Shown here piece by piece: positions 1 through 42,215 of a stretch of 42,215 nt of DNA (the stretch's first letter is position 1; each line of letters opens with the position of its first letter). Under the pieces are notes generated by a model, which did no database searches, was not told the origin of the DNA, and worked only from the letters and a program-made list of their open reading frames with translations. Source of the DNA: a virus; IMG/VR virus record IMGVR_UViG_3300020457_000023, positions 1-42,215 of that record. One strand, written 5' to 3'. A program made the translations under genes and the position numbers.

Positions 1-3000
1 CCATTAGATAATCCATGATCAGGTAAAGTAACTGTTGTTATACCTGTTGCAGGGTTATATACAAAGTTTGTAGGTGTGCCTACATCATCTTTTGGACATG
101 TAAAGTATAGACCAACAAGTTTTACTTGATCATCAATAGTAAGTCCATGATTTGTTGCAGTTGTGACTTGTAATATACCAGTTGAATTATTATACGCAGC
201 AGTGCTGATTTGGAATCCAGTTCCTGTTACAGTAGGAATACCGATAACATCTATAATATTACCGTTAGAATTTACTTGAGGAACTACTTTTGAACCTACA
301 AATGGAGCATAACCTCTGCCTGGCGTAGAGGCAACAGACACAATAATTCCACCTCTAGGCAATTGGTTCTCATTTACATCATCTATGTCTATAATCGGAT
401 CCGTAAATCCAAAGGAACTAATACCTGTAAACTGAACACTTGCAATACCTGCAGGTGATTCAAGAATTTTAAAGTTTGACTCAGGGTTATTCTCACTAAA
501 TGGTGCTTGGAAAATGTTGTTAATAAACAGAACACCGTTACCACCAGTTGTACCAATACCTGTAACAGCAGCACCAATAGATGTTAATGGGTATGTTGAT
601 TCTAAACCATCAAAGGATACTGATAAATCGTCAAACAATTGGTTTTTAGAATAATCATTTCTTAGGAAAGTTCTACCACCAAATGTTGCTCTAGCAAATG
701 GTAAATTATTTGGATTAACAATACCAATGTCACCACCAAGAGGTGCTTGAGTAAAGTGAATCGTACTATCTAAGATCTGGAAAGACCCTCTAAAGACTCT
801 AACAGTCTCACCAGCAGAGTGTGGGGTAGCAGCAGTACCAACTGCTCCTCTCTCCACCTCTACAAGCAAATTAGTACCTAAACCAATAACAGGTCCTATG
901 GTAGTAGTACCGAATCCTACAGTTCTTACAATAGAATATTCATCTTCAATTTTAAGTAAATCTCCAGATTGAATAGAAGAAATACCACTCAATACAAATG
1001 CAGTAACAAAACCACTAACAGGAACATCAAGATCATAATTGACAGATGTAAATGATATTGGTTTTTGAACAAGACCAGAGATAGAAATCATGGACTTAGA
1101 ATCTCTCTTTCTCATAGAGAATCTATGTTGGTTACCAGCACCAGAACCAGGCACAAATGTTACAGCAATACCTGCTCTAGCATTGATTTCTGAAGTAGCA
1201 ATTTGATATTGATTATTATTATTCTTGATAGCAAACACTTCTTCAGGAAGACGAGCGGTACTACCAGCACCTGTATAATAAACTAATCCTGTACCAGCAA
1301 CACCAATAAGGTTAGAATCTGCAGTGTAAGTTAACTGCTCAAATGGCATAAAGAAATGCTTTTGATTAAATATACCAAATGCGTAATCAAGTTGAGAAGG
1401 ATCGGCAATATTAGTCTCACGAGCGTAGATTGGAGTTCCTTTGTGAGTTAAGTCAAATGATTTAAGATCTCTATTGTTAATACCTAAGTATGTGTTTTGT
1501 GCAACAGATTCAAAGACTTGTCCGTAATTAAGTTCACCAATACCATCAAGAGTACCATTAGGGTCACTTTGTTTGTATAGAACTTCACTAAATGCAGTAA
1601 CACTAACGATACCAGCAACAGATGGATGGAACTCAATGTTTAGATCGCCATTTGGTCTATATGTAGAACCAAATGTACCAACACCAGTAGTGCTACCAAT
1701 CGCTGCTATTGGATTTTCGGTAATAAATGATTGTCCTTTTTCTGGATCTGATAACAGATATAATGAGTGAATAGATTGGGTTGCTCCATATGCTACATGA
1801 ACTGTTGTTCTAACACTAAGATCAGTAATACTTGTTATACCAACAATTGTAGAAATACCTGCTTTTGCTTGACTTGTAGTTTCTAATCTACCAGTTCTTT
1901 CTGTACCATCAGGTGTAAATGGAATCTTAAATCTGTAATTAGTAGCACCAACAGTAGATGGATCAATTGCTGTAGTCTTAACTTTAACTTTAACAGATCT
2001 CTGTCTATCATTAGCAAAGTTAAGTTTAAGAAGACCACCATCAATTTCGGAAGTAAATGTTCCAATAAACCTAGGGTTAGACAAACCACTAAGATTTTGC
2101 TTAGTGTTAAAGGCAGCTAATTCAGTTAGATAAGTGTCTGTTCCATCATGCATCAATGCATACTCTAGGTAATCAACTTGATTGCCTTCAACAGTATTTT
2201 CGCCAGGTGTATCAATAACAATTGCTTGAATTACGGCAGCTGTTGTAGATACTGTAGATACTCCAATAATATTAGTTGTAGAACTAACTCCTAATGTACT
2301 AGCAGCACCAGCAAGAACAACACCACCATCTAAACGAACATGTCCAAAAGCAGTGCTACCAGTACCAACATCATCTGAGAAATTAGTTTGTAGTGATTTG
2401 ACTTTATAGTCAGTATCAAATGGTTCTGTTGGTCTAAAAATTAACCTTGTTTTTTGATTAGCATCATCATAAATTGTATCAAAATCACCATAGGATGTAG
2501 TGATGCCAACTTGATCAAAATTCTTAATTTGTACTTTTTGTAATAAGTAAGTGTTTCGATCAACAGTTAATGAAATAAATTCATTAAGTTGATAATGATT
2601 TTTAGCAGGATCTTCTGCTTCAAACACAGTTTGTGTAAGGAATCTTTGGAAAAATCTTCCTGCAGGATATTGAGCAACAACTCTGAAATCACTTAGATCA
2701 TTAGATTCATTGGATACAAATTGAGGTGAAATGTCATCAATTTGTAAAACTCTATTTGTTTTGTTTAAAATAAAGTCAGAAAGACGAGTATTCTTTAATT
2801 CTACAAATTTAGATATATTGCCAACCGATAAGAAATCTCTAGCAAGATCAAAATATGCTATTGAATCAACTCTTAGAGGATCACCAATAAAATCAAGAAC
2901 TAACCCACCAGCGTCTTCTGCTGGTTTGTTAGTATCGCCAGGTTTACCCTCAACAAAAACTTCTGTATTTGCAAAGTTTTTAAGACCAGTTGGGTGAACA

Positions 3001-6000
3001 ATGTCATTAACATAGTTAACTAGATCTTCATATGTCTTAGGACTCTCAATTGCATAAGACATATTTTGATAATAATCATTATCAGGCAATACCTGATTAG
3101 TATCGTTAATAATACCAATATTGTCTCTCCATCCAACAATAGTTCTAACAGAAGAATCTAAATTAAAACTACCATCAAATTCAGTTATATCAATAACTCT
3201 TGCCTTAGAACCGCTCAATTTACCTGTTAATCTATCCCCAACATTTAATGGTTCTGCACCACTAAGAATAATCTTAGCACTATTCTTATCAATGAAGTCT
3301 AACTGAATATCAGCGTTAGGTTTATCATTTTTTGTAAATGGTTCATTTGGAATAAAATCAGATAAAACTTTTACTGCCTCAAACTCTGCAAGGAAATCAC
3401 TTTGTACTAATTGACCAAATCCAAATGTAACTGTAGCACCAGTACCAGGATTGGTTGAAACCCCAGTTAAATCAAAGGTTACCTGCCTTGGGTTAACTGC
3501 ATCATTATAATCACTAACTGTAAATGGTACAAACTTATAATCTCCAGAATTGAATCCATCTCCATCATTATTAAATGAAATACCCTCAACAACAACAGAA
3601 TCTCCAATAGCAAAAGGTTCTGCAACATATCCTAAAACAGGAGTACTAATTCTGCAGGTCATTATGCCGCCTTGAGATTCAACACTCAATATGCTAATTC
3701 CGTTACTGTTTCTTACGGGAGCAACACCAAATTCATTATTTGATAATCCAACAGGTTCAACTGAGACTTTAGCACTGATAACAGCAGAATCACTTAATTC
3801 ACAAGTAATTAAACCACTATCTACGATCTCACCAGTTGCTTTATCGAATAAAACAAGAGATGGTGCATTAACATAGAATTTACCACCACTAATAACATTT
3901 ACCTCGCCAATAGTACCGAAACTATCAATACTGACTAATCTAGGAATAAATGCATCTGGTTTAAGAGTATTGTCTGATGGATATCCATAAACATCATCTG
4001 GAACATTCATTTGCTCCAATCTATTGATATTATCAGATTCTGGGATCAATGTTGCATTAATACCATTTCCAGCAATGCTAGAAATGCCAGGTAATTTAGC
4101 ATATTCAAATCCACCACTTATAAGTCTAACTGTAGCAATACCACCAGTTGCATTAGGAGATGTTGTCTCATAAAATAATTTTTCACAATCATCTGCTTTA
4201 TACTCTAAACTTTCTGGAATTCCCTTTAAATTAAAACTAAATTCTGTGCTTGCAACAGAAATTACTTTATGATTGCCATTATAGTTACTATTAACAAATT
4301 TAATCTCGTTAGCGTTCAATACTGTGCGATCATTAGTAGATAAACCACTAGGACCGAAAACATTGTAATAAAGTGTCTTAATATTGTCAGAATAATTTAA
4401 TTTGACTGTAGGATGCCCATCTGAGTCTGGATTAGTAGAAGCTATGCCAACTGTTGCTAAAGTGGTTACACCAACAACTTCAAATCCTTCACTACTTCCA
4501 GTTCCAACAAATTCATTGAAGAAATTGCTATCATAGTAGAATTTAAGTTGGAATCCAGTAAGACTAGGATCACTTAAGTCAAATTTTACAGTATTATCTT
4601 TAAAAGGTCTAAGTTGCGGATTAATTGGGTTAACACTCCAAGAACCAATACCAACCGAAGTAATATCAACAACTGTTGGTGTTTTAGCAATCGCTTGTTT
4701 TAAAGTTTCCGATAATTGAATAGTATCTTGATCAACTTTGATAACATAGTACTCTCTTTGAGTAATACCGCCTGGTAAGTCATCACCGTAGTAATAAACT
4801 CTATCTCCAGTAATCAAACCATGACTTAGAGCGGTAATTCTATTAGTAACAGTGTTAATACCTGTGGTATCAACAGTTAAAGGATTAGCAATTAAATAAT
4901 CATCAATAATTCTTAAATCGACAAATGAGGTAGTTCCAATACCAGTTGTTAGACCAGGTTTGACAATAAGATCAATTGTATCTCCAGTTTCTAATTCATG
5001 AGCAGAAGATGTTTGAACTTTACCTTTAATTCTTTGAGTTCTACCAGTTAAGTTAGTATTTTGTTTTTCAAACAGATAATCATACGCATCACTACCACCA
5101 CTGATAAAAACTAACTCTTTAGAGTCTTTGGTAGTTTTTACACCAATAACATTTTCATTTTTAGCAACAGCAAAGACTGTAGAGGGGAGAGAGAAAGTTC
5201 CTGCAAATATTGAGGATGTTGCAACAGAAATTGCAGATCCACCAGTAGGCACAGAGAAAGATAATTGATCATTGGTTTTTAAACCATGATTTTCCAAGAA
5301 AATAGTTTGAGTCTTGACAGATCTAGTTTTAGTAACACCAAGATACTGATAACTCTTACTAACACTTTGTCCAACAGTTGTACCAAATCCAACAGTCTCA
5401 GTAGGGTTAAAGAATATTTTTCTATCAGGATCTGACTCAAATGCATCTGTTCTGATTGGAATGGTATACTCGTTAGGGAAATATGTAACTGCAATACCAG
5501 TTTGTTGAGTAGATCCTACACCAACAGATCTACGAATTCTAAGAACACTGTCATCTCTGAATATATTGAGAACTGCTGCTGTTTCCGAACCAATTCCAGC
5601 AGTAGTGCCAAATCCAACTGATGACCCTACAGATAGTGTACTAGGAATAGACTGAACTCTAATGTCAGTAACAACTCCAACAAAACCATCATCTAATAAT
5701 TTTGTAGAAAACTCAACTACACTAATTTTATGACTATCATTAAGTTTATCGACTGCTGTTGATAAACCAGAAATAATTACATCATCTTCTAATTGTAATT
5801 CATGTAATGGTTCAATTCTTCCAACAACTCTATCGGGATACCATTTAAATACGGTATTGTCATAAGTTAAGAACTCTGTTTGAATTTTATTGATATCTTT
5901 ACCAGTTAACTTAGAAACAAAAGCACTTGCTCCAGTTCCACCAGTATCATCATTATTAAATTCTATATTTGATCCGATACTGTAACCAATGCCAGGTTGT

Positions 6001-9000
6001 CCAACAGAAACGCTAGTAAGATTACCACGATTTAACTTAGAAGGTAAAGCAACCTGTGATACAAAATTATAAGGTTGATATACAAAATCATATGATGCTC
6101 CATCCCCAAACATCTTATATGGGAATGTATTTCTGACTAATTTTGAATTTTCAAAACTAAACGAAGTCTGTTTAATTTTTTCACCAGAAACTGTATTGAC
6201 AATTAATGGAAGAGCTCTATAAGTGTCTCCAACATAATATGGAAATTCTGGTTTATTATTAATATCTACTGTTGCATAGTATGCATAAATTCCATCGGGA
6301 AAATCTGGTGTTTTTGCAAATCTACCGTTATGTTCGTCTAAATCTCCTGTAGAGTCATAGTAATAATCTTCAATAAATGAACCAGCAGGCCAGTCTGTAA
6401 CTGAAGGTCTATTTGTAATTCTATTAACATCTATCTTATATGAAGTCTGCATTCTTCTTGATGAAGACTGAATATTATCAGTATCATCAAATCCAAACGC
6501 ACCATAGATAGGAATTCCATCATATGCCCATCCGATAATAGGAGAATGACCACTACCATCATCATTGAATGATTCTCTAATAGTATCCCCATATCCAATT
6601 GTCTCAATTGCTAATCCACCATCAACAGCACCAAGAAAATCACCATTTACTGTACCAGTAGTCTCAAATTGATTAGTTGATAGTTTTCTTATTCTAGTAG
6701 AAAATGTTGCAGAGTCACCTGGTTCTTTAACAGTAACAAGTGCATTTCCAGCACTGTATCCAATACCTGAAGATATAACAACAACACTATCAATACCATC
6801 TCCGTCCATAACAGCACGAAGTTTTGCACCAAAAGCAGTTCCTGTACCAACAACTGTTAACTCAGGAGGACCGTTATATCCAACACCTCTACTTTGTACA
6901 AATGCATCAATAATACGACCATTAATAATACTTAAACCAATTTGACCAAATTGTCCTTTAGTTAATGTAACTGCAGGTGCTTTTTCAAAATTGAGAATGT
7001 TTGATCCATAATCTCTACCCTCATCAAATAAAATAGCATCAACAATACTACCACGCACCACTGGTGTCGCAGTTAGTTTCACGATTTTATTCAAACTGGT
7101 GATAACATTTAAATCAACATTGATAGGAGGATAGAAAAAGTCCTGTTGATCTGTACCAGTGCTATCTAGTCTTACATACTCTTTATTGTCGAAGTTTGTA
7201 GTAACAGGAACATTAGAGGTTGCTAAACCAGAATTACATAATCTGAAGCGATCCTCATCGATTGTAAGAACTTGATATTGAGCGTCGGTTGATAATCCAC
7301 TGATGACTGTACCACCTGTAGAGGAGATACCGTAATGAACTACTTCTCCGTCTTTGAATCCGTGATTATTAAATTGAATAAAGTCTCTTGATGTACTAAC
7401 ACCAGCAGATAAGACTGATATTTTCCTGTTTGAATATCCTTCTCCACCACTGACCATAGTAACGCGAGAAATTCTTCTCTTAGTTTCAAAGTCTCTAAAG
7501 GCATGTATGCCTGTGTTTAATGCGGTAGCGGCAGTGCTAAACCCAATTGTATTTACACCAGCAATAGAGTCTGCCTTAGATCTGTAAAGTTGGAAGATAG
7601 TGTCACTAGAAACACCAACATAATATGATTGACCTTGAACTAAAGAAGTATCAATACCTACTGCAGCAGTTGTTGCTAACCCTACAGGAGCGTTGTTATT
7701 AGTTAAATATACAATCCTATCACCAGTTTGATAGAAGTGGTCTGAGGGCGTAATAAACCTATTATCTACAGGATCAATTGTTCCACCATCATAGAAACTT
7801 TTTGAGTTAAACTCAAAGGTTCTGTAATTTAATTCTGTTACTGCTTGTGCCTTAGCACCTTTTCCGTTACCACCAAAAATATCAACAGAAACTACTTTAT
7901 TAATTTCAAATTCAACAGGGTCAATATCAACATCAACAATCTCACCAGAAACTGATACTCTACCAAATGCAGTATTGACACCTGTACTACTATCTTCAAT
8001 TACCAATTTAGGAGGATTCATAACATCGTAACCCTCACCATCATTAACTACATCTAAAGATTGTACAGGTCCATAATAGATGTAATTGTCTGATTTATAG
8101 TTACGGACTTCTACTCCGTTAATCAACATACCAGTATTACCAGAAAGAGTTCTTTCTGATGTAGTTCTTGTCTCTTTACCTAAAGTTAAGTCTTGTTTAA
8201 GAACATATCTTTTAAGAGCTCTGCCTGGAAAAATAGATTTGCCCGCTTGTTCTAAAATAACAAAATCGTGTGTGCCCGCAGTTTTAGGAGGAACAAATTC
8301 AACAGAAATTCCAGAAGGAATAAATGATCTTGATTGGTATAACTTAATTTGATTATTTAAAGTCAATACCTCGACAAAATATGATGCCCTATCTAATCCA
8401 GCAATAGGATCAGATCCTGATGAGGGAATATATACAATTTCATCACCAGTCCTAAAGGGAACAGGGTTTGCAAATGAAATAATTGTAAATCTATCAGTTA
8501 ATGTGTTATATCCTTGGAAGTTACCCGCACCTACAGTAGGATTGACTAAAACTGAGTGAATTTTATCAGCATCGATGCGATATGATGGTAATGAGTTTGA
8601 TGCAACGAATCCTTCTACATCTCCACTCTCAGATTTGTTTTTATCAAGAATATATGTATTAGCAATGTCAGTTATAATCTGATTTTGACCACCTATGATA
8701 GGAACAATGCTACTAGTTGATTTATTCTGAACTCTGCGAATATCATAGTTTAAACTAGGGTCAGTAACGAACGGAGCGTTAACATTAACTGAATTATTGG
8801 CACTATTGACAATAGTAATCTTAAGATTGCTTGCAGCAACCGTTTCAGTGTTTCTAACAAGTAAATCTACAGTATCTCCTACCTTTAAACTAGAATCATC
8901 AATTGTTCCTGCTAAAGTTAAGGTAGAACCTCCTAAATCAGCAATTTGATATCTTGCACTAGTATTATAAATCCAAGAGTTAAAAAATATCTGTTCGTAC

Positions 9001-10337
9001 GACTTTGAAGTGGATGGATTGGTAATAAAGCGACCTAAGTTCTTAACTTTGATTCTAGACTCATTACTTAGTCCAAATAATTCTTGATTACTGGTAAAAT
9101 CTCTAAGAACGCCAGTAACTCGCATATTGACCCTTTTTGAAAGGTCATTATTTTCAAAACCGTAAACTACAGTAGGTGTAAAGATGTTTGTAGTCGAAGG
9201 AATGTCATTTTTAGTGGTGCTTACCCCAATAAATTGATTAACAGTCTTTTCAGTGTAATCTACAACCTGATAGAAAGAATCTGTAGACTGTCCAATTTCA
9301 ATAGTGCCAGTTTGACCAAAACCGATAGTAGAGTCAACAGTTAACACTGTTGCACCAAGTCCAACCTTACCAATTACTTGAGTTTTGCCAGGAACTGCAA
9401 ATGTGCCTTGAATTAAGTCCCTATCATCATAACCAATGAATACAGACAACCTATAAAAGTTATCTCTTATCTGAGTTACCTCAGAAATAGGTCCGCTTGC
9501 TTCATTTACATTAGGATTGTTCGGTTCATTGTCTTGATACAGTGTTTGACCAACTAAGTTCAACGGATCACCGTCAACTAACTCAATTGCAAAGGATTCT
9601 CGTCTAAGATAGTTTGCATATGATGGTTTAATCAGATATTTCTCAAGATCATTGATTTTTGGTTCTAAACCAAATAATGCTTTGAATAAAATCTTAAAAG
9701 ATTCGTCAGTACCCTTAGATTCATATAAACTTCTTGCCTCTTTGACAAAATTTACTACATCTAGTTCTGGACTAAGTTGTACACCCTCTAAACCAGGTGT
9801 GTACATTGTTTTTAATTTCTTATATACCTCATTTAAGAACAATGCACTTAAGTTTTGAACTTTAGTGCCCTGAGCGTGTTCTCCTGGCGTCGAGGTGGAG
9901 TATACTAACTCACTAGGTGCATTTTCCTTACGGAATGTTGTAATACCACTAAAACCTCTTACACACCCCTTAAAGCAGTTACTAGTAATACCACTATATG
10001 TAACAATCTCATCACCAATCTTTAGTAAACCCCATTGAGCGGGAAATCCACTAGTAGTAAAGGTTCCAATACCAATCTCATCATCAGTAGCACTAATACT
10101 AGCAGCTAATGCAACTTCACCCCTAATAACATCTTGAGTTAGGTTATCAATACGAATATATTTGTCAATATTCTCAGAAATATCTGCAGCACCACCTTGA
10201 TGGTCTTGTGAAATATAATATTGCGATAAAAAGTCCTCTAACAGAGGATTCTCAGTAATTGCGAACTCTGGAACATAGTCCGAAACTACTTGGTATGTCT
10301 TAACTCTGGATGATAAGGGGCTATAGGTTTCTAACAT
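1..10337 (-). CDS. Giant virion structural protein (baseplate or tail), 3' end outside window
   Basis: An open frame runs from an ATG at 10337 to the left edge, at least 3,445 codons; I spot-checked it near 5000, 8600, 3000, 1500 and 1 and saw no stop. It begins 5 nt after the gp6 stop, with AAAAGG just before the ATG. The N-terminal part has the tail-protein-like segment FVKEARSLYESKGTDESF and a following LFKALFG. The rest is low in Cys, rich in Gly, Thr, Asn and Val, and repeats short motifs such as GSGY/GEGY and HGL..GD. Its place after gp25 and gp6 matches the large virion proteins of cyanomyoviruses. It may replace T4 gp7 in the baseplate wedge, but that is inference. The C-terminus and true length are unknown. 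Confidence 0.85.
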   Translation of the reverse strand, partial: MLETYSPLSSRVKTYQVVSDYVPEFAITENPLLEDFLSQYYISQDHQGGAADISENIDKYIRIDNLTQDVIRGEVALAASISATDDEIGIGTFTTSGFPAQWGLLKIGDEIVTYSGITSNCFKGCVRGFSGITTFRKENAPSELVYSTSTPGEHAQGTKVQNLSALFLNEVYKKLKTMYTPGLEGVQLSPELDVVNFVKEARSLYESKGTDESFKILFKALFGLEPKINDLEKYLIKPSYANYLRRESFAIELVDGDPLNLVGQTLYQDNEPNNPNVNEASGPISEVTQIRDNFYRLSVFIGYDDRDLIQGTFAVPGKTQVIGKVGLGATVLTVDSTIGFGQTGTIEIGQSTDSFYQVVDYTEKTVNQFIGVSTTKNDIPSTTNIFTPTVVYGFENNDLSKRVNMRVTGVLRDFTSNQELFGLSNESRIKVKNLGRFITNPSTSKSYEQIFFNSWIYNTSARYQIADLGGSTLTLAGTIDDSSLKVGDTVDLLVRNTETVAASNLKITIVNSANNSVNVNAPFVTDPSLNYDIRRVQNKSTSSIVPIIGGQNQIITDIANTYILDKNKSESGDVEGFVASNSLPSYRIDADKIHSVLVNPTVGAGNFQGYNTLTDRFTIISFANPVPFRTGDEIVYIPSSGSDPIAGLDRASYFVEVLTLNNQIKLYQSRSFIPSGISVEFVPPKTAGTHDFVILEQAGKSIFPGRALKRYVLKQDLTLGKETRTTSERTLSGNTGMLINGVEVRNYKSDNYIYYGPVQSLDVVNDGEGYDVMNPPKLVIEDSSTGVNTAFGRVSVSGEIVDVDIDPVEFEINKVVSVDIFGGNGKGAKAQAVTELNYRTFEFNSKSFYDGGTIDPVDNRFITPSDHFYQTGDRIVYLTNNNAPVGLATTAAVGIDTSLVQGQSYYVGVSSDTIFQLYRSKADSIAGVNTIGFSTAATALNTGIHAFRDFETKRRISRVTMVSGGEGYSNRKISVLSAGVSTSRDFIQFNNHGFKDGEVVHYGISSTGGTVISGLSTDAQYQVLTIDEDRFRLCNSGLATSNVPVTTNFDNKEYVRLDSTGTDQQDFFYPPINVDLNVITSLNKIVKLTATPVVRGSIVDAILFDEGRDYGSNILNFEKAPAVTLTKGQFGQIGLSIINGRIIDAFVQSRGVGYNGPPELTVVGTGTAFGAKLRAVMDGDGIDSVVVISSGIGYSAGNALVTVKEPGDSATFSTRIRKLSTNQFETTGTVNGDFLGAVDGGLAIETIGYGDTIRESFNDDGSGHSPIIGWAYDGIPIYGAFGFDDTDNIQSSSRRMQTSYKIDVNRITNRPSVTDWPAGSFIEDYYYDSTGDLDEHNGRFAKTPDFPDGIYAYYATVDINNKPEFPYYVGDTYRALPLIVNTVSGEKIKQTSFSFENSKLVRNTFPYKMFGDGASYDFVYQPYNFVSQVALPSKLNRGNLTSVSVGQPGIGYSIGSNIEFNNDDTGGTGASAFVSKLTGKDINKIQTEFLTYDNTVFKWYPDRVVGRIEPLHELQLEDDVIISGLSTAVDKLNDSHKISVVEFSTKLLDDGFVGVVTDIRVQSIPSTLSVGSSVGFGTTAGIGSETAAVLNIFRDDSVLRIRRSVGVGSTQQTGIAVTYFPNEYTIPIRTDAFESDPDRKIFFNPTETVGFGTTVGQSVSKSYQYLGVTKTRSVKTQTIFLENHGLKTNDQLSFSVPTGGSAISVATSSIFAGTFSLPSTVFAVAKNENVIGVKTTKDSKELVFISGGSDAYDYLFEKQNTNLTGRTQRIKGKVQTSSAHELETGDTIDLIVKPGLTTGIGTTSFVDLRIIDDYLIANPLTVDTTGINTVTNRITALSHGLITGDRVYYYGDDLPGGITQREYYVIKVDQDTIQLSETLKQAIAKTPTVVDITSVGIGSWSVNPINPQLRPFKDNTVKFDLSDPSLTGFQLKFYYDSNFFNEFVGTGSSEGFEVVGVTTLATVGIASTNPDSDGHPTVKLNYSDNIKTLYYNVFGPSGLSTNDRTVLNANEIKFVNSNYNGNHKVISVASTEFSFNLKGIPESLEYKADDCEKLFYETTSPNATGGIATVRLISGGFEYAKLPGISSIAGNGINATLIPESDNINRLEQMNVPDDVYGYPSDNTLKPDAFIPRLVSIDSFGTIGEVNVISGGKFYVNAPSLVLFDKATGEIVDSGLITCELSDSAVISAKVSVEPVGLSNNEFGVAPVRNSNGISILSVESQGGIMTCRISTPVLGYVAEPFAIGDSVVVEGISFNNDGDGFNSGDYKFVPFTVSDYNDAVNPRQVTFDLTGVSTNPGTGATVTFGFGQLVQSDFLAEFEAVKVLSDFIPNEPFTKNDKPNADIQLDFIDKNSAKIILSGAEPLNVGDRLTGKLSGSKARVIDITEFDGSFNLDSSVRTIVGWRDNIGIINDTNQVLPDNDYYQNMSYAIESPKTYEDLVNYVNDIVHPTGLKNFANTEVFVEGKPGDTNKPAEDAGGLVLDFIGDPLRVDSIAYFDLARDFLSVGNISKFVELKNTRLSDFILNKTNRVLQIDDISPQFVSNESNDLSDFRVVAQYPAGRFFQRFLTQTVFEAEDPAKNHYQLNEFISLTVDRNTYLLQKVQIKNFDQVGITTSYGDFDTIYDDANQKTRLIFRPTEPFDTDYKVKSLQTNFSDDVGTGSTAFGHVRLDGGVVLAGAASTLGVSSTTNIIGVSTVSTTAAVIQAIVIDTPGENTVEGNQVDYLEYALMHDGTDTYLTELAAFNTKQNLSGLSNPRFIGTFTSEIDGGLLKLNFANDRQRSVKVKVKTTAIDPSTVGATNYRFKIPFTPDGTERTGRLETTSQAKAGISTIVGITSITDLSVRTTVHVAYGATQSIHSLYLLSDPEKGQSFITENPIAAIGSTTGVGTFGSTYRPNGDLNIEFHPSVAGIVSVTAFSEVLYKQSDPNGTLDGIGELNYGQVFESVAQNTYLGINNRDLKSFDLTHKGTPIYARETNIADPSQLDYAFGIFNQKHFFMPFEQLTYTADSNLIGVAGTGLVYYTGAGSTARLPEEVFAIKNNNNQYQIATSEINARAGIAVTFVPGSGAGNQHRFSMRKRDSKSMISISGLVQKPISFTSVNYDLDVPVSGFVTAFVLSGISSIQSGDLLKIEDEYSIVRTVGFGTTTIGPVIGLGTNLLVEVERGAVGTAATPHSAGETVRVFRGSFQILDSTIHFTQAPLGGDIGIVNPNNLPFARATFGGRTFLRNDYSKNQLFDDLSVSFDGLESTYPLTSIGAAVTGIGTTGGNGVLFINNIFQAPFSENNPESNFKILESPAGIASVQFTGISSFGFTDPIIDIDDVNENQLPRGGIIVSVASTPGRGYAPFVGSKVVPQVNSNGNIIDVIGIPTVTGTGFQISTAAYNNSTGILQVTTATNHGLTIDDQVKLVGLYFTCPKDDVGTPTNFVYNPATGITTVTLPDHGLSN

Positions 10338-10342
10338 CCTTT

Positions 10343-12262
10343 TTATGACCTAATGATTGTTCCGTTGGAGTAACTAGAGGTAACCTTATACCCAATTCCA
10401 GAAATTTGCTGTCCAGAAGATATGGTGTCTCTCACGATATTTATCCTACTATTAGACATGTCTAATTGAAGGTAAAGATCTTTCAAACCAATGATATCAT
10501 TAGATTCTGGATATGCTTGAACTTCAACCAACCCAGATGATCGTTCAGTGTCAACAATATTGATAGTATTGATGATAATTTCACCCTTCACATAGTCTAC
10601 GGTACCTGCAGACTTAAGAATAACTGATGTTTGGGTATCATCAATCTCAGACAACTGAACAACGGCAATATTTCCTGTCTTTAAGTCTTCATTTGGAATA
10701 TCGGCAAAGTATAACATATTAGGATTGCCATTAACCTTAAATCCTGTACTCTTAATGTTTCTACCTAAAGGATTGACATGGAATTGGTTACCAAAGCACA
10801 ATTCATATTGAGTAAATGCATTTAAGATTGGTTTAAGATCTCTTCTAATTGTTAGTTTAGTAATATTCGATGTAATTGCACTATTTGTATTGTCAATAAC
10901 CGATAATGCGTCGGAATATTTAAATCTTCCACCAAATGCATTTAAATTAGTCGATTTTCCGTAAACATTGAGAGAATTTGTGACCTGTGCCTTCAATCCG
11001 TCAGTATCACTGAAGACAGTTGGGTTATAATATGCATTTACATCCAATTCTACATACAAAATCTTAAGATCGATGATTCTTTGGTTAATACCTGCAATAG
11101 AATAACTTTTTAATCGATCTAAAATTAAAGATTTACTAAAATCGGATAAAAATGTTGCATTTCTAGGTTTAATGCTTAAAACTACAGTTCCAAACTCAGG
11201 AGGATCTAATTCTTCTCCACCAATAACAGAAACTGACTCTGCATCTGGAAAAACACTCTGAATAATTGCTTCATAATCCTTTGCTGTAACCGCTCTGTAC
11301 TGCGACGAGTAGATTCTAGGTGCGATATACTTAATAGAGTCAATATCTTCGATCTCACCGCCTCCTTTAGCGGTTTGAACCGTTTTAACAACTACTGTTT
11401 CTGATGAATCAAGAGGATTTCCTGAATCATCTACAGCATTTCCACTATATGAGAAAAATTTACCATCATTTCCGTCTACACCATCAGTAACAATGTATGT
11501 TACCTCAATTCTATCTCCATTTTCAATTTTTTTACCAAATAAACCGTCGCCAAACAGTAATTCGTACTGTTCATCCTTAACTTCTTGAATTAAAAAGATA
11601 TTTGACTTCTCGTTAATGCCTGTAATGTTATCTAATACAGAATATTCAAGTCCTGCGGACGCTCCTGCCTTAGTAACAAAGACTCTAATGGAATCTGTAT
11701 CAATAAATGAGTTTTGTAATACAAATCTTTGGTCTTTTTGACCATTTGCAGTAAAAGTTTTCTTAAGTAGAGTCCCTTGGAAGATATTTAAGTTCCTAAA
11801 CTTAGCACATCTGCTAGGATTTGTCTGTGATGGACTATTTGCGTCAATTGGAGACGCTACACTTATGTCATCTGGGATAGAAAATGTAAAAGATGTGTTA
11901 TCTTGAGCACCTACACAGACTAAACCCTTCCTTAAAGTGACAGTATTGCTATTTCCGTTAAATTTAAAGTCAAAATCTACGATTGCCTTTGAAGATTTAC
12001 GAGATCTAGGCACATATCCGATATTTCTTGCCAATGAAACAACATTTTCTCTTAATGTTGCCGAATCCAAGAAGGATTCGTTGACCACCATATTGCTATT
12101 AAACGCTGTAATATAGGTATTGTACGCCAAAATGTCGATTAATATCGACATATTTGATCCTTCGTAGTCAAAATCCGTAAAATTACTGTTCGCACGAAGA
12201 TAATCCCTTATCTGGGACTTAATTTGATCAAAATCTAAGTTAGTAAACTTCGTTACGGGCAT
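10343..12262 (-). CDS. gp6: Baseplate wedge protein gp6
   Basis: 639 aa, close to T4 gp6 (660 aa). The N-terminus (MPVTKFTNLDFDQIKSQI, then a segment on making a strand of NMSILIDILAYNTYI) is the typical start of gp6/baseplate-J-like wedge proteins. The central part (about residues 300-420) has the conserved YRAVTAKDYEAII and a following FPD.ESVSVIGGE segment. In T4-like phages gp6 dimers join neighbouring wedges and form the inner ring of the baseplate. It starts 5 nt after the gp25 stop and is followed 5 nt later by the giant structural gene, so the three are probably one late transcript from the promoter near 12690. Product assignment is from remembered family sequence and gene order. Confidence 0.93.
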   Translation of the reverse strand: MPVTKFTNLDFDQIKSQIRDYLRANSNFTDFDYEGSNMSILIDILAYNTYITAFNSNMVVNESFLDSATLRENVVSLARNIGYVPRSRKSSKAIVDFDFKFNGNSNTVTLRKGLVCVGAQDNTSFTFSIPDDISVASPIDANSPSQTNPSRCAKFRNLNIFQGTLLKKTFTANGQKDQRFVLQNSFIDTDSIRVFVTKAGASAGLEYSVLDNITGINEKSNIFLIQEVKDEQYELLFGDGLFGKKIENGDRIEVTYIVTDGVDGNDGKFFSYSGNAVDDSGNPLDSSETVVVKTVQTAKGGGEIEDIDSIKYIAPRIYSSQYRAVTAKDYEAIIQSVFPDAESVSVIGGEELDPPEFGTVVLSIKPRNATFLSDFSKSLILDRLKSYSIAGINQRIIDLKILYVELDVNAYYNPTVFSDTDGLKAQVTNSLNVYGKSTNLNAFGGRFKYSDALSVIDNTNSAITSNITKLTIRRDLKPILNAFTQYELCFGNQFHVNPLGRNIKSTGFKVNGNPNMLYFADIPNEDLKTGNIAVVQLSEIDDTQTSVILKSAGTVDYVKGEIIINTINIVDTERSSGLVEVQAYPESNDIIGLKDLYLQLDMSNSRINIVRDTISSGQQISGIGYKVTSSYSNGTIIRS

Positions 12263-12267
12263 GTTTT

Positions 12268-12663
12268 TTACCTAGTAGCTTCTAATAAGAAGGAAAATTG
12301 GGTTATCGGTATCTCTTCACCGACAATATTAAACGCGATTTTCACTTCAAAGGCATTATCGTCAGGTTTAGGTAACGCATCAACCTTCACATTAGCAACT
12401 CTTGGTTCAAAAATCTTCAAAAGATCCACAATTTGTGTTGCAATTATACTTCCTGTTGCAACATCGATGAATCCAAACAAATTATTTGTGATATTAGACC
12501 CAACATCTGAATAAAATCGCTCTTTCAGACCAGTTTGAATCAAATTTCTAACACTACGCACAATTGCCCTCTCATTTTTTAGTACATTTAAATCACCAGT
12601 AACGGGATTTGGTACAAATGAGAGGTCAATGTCTTTATATGAGCGGGATTTTAAGGTCGCCAC
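12268..12663 (-). CDS. gp25: Baseplate wedge protein gp25 (GPW/gp25 family)
   Basis: 131 aa, the same size as T4 gp25 (132 aa). The order is typical: an N-terminal DLSFVPNPVTGDL stretch, a central NERAIVRSVRNLI helix, the family signature region ERFYSDVGSNITNNLF, and a C-terminal beta part ending in PITQFSFLLEATR. gp25 is a small sheath-initiator-like protein of the wedge that triggers sheath assembly. The ATG is 25 nt downstream of a TATAAATA late promoter and begins the late set gp25, gp6, giant protein. I see no strong Shine-Dalgarno, but the ATG and N-terminus fit the family well. Confidence 0.94.
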   Translation of the reverse strand: MATLKSRSYKDIDLSFVPNPVTGDLNVLKNERAIVRSVRNLIQTGLKERFYSDVGSNITNNLFGFIDVATGSIIATQIVDLLKIFEPRVANVKVDALPKPDDNAFEVKIAFNIVGEEIPITQFSFLLEATR

Positions 12664-12688
12664 TAAATTTAAAAATAGATATCAGGGT

Positions 12689-12696
12689 TATTTATA
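12689..12696 (-). promoter_or_regulatory. T4-type late promoter (TATAAATA) for gp25-gp6
   Basis: The minus strand reads TATAAATA, the exact T4 late -10 element and a match to the NATAAATA seen in cyanophages. It lies 25 nt upstream of the gp25 ATG in the short gap after the preceding small gene. Confidence 0.8.
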
Positions 12697-12704
12697 TCCT
12701 AATT

Positions 12705-12920
12705 TCAACATCCTTCAGAATCGTGAGTAATTTCAAGATCTGGGTCTTCTATTTCGATCTCAATTGAGTCATCATCCATCTCCCACTCCTCATGGATAAC
12801 GAATCCAAGTTCGTGAAGAGTGGTATGTACTGCAGTTCGTACATATTGTTGAGTGGAGAGGTCATCACCAATAGGAAGTTCTGAATTTACGGAACCGTCT
12901 GGTGCAATAGTCAGTTTCAT
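12705..12920 (-). CDS. Acidic small protein of unknown function
   Basis: 71 aa, start ATG at 12920. I do not recognise a domain. The first half is mixed (a short beta-like MKLTIAPDGS start and an HTTLHELGFVIHEEW segment); the second half is very acidic, with alternating Glu, Ile and Asp. No membrane segment. It lies between the late gp25 unit and a small membrane-protein gene, 30 nt after that gene. There is no purine-rich Shine-Dalgarno before the ATG. The length, acidic pI and absence of stops in an AT-rich phage support a real gene. Confidence 0.6.
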   Translation of the reverse strand: MKLTIAPDGSVNSELPIGDDLSTQQYVRTAVHTTLHELGFVIHEEWEMDDDSIEIEIEDPDLEITHDSEGC

Positions 12921-12950
12921 AATTAAAAGGAGTTTAGGAGATACTGGTAT

Positions 12951-13163
12951 TTAGTTTGGTTTATCAACAATTTTTACTTTATATACTAGAGTTCTCGACT
13001 TCTTCTTTTCAAAATGATAATCGATTCTATTCTTTAACCAATATAGAAATGTAAGTACAAGAATAAATTGAATACCCTCTCCCCAAGAGAGATTCCATGC
13101 ATCATTAAGATCGAGACTCGCCGCCGCGAGCAGTTCGCGGGTCGCTAGAAGTTCAGTACCCAT
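12951..13163 (-). CDS. Small single-pass membrane protein
   Basis: 70 aa. One hydrophobic segment at about residues 29-45 (EGIQFILVLTFLYWLKNR) is followed by a Lys/Arg-rich stretch (FEKKKSR), so the basic C-terminal part probably faces the cytoplasm. The ATG at 13163 has a good AAGGA Shine-Dalgarno 7 nt upstream and overlaps the stop of the preceding gene as TAATG, which argues for coupled translation. Unknown function. Confidence 0.65.
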   Translation of the reverse strand: MGTELLATRELLAAASLDLNDAWNLSWGEGIQFILVLTFLYWLKNRIDYHFEKKKSRTLVYKVKIVDKPN

Positions 13164-13315
13164 TATTTTCCTTGCCCCCTATAAGGTTTACGAGCCGAGT
13201 TACGGGATGTGGCAGAATATTTAGAATTCTTACTATTACCTTGCCTCGTCTTTTTAGCGGGAGTGTCAACATTATAGGAGGTTCCCATAATATTAGTCTT
13301 TAGTTGTCTTGCCAT
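13163..13315 (-). CDS. Small basic protein, possibly nucleic-acid binding
   Basis: 50 aa from the ATG at 13315 (MARQLKTNIMGTSYN...), very rich in Lys, Arg, Ser and Asn, ending RKPYRGQGK. The open frame goes further upstream, but the region before 13315 codes for the previous protein in another frame, so I chose the internal ATG. A second ATG at 13288 (MGTSYNVD) would start just after the upstream stop and is an alternative. The composition suggests DNA, RNA or capsid binding. I recall similar short basic proteins in cyanomyoviruses, without a function. Confidence 0.6.
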   Translation of the reverse strand: MARQLKTNIMGTSYNVDTPAKKTRQGNSKNSKYSATSRNSARKPYRGQGK

Positions 13316-13472
13316 AATAAGTTTCGTGAGAGATTGTCTGAGGGTCAGGATAACCTGTCTCATAATAACATGAGGATAGTTCAGTCATTTTATCCATGAA
13401 CTCCTCTTCGGAGAGGTCAGAGTAAACCTCCCCACCTTGTATAGTAATTTTAAATAACTCTTGTTTTTTCAT
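13293..13472 (-). CDS. Conserved small cyanophage protein
   Basis: 59 aa from the ATG at 13472 (MKKQELFKITIQGGEVYSDL...). The longer open frame upstream is a shadow of the glycosyltransferase gene, so I chose this ATG; it overlaps the glycosyltransferase 3' end by 23 nt. The pattern of a beta-like ELFKITIQGGEVY start, an acidic SEEEFMDKM helix and a YYETGYPDP turn resembles short cyanophage proteins I have seen annotated as hypothetical. No catalytic motif is visible. Confidence 0.65.
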   Translation of the reverse strand: MKKQELFKITIQGGEVYSDLSEEEFMDKMTELSSCYYETGYPDPQTISHETYYGKTTKD

Positions 13473-14211
13473 GACCAACACGAATACGAGGATCACACCA
13501 GATCTCGAAACCTGCGTTGAGTGCATCGAGACAGAATGAAACATCTTCTCCGCACATGTCCTGTACCTCTCCAGACTCAAAGACCTGCATCTTAGGAGCA
13601 AACCATGGGTACTTCATCTCTTTATGTTCCCATACACCATGCTTGATAAGCACCCAACCAAATCCTGTGTAGTCAACAGTGAAAGGTTTACGACGCTTAG
13701 TCATGGTCTCACCAGTTTCATGATTCATGACACCACCGTTATTACGGAAGTTATCTTCATCCAACCAGTGTGCAACTGAGGTAGTCTGACCATCTTCTGT
13801 CATATACCAACCTGCAGCAATCTCTTTATCCATGAGAACAAGTTGCAACAACTTCTCAGTATTAAAGACAATATCGCTATCGATCCAGAGTTGATAGTCA
13901 TACTTCAGTTTACCATCCCAAGGAATTTGGTCAGGTCCTCTTAGTACATTAGCACCAAGACACTTACAGCGAGCAAAGTTAACCATGCTACTATAGTCTT
14001 GGGATATCTGAATACTTACTCCATGCTGTACCAGATCGAAACACATCTGTACAAAATTCTTTAGAAATACAAATGAGCAACCACGACCAGGCATACAAAA
14101 GACAAGACTCTTGCCCTTCAACATTTCCCACGCCGCGTCATAGTCCCATTCGTTCTGCCCTGCCTGTTTCTTTGGAGGGTTCTTAGCTTTAACAGTAAAT
14201 CCTTTAGCCAT
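13450..14211 (-). CDS. Glycosyltransferase, GT-A fold
   Basis: 253 aa. The order fits a small GT-A transferase: a nucleotide-sugar binding start after residue 35 (LVFCMPGRG), the metal-binding DxD at D111-S-D113 (YQLWIDSDIVF), an acceptor-side region with GFGWVLIK (184-190), and the acidic GEDVSFC at 221-227 where the catalytic base of GT2-like enzymes usually lies, with H247 near the end (RVGHEK). The likely role is transfer of a sugar to a virion protein, host surface or modified DNA base; the acceptor cannot be read from sequence. Two TATAAT boxes lie just upstream, so it probably starts a transcript that continues into the small genes to 12705. Confidence 0.8.
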   Translation of the reverse strand: MAKGFTVKAKNPPKKQAGQNEWDYDAAWEMLKGKSLVFCMPGRGCSFVFLKNFVQMCFDLVQHGVSIQISQDYSSMVNFARCKCLGANVLRGPDQIPWDGKLKYDYQLWIDSDIVFNTEKLLQLVLMDKEIAAGWYMTEDGQTTSVAHWLDEDNFRNNGGVMNHETGETMTKRRKPFTVDYTGFGWVLIKHGVWEHKEMKYPWFAPKMQVFESGEVQDMCGEDVSFCLDALNAGFEIWCDPRIRVGHEKTRVI

Positions 14212-14233
14212 AATTAATTACTTGGACATCAGT

Positions 14234-14249
14234 ATTATAACAGATTATA
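14234..14249 (-). promoter_or_regulatory. Two TATAAT boxes upstream of the glycosyltransferase
   Basis: On the minus strand TATAAT occurs at 14244-14249 and again at 14234-14239, in the 47-nt gap before the glycosyltransferase ATG. No consensus -35 is evident. Probably a sigma70-type early promoter. Confidence 0.45.
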
Positions 14250-14258
14250 TATGCACAG

Positions 14259-14435
14259 TCAATAAGAGGCATCTGCGAGACCTTCATCATCTTGTTCTAC
14301 TCTCAAGACTTCATGTTCATTGAAGTCTATTCTTCTTTCTTTAATTTTCTGTAGTAGTTGATCCTCATCGATGTTAACGAGGTCGTGACTTACTGGGTAG
14401 TTGTCTCTACCGTATACATGGAATGTGGTTCTCAT
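14259..14435 (-). CDS. Small conserved cyanophage protein
   Basis: 58 aa, start ATG at 14435, stop TGA at 14259. The start overlaps the stop of the preceding oxygenase as ATGA, so translation is probably coupled. It begins MRTTFHVYGRDNYPVSHDLV, then has a charged helix (DQLLQKIKERRIDF) and an acidic tail (VEQDDEGLAD). I recall close relatives in cyanomyoviruses without known function. The good coding potential and exact ATGA overlap make it convincing despite its size. Confidence 0.7.
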   Translation of the reverse strand: MRTTFHVYGRDNYPVSHDLVNIDEDQLLQKIKERRIDFNEHEVLRVEQDDEGLADASY

Positions 14436-14899
14436 TTTAATTTAAACGCCAAGGTGATCCTCATCGGGCAATTCTGGTTTGAGAAGGCATACCCCTTATG
14501 TTGTATGTTGCCGTCAAACACAATTAACCGATTCTGTACGGGTGGTATGATGATCTGTTCATCTCCACTTATTAGTTGTGTGAATCCTCCCCACTCTGGT
14601 CGAGAGGGGTTGACATATAATAACACGGTTCGCACACAATTATCTATGTGCAAAGAACCATCCCTACCAGGCCATTGCCCGTTAAAGTATATTTCGTCTA
14701 CCTTATAGTCGCCGTCTAATATTGGTCTGAGTTGCCCCCAGAGGTGTTTATTATAGTACTCCCTATCACTTACATCATAATGTAGGAAATCATTGCCCGA
14801 TCCGTTACTAGATTGAATACGCCAACTAACATCATCCGTATCATTAACAACTCTCTCAAGATCTTTTGGATCTAAGAAGTTATCATATTGCTCAATCAT
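14432..14899 (-). CDS. 2-oxoglutarate/Fe(II)-dependent oxygenase-like protein
   Basis: 155 aa. The double-stranded beta-helix signature is present: H84-I-D86 (GSLHIDN) as the first two iron ligands, a WGGFTQL strand, the distal H134 (NIQHKGY) as third ligand, and R147 (PMRITLAF) where the 2-oxoglutarate carboxylate is usually held. Such enzymes hydroxylate proteins, nucleic acids or small molecules; the substrate is unknown. It is short for the family but keeps the whole core. It overlaps the preceding AbrB-like gene by 8 nt and the following gene by 4 nt. Confidence 0.82.
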   Translation of the reverse strand: MIEQYDNFLDPKDLERVVNDTDDVSWRIQSSNGSGNDFLHYDVSDREYYNKHLWGQLRPILDGDYKVDEIYFNGQWPGRDGSLHIDNCVRTVLLYVNPSRPEWGGFTQLISGDEQIIIPPVQNRLIVFDGNIQHKGYAFSNQNCPMRITLAFKLK

Positions 14900-15080
14900 T
14901 GTTCTCTTCTAAGTACACACCGTCTCCGTCTAGAGACATCATAATGTTTGTTCCTTCGTACCAATCTAATTCATTACAGAATGATTCGGGGATTATGAGA
15001 GTATATTCGTCTGTTATCGGGTCAACCCTGAGGGATACTTTTATTTTGGAAAATTTTTTCACAAATATGTGGACTGACAC
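14892..15080 (-). CDS. AbrB/MazE-like (SpoVT-type) small DNA-binding protein
   Basis: 62 aa if the GTG at 15080 is used. The core VDPITDEYTLIIPESFCNEL followed by W.EGT.I.MSLDGDG fits the swapped-hairpin AbrB fold, in which a beta strand, an IP-x-S/E-F/L helix cap and a second pair of strands form the DNA-binding dimer. No ATG is available near the start; GTG codons at residues 1 and 7 are both possible and there is no clear Shine-Dalgarno. It is the first gene after the 600-bp control region, a suitable place for an early regulator or antitoxin-like protein. No toxin partner is visible. Confidence 0.6.
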   Translation of the reverse strand: MSVHIFVKKFSKIKVSLRVDPITDEYTLIIPESFCNELDWYEGTNIMMSLDGDGVYLEENND

Positions 15081-15235
15081 TTAGAATTATATATCAGAAA
15101 TTTTTTTTATATCTCGTTATCTCGAAGTCGATCTGGGTCGTTTATAGCTTATAAAGGTTCCATGAATTTAAATAGGCATCACCCGCCACATAATAACACA
15201 TAAGACATAAAATAACTGTCAAAATGTAACATCGA

Positions 15236-15253
15236 GCACTGTCAATACTGTGC
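15236..15253. repeat. Imperfect inverted repeat around a TTGACA
   Basis: GCACTGTCAATACTGTGC: arms of 7 nt with one T/T mismatch around a 4-nt centre. The minus strand reads TTGACA in the centre (15240-15245), as in the repeat at 15342-15366. Possible operator. Confidence 0.4.
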
Positions 15254-15326
15254 TTATGTTATACTAACTGTAGCTGTGGGTTGCTGTTAATTACTCATGA
15301 ACTTTGAATCCCTGTGTGATACTGTT

Positions 15327-15356
15327 ATTATAACACATAATCTCACAGACTGTCAA
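15327..15356 (-). promoter_or_regulatory. Perfect consensus sigma70 promoter, reading leftward
   Basis: The minus strand has TTGACA at 15356-15351 and TATAAT at 15332-15327 with an 18-nt spacer; TGT directly before TATAAT adds an extended -10. This is the best host-type promoter in the window. It points toward the AbrB-like gene, with about 240 nt of untranslated leader. Confidence 0.75.
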
Positions 15357-15366
15357 CAACTGTGAG
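15342..15366. repeat. Inverted repeat over the -35 box (candidate operator)
   Basis: CTCACAG (15342-15348) and CTGTGAG (15360-15366) form a perfect 7-bp inverted repeat with an 11-nt centre that contains the TTGACA of the strong promoter. A dimeric regulator bound here would block RNA polymerase. Confidence 0.5.
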
Positions 15367-15539
15367 CATGCTATTTGTTAGTATGTCATGATACTTTCAG
15401 GACTGTGTGTAACTTTGTGTGTCTGTGTTGTTGACATTTTCAAATTCTTATGTTACGCTCGCTTAATGCACAACAACTCAACGCATTTAAATATACATTT
15501 AGTGACCACACAGTTAATGACATATAACACGCATATATG

Positions 15540-15562
15540 TTTATTTAAGTATTTAAAATAAA
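15540..15562. repeat. AT-only inverted repeat next to the DnaA boxes
   Basis: TTTATTT (15540-15546) and AAATAAA (15556-15562) flank a 9-nt AT-rich centre. The stretch has a single G and is 7 bp from the first TTTTCCACA box, so it could act as a DNA-unwinding element. Confidence 0.4.
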
Positions 15563-15569
15563 TGCGTAC

Positions 15570-15601
15570 TTTTCCACAAAACTGTTAATAACTGTGGAAA
15601 A
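15570..15601. other. Two convergent TTTTCCACA (cyanobacterial DnaA-box) sequences
   Basis: TTTTCCACA at 15570-15578 and its exact complement TGTGGAAAA at 15593-15601, separated by 14 nt. TTTTCCACA is the DnaA-box consensus reported for cyanobacterial chromosomes (E. coli TTATCCACA). The spacer contains GTTAATAAC, itself an inverted repeat. Such a pair would let host DnaA bind the phage genome. Confidence 0.6.
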
Positions 15602-15684
15602 CACTTATTAACACATAGTGCCCCTAATTGCGAGATTGATTGTGATAACTGCGATTTACACATTTGCGTACAGTATACACTTAA

Positions 15685-15909
15685 CTACGCATCTTTGTGG
15701 ATTTCGTTGTTACTAACTAACTCACAATCTTTCCATTGGTGGGGATAAACTAGCATTGCAACTTTACAGGTTGGATGTAAACTATGGGGACAATGTGAGT
15801 CCTGTTCACTAACACAAAAGGTGATGTATTTGTCATCAACAAATTGTACTTCACCAATTATATTATCGTACTTAATTGTTACTCCGATTGCAAATTGTTC
15901 TTTCTGCAT
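15685..15909 (-). CDS. Small Cys/His-containing protein of unknown function
   Basis: 74 aa, ATG at 15909, overlapping the preceding gene by 31 nt. The first half looks like a small beta barrel (QFAIGVTIKYDNIIGEVQFV, D.KYITFCV); the second half has CPHSLHPTCK with two Cys and two His, possibly a metal site, and a final acidic part. I recall related short cyanophage proteins described only as hypothetical. It is the last gene of the leftward early cluster before the control region. Confidence 0.65.
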   Translation of the reverse strand: MQKEQFAIGVTIKYDNIIGEVQFVDDKYITFCVSEQDSHCPHSLHPTCKVAMLVYPHQWKDCELVSNNEIHKDA

Positions 15910-16079
15910 GTTAGTAACTGATGTCTAGTTGATGTTAATAAGTCTTGAACATGTGCTGGTAATTGATCTCTACCTGCCCAAACATTCTCATAGTTGACTA
16001 ACAACAAATTAAGAAAACTTAGTTGGTTATGTGATAACTCAATTGTAAATGTTGCTGTCTTATTTGTTGATGAACTCAT
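15879..16079 (-). CDS. Small helical protein of unknown function
   Basis: 66 aa, ATG at 16079, joined to the preceding gene by an ATGA overlap and overlapping the next by 31 nt. After a Ser/Thr-rich start (FTIELSHNQLSFLNLLL) it is mainly helical, with a Leu-rich stretch and a Cys, Arg and Lys tail. No known domain seen. The chained overlaps on both sides support expression as part of the early operon. Confidence 0.6.
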   Translation of the reverse strand: MSSSTNKTATFTIELSHNQLSFLNLLLVNYENVWAGRDQLPAHVQDLLTSTRHQLLTCRKNNLQSE

Positions 16080-16228
16080 TGTAATTTGTTGGATTGCTTA
16101 ACTCTCTGGCGGCGTGACTCGCTGTTAGTTGTTGATACATAGAGACCAGATTTGACCTCTTCAGGATATGCTTCAAAGTATTTTACGATTTCTTCGTAAT
16201 CAATTTGTTCGCATAGATTGTGGGGCAT
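16076..16228 (-). CDS. Very small protein of unknown function
   Basis: 50 aa, ATG at 16228, TGA at 16076 overlapping the next start as ATGA. It starts MPHNLCEQIDYEEIVKYFEA, an amphipathic acidic helix, and ends in a basic SRRQRVKQSNK tail. Four bases separate it from the upstream gene. Unknown function; the overlap and spacing are the evidence that it is a gene. Confidence 0.6.
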   Translation of the reverse strand: MPHNLCEQIDYEEIVKYFEAYPEEVKSGLYVSTTNSESRRQRVKQSNKLQ

Positions 16229-16232
16229 GATG

Positions 16233-16394
16233 TTAATTAGTGTGAATAGATTTAGATTTTAAATTGTCACTTAAGACAGGATAATCCTCCCAGTTGATAA
16301 CATATTCATCAACATGATTAAACCACAATTCTTGTGGAATAGACTCCATAAGTTTGTCAATGTAGATGTCATTTAGTTGTTCGGAATTAGTCAT
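16233..16394 (-). CDS. Very small acidic protein of unknown function
   Basis: 53 aa, ATG at 16394, TAA at 16233. Sequence starts MTNSEQLNDIYIDKLMESIP and continues with an aromatic acidic part (LWFNHVDEYVINWEDYP). It sits 4 nt after the upstream gene and 4 nt before the next one, the tight packing typical of this cluster. No domain recognised. Confidence 0.6.
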   Translation of the reverse strand: MTNSEQLNDIYIDKLMESIPQELWFNHVDEYVINWEDYPVLSDNLKSKSIHTN

Positions 16395-16398
16395 TTAA

Positions 16399-16695
16399 TT
16401 AACTCTCAGTAAGTGATTTGAGTGATAAGTAAGCGATATCAAAATCATTATTCATTATATCACATAAGGAGCGAATTTGTTTCTCTCCATATGCATAAAT
16501 GTGAAAAATGTTGTCCTCTTCATCATCATCTTCAACATACACTATATTACAATCTTCCTGCTCATATTTATTGACAAAGTTAATAATAGTGTCATAAGAT
16601 TTGTCAAAGAACTCAACAACTAACTCACCTACATATCCATGAAAAAAGTTAAGATCTTTGCTAAGTTTGTCAATTGTTAGTGATTTACGAGGCAT
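16399..16695 (-). CDS. Hypothetical early protein, 98 aa
   Basis: Start chosen at the ATG 16695 (MPRKSLTIDKLSKDLNFF); the longer frame would need a TTG inside the upstream terminator hairpin. It has mixed helical segments (VGELVVEFFDKSYDTIINFV), an acidic EDDDEEDN turn around residue 57, and a C-terminal LCDIMNNDFDIAYL helix. It follows an intrinsic terminator by 18 nt, so it probably has its own promoter or depends on read-through. Function unknown. Confidence 0.65.
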   Translation of the reverse strand: MPRKSLTIDKLSKDLNFFHGYVGELVVEFFDKSYDTIINFVNKYEQEDCNIVYVEDDDEEDNIFHIYAYGEKQIRSLCDIMNNDFDIAYLSLKSLTES

Positions 16696-16712
16696 GATTG
16701 TAAGAATGAAAG

Positions 16713-16741
16713 TAATAAAGAAAGAGGGCAATTTGCCCTCT
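16713..16741 (-). terminator. Intrinsic terminator after the 105-aa gene
   Basis: The minus strand has AGAGGGCAA and TTGCCCTCT as a 9-bp inverted repeat around a single base, followed by TTTCTTTATT. It begins 6 nt after the stop of the upstream gene. Confidence 0.7.
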
Positions 16742-16746
16742 ATGTG

Positions 16747-17064
16747 TTAACTAATTGCTAACTCGAAACCGTCAACAAAATCCTCTTTGAGATTTTTGTA
16801 ACCTACGAACCACTCGAAATTCTTTTGGAATACTCTAGCACCATATGAAAATTCATCTAATAGTGCATTGAGTCTAGACTTAGTGGTGTTAGACTGCCAA
16901 CCACCATCGAAGAGTAAAATCGAATTTTGTCTTACTGTGGCAATATGGTTGCCATGAAGATAAACAAATGTCTCTGCACCATCGTGCTGAACTGAAGTGT
17001 TTGAAGAACTGAAGTTACGCCCCTGTCTGATAGCGTCGTTCATTTGTTGTTCGATTTTTCTCAT
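16747..17064 (-). CDS. Conserved cyanophage hypothetical protein, 105 aa
   Basis: Start chosen at the ATG 17064 (MRKIEQQMNDAIRQGRNF). The frame is open further upstream, but there it reads YYYNNNKQQ, the translation of a TATAAT box and an AACAAACAACAAC leader, so that start is an artefact. The motifs FVYLHGNHIATV and LFDGGWQSNTTKSRLNALL, then FQKNFEWFV, match a small protein I have seen in many cyanomyoviruses and some marine plasmid-like sequences, always of unknown function. It forms a one-gene unit, with a promoter at 17083 and a terminator directly after the stop. Confidence 0.78.
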   Translation of the reverse strand: MRKIEQQMNDAIRQGRNFSSSNTSVQHDGAETFVYLHGNHIATVRQNSILLFDGGWQSNTTKSRLNALLDEFSYGARVFQKNFEWFVGYKNLKEDFVDGFELAIS

Positions 17065-17082
17065 GTGTTGTTGTTTGTTGTT

Positions 17083-17088
17083 ATTATA
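17083..17088 (-). promoter_or_regulatory. TATAAT box with AACAAACAACAAC leader
   Basis: TATAAT on the minus strand, followed by an A/C-rich leader (AACAACAAACAACAACAC) that ends at the ATG 17064. Part of a promoter-leader design repeated in this region. Confidence 0.6.
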
Positions 17089-17124
17089 ATAATAGGGCAT
17101 TTTGGGGGTCATTGCAACCCCCTG

Positions 17125-17148
17125 TGTGACACTTTGTTAGGTGGCACA
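17125..17148. repeat. Dispersed stop-codon hairpin, copy 1
   Basis: TGTGACAC...GTGGCACA, an 8-bp imperfect inverted repeat around an 8-nt loop. It overlaps the last codons of the 104-aa gene. Downstream on the minus strand there is a second stem (GGGGGT/ACCCCC). Confidence 0.55.
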
Positions 17149-17451
17149 TGATAGTGCTGAATTGAAAAATTGTGGAATAGTATTGAAGTCGGTTACCTCG
17201 TAACCGTAACCCTCTACACGAGAATCAACTTCATTTGTGAAATCTTTGTAATTAATATAACTCTTTGATTGAGTAGCACCTTGGAATGTGACAATCTTAA
17301 GCAACTGACGAGAGTTTATAGAACCATCCAAATACTTAACAGGATAGAAATCAACTTTCATTGATGCTTTTTTAGATGTGAGTTGCATAGGATTGACTAG
17401 AGAAGAATGATTGAAGCGAGGGTATCCCTCAGCGTTTGATAATGTGAGCAT
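17137..17451 (-). CDS. Hypothetical early protein, 104 aa
   Basis: ATG at 17451 with a TATAAT box 16-21 nt upstream, so it opens its own transcription unit. It starts MLTLSNAEGYPRFNHSSL, has a beta-rich centre (KVDFYPVKYLDGSI, QLLKIVTFQGATQS) and an acidic YKDFTNEVDSRVEGYGYEV part. It resembles small proteins of cyanophages with a single-strand-binding-like beta content, but I cannot name it. Its stop is inside hairpin copy 1. Confidence 0.65.
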   Translation of the reverse strand: MLTLSNAEGYPRFNHSSLVNPMQLTSKKASMKVDFYPVKYLDGSINSRQLLKIVTFQGATQSKSYINYKDFTNEVDSRVEGYGYEVTDFNTIPQFFNSALSCAT

Positions 17452-17466
17452 CGCTTCAATACTATT

Positions 17467-17472
17467 ATTATA
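17467..17472 (-). promoter_or_regulatory. TATAAT box of the 104-aa gene
   Basis: TATAAT on the minus strand, followed by AATAGTATTGAAGCG and the ATG at 17451. The leader would be only a few nucleotides long. Confidence 0.5.
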
Positions 17473-17501
17473 GCGATTGAGCGAGCACTGTGGGGTGCTA
17501 G

Positions 17502-17525
17502 TGTGACAGTTTGTCTACTGGCACA
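17502..17525. repeat. Dispersed stop-codon hairpin, copy 2
   Basis: TGTGACAGT...ACTGGCACA, 9-bp arms with one mismatch. It covers the stop codon of the 60-aa gene, and a second short stem (AGCAC/GTGCT) follows at 17485-17500. Confidence 0.6.
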
Positions 17526-17697
17526 AGTCATTGAATCGGCGTGTTGCCTCTTCTGCTATAACTGGCAAGTATCCTAGTTTGCTATTTTGCTCTAATGCAT
17601 ATAATTGATCATCAGTCAAATTATGCTCTTTTCTGTAATCCTCCCATGATTCGTCGTAACATGTTTCTAAGAGTGATTCGTGGTGAAGTGATGACAT
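17515..17697 (-). CDS. Small acidic early protein, 60 aa
   Basis: ATG at 17697, about 35 nt after the TTTTTT of the preceding terminator and downstream of the TACAATTAGTATATA promoter-like sequence. Predominantly helical and acidic (LLETCYDESWEDYRKEHNL, DDQLYALEQN), ending RRFNDLCQ at a stop that lies inside hairpin copy 2. No domain recognised. Confidence 0.62.
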   Translation of the reverse strand: MSSLHHESLLETCYDESWEDYRKEHNLTDDQLYALEQNSKLGYLPVIAEEATRRFNDLCQ

Positions 17698-17732
17698 TTT
17701 TCTTAATTCGTTTGTATATACTAATTGTACAT
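17698..17732 (-). promoter_or_regulatory. Promoter-leader of terminator-promoter cassette A
   Basis: The minus strand reads TACAATTAGTATATA then CAAACGAATTAAG before the ATG at 17697. The first 15 bases are repeated exactly in cassette B (19560-19575), there also directly after the same terminator. Confidence 0.5.
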
Positions 17733-17733
17733 G

Positions 17734-17756
17734 AAAAAAGCGGTCTTGTGACCGCT
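17734..17756 (-). terminator. Intrinsic terminator, cassette A
   Basis: The minus strand has AGCGGTC ACAA GACCGCT, a 7-bp stem with a 4-nt loop, followed by six T. The stem and loop are identical to those in cassette B at 19579-19602. Confidence 0.85.
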
Positions 17757-17757
17757 C

Positions 17758-17783
17758 AGTGTGCAGTTTGTGAACTGTCCACT
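17758..17783. repeat. Dispersed stop-codon hairpin, copy 3
   Basis: AGTGTGCAGTT TGTG AACTGTCCACT, 11-bp arms with two mismatches. It directly precedes terminator A in the direction of transcription and overlaps the stop of the 60-aa gene at 17782. Confidence 0.6.
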
Positions 17784-17964
17784 AATCCTGATCTTGGATT
17801 ATGTCCCATACTGCGATATAATTATTTAACCATTTTTGTTGTGAAATGGTTAGGGCATCGATCTCAGCATACTGGTGCCCATATAAAAGATCGTCAGCAC
17901 TCATGAAAGGAAGATCGTTTTTAGAGCAAAAATCCTCTAATACATCTGATAAAAAATCTAACAT
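17782..17964 (-). CDS. Small acidic early protein, 60 aa
   Basis: ATG at 17964 overlapping the stop of the preceding 138-aa gene by 1 nt (TAATG), so the two are probably coupled. The sequence is an acidic helix (MLDFLSDVLEDFCSKNDLPF) followed by a Tyr/Gln/Trp-rich part (QQKWLNNYIAVWDIIQDQD). Unknown function. It is the last gene of its unit; hairpin copy 3 and terminator A follow. Confidence 0.65.
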   Translation of the reverse strand: MLDFLSDVLEDFCSKNDLPFMSADDLLYGHQYAEIDALTISQQKWLNNYIAVWDIIQDQD

Positions 17965-18380
17965 TACTTAACCTCCTGTGGAATTGCAACAGGTCTAGAG
18001 GTGTCTTCGTTATAAACCTGATAAGCATGCCATTTATTATCTTTGAATAGATAAGCGAACTCACCACAACATCTATCAGTCGCTTTAATAAAATCCTTGA
18101 AATCCTTATGTAATACTGGTGGCACATTCTCGCCACGCTCACTATAATATTCTGGGCATGGTTTACGCTTTACAAATTCCTGTTTGTCATAGTCATACAC
18201 ATTGTCTGACCAACATGAACTCATGTCACCACCATCAATTAATTCGGCAACATTTTGAATTTCATTGAACTGCTCTTCAAGAGTAACGCCTAACCACTCT
18301 GGATAACCATCCCAGTGATGATAAGCGGATAGAATTGAACCGTCTGATAATTGAAGTCCGATGCGTGAATTAGTTGACAT
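17964..18380 (-). CDS. Conserved cyanophage hypothetical protein, 138 aa
   Basis: Start chosen at the ATG 18380 (MSTNSRIGLQLSDGSILSAY); the upstream open frame only translates the TATAAT box and AACAAACAAACAACAA leader. The segments AYHHWDGYPEWLG, ELIDGGDMSSCW and YYSERGENVPPVL are, as I recall, highly conserved among cyanophages and also occur in some other phages, without assigned function. His, Trp and Cys are frequent, but no clear metal site is seen. First gene of a two-gene unit with its own promoter. Confidence 0.8.
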   Translation of the reverse strand: MSTNSRIGLQLSDGSILSAYHHWDGYPEWLGVTLEEQFNEIQNVAELIDGGDMSSCWSDNVYDYDKQEFVKRKPCPEYYSERGENVPPVLHKDFKDFIKATDRCCGEFAYLFKDNKWHAYQVYNEDTSRPVAIPQEVK

Positions 18381-18407
18381 TTGTTGTTGTTTGTTTGTTA
18401 TGTACTT

Positions 18408-18413
18408 ATTATA
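18408..18413 (-). promoter_or_regulatory. TATAAT box with AACAAACAAACAACAA leader
   Basis: TATAAT on the minus strand, 28 nt before the ATG at 18380, followed by AAGTACATAACAAACAAAC. A hairpin (GCC-C-TATTG/CAATAGGC) lies just upstream and may end the previous unit. Confidence 0.6.
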
Positions 18414-18442
18414 ATGCCTATTGTAGAGCAATAGGGCAATAG

Positions 18443-18466
18443 TGTGACAGTTTGTCGATTGTCATA
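18443..18466. repeat. Dispersed stop-codon hairpin, copy 4
   Basis: TGTGACAGT...ATTGTCATA, 9-nt arms with two wobble-type differences. It overlaps the stop of the 111-aa gene. Confidence 0.55.
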
Positions 18467-18797
18467 GGTATTGAATTTCTCCCTGTTCTACTGCTTCCAT
18501 ATATTCACACATATCAGAATGTGCCTTTTCTTTATTGTCATTATTTTCTTTCCATGTTAAATCTTTGTAGATATCAAAAAGTATTTCCATATTGACGCCC
18601 TCCCAGTCAGTCCATGAACTGACATATTCTAATTGTGATTTGTCATAACCACCTGATTTAAGACTAGGTGCAGTTATAAACTCAAATGCAATGTCAATGA
18701 AAAAATGTCTTCCAAACTCTTCGGATTGAATAGTTTGCAATGGAATAAATTCACCATTGTCATCATTTAAGTAATTTTTGAATATGTAAGTTCTCAT
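18462..18797 (-). CDS. Hypothetical early protein, 111 aa
   Basis: ATG at 18797, overlapping the stop of the preceding gene by 1 nt (TAATG). The segment RTYIFKNYLNDDNGEFIPL is followed by aromatic beta-like parts (FFIDIAFEFITAPSL), then WTDWEGVNMEILFDIYKDL and a helical acidic end. No domain recognised. Its TGA stop lies in hairpin copy 4. Confidence 0.65.
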   Translation of the reverse strand: MRTYIFKNYLNDDNGEFIPLQTIQSEEFGRHFFIDIAFEFITAPSLKSGGYDKSQLEYVSSWTDWEGVNMEILFDIYKDLTWKENNDNKEKAHSDMCEYMEAVEQGEIQYL

Positions 18798-19000
18798 TAT
18801 ACAATCCCCTGAGCAACTAAATCAAAAATGTCACCGTAGTCAAATACGATTTCACCAGTTGAATTTTCTCGGACACATGAATATCCGTAATCCTGACCCC
18901 ATTCGATACATGCATTTTCTGCAGTCTCTAGGTCAGATGTATAAATGTCACCACCGATAGTCTTAGATGGTGTTTCGATTGTGTAAAGGAATTTGTTCAT
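18797..19000 (-). CDS. Small early protein, 67 aa
   Basis: ATG at 19000, only 7 nt after a TATAAT box, so the mRNA would be nearly leaderless or start from an upstream site. The fold looks beta-alpha-beta (KFLYTIETPSKTIGGDIYTS, LETAENACIEWGQDYGYS, GEIVFDYGDIFDLV). No known motif. First gene of a two-gene unit with the 111-aa gene. Confidence 0.62.
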   Translation of the reverse strand: MNKFLYTIETPSKTIGGDIYTSDLETAENACIEWGQDYGYSCVRENSTGEIVFDYGDIFDLVAQGIV

Positions 19001-19006
19001 GTCTTT

Positions 19007-19012
19007 ATTATA
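19007..19012 (-). promoter_or_regulatory. TATAAT box upstream of the 67-aa gene
   Basis: TATAAT on the minus strand, 7 nt before the ATG at 19000, just after hairpin copy 5. No clear -35 element. Confidence 0.45.
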
Positions 19013-19042
19013 AGGAAGATTTGCATGTAATAGGGAAACTGT

Positions 19043-19064
19043 GTGACAGTTTATTATCTGTCAC
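19043..19064. repeat. Dispersed stop-codon hairpin, copy 5
   Basis: GTGACAG...CTGTCAC, a perfect 7-bp stem with an 8-nt loop. It covers the TGA of the 86-aa gene. Confidence 0.65.
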
Positions 19065-19321
19065 TCTCCTATAAACTTATAGTTGTAATCATAGAGTAAA
19101 ATGTCTCTGACTTTCTCTCTGTCAAGTGAGTCACCATCACCCCAGTTAAAAAGTGTTTCAGTCTCATCAGCACATAATTGTAGATAGTTGTAAACTGCAT
19201 TGTAAATGTCAGTTCTACATAATGGTTGCTTAGTCTCTTTAGACATCATAGGATAAACTGGATCATCCTGACCATAAAATGAATCAATGTAATCAACAAA
19301 TTCAATCATTTCTCTTTGCAT
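19061..19321 (-). CDS. Hypothetical early protein, 86 aa
   Basis: ATG at 19321, 2 nt after the preceding stop. Acidic, with aromatic-rich helices (IEFVDYIDSFYGQDDPVYP, YNAVYNYLQLCADETET) and DSLDREKVRDILLYDYNYKF at the end. No catalytic motif or membrane segment seen. Second gene of the unit that starts at 19542; the stop is inside hairpin copy 5. Confidence 0.65.
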   Translation of the reverse strand: MQREMIEFVDYIDSFYGQDDPVYPMMSKETKQPLCRTDIYNAVYNYLQLCADETETLFNWGDGDSLDREKVRDILLYDYNYKFIGE

Positions 19322-19323
19322 GA

Positions 19324-19542
19324 TTAACCCTCCCCTCTAATGTAACCATTTTCAGATTTGATGAACTGGTCTAACATAGGGATATGTAATTCAGGATCAT
19401 CTAGATCGATTCCATTTAGATGATATACACCCCACTCTGCTATCTCTTGTAAAAACTCTGACCAGTCAGCACATACACATGCAACATTACTCATATTGCG
19501 TGAATATAGAATTCTGTTAATAACTGTTTGGGTTTTAGTCAT
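19324..19542 (-). CDS. Hypothetical early protein, 72 aa
   Basis: ATG at 19542, behind the promoter-leader of cassette B. It begins MTKTQTVINRILYSRNMSNV, with a WSEFLQEIAEWGVYHLNGIDL centre and an acidic DDPELHIPMLDQF end, a pattern of short helices. Unknown function. It opens a two-gene unit. Confidence 0.65.
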   Translation of the reverse strand: MTKTQTVINRILYSRNMSNVACVCADWSEFLQEIAEWGVYHLNGIDLDDPELHIPMLDQFIKSENGYIRGEG

Positions 19543-19576
19543 AATACTGTTGTTGTTTGTTATATACTAATTGTAC
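19543..19576 (-). promoter_or_regulatory. Promoter-leader of terminator-promoter cassette B
   Basis: The minus strand reads TACAATTAGTATATA, then ACAAACAACAACAG, before the ATG at 19542. Shares its first 15 bases with cassette A and its leader with other units. Confidence 0.55.
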
Positions 19577-19578
19577 AC

Positions 19579-19602
19579 AAAAAAAGCGGTCTTGTGACCG
19601 CT
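19579..19602 (-). terminator. Intrinsic terminator, cassette B
   Basis: AGCGGTC ACAA GACCGCT on the minus strand, followed by seven T. Same stem and loop as terminator A. Confidence 0.85.
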
Positions 19603-19604
19603 TA

Positions 19605-19628
19605 GTGGACAGTTTGTCAACTGTCACC
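19605..19628. repeat. Dispersed stop-codon hairpin, copy 6
   Basis: GACAGTT TGTC AACTGTC, a perfect 7-bp stem with a 4-nt loop, directly before terminator B. The TGA of the 53-aa gene is inside the loop side of the stem. Confidence 0.7.
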
Positions 19629-19778
19629 ATCTTTGATAAATTCATCTAGATCGTTTATAATGCTCTCAATGTCCTTTTCTTCATCATCACTCAAATCAAT
19701 GTAACATTGCTCAATGCACCATAACAGTAAATCCGCTTGATTTCTATTCAGTTTGAGATTGATTTGTGAAGTGATCAT
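19617..19778 (-). CDS. Very small early protein, 53 aa
   Basis: ATG at 19778, joined to the preceding gene by ATGA; TGA at 19617 inside hairpin copy 6. It starts MITSQINLKLNRNQADLLLW, continues CIEQCYIDLSDDEEKDIE and ends DLDEFIKDGDS, an amphipathic helical and acidic protein that resembles the 66-aa protein at 15879 in its NLKLN.NQ..LL pattern. Last gene of a seven-gene overlapping chain. Function unknown. Confidence 0.65.
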   Translation of the reverse strand: MITSQINLKLNRNQADLLLWCIEQCYIDLSDDEEKDIESIINDLDEFIKDGDS

Positions 19779-19915
19779 TTGTTAAGAGGTGAATTAAAAT
19801 ATGCTTTGTTGACTGTGTAAACAGTAAACAATGCAACAGCGATACCCAAAAAACCTAACCAAAGAATAGGTGAATGGGGAAAATCGTAAGTTGGAATTGT
19901 CATTGAATTTGTCAT
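19775..19915 (-). CDS. Small single-pass membrane protein, 46 aa
   Basis: ATG at 19915, starting 3 nt after the previous stop; an in-frame ATG at 19903 is an alternative. One transmembrane helix at about residues 17-35 (ILWLGFLGIAVALFTVYTV) with a Lys-containing tail. The TGA overlaps the next ATG as ATGA. Unknown function; probably an inner or thylakoid membrane peptide. Confidence 0.65.
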   Translation of the reverse strand: MTNSMTIPTYDFPHSPILWLGFLGIAVALFTVYTVNKAYFNSPLNK

Positions 19916-19918
19916 TGA

Positions 19919-20191
19919 TTAATAACCGTAATTTGGAAGTTGTGAGTCATCGTCATCTTCATTAGCAAAATACATTGCATTGAATTGAGCGATGTTTAAA
20001 TAGTCCTTTTCATGATATCGTTGCCACTCTGAATCGTCTTCAGGAATAAAAACGAACTCTTCACAAAAATGCTCAACAGATGCAAGTTTTTGTTTTTCAA
20101 TGCACCTGAGCATGTCACCGATCTGTTGATCATCCATTTCACATTCATCGATGCAAAATGCGATGTTCTTTTCAAGTTGTTCAGTACTCAT
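19919..20191 (-). CDS. Acidic hypothetical protein, 90 aa
   Basis: ATG at 20191, overlapping the preceding gene by 11 nt. Very acidic: NIAFCIDECEMDDQQIGDM at the start, FCEEFVFIPEDDSEWQRYH in the middle and NEDDDDSQLP near the end. No basic patch and no membrane segment. The strongly negative charge would fit a DNA mimic, but that is only a thought. Middle member of the overlapping chain. Confidence 0.65.
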   Translation of the reverse strand: MSTEQLEKNIAFCIDECEMDDQQIGDMLRCIEKQKLASVEHFCEEFVFIPEDDSEWQRYHEKDYLNIAQFNAMYFANEDDDDSQLPNYGY

Positions 20192-20321
20192 TGATTAGTG
20201 CCTTGATTAGTACATTGTCAATATACTCGTTATCTGGAGCATATTCAAGTGGTCTTGTGCCACTTTCTAAACTGTCATACCAGAAGTCATTCCAGTCCTC
20301 TTTTGATGCTTCACTGATCAT
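20181..20321 (-). CDS. Very small acidic protein, 46 aa
   Basis: Start chosen at the ATG 20321 because it overlaps the zinc-ribbon stop as ATGA and has GGGAGG 11-16 nt upstream. Longer frames reach a TTG at 20390 or an ATG at 20339 but run through the zinc-ribbon gene. It begins MISEASKEDWNDFWYDSLES and ends DNVLIKALINEY. Unknown function. Confidence 0.6.
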   Translation of the reverse strand: MISEASKEDWNDFWYDSLESGTRPLEYAPDNEYIDNVLIKALINEY

Positions 20322-20485
20322 GGTGCATAAACCTCCCATTGTGATTTGTTTACTGATTCTCTGCAGCACATACAAGTTAGTGCTGACCAACTAAAATGAT
20401 ATACTTTAGAGGTCTGGGAGCATTTAGGGCAAGTTATCCACTTGCCGTCTCTACTTGCTCTAGTGTAACGATTAACTTTAGTCAT
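20318..20485 (-). CDS. Small zinc-ribbon protein, 55 aa
   Basis: ATG at 20485 overlapping the previous stop as ATGA. Two CxxC pairs, C19-P-K-C22 and C38-M-C-C41, separated by 15 residues, form a zinc ribbon; the start MTKVNRYTRASRDGKW is basic and the end (NKSQWEVYAP) polar. Such domains bind DNA, RNA or protein partners. I recall similar short zinc-ribbon proteins in cyanomyoviruses. Conserved Cys spacing and exact start/stop overlap on both sides make it a confident gene although it is short. Confidence 0.78.
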   Translation of the reverse strand: MTKVNRYTRASRDGKWITCPKCSQTSKVYHFSWSALTCMCCRESVNKSQWEVYAP

Positions 20486-20571
20486 GAGTGAGGATCATAC
20501 TTGCGAATAATGTAAAGAGCGAGGGCAACACCTACTGATGTTGACCCGAAAATGATTAAAAACAATGGCAT
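20482..20571 (-). CDS. Membrane micro-protein, 29 aa
   Basis: ATG at 20571 overlapping the previous stop as TAATG, with a strong AGGAGGGG Shine-Dalgarno inside the end of the preceding gene. The first 22 residues (MPLFLIIFGSTSVGVALALY) are one hydrophobic helix followed by IIRKYDPHS. The TGA overlaps the zinc-ribbon ATG. The ribosome binding site is the best evidence that it is translated. Confidence 0.65.
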   Translation of the reverse strand: MPLFLIIFGSTSVGVALALYIIRKYDPHS

Positions 20572-20933
20572 TAACCCCTCCTAAGGTAAAGATAACCGCC
20601 TGCCCAGTCTGTAAAACTAGGATCATGCACCATTCTTCTCTCTGAAATAAGTCTCATATCAAATCTGACATGCTTTGCAGGAGATTTCCAAGATGCAGGT
20701 TTGTAAACTTCACCAGTTTTACGATCTACAAATGCATGAACACTACCGTCATGCAAGATCTTCCAGTATTTCTTGCCTTGAGACATTGAAAATTCCTTGC
20801 CTTCCTTACCCCATCTACGAGAGTAGTTTTCTTCAAGAGATCTGCACATTTGCCAAGTCCACTTTTCTACTCTCTCTGTTAGAGATAGATTTTCATCTGC
20901 AATAGTTGCGATAGTTGGAATTGGTTTGAGCAT
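20571..20933 (-). CDS. Conserved phage hypothetical protein, 120 aa
   Basis: Start chosen at the ATG 20933, with AGAGG 5-9 nt upstream; the longer frame starts at a GTG and translates the promoter. Residues 50-90 carry the motifs GKKYWKIL, GSVHAFVDRKTGEVYKPASW and KSPAKHVRFD, which I recall as a widespread small-protein family in cyanophages, other phages and plasmids without a known role. First gene of the seven-gene overlapping chain down to 19617. Confidence 0.78.
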   Translation of the reverse strand: MLKPIPTIATIADENLSLTERVEKWTWQMCRSLEENYSRRWGKEGKEFSMSQGKKYWKILHDGSVHAFVDRKTGEVYKPASWKSPAKHVRFDMRLISERRMVHDPSFTDWAGGYLYLRRG

Positions 20934-20957
20934 AAGACCTCTTGTTGTTATATTATT

Positions 20958-20963
20958 ATTATA
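20958..20963 (-). promoter_or_regulatory. TATAAT box for the seven-gene chain
   Basis: TATAAT on the minus strand, overlapping the last codons of the methyltransferase gene, then AATAATATAACAACAAG and the Shine-Dalgarno AGAGG before the ATG at 20933. Confidence 0.55.
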
Positions 20964-21909
20964 CACGCTCTAAGGCATCTGTAAGTCCATTGTGTACCAC
21001 TTTATCAACTGGCACACGCTCATCAATTAATGAACTGTACTCTTCATGCAGTTCACATCCTATATAATTTCTGCCCAGATCCCTTGCTACCATTGCAGTT
21101 GTGCCACTTCCCATGAACGGATCTAGTATGATATCACCCTTTTCTGATCCCGCTTTAATACATGGTATAATTAAATCGGGTGGAAATACTGCAAAATGAG
21201 CACCCTTATAAGGTTTATTTGTTATAGACCAAACTGATCGTTTGTTCTTTTTTGCATAACTTTTACTTAACCCTGTGTGAGGGGATAAACCAGTGCCAAC
21301 ATTATGATACTTACCTTTACTACGGTTGCGAGTACCCCAGTCCCTAGCAGGTTCTTTGATTGCTTCGTTGTCATAATAATACTTTTTGTTTTTACTTAAT
21401 AGGAATAAGTATTCATGGGATTTTGTACATCTATCTCTTACACTTTCAGGCATTGGATTAGGTTTATGCCATATAATATCCTGTCTGAGATACCATCCAT
21501 CTGCCCTTAATGCAAATGCCAACATCCAAGGAATACCAATTAAATCTTTCTCTTTTAGTCCCTCTAATTTGTTACCTCGTCTAGCACATTTATCAGGTAA
21601 ATCTTGTTTAGTATTTGATACAGTTTGTTTAACTAATGCCTGACCTTTTCCTGGTCTATAGTTATAATAACTGTCACCAATATTTAACCATAATGTACCA
21701 TCATCAGTAAGACAATTTCTAACACCTCTAAACACATTTACAAGATTATTAATATATTCTTCTGGTGTATCTTCTTGTCCTATTTGATTACTTTCTCCAC
21801 CATAATCTCTTAATCCATAATAAGGTGGGGATGTAACACACATCCTTACTTTATCATCAATTTGTTGCAATGTGTCACGACAATCGCCATATAATATGAT
21901 ATTATGCAT
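20959..21909 (-). CDS. DNA methyltransferase, N4-cytosine/N6-adenine class (beta order)
   Basis: 316 aa. The catalytic motif TSPPY at 26-30 comes before the AdoMet-binding DPFMGSGTT at about 263-271, the circular order of the N6_N4_Mtase family. Between them are WLNIGDSYYN, the LIGIPWMLAFALRADGWYLR segment and HKPNPMPESVRDRCT, all typical of cytosine-N4 or adenine-N6 enzymes. The SPPY tetrad does not separate the two specificities. Starts by TAATG overlap with the 51-aa gene. A helicase and a nuclease-like gene lie upstream. Possible roles are protection from host restriction or pairing with the nuclease at 24527. Confidence 0.9.
   Translation of the reverse strand: MHNIILYGDCRDTLQQIDDKVRMCVTSPPYYGLRDYGGESNQIGQEDTPEEYINNLVNVFRGVRNCLTDDGTLWLNIGDSYYNYRPGKGQALVKQTVSNTKQDLPDKCARRGNKLEGLKEKDLIGIPWMLAFALRADGWYLRQDIIWHKPNPMPESVRDRCTKSHEYLFLLSKNKKYYYDNEAIKEPARDWGTRNRSKGKYHNVGTGLSPHTGLSKSYAKKNKRSVWSITNKPYKGAHFAVFPPDLIIPCIKAGSEKGDIILDPFMGSGTTAMVARDLGRNYIGCELHEEYSSLIDERVPVDKVVHNGLTDALERV
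20992..21017. repeat. Dispersed hairpin, copy 7 (inside a gene end)
   Basis: GTGTACCA...TGGCACAC, a weaker copy. It encodes residues near the C-terminus of the methyltransferase (RVPVDKVVHN), about 50 nt before the stop, unlike the other copies. Confidence 0.4.
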
Positions 21910-22064
21910 TAGTTAAGATTAATCCTCTTAACATCTACATCACCATACTGTTCTTTAACAGTTCTAGATGCTGATTGATAATTAGTAGCAGGAACTGTAA
22001 CAGTAATCAAACCCATATCGTTACGATAAAATGTAACTGAGGCGGTGCGATTGTTGCCAAACAT
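21909..22064 (-). CDS. Small hypothetical protein, 51 aa
   Basis: Start chosen at the ATG 22064, which follows the stop of the 57-aa gene by 2 nt; the longer GTG frame overlaps that gene. It begins MFGNNRTASVTFYRNDMG, followed by ITVTVPATNYQSASRTV and a KEQYGDVDVKRINLN end: a small beta-rich protein. Its stop overlaps the methyltransferase start as TAATG. Confidence 0.62.
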   Translation of the reverse strand: MFGNNRTASVTFYRNDMGLITVTVPATNYQSASRTVKEQYGDVDVKRINLN

Positions 22065-22066
22065 AG

Positions 22067-22240
22067 TTAAGAATTGATAGAGGGAACAGTAGTGAGACAC
22101 TTGATAATTTCAATTTCAGTGCCTAGATCATTTTGAATTAATACCTTAGCAGCATTTGGTGTACTAGCAAACTTTTCTTCAGTATAATGTTTTCTACCGT
22201 TGGGAAGTTTGCGATAAGTAACTGACTGAATGTAAGACAT
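22067..22240 (-). CDS. Small hypothetical protein, 57 aa
   Basis: ATG at 22240, TAA at 22067, 22 nt after the helicase stop. It starts MSYIQSVTYRKLPNGRKHYT and ends TTVPSINS. The second half (STPNAAKVLIQNDLGTEIEI) looks alpha-beta. No family recognised. Together with the 51-aa gene it bridges the helicase and methyltransferase. Confidence 0.6.
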   Translation of the reverse strand: MSYIQSVTYRKLPNGRKHYTEEKFASTPNAAKVLIQNDLGTEIEIIKCLTTVPSINS

Positions 22241-22262
22241 AATTGTTATTTAAATTTGTAAT

Positions 22263-23453
22263 TTATTTAGTGACAGTAGAGATAGCAGGCAAACCTTGAT
22301 TGAAAATAGTATCAACAACTGCTTCAACTTTGCGAGCAGTGGATACACCTACATTAGAGTAAACTGGGACACATACGAGACCGAATACTTTAGTCTCATC
22401 ACCTTTACGAATAACTCTACCGATTGTTTGACTGATACCTATGTAATCCATAGAACGCAAAAACAATACTGCTTCAAGTCCATTGACATTGATACCTTCT
22501 GAGAGTATGCTGTGATGGAGTACAACAAAACGAGTTTTGTCTTTACCCCATGCATTTAGTTGCTCAAAGAACTTGTCACGATTGACTTTTTTACCATTGA
22601 TGATTGCACCAGTTTTTGCTGTGATGTACATCCAATTGTAACCACGCTGAGATAGTTCATAACAAAAATCAGTGTGAGTAACTAGATTTACAATTTGCTT
22701 AGTTGACTTTGCACAAATGAGCACTTTATGCTTTTTGATGTTGTCAAGAGACTGCAGCATTTGCTCTGAATCTACATCAGCAACCAACTCATCTTTTTTG
22801 AGCAAACGAGAGGTATAAACTTCTACCTTTGGTGGTAGAATGTAACCTTGATCTACAAGAAGAGGAGCGGGAACCTGACATATTACATTGCCATACACTG
22901 CTGTGTCATTCATACCTGCCTTGAAAGGTGTTCTAGAGTGTTTTGGAGTGGCAGTGAAGAAATAACAACGCTGAGCATTAGCAGCGAAATGCTCTGTAGC
23001 AGGGAAGAAGTTTTTTTGAACTGAGTTGTGTGCTTCATCAAAGTAAATAGTGTCAACATTTAGGTTAGCATCGACAACTCTACGCAAACTGTGATAAGTT
23101 GTGAAGATGAAGCGATGGCATTGCATTTGGGAGCACATCACATCAAATAATGCGATCTGCTTTGCATTTGTTGTGCTGAAATGCTTAGTCTCACCACTGT
23201 GGATGTGTGCAGGCACGACATCAGGACGAGCAAAACCATCGAACTCTAGAAATTCCTCGCACAATTGCTGTGCAAGTAGAATACGAGGAGCAACAACAAC
23301 AAATGTCAATGGATGAGTAGACTCATTCATTTTTGTAATTGCATCAGTGATCATGCATGCAGTCTTACCACCACCAGTAGGAATAATTACCTGACCTAAG
23401 TCATTGTTACTCATTGCATTGACTGCTTCAATTTGATGGGGACGAAGTTGCAT
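22263..23453 (-). CDS. Superfamily II DEAH-type helicase
   Basis: 396 aa. Ordered SF2 motifs: Walker A PTGGGKT at 25-31, motif Ia VVVAPRILLAQQL, DEAH at 139-142, motif III TATP at 167-170, and motif VI QTIGRVIR at 342-349. The architecture is that of compact DNA translocases related to type I/III restriction helicase subunits and T4 UvsW, but shorter. Possible work: fork remodelling, branch migration, or the motor for a restriction-like function. ATG at 23453 with AAGG 8 nt upstream, just after a terminator, so it starts a new unit. Confidence 0.9.
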   Translation of the reverse strand: MQLRPHQIEAVNAMSNNDLGQVIIPTGGGKTACMITDAITKMNESTHPLTFVVVAPRILLAQQLCEEFLEFDGFARPDVVPAHIHSGETKHFSTTNAKQIALFDVMCSQMQCHRFIFTTYHSLRRVVDANLNVDTIYFDEAHNSVQKNFFPATEHFAANAQRCYFFTATPKHSRTPFKAGMNDTAVYGNVICQVPAPLLVDQGYILPPKVEVYTSRLLKKDELVADVDSEQMLQSLDNIKKHKVLICAKSTKQIVNLVTHTDFCYELSQRGYNWMYITAKTGAIINGKKVNRDKFFEQLNAWGKDKTRFVVLHHSILSEGINVNGLEAVLFLRSMDYIGISQTIGRVIRKGDETKVFGLVCVPVYSNVGVSTARKVEAVVDTIFNQGLPAISTVTK

Positions 23454-23485
23454 AAACCTTGATTGCTATACATGTATTATGACAT

Positions 23486-23511
23486 AAAAAAAGCACCCTG
23501 TAAAGGGTGCT
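23486..23511 (-). terminator. Intrinsic terminator upstream of the helicase
   Basis: The minus strand has AGCACCCT TTAC AGGGTGCT, a perfect 8-bp stem with a 4-nt loop, followed by seven T. It ends the transcript of the 43-aa gene. Confidence 0.88.
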
Positions 23512-23532
23512 GTGCCACTTCAAAGACTGTCT
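23511..23532. repeat. Dispersed stop-codon hairpin, copy 8 (weak)
   Basis: On the minus strand GACAGTCTTTGAAGTGGCAC begins inside the stop of the 43-aa gene and leads directly into the terminator. The word order fits the family, but the stem is poor. Confidence 0.4.
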
Positions 23533-23662
23533 AGAACAGGACTGCCCATACCCAAACAACAACAAGAGTATAAATCAGGAAGTTACGCTGTTCCTTGACA
23601 GACTCACTCTTTTGAACGGCATCAAATAATTCTGCCTTAGTGTTCTTGAGTGATAGTTTCAT
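23531..23662 (-). CDS. Small tail-anchored membrane protein, 43 aa
   Basis: ATG at 23662, TAG at 23531. A charged helix (SLKNTKAELFDAVQKSESV) is followed by a C-terminal transmembrane segment at about residues 28-43 (LIYTLVVVWVWAVLF), a tail-anchored topology. It is 26 nt downstream of the structured RNA at 23689-23890, so its expression could be set by that leader. A terminator closes the unit. Similar 40-50 aa proteins occur in marine phages and plasmids as far as I recall; role unknown. Confidence 0.68.
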   Translation of the reverse strand: MKLSLKNTKAELFDAVQKSESVKEQRNFLIYTLVVVWVWAVLF

Positions 23663-23688
23663 AAAGCAAAGTATGTAAGTGTGAGATA

Positions 23689-23890
23689 AATGTGGTTAAG
23701 AGAGTGGGGCAATGATCTGGGTTTCACCCATGTTGCCCAAATTTACCCTATGGGAATCGCTTACACCTGTACCCCTACTGAACTAGCAAGTAATCATATA
23801 AGGAATCTTAGTAGGATAACCCCACAATCCAAAATGATTGAACCCTTGCTATCGTTCGGGCATAGGAACCACATATCCCTTAACCACATT
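23689..23890 (-). ncRNA. Candidate structured RNA closed by a 12-bp terminal stem
   Basis: No convincing gene in these 202 nt. AATGTGGTTAAG and CTTAACCACATT (23689-23700 and 23879-23890) form a perfect 12-bp closing stem. Read on the minus strand, inner helices are GGGCAA/TTGCCC at 23707-23738 enclosing TGGGT-GAA-ACCCA, CCTACT/AGTAGG, CAATC/GATTG and TACA/TGTA. An extended -10 (TGCTATAAT) lies at 23894-23902, so transcription would start inside the closing stem. It is either a free RNA of about 200 nt or the leader of the 43-aa gene. It does not match tRNA, tmRNA, glutamine riboswitch or hammerhead signatures that I know. A transposon-like inverted-repeat element is the alternative. Confidence 0.5.
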
Positions 23891-23893
23891 CTT

Positions 23894-23902
23894 ATTATAG
23901 CA
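23894..23902 (-). promoter_or_regulatory. Extended -10 promoter (TGCTATAAT)
   Basis: TGCTATAAT on the minus strand, overlapping the end of the 63-aa gene. Its start point, about 6-7 nt on, falls in the closing stem of the candidate RNA. Confidence 0.6.
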
Positions 23903-24086
23903 AGTCCATGTCCTTACGCTGGTGACCTTGTGACACTTTATCAACTGTCTCCCACCAAGGGTGTTTCCACTCGGCACTAACTGGTTTCTCCCATGTGTCA
24001 GAATTACTTTCTACCCACCTTTTTAGAGCGTAATATCTATCCTTCCATGTTTGTGCTTCCTCCTTTAAGATTTGCTCTGTGTTCAT
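23895..24086 (-). CDS. Small hypothetical protein, 63 aa
   Basis: ATG at 24086 joined to the preceding gene by ATGA. It is a charged, Trp-rich helical protein: QILKEEAQTWKDRYYALKRW, then WEKPVSAEWKHPWWETV, with a basic-acidic end. No domain seen. The C-terminal 17 codons contain hairpin copy 9 and the promoter of the candidate RNA, so the 3' end of this gene is also regulatory DNA. Confidence 0.62.
   Translation of the reverse strand: MNTEQILKEEAQTWKDRYYALKRWVESNSDTWEKPVSAEWKHPWWETVDKVSQGHQRKDMDLL
23930..23951. repeat. Dispersed hairpin, copy 9 (inside a gene end)
   Basis: GTGACACTTTATCAACTGTC: same word order as the other copies, with an imperfect stem. About 35-55 nt before the stop of the 63-aa gene. 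Confidence 0.4.
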
Positions 24087-24274
24087 AGTTGATCTGAGAT
24101 TAAAAGTGATGGATTGCCAAGTTGAACTTCGATTTCATCGAAAATTCTTTCAAGAGTGTTTGACATATTATTGTAACCAGTTCCAACATAGATTTGACCC
24201 ACTACCACTGCAGCAGTGCAAATACCCCAGAACCTATAATATGCTGATGATTTGATTTGATTTTTTTTAGACAT
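24083..24274 (-). CDS. Small single-pass membrane protein, 63 aa
   Basis: ATG at 24274 with a strong AGGAGGTC Shine-Dalgarno 9-16 nt upstream and an extended -10 before it. The basic start SKKNQIKSSAYYRFW precedes one transmembrane helix (GICTAAVVVGQIYVGTGY, about residues 17-34); the C-terminal part (LERIFDEIEVQLGNP) is an acidic helix. Unknown function. Ends by ATGA overlap with the 63-aa gene that follows. Confidence 0.68.
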   Translation of the reverse strand: MSKKNQIKSSAYYRFWGICTAAVVVGQIYVGTGYNNMSNTLERIFDEIEVQLGNPSLLISDQL

Positions 24275-24297
24275 GAAAAAAGACCTCCTATTTCATT

Positions 24298-24306
24298 ATT
24301 ATATCA
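24298..24306 (-). promoter_or_regulatory. Extended -10 promoter (TGATATAAT)
   Basis: TGATATAAT on the minus strand, about 24 nt before the ATG at 24274, with the Shine-Dalgarno AGGAGG between them. Confidence 0.6.
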
Positions 24307-24320
24307 CATTCAAAACCGAT

Positions 24321-24500
24321 TTATTTATTATACCTGTGTTCTAGCATGATCCTGTAGAAATGATCTCTCATTGTCAATAGATCTTCTTGTTCCATGGGAT
24401 CTCCTCCTGCCCATTTACTACATGCCTGAGTGAGACCAGTGTGGATAACCCTAACTGCCTCTATTGGCAATTCTAAATGATAATACTCTTCTTCCTCCAT
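24321..24500 (-). CDS. Conserved cyanophage hypothetical protein, 59 aa
   Basis: ATG at 24500, TAA at 24321, 20 nt downstream of an AATAAATA late-type promoter. The sequence MEEEEYYHLELPIEAVRVIH, then a C-K-W-x-GGDP turn and a helical EQEDLLTMRDHFYRIMLEH end, matches a short conserved cyanophage protein I recall without function. It would be the only late-type unit among the early genes. Confidence 0.72.
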   Translation of the reverse strand: MEEEEYYHLELPIEAVRVIHTGLTQACSKWAGGDPMEQEDLLTMRDHFYRIMLEHRYNK

Positions 24501-24520
24501 GATTACTCATTCAAAAAATC

Positions 24521-24528
24521 TATTTATT
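24521..24528 (-). promoter_or_regulatory. Late-type promoter (AATAAATA)
   Basis: AATAAATA on the minus strand, matching NATAAATA, overlapping the stop of the nuclease gene and 20 nt before the ATG at 24500. A second AATAAATA lies at 24322-24329, 48 nt before the next start. Confidence 0.55.
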
Positions 24529-25255
24529 ACACATGCAAATGAAACATCATACCATGATATCCTGAATTATATTTCTTACCTGATCCCTTCATTTGTAAAT
24601 GAAACATTTTCTTACCATCTTCATCCCTGAATTCTAGAGTTGTGTTGTTCATTGTCCACTTCCCTCCTTCAATTCTCCTGAGCATTGCAACAACTGACAT
24701 CATTCTGATCATTTCAGATCCTTTTCTATGCCATATGACAGTATCAACGGCATCACCTTCAAAACCTCTAGTAACAATCACATCAAATAATGATACTTTA
24801 TTTTTGTTGATCCACTTCAAAAATGCGTTGCAAACCTTCTTATCTATGTTATCACGATAAATCCTATTCTGTCTCTTTTCAGCGTCACTCAGAGCGATTT
24901 CAGGGTGCTTAGACTCGACAATAGAGACACATTCCTTATTAGGATAACCGAAGAATTGTCTGATAAATGTCTCACTAAGTGTGCCCTTGAGTTTAAAATG
25001 TTTTATAAATTTCTCTGCTGATAATAATGCTACTTGAGTATGATTTTTTGATGCACTCTTTACTGAATACTTTCTATTACTAATAGTCTCCATGATATCC
25101 ACCTTAGTGCATGGTCTCCCATCAACTTTATGATCACCACCAAATAATTCATCAAATGTAGCAGCAAGACGATGTTCAAATTCATGACCATCTTTTTTTG
25201 CTTTTCTTCCTGCTACTGCTCTGGTTGTCATTTCTGATCTCTTAGGTATCTTCAT
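24527..25255 (-). CDS. PD-(D/E)XK-like nuclease, possible restriction-type enzyme
   Basis: 242 aa. The first 75 residues look like a PD-(D/E)XK core: a helix with E25/E27 (GHEFEHRLAATFDEL), D53 on a strand (KVDIM) and, after 10 residues, Y-S-V-K66 (KYSVKSASKNHTQV), where Ser stands in place of the usual acidic residue. The remainder is alpha-beta with GFEGDAVDTVIWHRKG and a His-rich end. ATG at 25255 has no clear Shine-Dalgarno; the ATG at 25231 (MTTRAVAGRKAK) is an alternative. It could be a restriction-type or repair endonuclease. Function is inferred from motif only. Confidence 0.55.
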   Translation of the reverse strand: MKIPKRSEMTTRAVAGRKAKKDGHEFEHRLAATFDELFGGDHKVDGRPCTKVDIMETISNRKYSVKSASKNHTQVALLSAEKFIKHFKLKGTLSETFIRQFFGYPNKECVSIVESKHPEIALSDAEKRQNRIYRDNIDKKVCNAFLKWINKNKVSLFDVIVTRGFEGDAVDTVIWHRKGSEMIRMMSVVAMLRRIEGGKWTMNNTTLEFRDEDGKKMFHLQMKGSGKKYNSGYHGMMFHLHV

Positions 25256-25287
25256 ATTAGTGTATTAAATTATGATATGGTGCAATG

Positions 25288-25310
25288 GTGGACAGTTATT
25301 TAACTGACCT
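25288..25310. repeat. Dispersed stop-codon hairpin, copy 10
   Basis: CAGTTA TT TAACTG, a perfect 6-bp stem extended by GTGGA. It spans the stop of the halogenase gene at 25296. Confidence 0.55.
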
Positions 25311-26696
25311 TATATCAAATGTTAGTTCACCATGCACTTCTTTTAAATCTATATGAGGAACTATTAGTGGGAACTTATCAGCATAATCAGCACCAAAACC
25401 ATAAGCACACTCTACAAAATCTTTATAGTTACCTGCAAAATTGGGTAGGTCATGTCCAATATATTCATGTATTCTACCATAGATAAAATCTTGAGTTAAT
25501 TTAGGATCATCTGCAATAATATTATAAAAGTCATCAGTAAAGTTTTGATCTTCATTTAATATAGTAAAATTCATAATATCTTTATTGTTTAATAAATCCC
25601 TAGAATCTTTACTAATAGTTCTCCAGAATGGTGAATCATACTTAGAACCAAAACTATACATCCATGCTGCGTTTTTATACCAGTCATCAACAACTGTTGA
25701 ATAATACCAGTCATTTAAATGATTAACTAGATTTTGATTATGGGGATCTTCATCAAGTACATAATCACATATTTTATCTGACATGTAATCATAATACATG
25801 CCTGCCAAAGATTCTAATGGATCAATAAATCCAATAGCATTACCATTGCGAAGATATCTACCACTGTGATGCACCATATACTTTGATAATCTAGGTGTCC
25901 ATGTAAATTTCTTGTACGGATAACCTAGTGACTCAGGAATTATAGTTCTAAAATCTTTTAGTGCCTCCTCTTCAGTTGTAATATTATCATTATAAGTATA
26001 TCCAAATGTTCTCCTTGACTGTAATGGTATTCCAAACATCCACCCATTTTGATGAGCATATGTTATAGTACAACCCCAATCTGCTGGTTCGGGTAGTCTT
26101 AATGCTAATACAGTATTTACAGATACGAACTTAGAATCAAAGTAATAATCATCATGTAATAATGACTTACCACCAGTGCAATCAATAACAAAATCAAATC
26201 GTTTTTGATATAACTCAGATTTAGATGATGATAGATAAACACCATCGGGAGTAAACTTTATATCTGTTATATTCTCATCCCTTAGTGATAAGTTAGGTGT
26301 AAATTTTGGTAGATATTCTAAAAAGAATTCACTAAAATATCTTGTATCAAAATGCATACCCACTGAGTGTGGATCTAACCATCTAACAAAATTGCGTTTT
26401 TTACCCCATCCAATAAACTTATTACCAAACTTAATTGTGGCATCAAAATACCTCTTAAAATGAGGAGCAACCATGGTTGTGGTATTTGATATTTGTGATG
26501 GTAGATCAGGTGTAGTTGACTCACCTATACCAAATATACTGATATCTGAGTCATATATCCATGTCAATTCTGTCTCAACCTGACGATTTTGCCAGTTTTT
26601 GCTGTTAGGTTCAACCTCTATTGCTCTCTCATCAATTAATCTTAATAGGCAATTGATACCAACAACGCCTGCACCCAATACTGCTATTTTTCTCAT
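25296..26696 (-). CDS. Flavin-dependent (tryptophan-type) halogenase
   Basis: 466 aa (PrnA is 538). FAD-binding GxGxxG at 8-13 (LGAGVVG), the family GEST-x-P segment at 58-63, K89 in DATIKFG corresponding to the catalytic lysine (PrnA Lys79), GWMFGIPL at 218-225 (the GWxWxIP signature, here with Phe for the second Trp), and GFIDPLES at 289-296 with E295 matching PrnA Glu346. Both catalytic residues are therefore present. Such enzymes use FADH2, O2 and chloride or bromide; a flavin reductase would come from the host. The substrate is unknown. Starts 1 nt after the stop of the paralogue. Confidence 0.88.
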   Translation of the reverse strand: MRKIAVLGAGVVGINCLLRLIDERAIEVEPNSKNWQNRQVETELTWIYDSDISIFGIGESTTPDLPSQISNTTTMVAPHFKRYFDATIKFGNKFIGWGKKRNFVRWLDPHSVGMHFDTRYFSEFFLEYLPKFTPNLSLRDENITDIKFTPDGVYLSSSKSELYQKRFDFVIDCTGGKSLLHDDYYFDSKFVSVNTVLALRLPEPADWGCTITYAHQNGWMFGIPLQSRRTFGYTYNDNITTEEEALKDFRTIIPESLGYPYKKFTWTPRLSKYMVHHSGRYLRNGNAIGFIDPLESLAGMYYDYMSDKICDYVLDEDPHNQNLVNHLNDWYYSTVVDDWYKNAAWMYSFGSKYDSPFWRTISKDSRDLLNNKDIMNFTILNEDQNFTDDFYNIIADDPKLTQDFIYGRIHEYIGHDLPNFAGNYKDFVECAYGFGADYADKFPLIVPHIDLKEVHGELTFDIRSVK

Positions 26697-26697
26697 A

Positions 26698-28080
26698 TTA
26701 ATATGTTTTATATCCTATAGTTCCAAATTTTTCTGGTGGATAGCAATAGTCTAACGCACTAAAACGATCTGCATAAGGAGCACCTAATCCAGTTGCTAAC
26801 TCAGAGAATAATGTACGATCATTCATTATAACAAATGGCACGACTTTATGTCTACCGCTTACATCGTCCTCCTCATCACTGTGTATAAGTGCTTTGTAAT
26901 CTTCATCAGTCCATTTATCATTTAACACCTCATCTAACCAAGGTTTTCCTGGAAAGAATGATGGATGTAAATATCTCTCTTGAGATAGATATTCTCTCGC
27001 TTGTGCTTTAATATTTTTCCAAAACTTTGTATTAAATCTTGAACCATACATGTACATGAATGACAACATTGCTTGATAATCCATTGCCAATAGTTCATAG
27101 TATGTTTCTTCAATATGATTTACAATTTTTTGTCTTCCCTTCTCTTTTTCATTAATTAAATGAGTATACATTCCAATTGAATCACACATAATATGAACAC
27201 ATTCATTATGAGTTGCAGTTAATGGCATAATATCAATTAATGCAGCACCATTTCTAATATATCTACCAGTATGAGGACAAACACAATAATTAGATACTCT
27301 AGGCACCCATGTTCTCTTCTTAAACTTCCATGTACTCACATCATCATCAGGAAATGCATCCTGAATATCTTTCATAATTTCTTCATCAGTTGTATCTTTA
27401 CGATGCACTGAGTCATACATGTATATCCATAACTGTCTACTCTTGAGAGGAATACCAGTCATGTGACCATATTTACCTGCATACTCAATACAATAATCCC
27501 AATGACCCGCTTCTGGTTTCTCTAGAATAATAGCAGTATTTACTGGTCTAAGACTGGGATCACCAAATGCATGAGGATCAAAGAGTGGATTTTTTTCTGT
27601 ACAATCAATAACAAAATCATAGAACTCACCATTGATCTTTGCACCACTCTCATTGATAACAACAGAGTCAATCTGTTGTTCTATAATCTTTACACCATTA
27701 CCAAAACACTGTCCACCATCTTTTAACATTTCATTTCTAAACATTTCAATGTCAATAAACTCTGCAGTTTGTGAATGAAATGATAATTGAAAATTCTTAT
27801 TACCCTGACCCCATCCAATATATTTGTACCCATGACAATCTCTAGCATCAGCATATTTTTCCATCCACCTTTTAGTTAAATTTGTAACTACCTGTAGATC
27901 ATCAAAAAATGCAGGATTTGTACCTGACATCATTTCATTGTAAACTTTGTCAGGATCATGAATCAGCACATATTCATCATCTTTGAACATGCTGTGCAAT
28001 CTATACTTTGATTGTTGTAAAGATGCTAACTGCACAAATCCTGCAGCACTAGCACCAACAACGGCAATTCTTCTACTCAT
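26698..28080 (-). CDS. Halogenase-like flavoprotein lacking catalytic residues
   Basis: 460 aa, clearly related to the following gene. It keeps the N-terminal nucleotide fold (VVGASAAG, middle Gly replaced by Ser11), GHMTGIPL at 205-212 and the R-x-N-G-A-A-L region. At the two key sites it differs: the DATIKFG segment is replaced by DARDCHGYK with no catalytic Lys, and DPLES is replaced by MPLTA with Thr for the catalytic Glu. It should bind flavin poorly or not halogenate. It may be a partner subunit, a different oxidase, or a decaying duplicate. ATGA overlap with the preceding oxygenase. Confidence 0.8.
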   Translation of the reverse strand: MSRRIAVVGASAAGFVQLASLQQSKYRLHSMFKDDEYVLIHDPDKVYNEMMSGTNPAFFDDLQVVTNLTKRWMEKYADARDCHGYKYIGWGQGNKNFQLSFHSQTAEFIDIEMFRNEMLKDGGQCFGNGVKIIEQQIDSVVINESGAKINGEFYDFVIDCTEKNPLFDPHAFGDPSLRPVNTAIILEKPEAGHWDYCIEYAGKYGHMTGIPLKSRQLWIYMYDSVHRKDTTDEEIMKDIQDAFPDDDVSTWKFKKRTWVPRVSNYCVCPHTGRYIRNGAALIDIMPLTATHNECVHIMCDSIGMYTHLINEKEKGRQKIVNHIEETYYELLAMDYQAMLSFMYMYGSRFNTKFWKNIKAQAREYLSQERYLHPSFFPGKPWLDEVLNDKWTDEDYKALIHSDEEDDVSGRHKVVPFVIMNDRTLFSELATGLGAPYADRFSALDYCYPPEKFGTIGYKTY

Positions 28081-28637
28081 GATTTATATTTTACTGTAGG
28101 TGTATTTAGAAAATTAATGTTAATCAACATACGGCGACCACTGACAGGTGGTGAACCTGCATGTCTACAATTTGATGGGAATTGTATTAATCTACCTTGC
28201 TTAGGCGTAGTAACATCAAGAATACTGTCCATATGGTTAAACAGATATGTATCTCCACTACTTTGGTGTGGATAATATATAAAACTAATTGCATTAGGAT
28301 TACTATTATCTATGTGTGGTGCATAATGTTTGGGTGCATCGGGAATTGGCACCTGTAATATCGCTCTGCTTCTATAGTGATAAGCAGTAGGGCATATTTC
28401 ATCTTTAATTTTAGATAGTAATCCGCATAACAGATTGTGTAATAGATGATCATTAACATTTTCTTGATCATCAAATATTCCATGCACAAATTGAGAGTAA
28501 CCTCTGTCACTCTCATCCATATTATCCTGATATATCCAATGAGTATCAGGACTAGAAATAAAATCTTTAATTACATGCTGATAAGATGGTGATATAAAAT
28601 CATCATATACTTTAATCAGGGGGGAGTTCTCCGTCAT
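28077..28637 (-). CDS. 2-oxoglutarate/Fe(II)-dependent oxygenase-like protein
   Basis: 186 aa. H108-I-D110 (HYAPHIDNS), the strand SFIYYPHQSSGDTYLF, distal H159 (SNCRHAGSPP) and R168-R169 (GRRMLININF) give the HxD...H...R set of this family. The sequence is close to the short prolyl-hydroxylase-like cyanophage proteins. It overlaps the previous 93-aa gene by 26 nt and the halogenase-like gene by 4 nt (ATGA), so oxygenase and halogenases are probably made together and may act on the same substrate. Substrate unknown. Confidence 0.85.
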   Translation of the reverse strand: MTENSPLIKVYDDFISPSYQHVIKDFISSPDTHWIYQDNMDESDRGYSQFVHGIFDDQENVNDHLLHNLLCGLLSKIKDEICPTAYHYRSRAILQVPIPDAPKHYAPHIDNSNPNAISFIYYPHQSSGDTYLFNHMDSILDVTTPKQGRLIQFPSNCRHAGSPPVSGRRMLININFLNTPTVKYKS

Positions 28638-28893
28638 ATGGAATTGATAATGGAACTACTTTCTCATTAAGAGAGATTTTTAAATCTTCCCACACATCAG
28701 GATCTTCAAAATTCTCTTCAACATTATCTATAAACCCTTTGAGATCCCTGATTAGTTTCCAACATTCATCTACCTCTAGTCTCTCTTCTGGTGATAGATC
28801 ATTAAATCTGCCCATACGAGCATAATAATCGTACTTAGCAGTTACATATTCTCTAATCTTGATAAAATCCTTAAAGGTTGCAGTTACTGCCAT
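28612..28893 (-). CDS. Helical acidic hypothetical protein, 93 aa
   Basis: ATG at 28893, overlapping the ligase-like gene by 10 nt. Mostly helical: FKDFIKIREYVTAKYDYYAR, LSPEERLEVDECWKLIRDL, then an acidic NVEENFEDPDVWEDL segment. No known motif. Likely a helper or regulatory protein in the oxygenase operon; this is only from position. Not related to the neighbouring enzymes. Confidence 0.65.
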   Translation of the reverse strand: MAVTATFKDFIKIREYVTAKYDYYARMGRFNDLSPEERLEVDECWKLIRDLKGFIDNVEENFEDPDVWEDLKISLNEKVVPLSIPYDGELPPD

Positions 28894-30047
28894 GATTTGA
28901 TTACTGATATATTCGCTCTACGAAACTCGTCATCAACTAGTTTTAGAGCATTGCCATTATATGATACCACATAACCCTCATGATGTGAAGGTGCATTGTT
29001 TACAAATGTTTTGATATCAGAAACTTTGTTTAGTTGACTGATAAGCATTTTCTTAGCAAGACGAATAGACAGGTAAGATGCAACGGTAAAATAGATATCC
29101 ATTTCATATTTTACGATGAACGCAAGACCTTGACGCTTCATGTCAGTGTACTTGTCTTTACCTTTTTGAGATTTTTTACTAGCAATCTCCTTGTCCATTG
29201 CATCAGAAAAGAACTTTGCAAAATCACTAGCAACAGTCTTTGTACTGATTAGTACCTTGCCTGCACGAACTTGCTGATTGAAGAACTGTTTGAATAGCGA
29301 TGCCATGACAAATCTAGACTGACCATACTGCTGAATGATGTCAAGAAACTTAGATGAACGCTTGAGAGATCCTTGTGCTCTGTTGATGATAGCAGTATAC
29401 TTAGCAGAATCACGAACATCAAAATTAGATATACCTGAATAGTCAGAACTTGCTACCCATACATCATTGGTGCTCTCAATAACTGGAATAGTATTGTATA
29501 CAGCAGTTGAATTAGCAATTGTATCACCCTTGTACACTGTATGAAATACAATACCTAACTGAGATACAATAACCTTGACACCTTTAGGTGTATTTGCCTT
29601 TACAGCATATCTGAGAGCATTAGGTTGGAATGTAATATATTGCTGATTACCAATAGTGCCCCATGCTTTATCTGACTCAGTATAGAGCAAGTCACCTTGA
29701 ACGATACCTGTAATGTTAAGTTGTGGCAAATAAAGAAGACATGCCTTTAACTTAGAACTGAGTTCTGATACACCATAGAAATTATCAATATCATCATTTG
29801 TGTAGCAAACTTTAGGATTAGTTTTGTTGAATACTGATTTAGTACCAACAAAGAACTTACCATTGAGAGGGTCAGTGCCACATATGATAGCAGGAGCACC
29901 GTCCCATTTAGTACTGATAGATAAATTACTGTTACGACCGCTCAACTTATTACCGAACTGCTTTAAGAAGTCAACAACCTCAAAACCACCAGCAGTGCCA
30001 GCGTTGAGGATATTATCTTCTAGATGCTCTAGGTGTGTGTTTTTCAT
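28884..30047 (-). CDS. DUF6267-type protein with nucleotidyltransferase (ligase-like) motifs
   Basis: 387 aa from the ATG at 30047 (MKNTHLEHLEDNILNAG), the usual start of this cyanophage family as I recall it. The frame extends to an ATG at 30110 that overlaps the previous stop, but those 21 codons are hairpin copy 11 and proline-rich junk; 30053 is another candidate. Motifs resemble ATP-dependent ligases: KWDGAPAI at 47-54 (motif I KxDG), IVQGDLLY at 115-122 (motif III-like), EGYVV at 357-361 and K369-L-V (motifs IV/V-like). It may seal or cap nucleic acid ends. Activity is unproven. Confidence 0.72.
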   Translation of the reverse strand: MKNTHLEHLEDNILNAGTAGGFEVVDFLKQFGNKLSGRNSNLSISTKWDGAPAIICGTDPLNGKFFVGTKSVFNKTNPKVCYTNDDIDNFYGVSELSSKLKACLLYLPQLNITGIVQGDLLYTESDKAWGTIGNQQYITFQPNALRYAVKANTPKGVKVIVSQLGIVFHTVYKGDTIANSTAVYNTIPVIESTNDVWVASSDYSGISNFDVRDSAKYTAIINRAQGSLKRSSKFLDIIQQYGQSRFVMASLFKQFFNQQVRAGKVLISTKTVASDFAKFFSDAMDKEIASKKSQKGKDKYTDMKRQGLAFIVKYEMDIYFTVASYLSIRLAKKMLISQLNKVSDIKTFVNNAPSHHEGYVVSYNGNALKLVDDEFRRANISVIKSWQ

Positions 30048-30087
30048 ACCCATATTATAGTCCATAACAGGGGGTTTGGGGGATTTA

Positions 30088-30110
30088 GTGGACAGTTTGA
30101 CAGGTGTCAT
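30088..30110. repeat. Dispersed stop-codon hairpin, copy 11
   Basis: GTGGACAGTTTGACAGGTGTCA: GACA..TGTC stem at the stop of the 183-aa oxygenase gene. It supports the shorter start of the following gene. Confidence 0.5.
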
Positions 30111-30658
30111 CGGAACGGTTTTCCTGCGAGGTGAGCAACCATAGACCTCCTGACTCCACGAGTAACAGGTGTAATCCTATGTAGGCAAAAACTAGGAAAT
30201 ACTATCAGTGTTCCCTTATCTCTAGGTAAATCATCAAACAATTCAGTATGATGTATTTCTAAGTTACCACCGTCATATTCATCTGATTCACTAAGTTGTA
30301 AAGAGAATCCAATCTTTCTTGATGGTGCATCATCACTAAGATCATTATCTACATGCCAATTGTAATGACATCCATCACTTTCATATTTAATATATTGTAA
30401 ATTTTCAAATCCATCTGCCTCAAAACGATACCATTTATGATTAATTTCTCTACCTATATCACCAACACGATTATAAATCCACTCAACACCCTCATCAAAA
30501 TTTATAAATGAGTTCCATGATTTTCTAATAGGATTTAATGAGTTAACATCAATACCAGACTCAAGTAAACCAATACTCTCACCAATTTGAGTTATAGTAT
30601 CACATTCCTCTTTAGTAAATGCATTTGCTATGCAGTGTGGGTCAATTCTTGGGTTCAT
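30107..30658 (-). CDS. PKHD-type 2OG-Fe(II) hydroxylase, paralogue 2
   Basis: 183 aa. H102-V-D104 (YNWHVDN), distal H160 (FCLHRITPV) and R170 (RGVRRSM) are the iron and 2-oxoglutarate ligands; between them lies the EYDGGNLEIH strand. The order fits the prolyl-4-hydroxylase and PiuC-like group. It is a tandem duplicate of the 199-aa gene, starting 1 nt after it. The ATG at 30658 is followed by MNPRIDPHCIANAF. The protein substrate is unknown; possible targets are ribosomal or virion proteins. Confidence 0.87.
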   Translation of the reverse strand: MNPRIDPHCIANAFTKEECDTITQIGESIGLLESGIDVNSLNPIRKSWNSFINFDEGVEWIYNRVGDIGREINHKWYRFEADGFENLQYIKYESDGCHYNWHVDNDLSDDAPSRKIGFSLQLSESDEYDGGNLEIHHTELFDDLPRDKGTLIVFPSFCLHRITPVTRGVRRSMVAHLAGKPFR

Positions 30659-30659
30659 A

Positions 30660-31259
30660 TTATTTAAATGGTGGTCCGACTAACCATACAACTAAACTTT
30701 TTCTAACTCCAGAAGTTACTGGTGTGACTTGATGTAGTGTATAACTGGGAAAAGCAATCACTAATCCTTTTTGTTTTGGTGCAGTCTTTAAACTTTGTGA
30801 GTGTAATTGAAAATCACCACCCTCATACTCATCAGGATTTGATAATTGTATTGTTAGTGACAACTTACGAGAGGGTGCATCACTTTTTGTATGACCATCA
30901 ATGTGCCATCCATAAAATGATCCATCACAATCATACCTAGTATACTGTAAATCCTCATTGAACCCACTGATATCAAACCTCCAGTGCAATCCATTAAGAT
31001 TTCTAGATATATTACCTATTCTATCATATAACCACTTAGTATTGTTATTTAACTCTATCCATGAATTCTGTGATTGTCTAATCGATTTATTACTTACATT
31101 TCTATTGACTGTATCTGCACCAACAACAGATGATATTAAGTTATTGGACTCACCTAAACGGATTATCTCATCACATTCTGACTCTGTAAACCCATCCTCC
31201 CAAGTTGCATAATCAACTTCATCATATGTAGGATGAGGTAATAAAGGATAAAATGACAT
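30660..31259 (-). CDS. PKHD-type 2OG-Fe(II) hydroxylase, paralogue 1
   Basis: 199 aa. H119-I-D121 (YGWHIDGH), distal H176 (YTLHQVTPV) and R186 (SGVRKSL), with EYEGGDFQLHS in between. It aligns over its whole length with the following 183-aa gene, including SDAPSRK and the C-terminal PPFK/KPFR, so the pair arose by tandem duplication. ATG at 31259, 16 nt after ndhI, with no strong Shine-Dalgarno. The retained ligands predict an active enzyme. Confidence 0.87.
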   Translation of the reverse strand: MSFYPLLPHPTYDEVDYATWEDGFTESECDEIIRLGESNNLISSVVGADTVNRNVSNKSIRQSQNSWIELNNNTKWLYDRIGNISRNLNGLHWRFDISGFNEDLQYTRYDCDGSFYGWHIDGHTKSDAPSRKLSLTIQLSNPDEYEGGDFQLHSQSLKTAPKQKGLVIAFPSYTLHQVTPVTSGVRKSLVVWLVGPPFK

Positions 31260-31275
31260 AATAAACTATATTTGA

Positions 31276-31824
31276 CTAGTTGATCATACCCACTCTGGGG
31301 TCAGAGTCCTTGACTGTGTGAGGATCCATTTCTCCTTTTGGTAGGTAAGGTAATTCACGCAATGCCCTAACACTGGGATCAGTTGTAACATTTGTGGGCA
31401 ATCGTCCAAGAGCGACATTATCAAAGTTAAGTTGATGCCTGTCAAATGTAGCGAGTTCATACTCCTCCGTCATAGATAAACAATTTGTAGGGCAATACTC
31501 AACGCAATTACCACAAAAAATACATGCACCAAAGTCGATTGAATAATTTCTTAATTCTTTCTTTTTGGTTTCTTTATTCATTACCCAGTCTACCACAGGT
31601 AGATTAATTGGGCAAACTCTCACACATACCTCACATGCTATGCACTTATCAAATTCATAATGTATTCTTCCTCTATATCTTTCAGATGGAATGAGTTTCT
31701 CATAAGGATACTGAACTGTTACAGGTCTTCGACCCATATGATCAAGAGTTACAGAGAGACCCTGCAACATATATTTTGCTGCGTTCTTAATTTCTTTTAG
31801 ATAATCAAGGACTCCTTTAATCAT
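31276..31824 (-). CDS. ndhI: NADH dehydrogenase-like complex subunit NdhI (two [4Fe-4S] ferredoxin-type)
   Basis: 182 aa from the ATG at 31824 ([19 protein letters not shown]), the normal NdhI start; the frame upstream belongs to the 28-aa peptide. Two CxxCxxCxxxCP clusters, C61-C64-C67-C71 and C101-C104-C107-C111, hold the two [4Fe-4S] centres that pass electrons through the peripheral arm of the cyanobacterial NDH-1 complex. [20 protein letters not shown] and [18 protein letters not shown] match cyanobacterial NdhI. Full length and intact. Host-derived auxiliary metabolic gene; it may replace or supplement host NdhI and raise cyclic electron flow around photosystem I. The start overlaps the preceding stop (ATGA). 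Confidence 0.95.
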
Positions 31825-31907
31825 ACCCACGCATATGTTGAAAATACAAGTGCGACACCCACCAATCCAAATACTATGCAAGATGATCTAATTGGTAAAT
31901 CTCTCAT
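31821..31907 (-). CDS. Membrane micro-protein overlapping ndhI, 28 aa
   Basis: ATG at 31907; the TGA at 31821 overlaps the ndhI ATG as ATGA. Sequence [20 protein letters not shown] plus VFSTYAWV: a short basic start and one hydrophobic helix of about 17 residues. It resembles in layout the tiny subunits of photosynthetic complexes, but I cannot match it to a named one. The overlap with ndhI suggests a role linked to NDH-1 or the thylakoid membrane. Confidence 0.55.
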
Positions 31908-31929
31908 TGGTTTTTCTTAACTCTATAAG

Positions 31930-31937
31930 TATTTACA
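31930..31937 (-). promoter_or_regulatory. Near-consensus late-type promoter (TGTAAATA)
   Basis: TGTAAATA on the minus strand, one base from TATAAATA, 22 nt before the ATG of the 28-aa peptide. Would drive ndhI late. Weak. Confidence 0.35.
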
Positions 31938-31969
31938 CTATAAGTGTTTTTACCTATGTTGTCAAGTCA

Positions 31970-32101
31970 TCACCTTTTGACATCATGAGCACAACCATCA
32001 CCTTTGTAATCGTCACTATCATAATATCCACCTTTTGTACCAAAGTAAAGTGTGATTGCCACGAAAGGCAATGCAACTACAGTTAAAAAAATTCCGAACA
32101 T
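31970..32101 (-). CDS. Small membrane protein upstream of ndhI, 43 aa
   Basis: ATG at 32101, 6 nt after the collagen-like gene stop; TGA at 31970. An N-terminal transmembrane helix (MFGIFLTVVALPFVAITLYF, residues 1-20) is followed by a hydrophilic Tyr/Asp/Lys tail (GGYYDSDDYKGDGCAHD). Size and layout are like the one-helix accessory subunits of NDH-1 (NdhP, NdhQ are about this size), and phage cassettes with ndhI and a small ndh gene have been described as far as I recall, but I cannot confirm which subunit this is. Unknown otherwise. Confidence 0.6.
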   Translation of the reverse strand: MFGIFLTVVALPFVAITLYFGTKGGYYDSDDYKGDGCAHDVKR

Positions 32102-32107
32102 AATAAT

Positions 32108-34072
32108 TTAGTAGATAACTCTAATGTCTCCTCCATTAGGTATAACCTGATATGGAGCTCCAGCAACTGCTCTACCAGCAGGAGCAGCTCCCGCTTGACC
32201 CCAGTCACCACCTGCAATGCCAGGTGTGCCAGGTGTGCCTGGTGTGCCAGGTTGCCCATTGCCGCCTGGTGTACCTGGCGTACCTGGTTGACCTGGTGTG
32301 CCATCTGTCCCATCATCGCCAGGTGTGCCAGGTGTGCCAGGTGTTCCATCGGTGCCTGGTGTGCCAGGTGTTCCATCACCGCCAGGTGTGCCAGGTGTTC
32401 CGTCACCTCCATCAGAACCTGGTGTGCCAGGTGTGCCTGGTGTGCCAGGTGAGGCAGCATTACATGATGCACTACCGCCAGGTGTACCAGAACCGCCAGG
32501 TGTTCCACTGCTTCCACTACCGCCAGGTGTGCCTGGTGTTCCAGATCCACCTGAAGAACCTGGTGTGCCAGGTGTTCCATCGGTACCTGGCGTTCCAGCA
32601 GTGCCAGGTGTGCCAGGCGTACCTGGCGTGCCAGGTGTGCCAGGTGTGCCTGGTGTTCCAGCACCACCTGGCGTAGCAGAGGTGCCTGGTGTACCTCCAG
32701 AAGAACTCAAAGCACCTGTTTTATTATTCCAACCTCTACCTTCAGATCCAGATCCAGCAAAACCTTTTAGACCTTTAATACCATTGAAACCACCATAACC
32801 TTTATTACCACCTTGTCCACCAAATCCACGGAATCCACCTGCACCACCAAATCCTTTGGCACCGCCTGATCCTGCTGATCCACCCTGTCCTCCGTAGCCA
32901 CGACCGCCACCAGATCCACCTGATCCACCGCCGCCACCAGATCCACCAGATCCACCGCCGCCACCAGATCCTGGTCCTCCACCAAAGCAAGCAACTTTTG
33001 ATTGTGATGTGCCTGGTTGATTTACTGTACTCCTATTTTGAACACTAACCTGATTCGATACTCTACTTCTTCTTCTACCTTGACCCCACCATCCTCTTCT
33101 ACTCCTCCTTTCCTGTCGCTGATTCTGTTGTGCTACGGTTACATTTTGGAATGTGTATGTAAATGACAATGTGGTTCTCTGCATACCAGGTGAACCAAAT
33201 GAACCTGGCGTACCTGGTTGACCTGGCGATCCATCACTACCTGGCGTACCTGGCGATCCATCGCCGCCATCAGAACCTGGCGATCCATTGCTTCCGTCAG
33301 AACCTGGCGATCCGTCCACGCCAGGACTGCCAGGCGACCCATTAACACCTGGCGATCCATCTACACCGTCAACACCATTTCCAACAAAATTGCTACCATC
33401 TACACCATCTACACCGTCAACACCATCGGATCCACCACCACCACCTGCATAAATTCTAGATTGACCACCCTCACACTCAACAAAAACTACACGAGTAGAT
33501 GGTGCACCAGGATTTGTTATCTTAACTGCGTTACCACCTGGTTGATTTTTTGCACCACCAGCAGCATAAACACCATCACCAGCAGGAGAGTTAGCAACAA
33601 AAATATGTAGATTAGATGATGCTGAACTAGCAATAGAAACGGAAGGTTGAGCTACTTGGTCGGATACCATCCTACCCCTAATCTTCAAATATTTTGTGAT
33701 ATTTTTATTGAGATTAGAATTCCAGTCTACTGCTGCTTGTGTTGAGGGAGATGATAGTGTACCAACATCAAAGTATTGTTCCTCTGTATTAGGATCCTGT
33801 TCTAAACAATATTCTTTAATTACACTTCTAACATCATCAGGAGAAATTTCTCCACTAGTAGGTACACCTACATTCTCTGTAGAATCTAAAATATATGGAA
33901 GATCCCCACCTTGATATGGTGCATCAAGATCAGTTACCCTACGCAATTCAGATGCTGCTAACTGTTTGTTTGGATCACCAACAGCATTTCTAATATCACC
34001 AAATGAATGTTGTGTGCCAGGTGAACCAGTGAGTAGTAACTTAGTAGTGTTTGACCAGTCGTTTGCTGCCAT
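32108..34072 (-). CDS. Collagen-like, glycine-rich virion adhesin
   Basis: 654 aa. Residues 1-210 form a globular head (LLLTGSPGTQHSFGDIRNAV at the start; SSNLHIFVANSPAGDGVYAA and RVVFVECEGGQSRIYAGGGG near its end). Residues 215-296 and 459-624 are collagen-like Gly-X-Y repeats (VDG, SPG, then TPG). Between them a basic segment (QERRSRRGWWGQGRRRSR) and a poly-Gly block (364-445) with KGFGG/KGYGG. It ends VIPNGGDIRVIY, like the end of phage glycine-rich tail proteins. Role: fibrous tail or head adhesin that trimerises. Starts behind AAGGT, coupled to the stop of the 938-aa gene. Confidence 0.8.
   Translation of the reverse strand: MAANDWSNTTKLLLTGSPGTQHSFGDIRNAVGDPNKQLAASELRRVTDLDAPYQGGDLPYILDSTENVGVPTSGEISPDDVRSVIKEYCLEQDPNTEEQYFDVGTLSSPSTQAAVDWNSNLNKNITKYLKIRGRMVSDQVAQPSVSIASSASSNLHIFVANSPAGDGVYAAGGAKNQPGGNAVKITNPGAPSTRVVFVECEGGQSRIYAGGGGGSDGVDGVDGVDGSNFVGNGVDGVDGSPGVNGSPGSPGVDGSPGSDGSNGSPGSDGGDGSPGTPGSDGSPGQPGTPGSFGSPGMQRTTLSFTYTFQNVTVAQQNQRQERRSRRGWWGQGRRRSRVSNQVSVQNRSTVNQPGTSQSKVACFGGGPGSGGGGGSGGSGGGGGSGGSGGGRGYGGQGGSAGSGGAKGFGGAGGFRGFGGQGGNKGYGGFNGIKGLKGFAGSGSEGRGWNNKTGALSSSGGTPGTSATPGGAGTPGTPGTPGTPGTPGTPGTAGTPGTDGTPGTPGSSGGSGTPGTPGGSGSSGTPGGSGTPGGSASCNAASPGTPGTPGTPGSDGGDGTPGTPGGDGTPGTPGTDGTPGTPGTPGDDGTDGTPGQPGTPGTPGGNGQPGTPGTPGTPGIAGGDWGQAGAAPAGRAVAGAPYQVIPNGGDIRVIY
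32215..32690. repeat. Tandem 9-nt and 18-nt repeats encoding GTP triplets
   Basis: The + strand repeats units of the type ccaggtgtgcctggtgtg with small changes over about 475 bp, coding (minus strand) for Gly-Thr-Pro triplets. Codon variation (tgt/tgc, gcc/gcg, cca/ccg) interrupts perfect repeats. Prone to length change by slippage or recombination. Confidence 0.85.
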
Positions 34073-34083
34073 ATTATATTACC

Positions 34084-36900
34084 TTATGTTAGTGATAGGG
34101 TTGCAGATCCTACTCCTGCTACATCTATACTTAGGTTAGTACCGTTAACGATAATAGAAACACCAGTTGTTGCACTACCAACTAATGATCTCCATACACT
34201 ATCTGAACCGTAAACCTGTACTTGATCAGTAGGTCTATAGTAGATCATGTTACTAGTAGACCAACCTGGTGGTTGCTCAGGTGGTGCAGTAGGTTCATCG
34301 GTAACTTTTTGACCTTCATTTTCGATTAGTCTACCTAAGAATCCTCTCTCTTCTAGAACATTATAGTCTAGTTCAGTTGATAGACCAACACTTTGACTAT
34401 CTTCAAATCTAACTCTAAATTTCTTAGTATGACCATCATACCACATACTACCTTCATAATCCTCATCATTAACATCTACAATAGAGGGATTACCAGGTAC
34501 ACCACCACTAGGAATATAGTTTCTAGGTAAGACAAACGCCTCACCCGCATACCTCATATCCAAACTACCGCCAGGTTTATCAGTATTGAAACCGACTCTA
34601 TTTGTTGTGCTACCACCAACACCAATGGTTCCACCGATACCAAGATGATTATTTCTGATTAAAATTTGACTATAAATGTCAACTTGTGGATCACCATTAC
34701 CTGACATTCTTGTATTGGTGGTTCCGATACCAACATTACCTTCAAATATTGCCTGTGTATTGATTAATTGACCATTAGGTTCTCTCAACAATCCAACATG
34801 TAGTAAGTCAGTTGCTGCTCTATCACCAGATGTAGTTCCAATACCTATACCCTTTCCTTCATTCCTAGTGTCAATGAATAACTCAGAGGTTCCACTAATT
34901 TGAAGACCACTAGCAACTCTGGATGAAATACCAAGAGTGTTAGCACCAATTCCAAGACCTATGTACTTACCAAATACCTCGGTGTCATTACCAGATGAAA
35001 TCTTAATATCATTAAATGTTGATACGCCTGCAAAACCGATAAACTTAGTACCAGTGATGAGACCAGTAACACCATCTACCTTAGCACTACCAACATCAAT
35101 AGTTCCAACACCAGAAACAGTAAGACTACCATTAACATTGAGATCTTGTACTGTTGATACTCCACTAACAGTTAATCCAGCAGCACCAATTGTTGCCTTG
35201 TCTCCTTGGAATCCTGCGGTCATTGTACAGAATCCTGCACCAGTAATACCACCATTGACGCCAAATAGTTGACCATTCATAGTCACACTAGCACCAACTA
35301 CGATACCCTCTACATATTCAGCACCACCAGATGAGAAGATTTTACCACAAGTTACTGCAGCACCTGCTACATCAATACCTAGTTTACCTACACCTCCACC
35401 AGAACTAAAGTTTACAGCACCACAAGTGAGGACACCTGATTGAATATCTACTCCAGTTGTAGAGATTGAACCTCCAGTAGAGAAGATGATAGGTCCTCCG
35501 ATAGTTAAACCACCACCAACAACTACACCACCACCAAGGAATTGACCACCACCAGTAAAGTCACCTCTACCCTGTGCAGTTACACCTCCATTAACACAAC
35601 TCAGTGATCCACAAGTAAATCCACCACCAACAGTCATACCATTAGAGGTATTTAATTCATCGCATGTTATATCCCCTTGGAATACCATGTCACCTGCACC
35701 AGTGACAGTTCCAGTAAATGAACTGATACCAGCAACAGATAAACCAGCACCAACATTCAATACATCAATATCTGTTTCCGCACCAATATTAAGACTACCC
35801 GTAATACTTCCAGCAATACCAACACTACCATCAACAATCAAATCTCCTTGATGGACTCTGACAGTACCAATAAATCCTGCTGCCTCACCAATAGCAGAAC
35901 TAGTATTACCAACACCTATGAACTCACCCACCAATAGATCTTGTCCAATAGTGCTAACACCTGATCCTTTGATGATAGAAGGTGCAATACCATCAACAGT
36001 TACAAGATCAACAAGAATCTCTGGTTGACCTAACAAACTAAATGCAGTTTGAGCACCAATAGCAGTAGTTGCAGTACCACTAAATGTCGTAGCAGTAATA
36101 ACTCCTGCCTCAGCAACAACTCCACCACTAATTCTTAAAGTTTGGAAACTTGTGATACCAGTAAATGTACCACCAACACCTTGAATATCTGTAACACTAA
36201 TACTAGGAGAATCTGTCAATCCTGCTGCTACAACTGCTCTTGTGGCATTTGTAATCGTACCAATAAATGTAGGTGCTTCAACTGTTGATGTAGCAGTGAC
36301 AGTGGAGAATGTACCAACATCAGCAACAACAGTTCCCTGCCCTTGTCCACTAGAGTTAACAGCAGTAATATTTTTTGCAACTAATCCTTCAAATGTACCG
36401 ACACCACTATTGGCATCCATGAATATCTCAAACCCTACACCAAAATCTGCACCGTCTCTTGGTCTTTCTGTACCAACACCTACATCTTTAAGAGAATATA
36501 TTGTATCACCAGCACCAGGATTGATCCATACAGATACAGGTAAATCTACTAAGTTTGCACCAGAACCAAAATATTCTGTTGCCCTTACTACACCACCTTC
36601 AGTTACTGTAAATCCCGTAGTCCCAACACCAACTTGGAAAGCTGCTTCTGGTACCGTAGTTCCGATACCTACTGACGAACCAGTTCCAACATTTAATGTA
36701 CCATAATATGTTGCTACTCCAGTGACAGTTAAATCATTTAACTCTGTCAGGTTATCGACAATGACATTGCCGCGAACATCGAGTTGTTGTCTAGGTATCG
36801 TGCTTCCGATACCAACCAGACCATTATTAGAAATCAGGTCATCAGTATCTACCTGAATACCGTCTCTGAAATTGATTACTGTTTTATAATTGCTAGGCAT
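34084..36900 (-). CDS. Fibre-like virion protein, 938 aa
   Basis: 938 aa, ATG at 36900. The start (MPSNYKTVINFRDGIQVDTD, then GLVGIGSTIPRQQLDVRG) is a GIG-T-x-P..LDV-G motif seen in many phage tail fibres; GIGTT recurs at about residues 70-80, 735 and 780. The middle repeats beta-strand units with GGGV, AGV and TGV words, likely a trimeric beta-helical shaft. Near the C-terminus EGSMWYDGHTKKFRVRF and IYYRPTDQVQVYG look like a folded tip. Probably a tail fibre or whisker-like virion protein. A GATAAATA late promoter lies just upstream. Confidence 0.78.
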   Translation of the reverse strand: MPSNYKTVINFRDGIQVDTDDLISNNGLVGIGSTIPRQQLDVRGNVIVDNLTELNDLTVTGVATYYGTLNVGTGSSVGIGTTVPEAAFQVGVGTTGFTVTEGGVVRATEYFGSGANLVDLPVSVWINPGAGDTIYSLKDVGVGTERPRDGADFGVGFEIFMDANSGVGTFEGLVAKNITAVNSSGQGQGTVVADVGTFSTVTATSTVEAPTFIGTITNATRAVVAAGLTDSPSISVTDIQGVGGTFTGITSFQTLRISGGVVAEAGVITATTFSGTATTAIGAQTAFSLLGQPEILVDLVTVDGIAPSIIKGSGVSTIGQDLLVGEFIGVGNTSSAIGEAAGFIGTVRVHQGDLIVDGSVGIAGSITGSLNIGAETDIDVLNVGAGLSVAGISSFTGTVTGAGDMVFQGDITCDELNTSNGMTVGGGFTCGSLSCVNGGVTAQGRGDFTGGGQFLGGGVVVGGGLTIGGPIIFSTGGSISTTGVDIQSGVLTCGAVNFSSGGGVGKLGIDVAGAAVTCGKIFSSGGAEYVEGIVVGASVTMNGQLFGVNGGITGAGFCTMTAGFQGDKATIGAAGLTVSGVSTVQDLNVNGSLTVSGVGTIDVGSAKVDGVTGLITGTKFIGFAGVSTFNDIKISSGNDTEVFGKYIGLGIGANTLGISSRVASGLQISGTSELFIDTRNEGKGIGIGTTSGDRAATDLLHVGLLREPNGQLINTQAIFEGNVGIGTTNTRMSGNGDPQVDIYSQILIRNNHLGIGGTIGVGGSTTNRVGFNTDKPGGSLDMRYAGEAFVLPRNYIPSGGVPGNPSIVDVNDEDYEGSMWYDGHTKKFRVRFEDSQSVGLSTELDYNVLEERGFLGRLIENEGQKVTDEPTAPPEQPPGWSTSNMIYYRPTDQVQVYGSDSVWRSLVGSATTGVSIIVNGTNLSIDVAGVGSATLSLT

Positions 36901-36927
36901 TATTTTAGGGTAGACAAGACCTTTTAC

Positions 36928-39900
36928 TTATTTATCTTTGATGTCATCAACTTGTTGTGACAAGTCTTTGACTGCCTCAATTAGTAGAGGTATTAGTTTA
37001 TTATAGTGGACACCTTTAGTGCCGTCAGGTTTTGTTGATACTGCCTCAGGTAGAACCTTCTCTACATCTTGAGCAATGACACCAATGTCATGTCCAGTGT
37101 AGTTTTTGTTATTCTTCCAGTCATACTCAGTACCACGAATTTGCATAACTTTAGAAATAGGATCATCTAGTGTGGATACATTTTCTTTAAATGCAATGTC
37201 AGAGGTTTGACCATAGAAGGCAATAATATCATCACAGAAATGAACAGGACCACCACAGAATGTAACTCCAGCACCACTATGGAAGAAGTCTCCACTAAAT
37301 GTAGTGAATCCAGTAAATTCAACATCTTGATTAAATGTTACTGGTGCATCATAAGCGGTATCAGTTGCAATTGCAACCTTAAAGCCTGGTGCTGCATTAA
37401 GAACCAGATCACCAACACCAAACTTAGTTGTAATCTCAGTCTTATTAGTACCAACACCAATTTTAACATTGTTGATGTTTGCACCGCTAGGGAAGGAACC
37501 AGTAAACTCAATTGTACCAGCAAGTTCAATGCTACCACTAGATACAACCTTACCAGTAAAGTTTACATCATTGGTAAATGTAACAGGACCATCAAACTGT
37601 GACAGGATATTTTGTTGAGCACCACCCTCAACATTAATTCTTTGTTTGACTGTAATTTCATCAACAACAATAGAGTTAGCAGATGGATCCTCACCTGTAA
37701 TGGTAGGAATAGGAATATCAAATGATTTTTCCTGTCCAGTAGCAGAGTTGATCTTCTTATTACCAATGAAGAAATCACCTCTGTTATTTAAACCAGTGTA
37801 TACAACAGTACCACCACTTCTATTTTGTGCTTGAGATAGATATTCCTCAACCTCAGTTAGTGATCTATTCTGAACCTGAGGTAGTGATGTTGAATAGTTA
37901 CCAGGACCATAACCAAGATATTCAAATGTGTGACCCGACGCTCTTAAGATAGATGGTCTTCTAGTTTCCACCGCAAGAATATTCATTTTCTTGAGAGGAG
38001 TTCCAATGGGGTAAGATTTAGGAATTGTTCCCATTTGACCTCTGAGAACACTGAATGAATCATTACCAGCACCACCAAGTCCAGTAGATGAAACTCTAAC
38101 AATCTCGTTTCCAATTTCTAAGTAATCACCAAGTTGGAATCTGTTTGCAGTTCCAATACCACTAGCATGTTGTACAGGGAATGAGGTATCTGTGTTAGCA
38201 ACATCAGTCTTAAGACCAACCATGTCACCACCATAGAACTGTACAAATCTAGATCCAATCGCCTCATTAATATTAATCTTCTGATCATGATCAGAGTGTG
38301 CATGTCTCAGGATCTTGAATGTGCTACCCGCACCAACAGTAACTTGCGGATCATTTGTAGTTCTAGCAGTAAATGATGTGACACCAGTTGCAATAGCATC
38401 AATGTAGAAATCACCAATCTTAACATTGTCACCATTAATTAAAGTAAATTGATTACCTTGTCTAAGTCCATGAGCAGAATCAGTTACAAATGTAGTAATA
38501 CCAGTTGTGGTATCGAACGATGTAGATGAAACACCTAAGGATTGACCAACCACAAATGCAAACTGACCTGAGACCACAGTAGGATCAGTAGTTGTTACAC
38601 CAATTGTAAATGAAGTCTCATCCAATACATTTTGAATTACATGATATGTGTCACTAGTATTACCTGTACCAGTAAACTGAACTACATTTCCTACGGCATT
38701 AATAATAGATGATGTAGGGACACCAATAGATGCACCAGCAAAATTCTCAGGGAATAATGTGGCACCACCTGTGTATCCTGCACCAGGACTTTGAATTGTA
38801 AGGTCAGTGATAAATGTGCTACCAGCACCAACTGTTACAATTGCAGTTGCACCCTGCCAATTACCAGAATTATCAAGTAATCTAACATTGTACTTAGTAG
38901 TTTCAGCAAATCCAACACCACTATTAAATGGTGATAGATTCTCATGCTCTACAAAACCATTGAAGGTATGCATACCCTTCAATTGAATAGTAGAAATACC
39001 AGAGGATGCAGGGGTGGCACTAGATACAGCAAGTCCAACACCAAATGCGGTGGAGAACTTATTCATTGCCTCTCTAGTAACAGAGTTTAAAATACTATTA
39101 GTCTCAACCTTACCAATTGGATCTCTTCTTGCAAATGAAACAGATGGTGGTGGATTCTTTCTTATATTGTCTCTATCTAACTGTGGATAGAAATCAGTGA
39201 TCTGTTGACTATATTTTTGATTGGTAAACTCTGTGGGTGGTGCATAATCAGATGCCAACACCTCTAATAGATACACACCATCACTCTCATCTTTTTCATA
39301 TTGAGAGATAATAGTGGATCTATAAACATCAAAGTTACCTTGATTGTTATTGATACTGAATCTAGGAAGATCTGTTGTTCTGTTTGAGTTCTTCTCTATA
39401 TAATTACCAGTATTTTTCTTGTCACCACTGGTATCAGTATTACTATACTGGAACTCCATGTTGTTAGGAACAGCAGTTACAACATAGAAACCATTGTATC
39501 CTTTTTCTGCAATTGCAGTAGGATTATTAGAGTCAGCGATGTCTTCTGTAAAAACGATATCACCAACTCTGACATTATGAGGTAACTCTGCTCTAACTGT
39601 TACAGTATCACTAAGTTCACTACATGTAGCAATGAAACTGTACTTTCTCTTAAAGTCATGATCCTTTGCAGTGATACTAGTTGCAGTAATATCAGATGTC
39701 TTAGCAAAACCAGTAGATCCAGTGTTCTGTAACACAAAACCTTGAACTGGATCTCTAGAGTTATCTACCTCTTTGGGAATAACATAGCGTAATTTATATA
39801 ATTTATTTTCAATGCTTCTATTGTCCTCAAATCTCTTGAAGTATGATGGATCTGTCTCAGTAGTAGTATTAACATTAGGGTTGTTAACAATTTCAGAGAA

Positions 39901-42189
39901 GATTCTACTATCTGGTTCTGTTAATACATACCAATTATTTTGAAGTGAATCAAATTGTACTGGATGCCCAATAGTATTTGATGATTTATCACTAACTCTA
40001 CTCTCTATCCTTAGATCTGCACCACCATACAATGCAATGGGAATATTATTAATTGCATTAGAGAATGTCTTAGCAACCTTGAGTCCAGTTGGACTAGTCT
40101 TAATTGCAAAATATACTGTATTTGGTTGCAATCCTTCTGGTAAATCACCCGTATCACTAAACACACGGATTGTTTCACCCGTGATAATACCAATGTCCTG
40201 AATTGTCATTTCAAAATTGACATTTGGCACAGTCGCAGTGGAGAATTTAGTTCCTCTATGTGAATTAATACCAACATTAGCAGTGACACCAGCACCAGTC
40301 ACATTCTCTGGCATATGAATTGGTGAACTAAATTCTGTACCACCAATAGATACATATAATTTTTCATTTAGATTTGCACCAATTCTAAATCCTTGAGTCA
40401 ATTCAAGAGGGGGAAGATCCTCTTTGGTAAATCCTTTAAGATATAAATGTGATGATAGACCAACCTGTTGTGTTTTAGGAACATCTAATTGGAACCAAGT
40501 AATGTTGTCCAAATCATCATCATAGGTAGACACAAACTCAGGAGCAATCATATGAGTGATATACCCTTTGTCGTCTCTTGGGAAAGCTTGCTGTCTAAAT
40601 CCATCAGTGATAAGAGATAACTGACCAAAGTTGGAGTTAGAGTTAGTGATAGATGCGTCAGCACCACTCTCACCAACAAAATGAGCGTTATAACCAATAG
40701 CGAACACCGACACAATCTGTAAAACTGCGTCGTTAGTTATCTTGACATGGCATTGTTCCCATCCTCTTCTATAGATTGCTCTAGAGTCTAAGTGGTATAC
40801 AGTGCTAGGGTCAGTAGAACTAGATTCTGCTGTTAATGCTGCACCTTTTACTGTAGGATATGCAATGGATTCATATAATCTTGTCTCTGGATTGTATTTT
40901 ACAAATGCACGGTCATCTTTTTGTAGAGAGATACCAGTGAACTGTGCAACAACCATTGAACGGAAACCAGTTGCTTTAGAACCGTCAGCATGCATACCAT
41001 TCATACCATAAACTGATCTCAACGAACAGTTAAAGATATATGGTGACGCACCTTTAACAGTATCAGACTCAATAGTTACTTTAGCTGAACTAATGTTAGT
41101 TGGTTTTGCAGGTAAATTGCTTGGGAAGTTTGGAATTAAATATGTAAACTGCGTCTCATCAATAATACTTTGTACTCTAGTAGATAAATTGTAAGGAGTT
41201 ACATTGACTCCACTAATCTTAATAGGTGTACCAGCAGTTAATCCATGCTCACCTTGAGTTGTTACAGTTACCTGTGCAGTAGGTGTTAATCCATCACCAG
41301 CAATAATTGCAGCAATATTTAATGGGTCAGTACCAAGGGCACCAACAATCTCAAATTCTTCGCGAACTGCATCAAAATCACCCTCAAAGTTAGGCCACTC
41401 ATAGTTGACAGCACGACCAGTTGGTTCCTGATATGCATAACTCAACTTGTAATAATACATGTTGAGGTCTGTTTTCTCATACCCCTTAACATCGTTAACA
41501 CCATCAGCATACTCAAAGCATGTTAATTTATGGTGTGAGAATGTAGGTCTGGACTGATTCTGTGGTGTAAACTGTTGGTGATCAGTATAAACTAATCCAT
41601 TAGGCAATCCATCAAACATGGAGAATTGCCAAAAATAACAGTTACCAGTGATTCTGAACAATGAAGTTGCAGGGACACTATCATCTGTTGGGTTGGGGAC
41701 ATATAAAGGACGGATCTTAGTCTTTCTTAAGTCAAGACCAACGATAGATGTACCACGAGGTACAATCACACCACCATTAACTGAATTGAATTTGTAAAGA
41801 ATATTATCTTCTACTGTTAAATCAAACTCACTAGTTAGAGAAAGTGAGAATAGTGATGTTGCCAAACTCTCAGCACCTGCAGGAGAAACTCCAATTGCTC
41901 TAGTGGCATCTGTAGGATCTTCTTTAATACCAAAGCCAGGTCTGTTATCAACCTGATGTTCGCCAGGATATATTAAGATGGTAGTCTTATCACTCTCGTC
42001 GTTGTCTATACCTGATTGGTATGAAAATCTAGCAGACTCCAACAATGCTCGTTGAATTGTCTTGAAGGGTTTGGTTAAAGAGTTACCCTGATTAGTAATA
42101 CTATCGGTAGAGTCCAAGTCATTTGGATTAACATAGAGAATCCTACCCTCAGTATTCTTAATAAAATTCTCTAACTTATTTAAAGGCAT
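36928..42189 (-). CDS. Tail fibre protein with C-terminal S74 chaperone domain, 1753 aa
   Basis: 1753 aa, ATG at 42189 with AGAGAG 1-6 nt upstream and a TATAAT box at 42196-42201. The N-terminus (LENFIKNTEGRILYVNPNDL, then GNSLTKPFKTIQRALLESAR and TTILIYPGEH) is of the right-handed beta-helix type. The middle has HGL..G repeats such as QGEHGLTAGTPIKISGV. The last 91 residues (from S1663-D1664 in SDIAFKENVSTL, through YDWKNN and GVIAQDVEKVLPEAV, to a helical end) are the intramolecular chaperone of the peptidase S74 family, which trimerises the fibre and then cuts itself off at the Ser-Asp dyad. Likely host-recognition fibre. Confidence 0.88.
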   Translation of the reverse strand: MPLNKLENFIKNTEGRILYVNPNDLDSTDSITNQGNSLTKPFKTIQRALLESARFSYQSGIDNDESDKTTILIYPGEHQVDNRPGFGIKEDPTDATRAIGVSPAGAESLATSLFSLSLTSEFDLTVEDNILYKFNSVNGGVIVPRGTSIVGLDLRKTKIRPLYVPNPTDDSVPATSLFRITGNCYFWQFSMFDGLPNGLVYTDHQQFTPQNQSRPTFSHHKLTCFEYADGVNDVKGYEKTDLNMYYYKLSYAYQEPTGRAVNYEWPNFEGDFDAVREEFEIVGALGTDPLNIAAIIAGDGLTPTAQVTVTTQGEHGLTAGTPIKISGVNVTPYNLSTRVQSIIDETQFTYLIPNFPSNLPAKPTNISSAKVTIESDTVKGASPYIFNCSLRSVYGMNGMHADGSKATGFRSMVVAQFTGISLQKDDRAFVKYNPETRLYESIAYPTVKGAALTAESSSTDPSTVYHLDSRAIYRRGWEQCHVKITNDAVLQIVSVFAIGYNAHFVGESGADASITNSNSNFGQLSLITDGFRQQAFPRDDKGYITHMIAPEFVSTYDDDLDNITWFQLDVPKTQQVGLSSHLYLKGFTKEDLPPLELTQGFRIGANLNEKLYVSIGGTEFSSPIHMPENVTGAGVTANVGINSHRGTKFSTATVPNVNFEMTIQDIGIITGETIRVFSDTGDLPEGLQPNTVYFAIKTSPTGLKVAKTFSNAINNIPIALYGGADLRIESRVSDKSSNTIGHPVQFDSLQNNWYVLTEPDSRIFSEIVNNPNVNTTTETDPSYFKRFEDNRSIENKLYKLRYVIPKEVDNSRDPVQGFVLQNTGSTGFAKTSDITATSITAKDHDFKRKYSFIATCSELSDTVTVRAELPHNVRVGDIVFTEDIADSNNPTAIAEKGYNGFYVVTAVPNNMEFQYSNTDTSGDKKNTGNYIEKNSNRTTDLPRFSINNNQGNFDVYRSTIISQYEKDESDGVYLLEVLASDYAPPTEFTNQKYSQQITDFYPQLDRDNIRKNPPPSVSFARRDPIGKVETNSILNSVTREAMNKFSTAFGVGLAVSSATPASSGISTIQLKGMHTFNGFVEHENLSPFNSGVGFAETTKYNVRLLDNSGNWQGATAIVTVGAGSTFITDLTIQSPGAGYTGGATLFPENFAGASIGVPTSSIINAVGNVVQFTGTGNTSDTYHVIQNVLDETSFTIGVTTTDPTVVSGQFAFVVGQSLGVSSTSFDTTTGITTFVTDSAHGLRQGNQFTLINGDNVKIGDFYIDAIATGVTSFTARTTNDPQVTVGAGSTFKILRHAHSDHDQKININEAIGSRFVQFYGGDMVGLKTDVANTDTSFPVQHASGIGTANRFQLGDYLEIGNEIVRVSSTGLGGAGNDSFSVLRGQMGTIPKSYPIGTPLKKMNILAVETRRPSILRASGHTFEYLGYGPGNYSTSLPQVQNRSLTEVEEYLSQAQNRSGGTVVYTGLNNRGDFFIGNKKINSATGQEKSFDIPIPTITGEDPSANSIVVDEITVKQRINVEGGAQQNILSQFDGPVTFTNDVNFTGKVVSSGSIELAGTIEFTGSFPSGANINNVKIGVGTNKTEITTKFGVGDLVLNAAPGFKVAIATDTAYDAPVTFNQDVEFTGFTTFSGDFFHSGAGVTFCGGPVHFCDDIIAFYGQTSDIAFKENVSTLDDPISKVMQIRGTEYDWKNNKNYTGHDIGVIAQDVEKVLPEAVSTKPDGTKGVHYNKLIPLLIEAVKDLSQQVDDIKDK
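36929..36936 (-). promoter_or_regulatory. Late-type promoter (GATAAATA) for the 938-aa gene
   Basis: GATAAATA on the minus strand, overlapping the stop of the 1753-aa gene and 28 nt before the ATG at 36900. Fits NATAAATA, with spacing similar to the gp25 promoter. Confidence 0.7.
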
Positions 42190-42215
42190 CTCTCTATTAT
42201 AAGATACATTGTGCT

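Follow-up and report, generated by a model that had tools for sequence, protein, structure and literature searches.

Positions 23,689 to 23,890 of a viral DNA record of 42,215 nucleotides (the whole stretch is called the window below) are bounded by complementary arms. This raises two questions: whether the region encodes a structured RNA and what such an RNA would do for the phage. The original prediction, made from the sequence alone, was a single folded RNA domain of 202 nt on the minus strand, transcribed from its own promoter and unlike any named cyanophage RNA.

A Structured RNA on the Minus Strand

The perfect 12-bp closing arms (23689-23700 and 23879-23890) were confirmed, and this stem, P1, was extended to 15 bp, including one G-U pair. 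The nested helices predicted inside it were present in their proposed places. Folding of the region gave -62.0 kcal/mol (z -4.1) for the plus strand and -68.9 kcal/mol (z -3.7) for the minus strand, with 0 of 200 shuffles as low in either case. The 12-bp stem alone is not significant: the window contains four perfect inverted repeats of this kind, and under a first-order Markov null perfect 12-bp repeats at comparable spacing average 1.1 and never number more than 4. The other three in the window are located wholly or largely within open reading frames. Chance is ruled out because of the homologues and the covariation presented below, not because of this stem. Similarly, the counts of G-U versus A-C (18 vs. 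9) favor the minus strand weakly, and the strand was assigned on the basis of the promoter, the gene direction, and the spacing. Taken with the homologues and their covariation, which support the structure, we regard it as virtually certain that the element is a genuine structured RNA, read from the strand originally predicted.

The folded RNA therefore stands, but not the single domain: the 202 nt are made up of a conserved core of about 110 nt, which we call core A, and an exchangeable insert of 82 nt. The core consists of helices P1-P6 with two three-way junctions and carries the insert as a cassette in the P4 loop. Along the RNA strand, the order is P1, P2, P3, P4 with its variable loop, CAGGTGTAAGCGATTCC, P3', GTAAATTT, P5 enclosing P6 (with GGTGAAACC), P2', and P1'. 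No second element of this kind was found in the other intergenic stretches of the window. Mapped features are listed in Table 1.

Table 1. Features of the core A locus and its predicted transcription unit, in the order of the minus strand (positions of the window).
Feature	Positions	Strand	Remarks
P1, 5' strand	23876..23890	-	Pairs with 23703-23689; transcript start expected in its first bases
P2, 5' strand	23870..23872	-	Pairs with 23704-23706; GTGG/CCAC becomes ACGG/CCGT or GCGG/CCGC in relatives
P3, 5' strand, CCTATG	23861..23866	-	Pairs across the insert with CATAGG, 23752-23747; strongest covariation
P4, 5' strand, CCC	23858..23860	-	Pairs with GGGG, 23775-23772; base of the variable slot; nearly always paired, almost invariant
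Exchangeable 82-nt insert in the P4 slot	23776..23857	-	Variable stretch here in relatives, with differing inserts where flanks are 98-99% identical; model R1 aligns 82 nt
Module M2, GCAAGGGTTCAATCATTTTGGAT ... ATTCCTTATATGATTACTTGC	23786..23849	-	Relatives carry it in 12 variable slots
Module M3, TGTGGGGTTATCCTACTAAGA, nested at the M2 tip	23806..23826	-	Also in other scaffolds; P-SSM7 has it without a core
Conserved strand (T/A)CAGGTGTAAGCGATTCC between P4 and P3	23753..23771	-	AGGTGTAAGCGATTCC invariant in alignment A2
P3, 3' strand	23747..23752	-	Covariation
Conserved joining strand GTAAATTT	23739..23746	-	Alignment A2
P5, GGGC/GCCC, around P6 with conserved GGTGAAACC	23707..23738	-	P5 and P6 pairs covary
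P1, 3' strand	23689..23703	-	Sequence and covariation
43-aa ORF, MKLSLKNTKAELF...	23531..23662	-	Gene headed by the proposed leader; no Pfam or PHROG match
Intrinsic terminator, AGCACCCTTTACAGGGTGCT-TTTTTTT	23485..23511	-	Behind the 43-aa ORF; closes the transcription unit

Distribution of the Core A Family

A blastn search against phage records matched the 3' half of the element in the Prochlorococcus phages P-SSM2 and P-SSM5, as well as in four single-cell marine virus genomes (AG-345 series), always in unannotated or gene-free DNA. Scanning viral contigs with CAGGTGTAAGCGATTCC gave at least 120 stretches; the invariance of this strand is thus partly selected, the helices not having been a selection criterion. 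After later scans, about 150 loci were known from marine viral contigs and from the isolates P-SSM2 and P-SSM5, a number that includes short contigs and in which near-identical strains may be counted more than once. Exact duplicates were removed for a later locus scan and for the counts of domain C, of -10 motifs, and of spacers given below.

Model R1, built from 29 loci with the window excluded, matched the window at 23886-23694 on the minus strand (108.7 bits, E 8e-26), and the element has the P1-P6 helices, the covarying P3, and the invariant strands by which the family is defined. One R1 copy each was found in 14 of the 17 long records, with none in P-SSM7; in P-SSM2 the only match is at 56697-56819, and contig L025 carries two core A copies. 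The strict core pattern had no occurrence in 84,980 GTDB genomes (one per species, contigs >3 kb); two relaxed-pattern matches had surroundings unlike the core and were read as chance. The plasmids searched did not contain core A either.

No description of this RNA was found in the open-access literature. Core A is a new, unnamed structured RNA family; it covaries strongly, is common in viruses of the Prochlorococcus type, and has gone unannotated in the cultured phage P-SSM2.

Covariation of the Core Helices

Compensatory changes in homologues, the test that the original prediction had set, were clearly found and are decisive for the structure. The P3 hexamer changes on both strands together across more than 10 sequence versions, over inserts of 18-234 nt. 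These versions include CCTATG/CATAGG, CTACTG/CAGTAG, CCATAG/CTATGG, CTCTAG/CTAGAG, GCTATG/CATAGC, CTGCTG/CAGCAG, and CCTACG/CGTAGG, among others, and nearly all form six standard pairs. Because the 5' strand of P3 in this list was picked with pairing in mind, the RNAalifold analysis of a MAFFT alignment, the controlled pair counts, and the coupling scan are the more independent evidence. RNAalifold recovered identical helices. In the alignment, 95.7% of the cells were paired, compared with at most 61% for slid structures; 115 cells were changed on both sides vs. 33.7 in shuffles, and the covariation score was 0.369 vs. 0.153, a value reached by 0 of 500 shuffles. Changes on both sides were seen in relatives at six of eight P1 pairs. 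Finally, among 112 relatives, the most strongly coupled columns able to pair belong mostly to P1, P2, P3, P5, and P6, and the unpaired couplings of that scan lie mostly beside those helices or in the P5-P6 joint.

Exchangeable Cassettes in the P4 Slot

Stretches in the P4 slot range from 18 to 234 nt, the P4 bases being included in this count. The smallest are plain hairpins, such as CCCC-GATTAAGTTT-GGGG, and the larger ones consist of folded modules, found repeatedly on varying outer stems. The insert in the window is M2 with M3 at its tip. M3 can also fill the slot directly (L030), and it recurs in other scaffolds (L131, L132, and L134) and, in the absence of the core, in P-SSM7. M5 may occupy the slot, belong to another scaffold, or be inserted into the M3 loop (L046 and L163). 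Some pairs of loci (L118/L173, L069/L128, and L139/L309) have unrelated inserts or a nested insertion between flanks that are 95-99% identical. As judged from these sequences, the P4 cassettes are exchanged between loci. Near-identical backbones with different cassettes amount to a natural experiment in modular RNA design, in which the roles of cassette and core could be told apart.

The modular, nested build was not described in the literature searched, and we know of no described counterpart for a nested exchange of RNA cassettes. Marine T4-like cyanophages may possess a combinatorial RNA system, in which at least a dozen folded modules, their loops conserved, nest recursively in slots common to several scaffolds, are lined up in leader arrays, and exchanged between phages, some of them (domain C) pairing between molecules; we consider this wider picture possible and still rather speculative.

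Promoter and Predicted Transcription Unit

The extended -10 element of the original prediction, TGCTATAAT, was confirmed on the minus strand at 23902-23894, where it contains the stop codon of an upstream 63-aa ORF. It lies just before P1, a position that would place the start point within the closing stem, as had been proposed. The 43-aa ORF and the terminator were found where they had been predicted, behind the domain. The unit in the window thus reads promoter, core A with insert, a 26-nt spacer, the 43-aa ORF beginning directly after it, and the terminator, with no terminator between the RNA domain and the 43-aa gene. A promoter-like site for the helicase gene (23504-23476) is located at the terminator.

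A GTGTCACA / CTGGCACA / ACTGTCAC box was noted at 23936-23929 of the window and upstream of many core loci; it tends to sit after the upstream gene, often ahead of a terminator and the -10, and is possibly a shared upstream signal. In addition, a short ORF (MTQVTLKNTKAQIFDAL...) resembling the 43-aa protein of the window was seen in P-SSM2, in an annotated gap of 958 nt (68264-69221), where it has no core A leader. Elsewhere in the window, a gene for a tryptophan halogenase-like protein (Pfam PF04820) lies at 25296-26696, next to an ORF at 26698-28080; the P-SSM2 annotation includes a halogenase gene of the same type.

Similar promoter-like motifs precede many of the relatives. The TAYWWT hexamer is most frequent 24-28 nt ahead of the conserved GGTT, which puts its end a few bases before P1. 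For 141 core loci, TAYWWT was found within 60 nt in 78 and TAAA[GC]TG in 44 (the counts can overlap), while 49 had neither motif at the expected positions, many of these lying behind another RNA domain. At many loci, including L018, L020, and L021, a GGGGGGACGCATAAAGTGTCCTTAAGGTG-type motif is found upstream of the core in place of TATAAT and may be another promoter type.

Module Arrays and Downstream Genes

The modules occur as arrays, such as A-M11-M5-C and B-M5-C. An ORF starts within 150 nt after 277 of 401 arrays, and these ORFs fall into 59 protein families; the ORF finder was mechanical, and some of the 277 are perhaps not true genes. The largest downstream family (60 members) follows C, B, A, M6, or M5, and a single gene family can have different leaders (A, C, B-M5-C, A-M11-C, and others). 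Where domain A is last, the median distance from its end to the ORF is 22.5 nt (48 loci); from the end of the domain C tail it is 18 nt (99 loci). The domain C spacers are 58% T and 2% G and contain a Shine-Dalgarno-like word in 2 of 99 cases, and the domain A spacers are 39% T with such a word in 7 of 48, compared with 28 of 101 for P-SSM2 genes at large.

The absence of a terminator after the domain in the window, the start codon 26 nt further on, and the similarly close placement of relatives before dozens of gene families lead us to favor a cis leader over a free-standing RNA, and core A is in our judgment probably such a leader.

Domain C, present at L002, L003, L086, L195, and other loci and absent from the window, is a compact GAGGAGATGGATGTGCCTC...AACTAACATCC structure with a possible pseudoknot. 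Of 116 loci, 114 have a self-complementary hexamer directly behind it, which takes seven forms (GCTAGC, CACGTG, CTATAG, CCTAGG, CCATGG, GCATGC, and TCTAGA), and the other two have dyads with one extra central base. One reading of this palindromic tail is that it would allow RNA dimer formation. A target-site reading of the palindrome was also considered and rejected, as the same hexamer is not clearly enriched nearby. In P-SSM2, scaffold B, M5, and domain C stand in series before the next gene in a gene-free, unannotated stretch (55815-56116).

Proposed Function and Alternatives

Starting from the structure, the family, the exchange of cassettes, and the placement directly before start codons, all established as far as sequence comparison goes, we propose that core A is an interchangeable, 5'-terminal mRNA leader acting in cis, which shields the 5' end and insulates the start region. 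Transcription would begin inside P1, leaving the 5' end tied up in the closing stem, and we infer that RNA polymerase reads on through the domain, the unpaired 26-nt spacer, and the 43-aa gene up to the terminator. We hypothesize that the folded domain would keep the host nucleases RNase E and RNase J off the 5' end and the start region free of pairing; ribosomes would load on a U-rich spacer, usually one without a Shine-Dalgarno sequence. The P4 slot would tolerate whole folded cassettes, and recombination would swap them. We put this proposal forward tentatively as a whole, as one that could well prove right. Core A may also explain how messages of these phages stay intact and are translated during the degradation of host RNA. 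Context for the nuclease shield comes from Prochlorococcus MED4, in which RNase E increases on infection by P-SSP7 and the transcripts of that phage are reported to escape it by means of antisense RNA (PMC9692554).

Several observations weigh against it. The RNase E context was described for a T7-like phage outside the core A phage group. A single core A in most long records (14/17) is odd for a general stabilizer, unless domains of other types contribute to the task. U-richness of the spacer is evident for domain C and weaker for domain A. Moreover, the invariant unpaired strands AGGTGTAAGCGATTCC, GTAAATTT, and GGTGAAACC go beyond what simple blocking of nucleases or insulation would require, which hints that a protein or ligand binds there.

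Such long invariant unpaired stretches would be expected of a ligand- or protein-sensing leader of the riboswitch type, as proposed for manA and wcaG, in which they would form the pocket and binding would alter expression of the next gene. The promoter-proximal position in the 5' leader, like that of manA just behind TATAAT in P-SSM2, agrees with this. However, the 59 downstream families do not form a common class of gene, the window has no terminator between domain and gene, there is mostly no Shine-Dalgarno sequence to mask, and the P4-slot modules are freely swapped, all of which makes a sensor somewhat unlikely.

The core could also be cut from the leader and work in trans, as a noncoding RNA or decoy that binds a host factor and whose cassettes are under arms-race selection. 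A single copy of the core per long record, varying next genes, and cassettes exchanged between near-identical backbones would all suit such a role. It is unlikely nonetheless, given the lack of a terminator after the domain in the window, the tight spacing to start codons in relatives, and the fact that no processing signal was identified.

Antitermination of the put type, in which the nascent leader would bind RNA polymerase and allow it to continue beyond the terminator (23511-23485) into the helicase gene, is more doubtful still. The element does start at a promoter and precede a terminator, but the helicase gene has its own promoter-like site there, and no polymerase-binding motif is known for core A. 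Finally, a MITE-like mobile DNA element whose inverted ends mimic an RNA stem, as terminal inverted repeats, differing genome positions, and modules recurring at several sites might suggest, is very unlikely: covariation of the internal helices largely refutes it, the ends at P1 are not conserved but vary and covary among loci, inspection of the flanks in the window by eye showed no obvious target duplication, exchange occurs within the P4 slot and not of the whole element, and there is usually one copy per record.

Comparison with Known RNAs

The original view that no named RNA fits was borne out by Rfam, which gave no relevant match at the gathering score (window and 113 kb of relatives) or at a loose E-value (element and 45 kb of relatives). 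The suggested likeness to tmRNA found no support: neither ARAGORN (0 genes) nor Rfam recognized a tRNA-like acceptor domain with a tag reading frame. That to 6S RNA was not upheld either: there was no Rfam match, and the consensus is branched, whereas 6S RNA is a long rod with a large central bulge. The put RNA of phage HK022 is structured and stands at the 5' end of phage transcripts, as proposed for core A; it differs in size and host. The GOLLD, ROOL, and OLE RNAs are much larger than core A, and the GOLLD and ROOL models of Rfam did not match the element or its relatives. These ornate structured RNAs have been reported as homo-oligomers (PMC12286853), and the self-complementary tail of domain C would fit oligomer formation of that kind.

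The nearest known system is manA (RF01745), a cyanophage RNA that is about 195 nt long and occurs in 5' leaders (Weinberg et al. 2010, PMC2864571). In P-SSM2, the same genome as core A, it lies at 142837-143034, just after TATAAT. What the two share is the position in a 5' leader behind a promoter, not descent. The two do not match each other in sequence or by model, and their P-SSM2 loci are separate, the manA model matching only 142837-143034 and R1 only its own locus, and the manA covariance model found no match in the window. manA also occurs in P-SSM7 and in two long contigs, at places other than those of core A. A link to sugar, nucleotide, and photosynthesis genes has been proposed for manA; no such link was seen for core A. 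The wcaG RNA (RF01761) is, like core A, a structured cyanophage leader RNA; its model had no match in the window, and 14 records, the majority with core A, yielded none above the cut-off. Phage S-CREM1 has been reported to carry wcaG, manA, and glnA elements (PMC9964418). Core A is a separate family of the same broad kind as manA and wcaG, a structured leader RNA of cyanophages.
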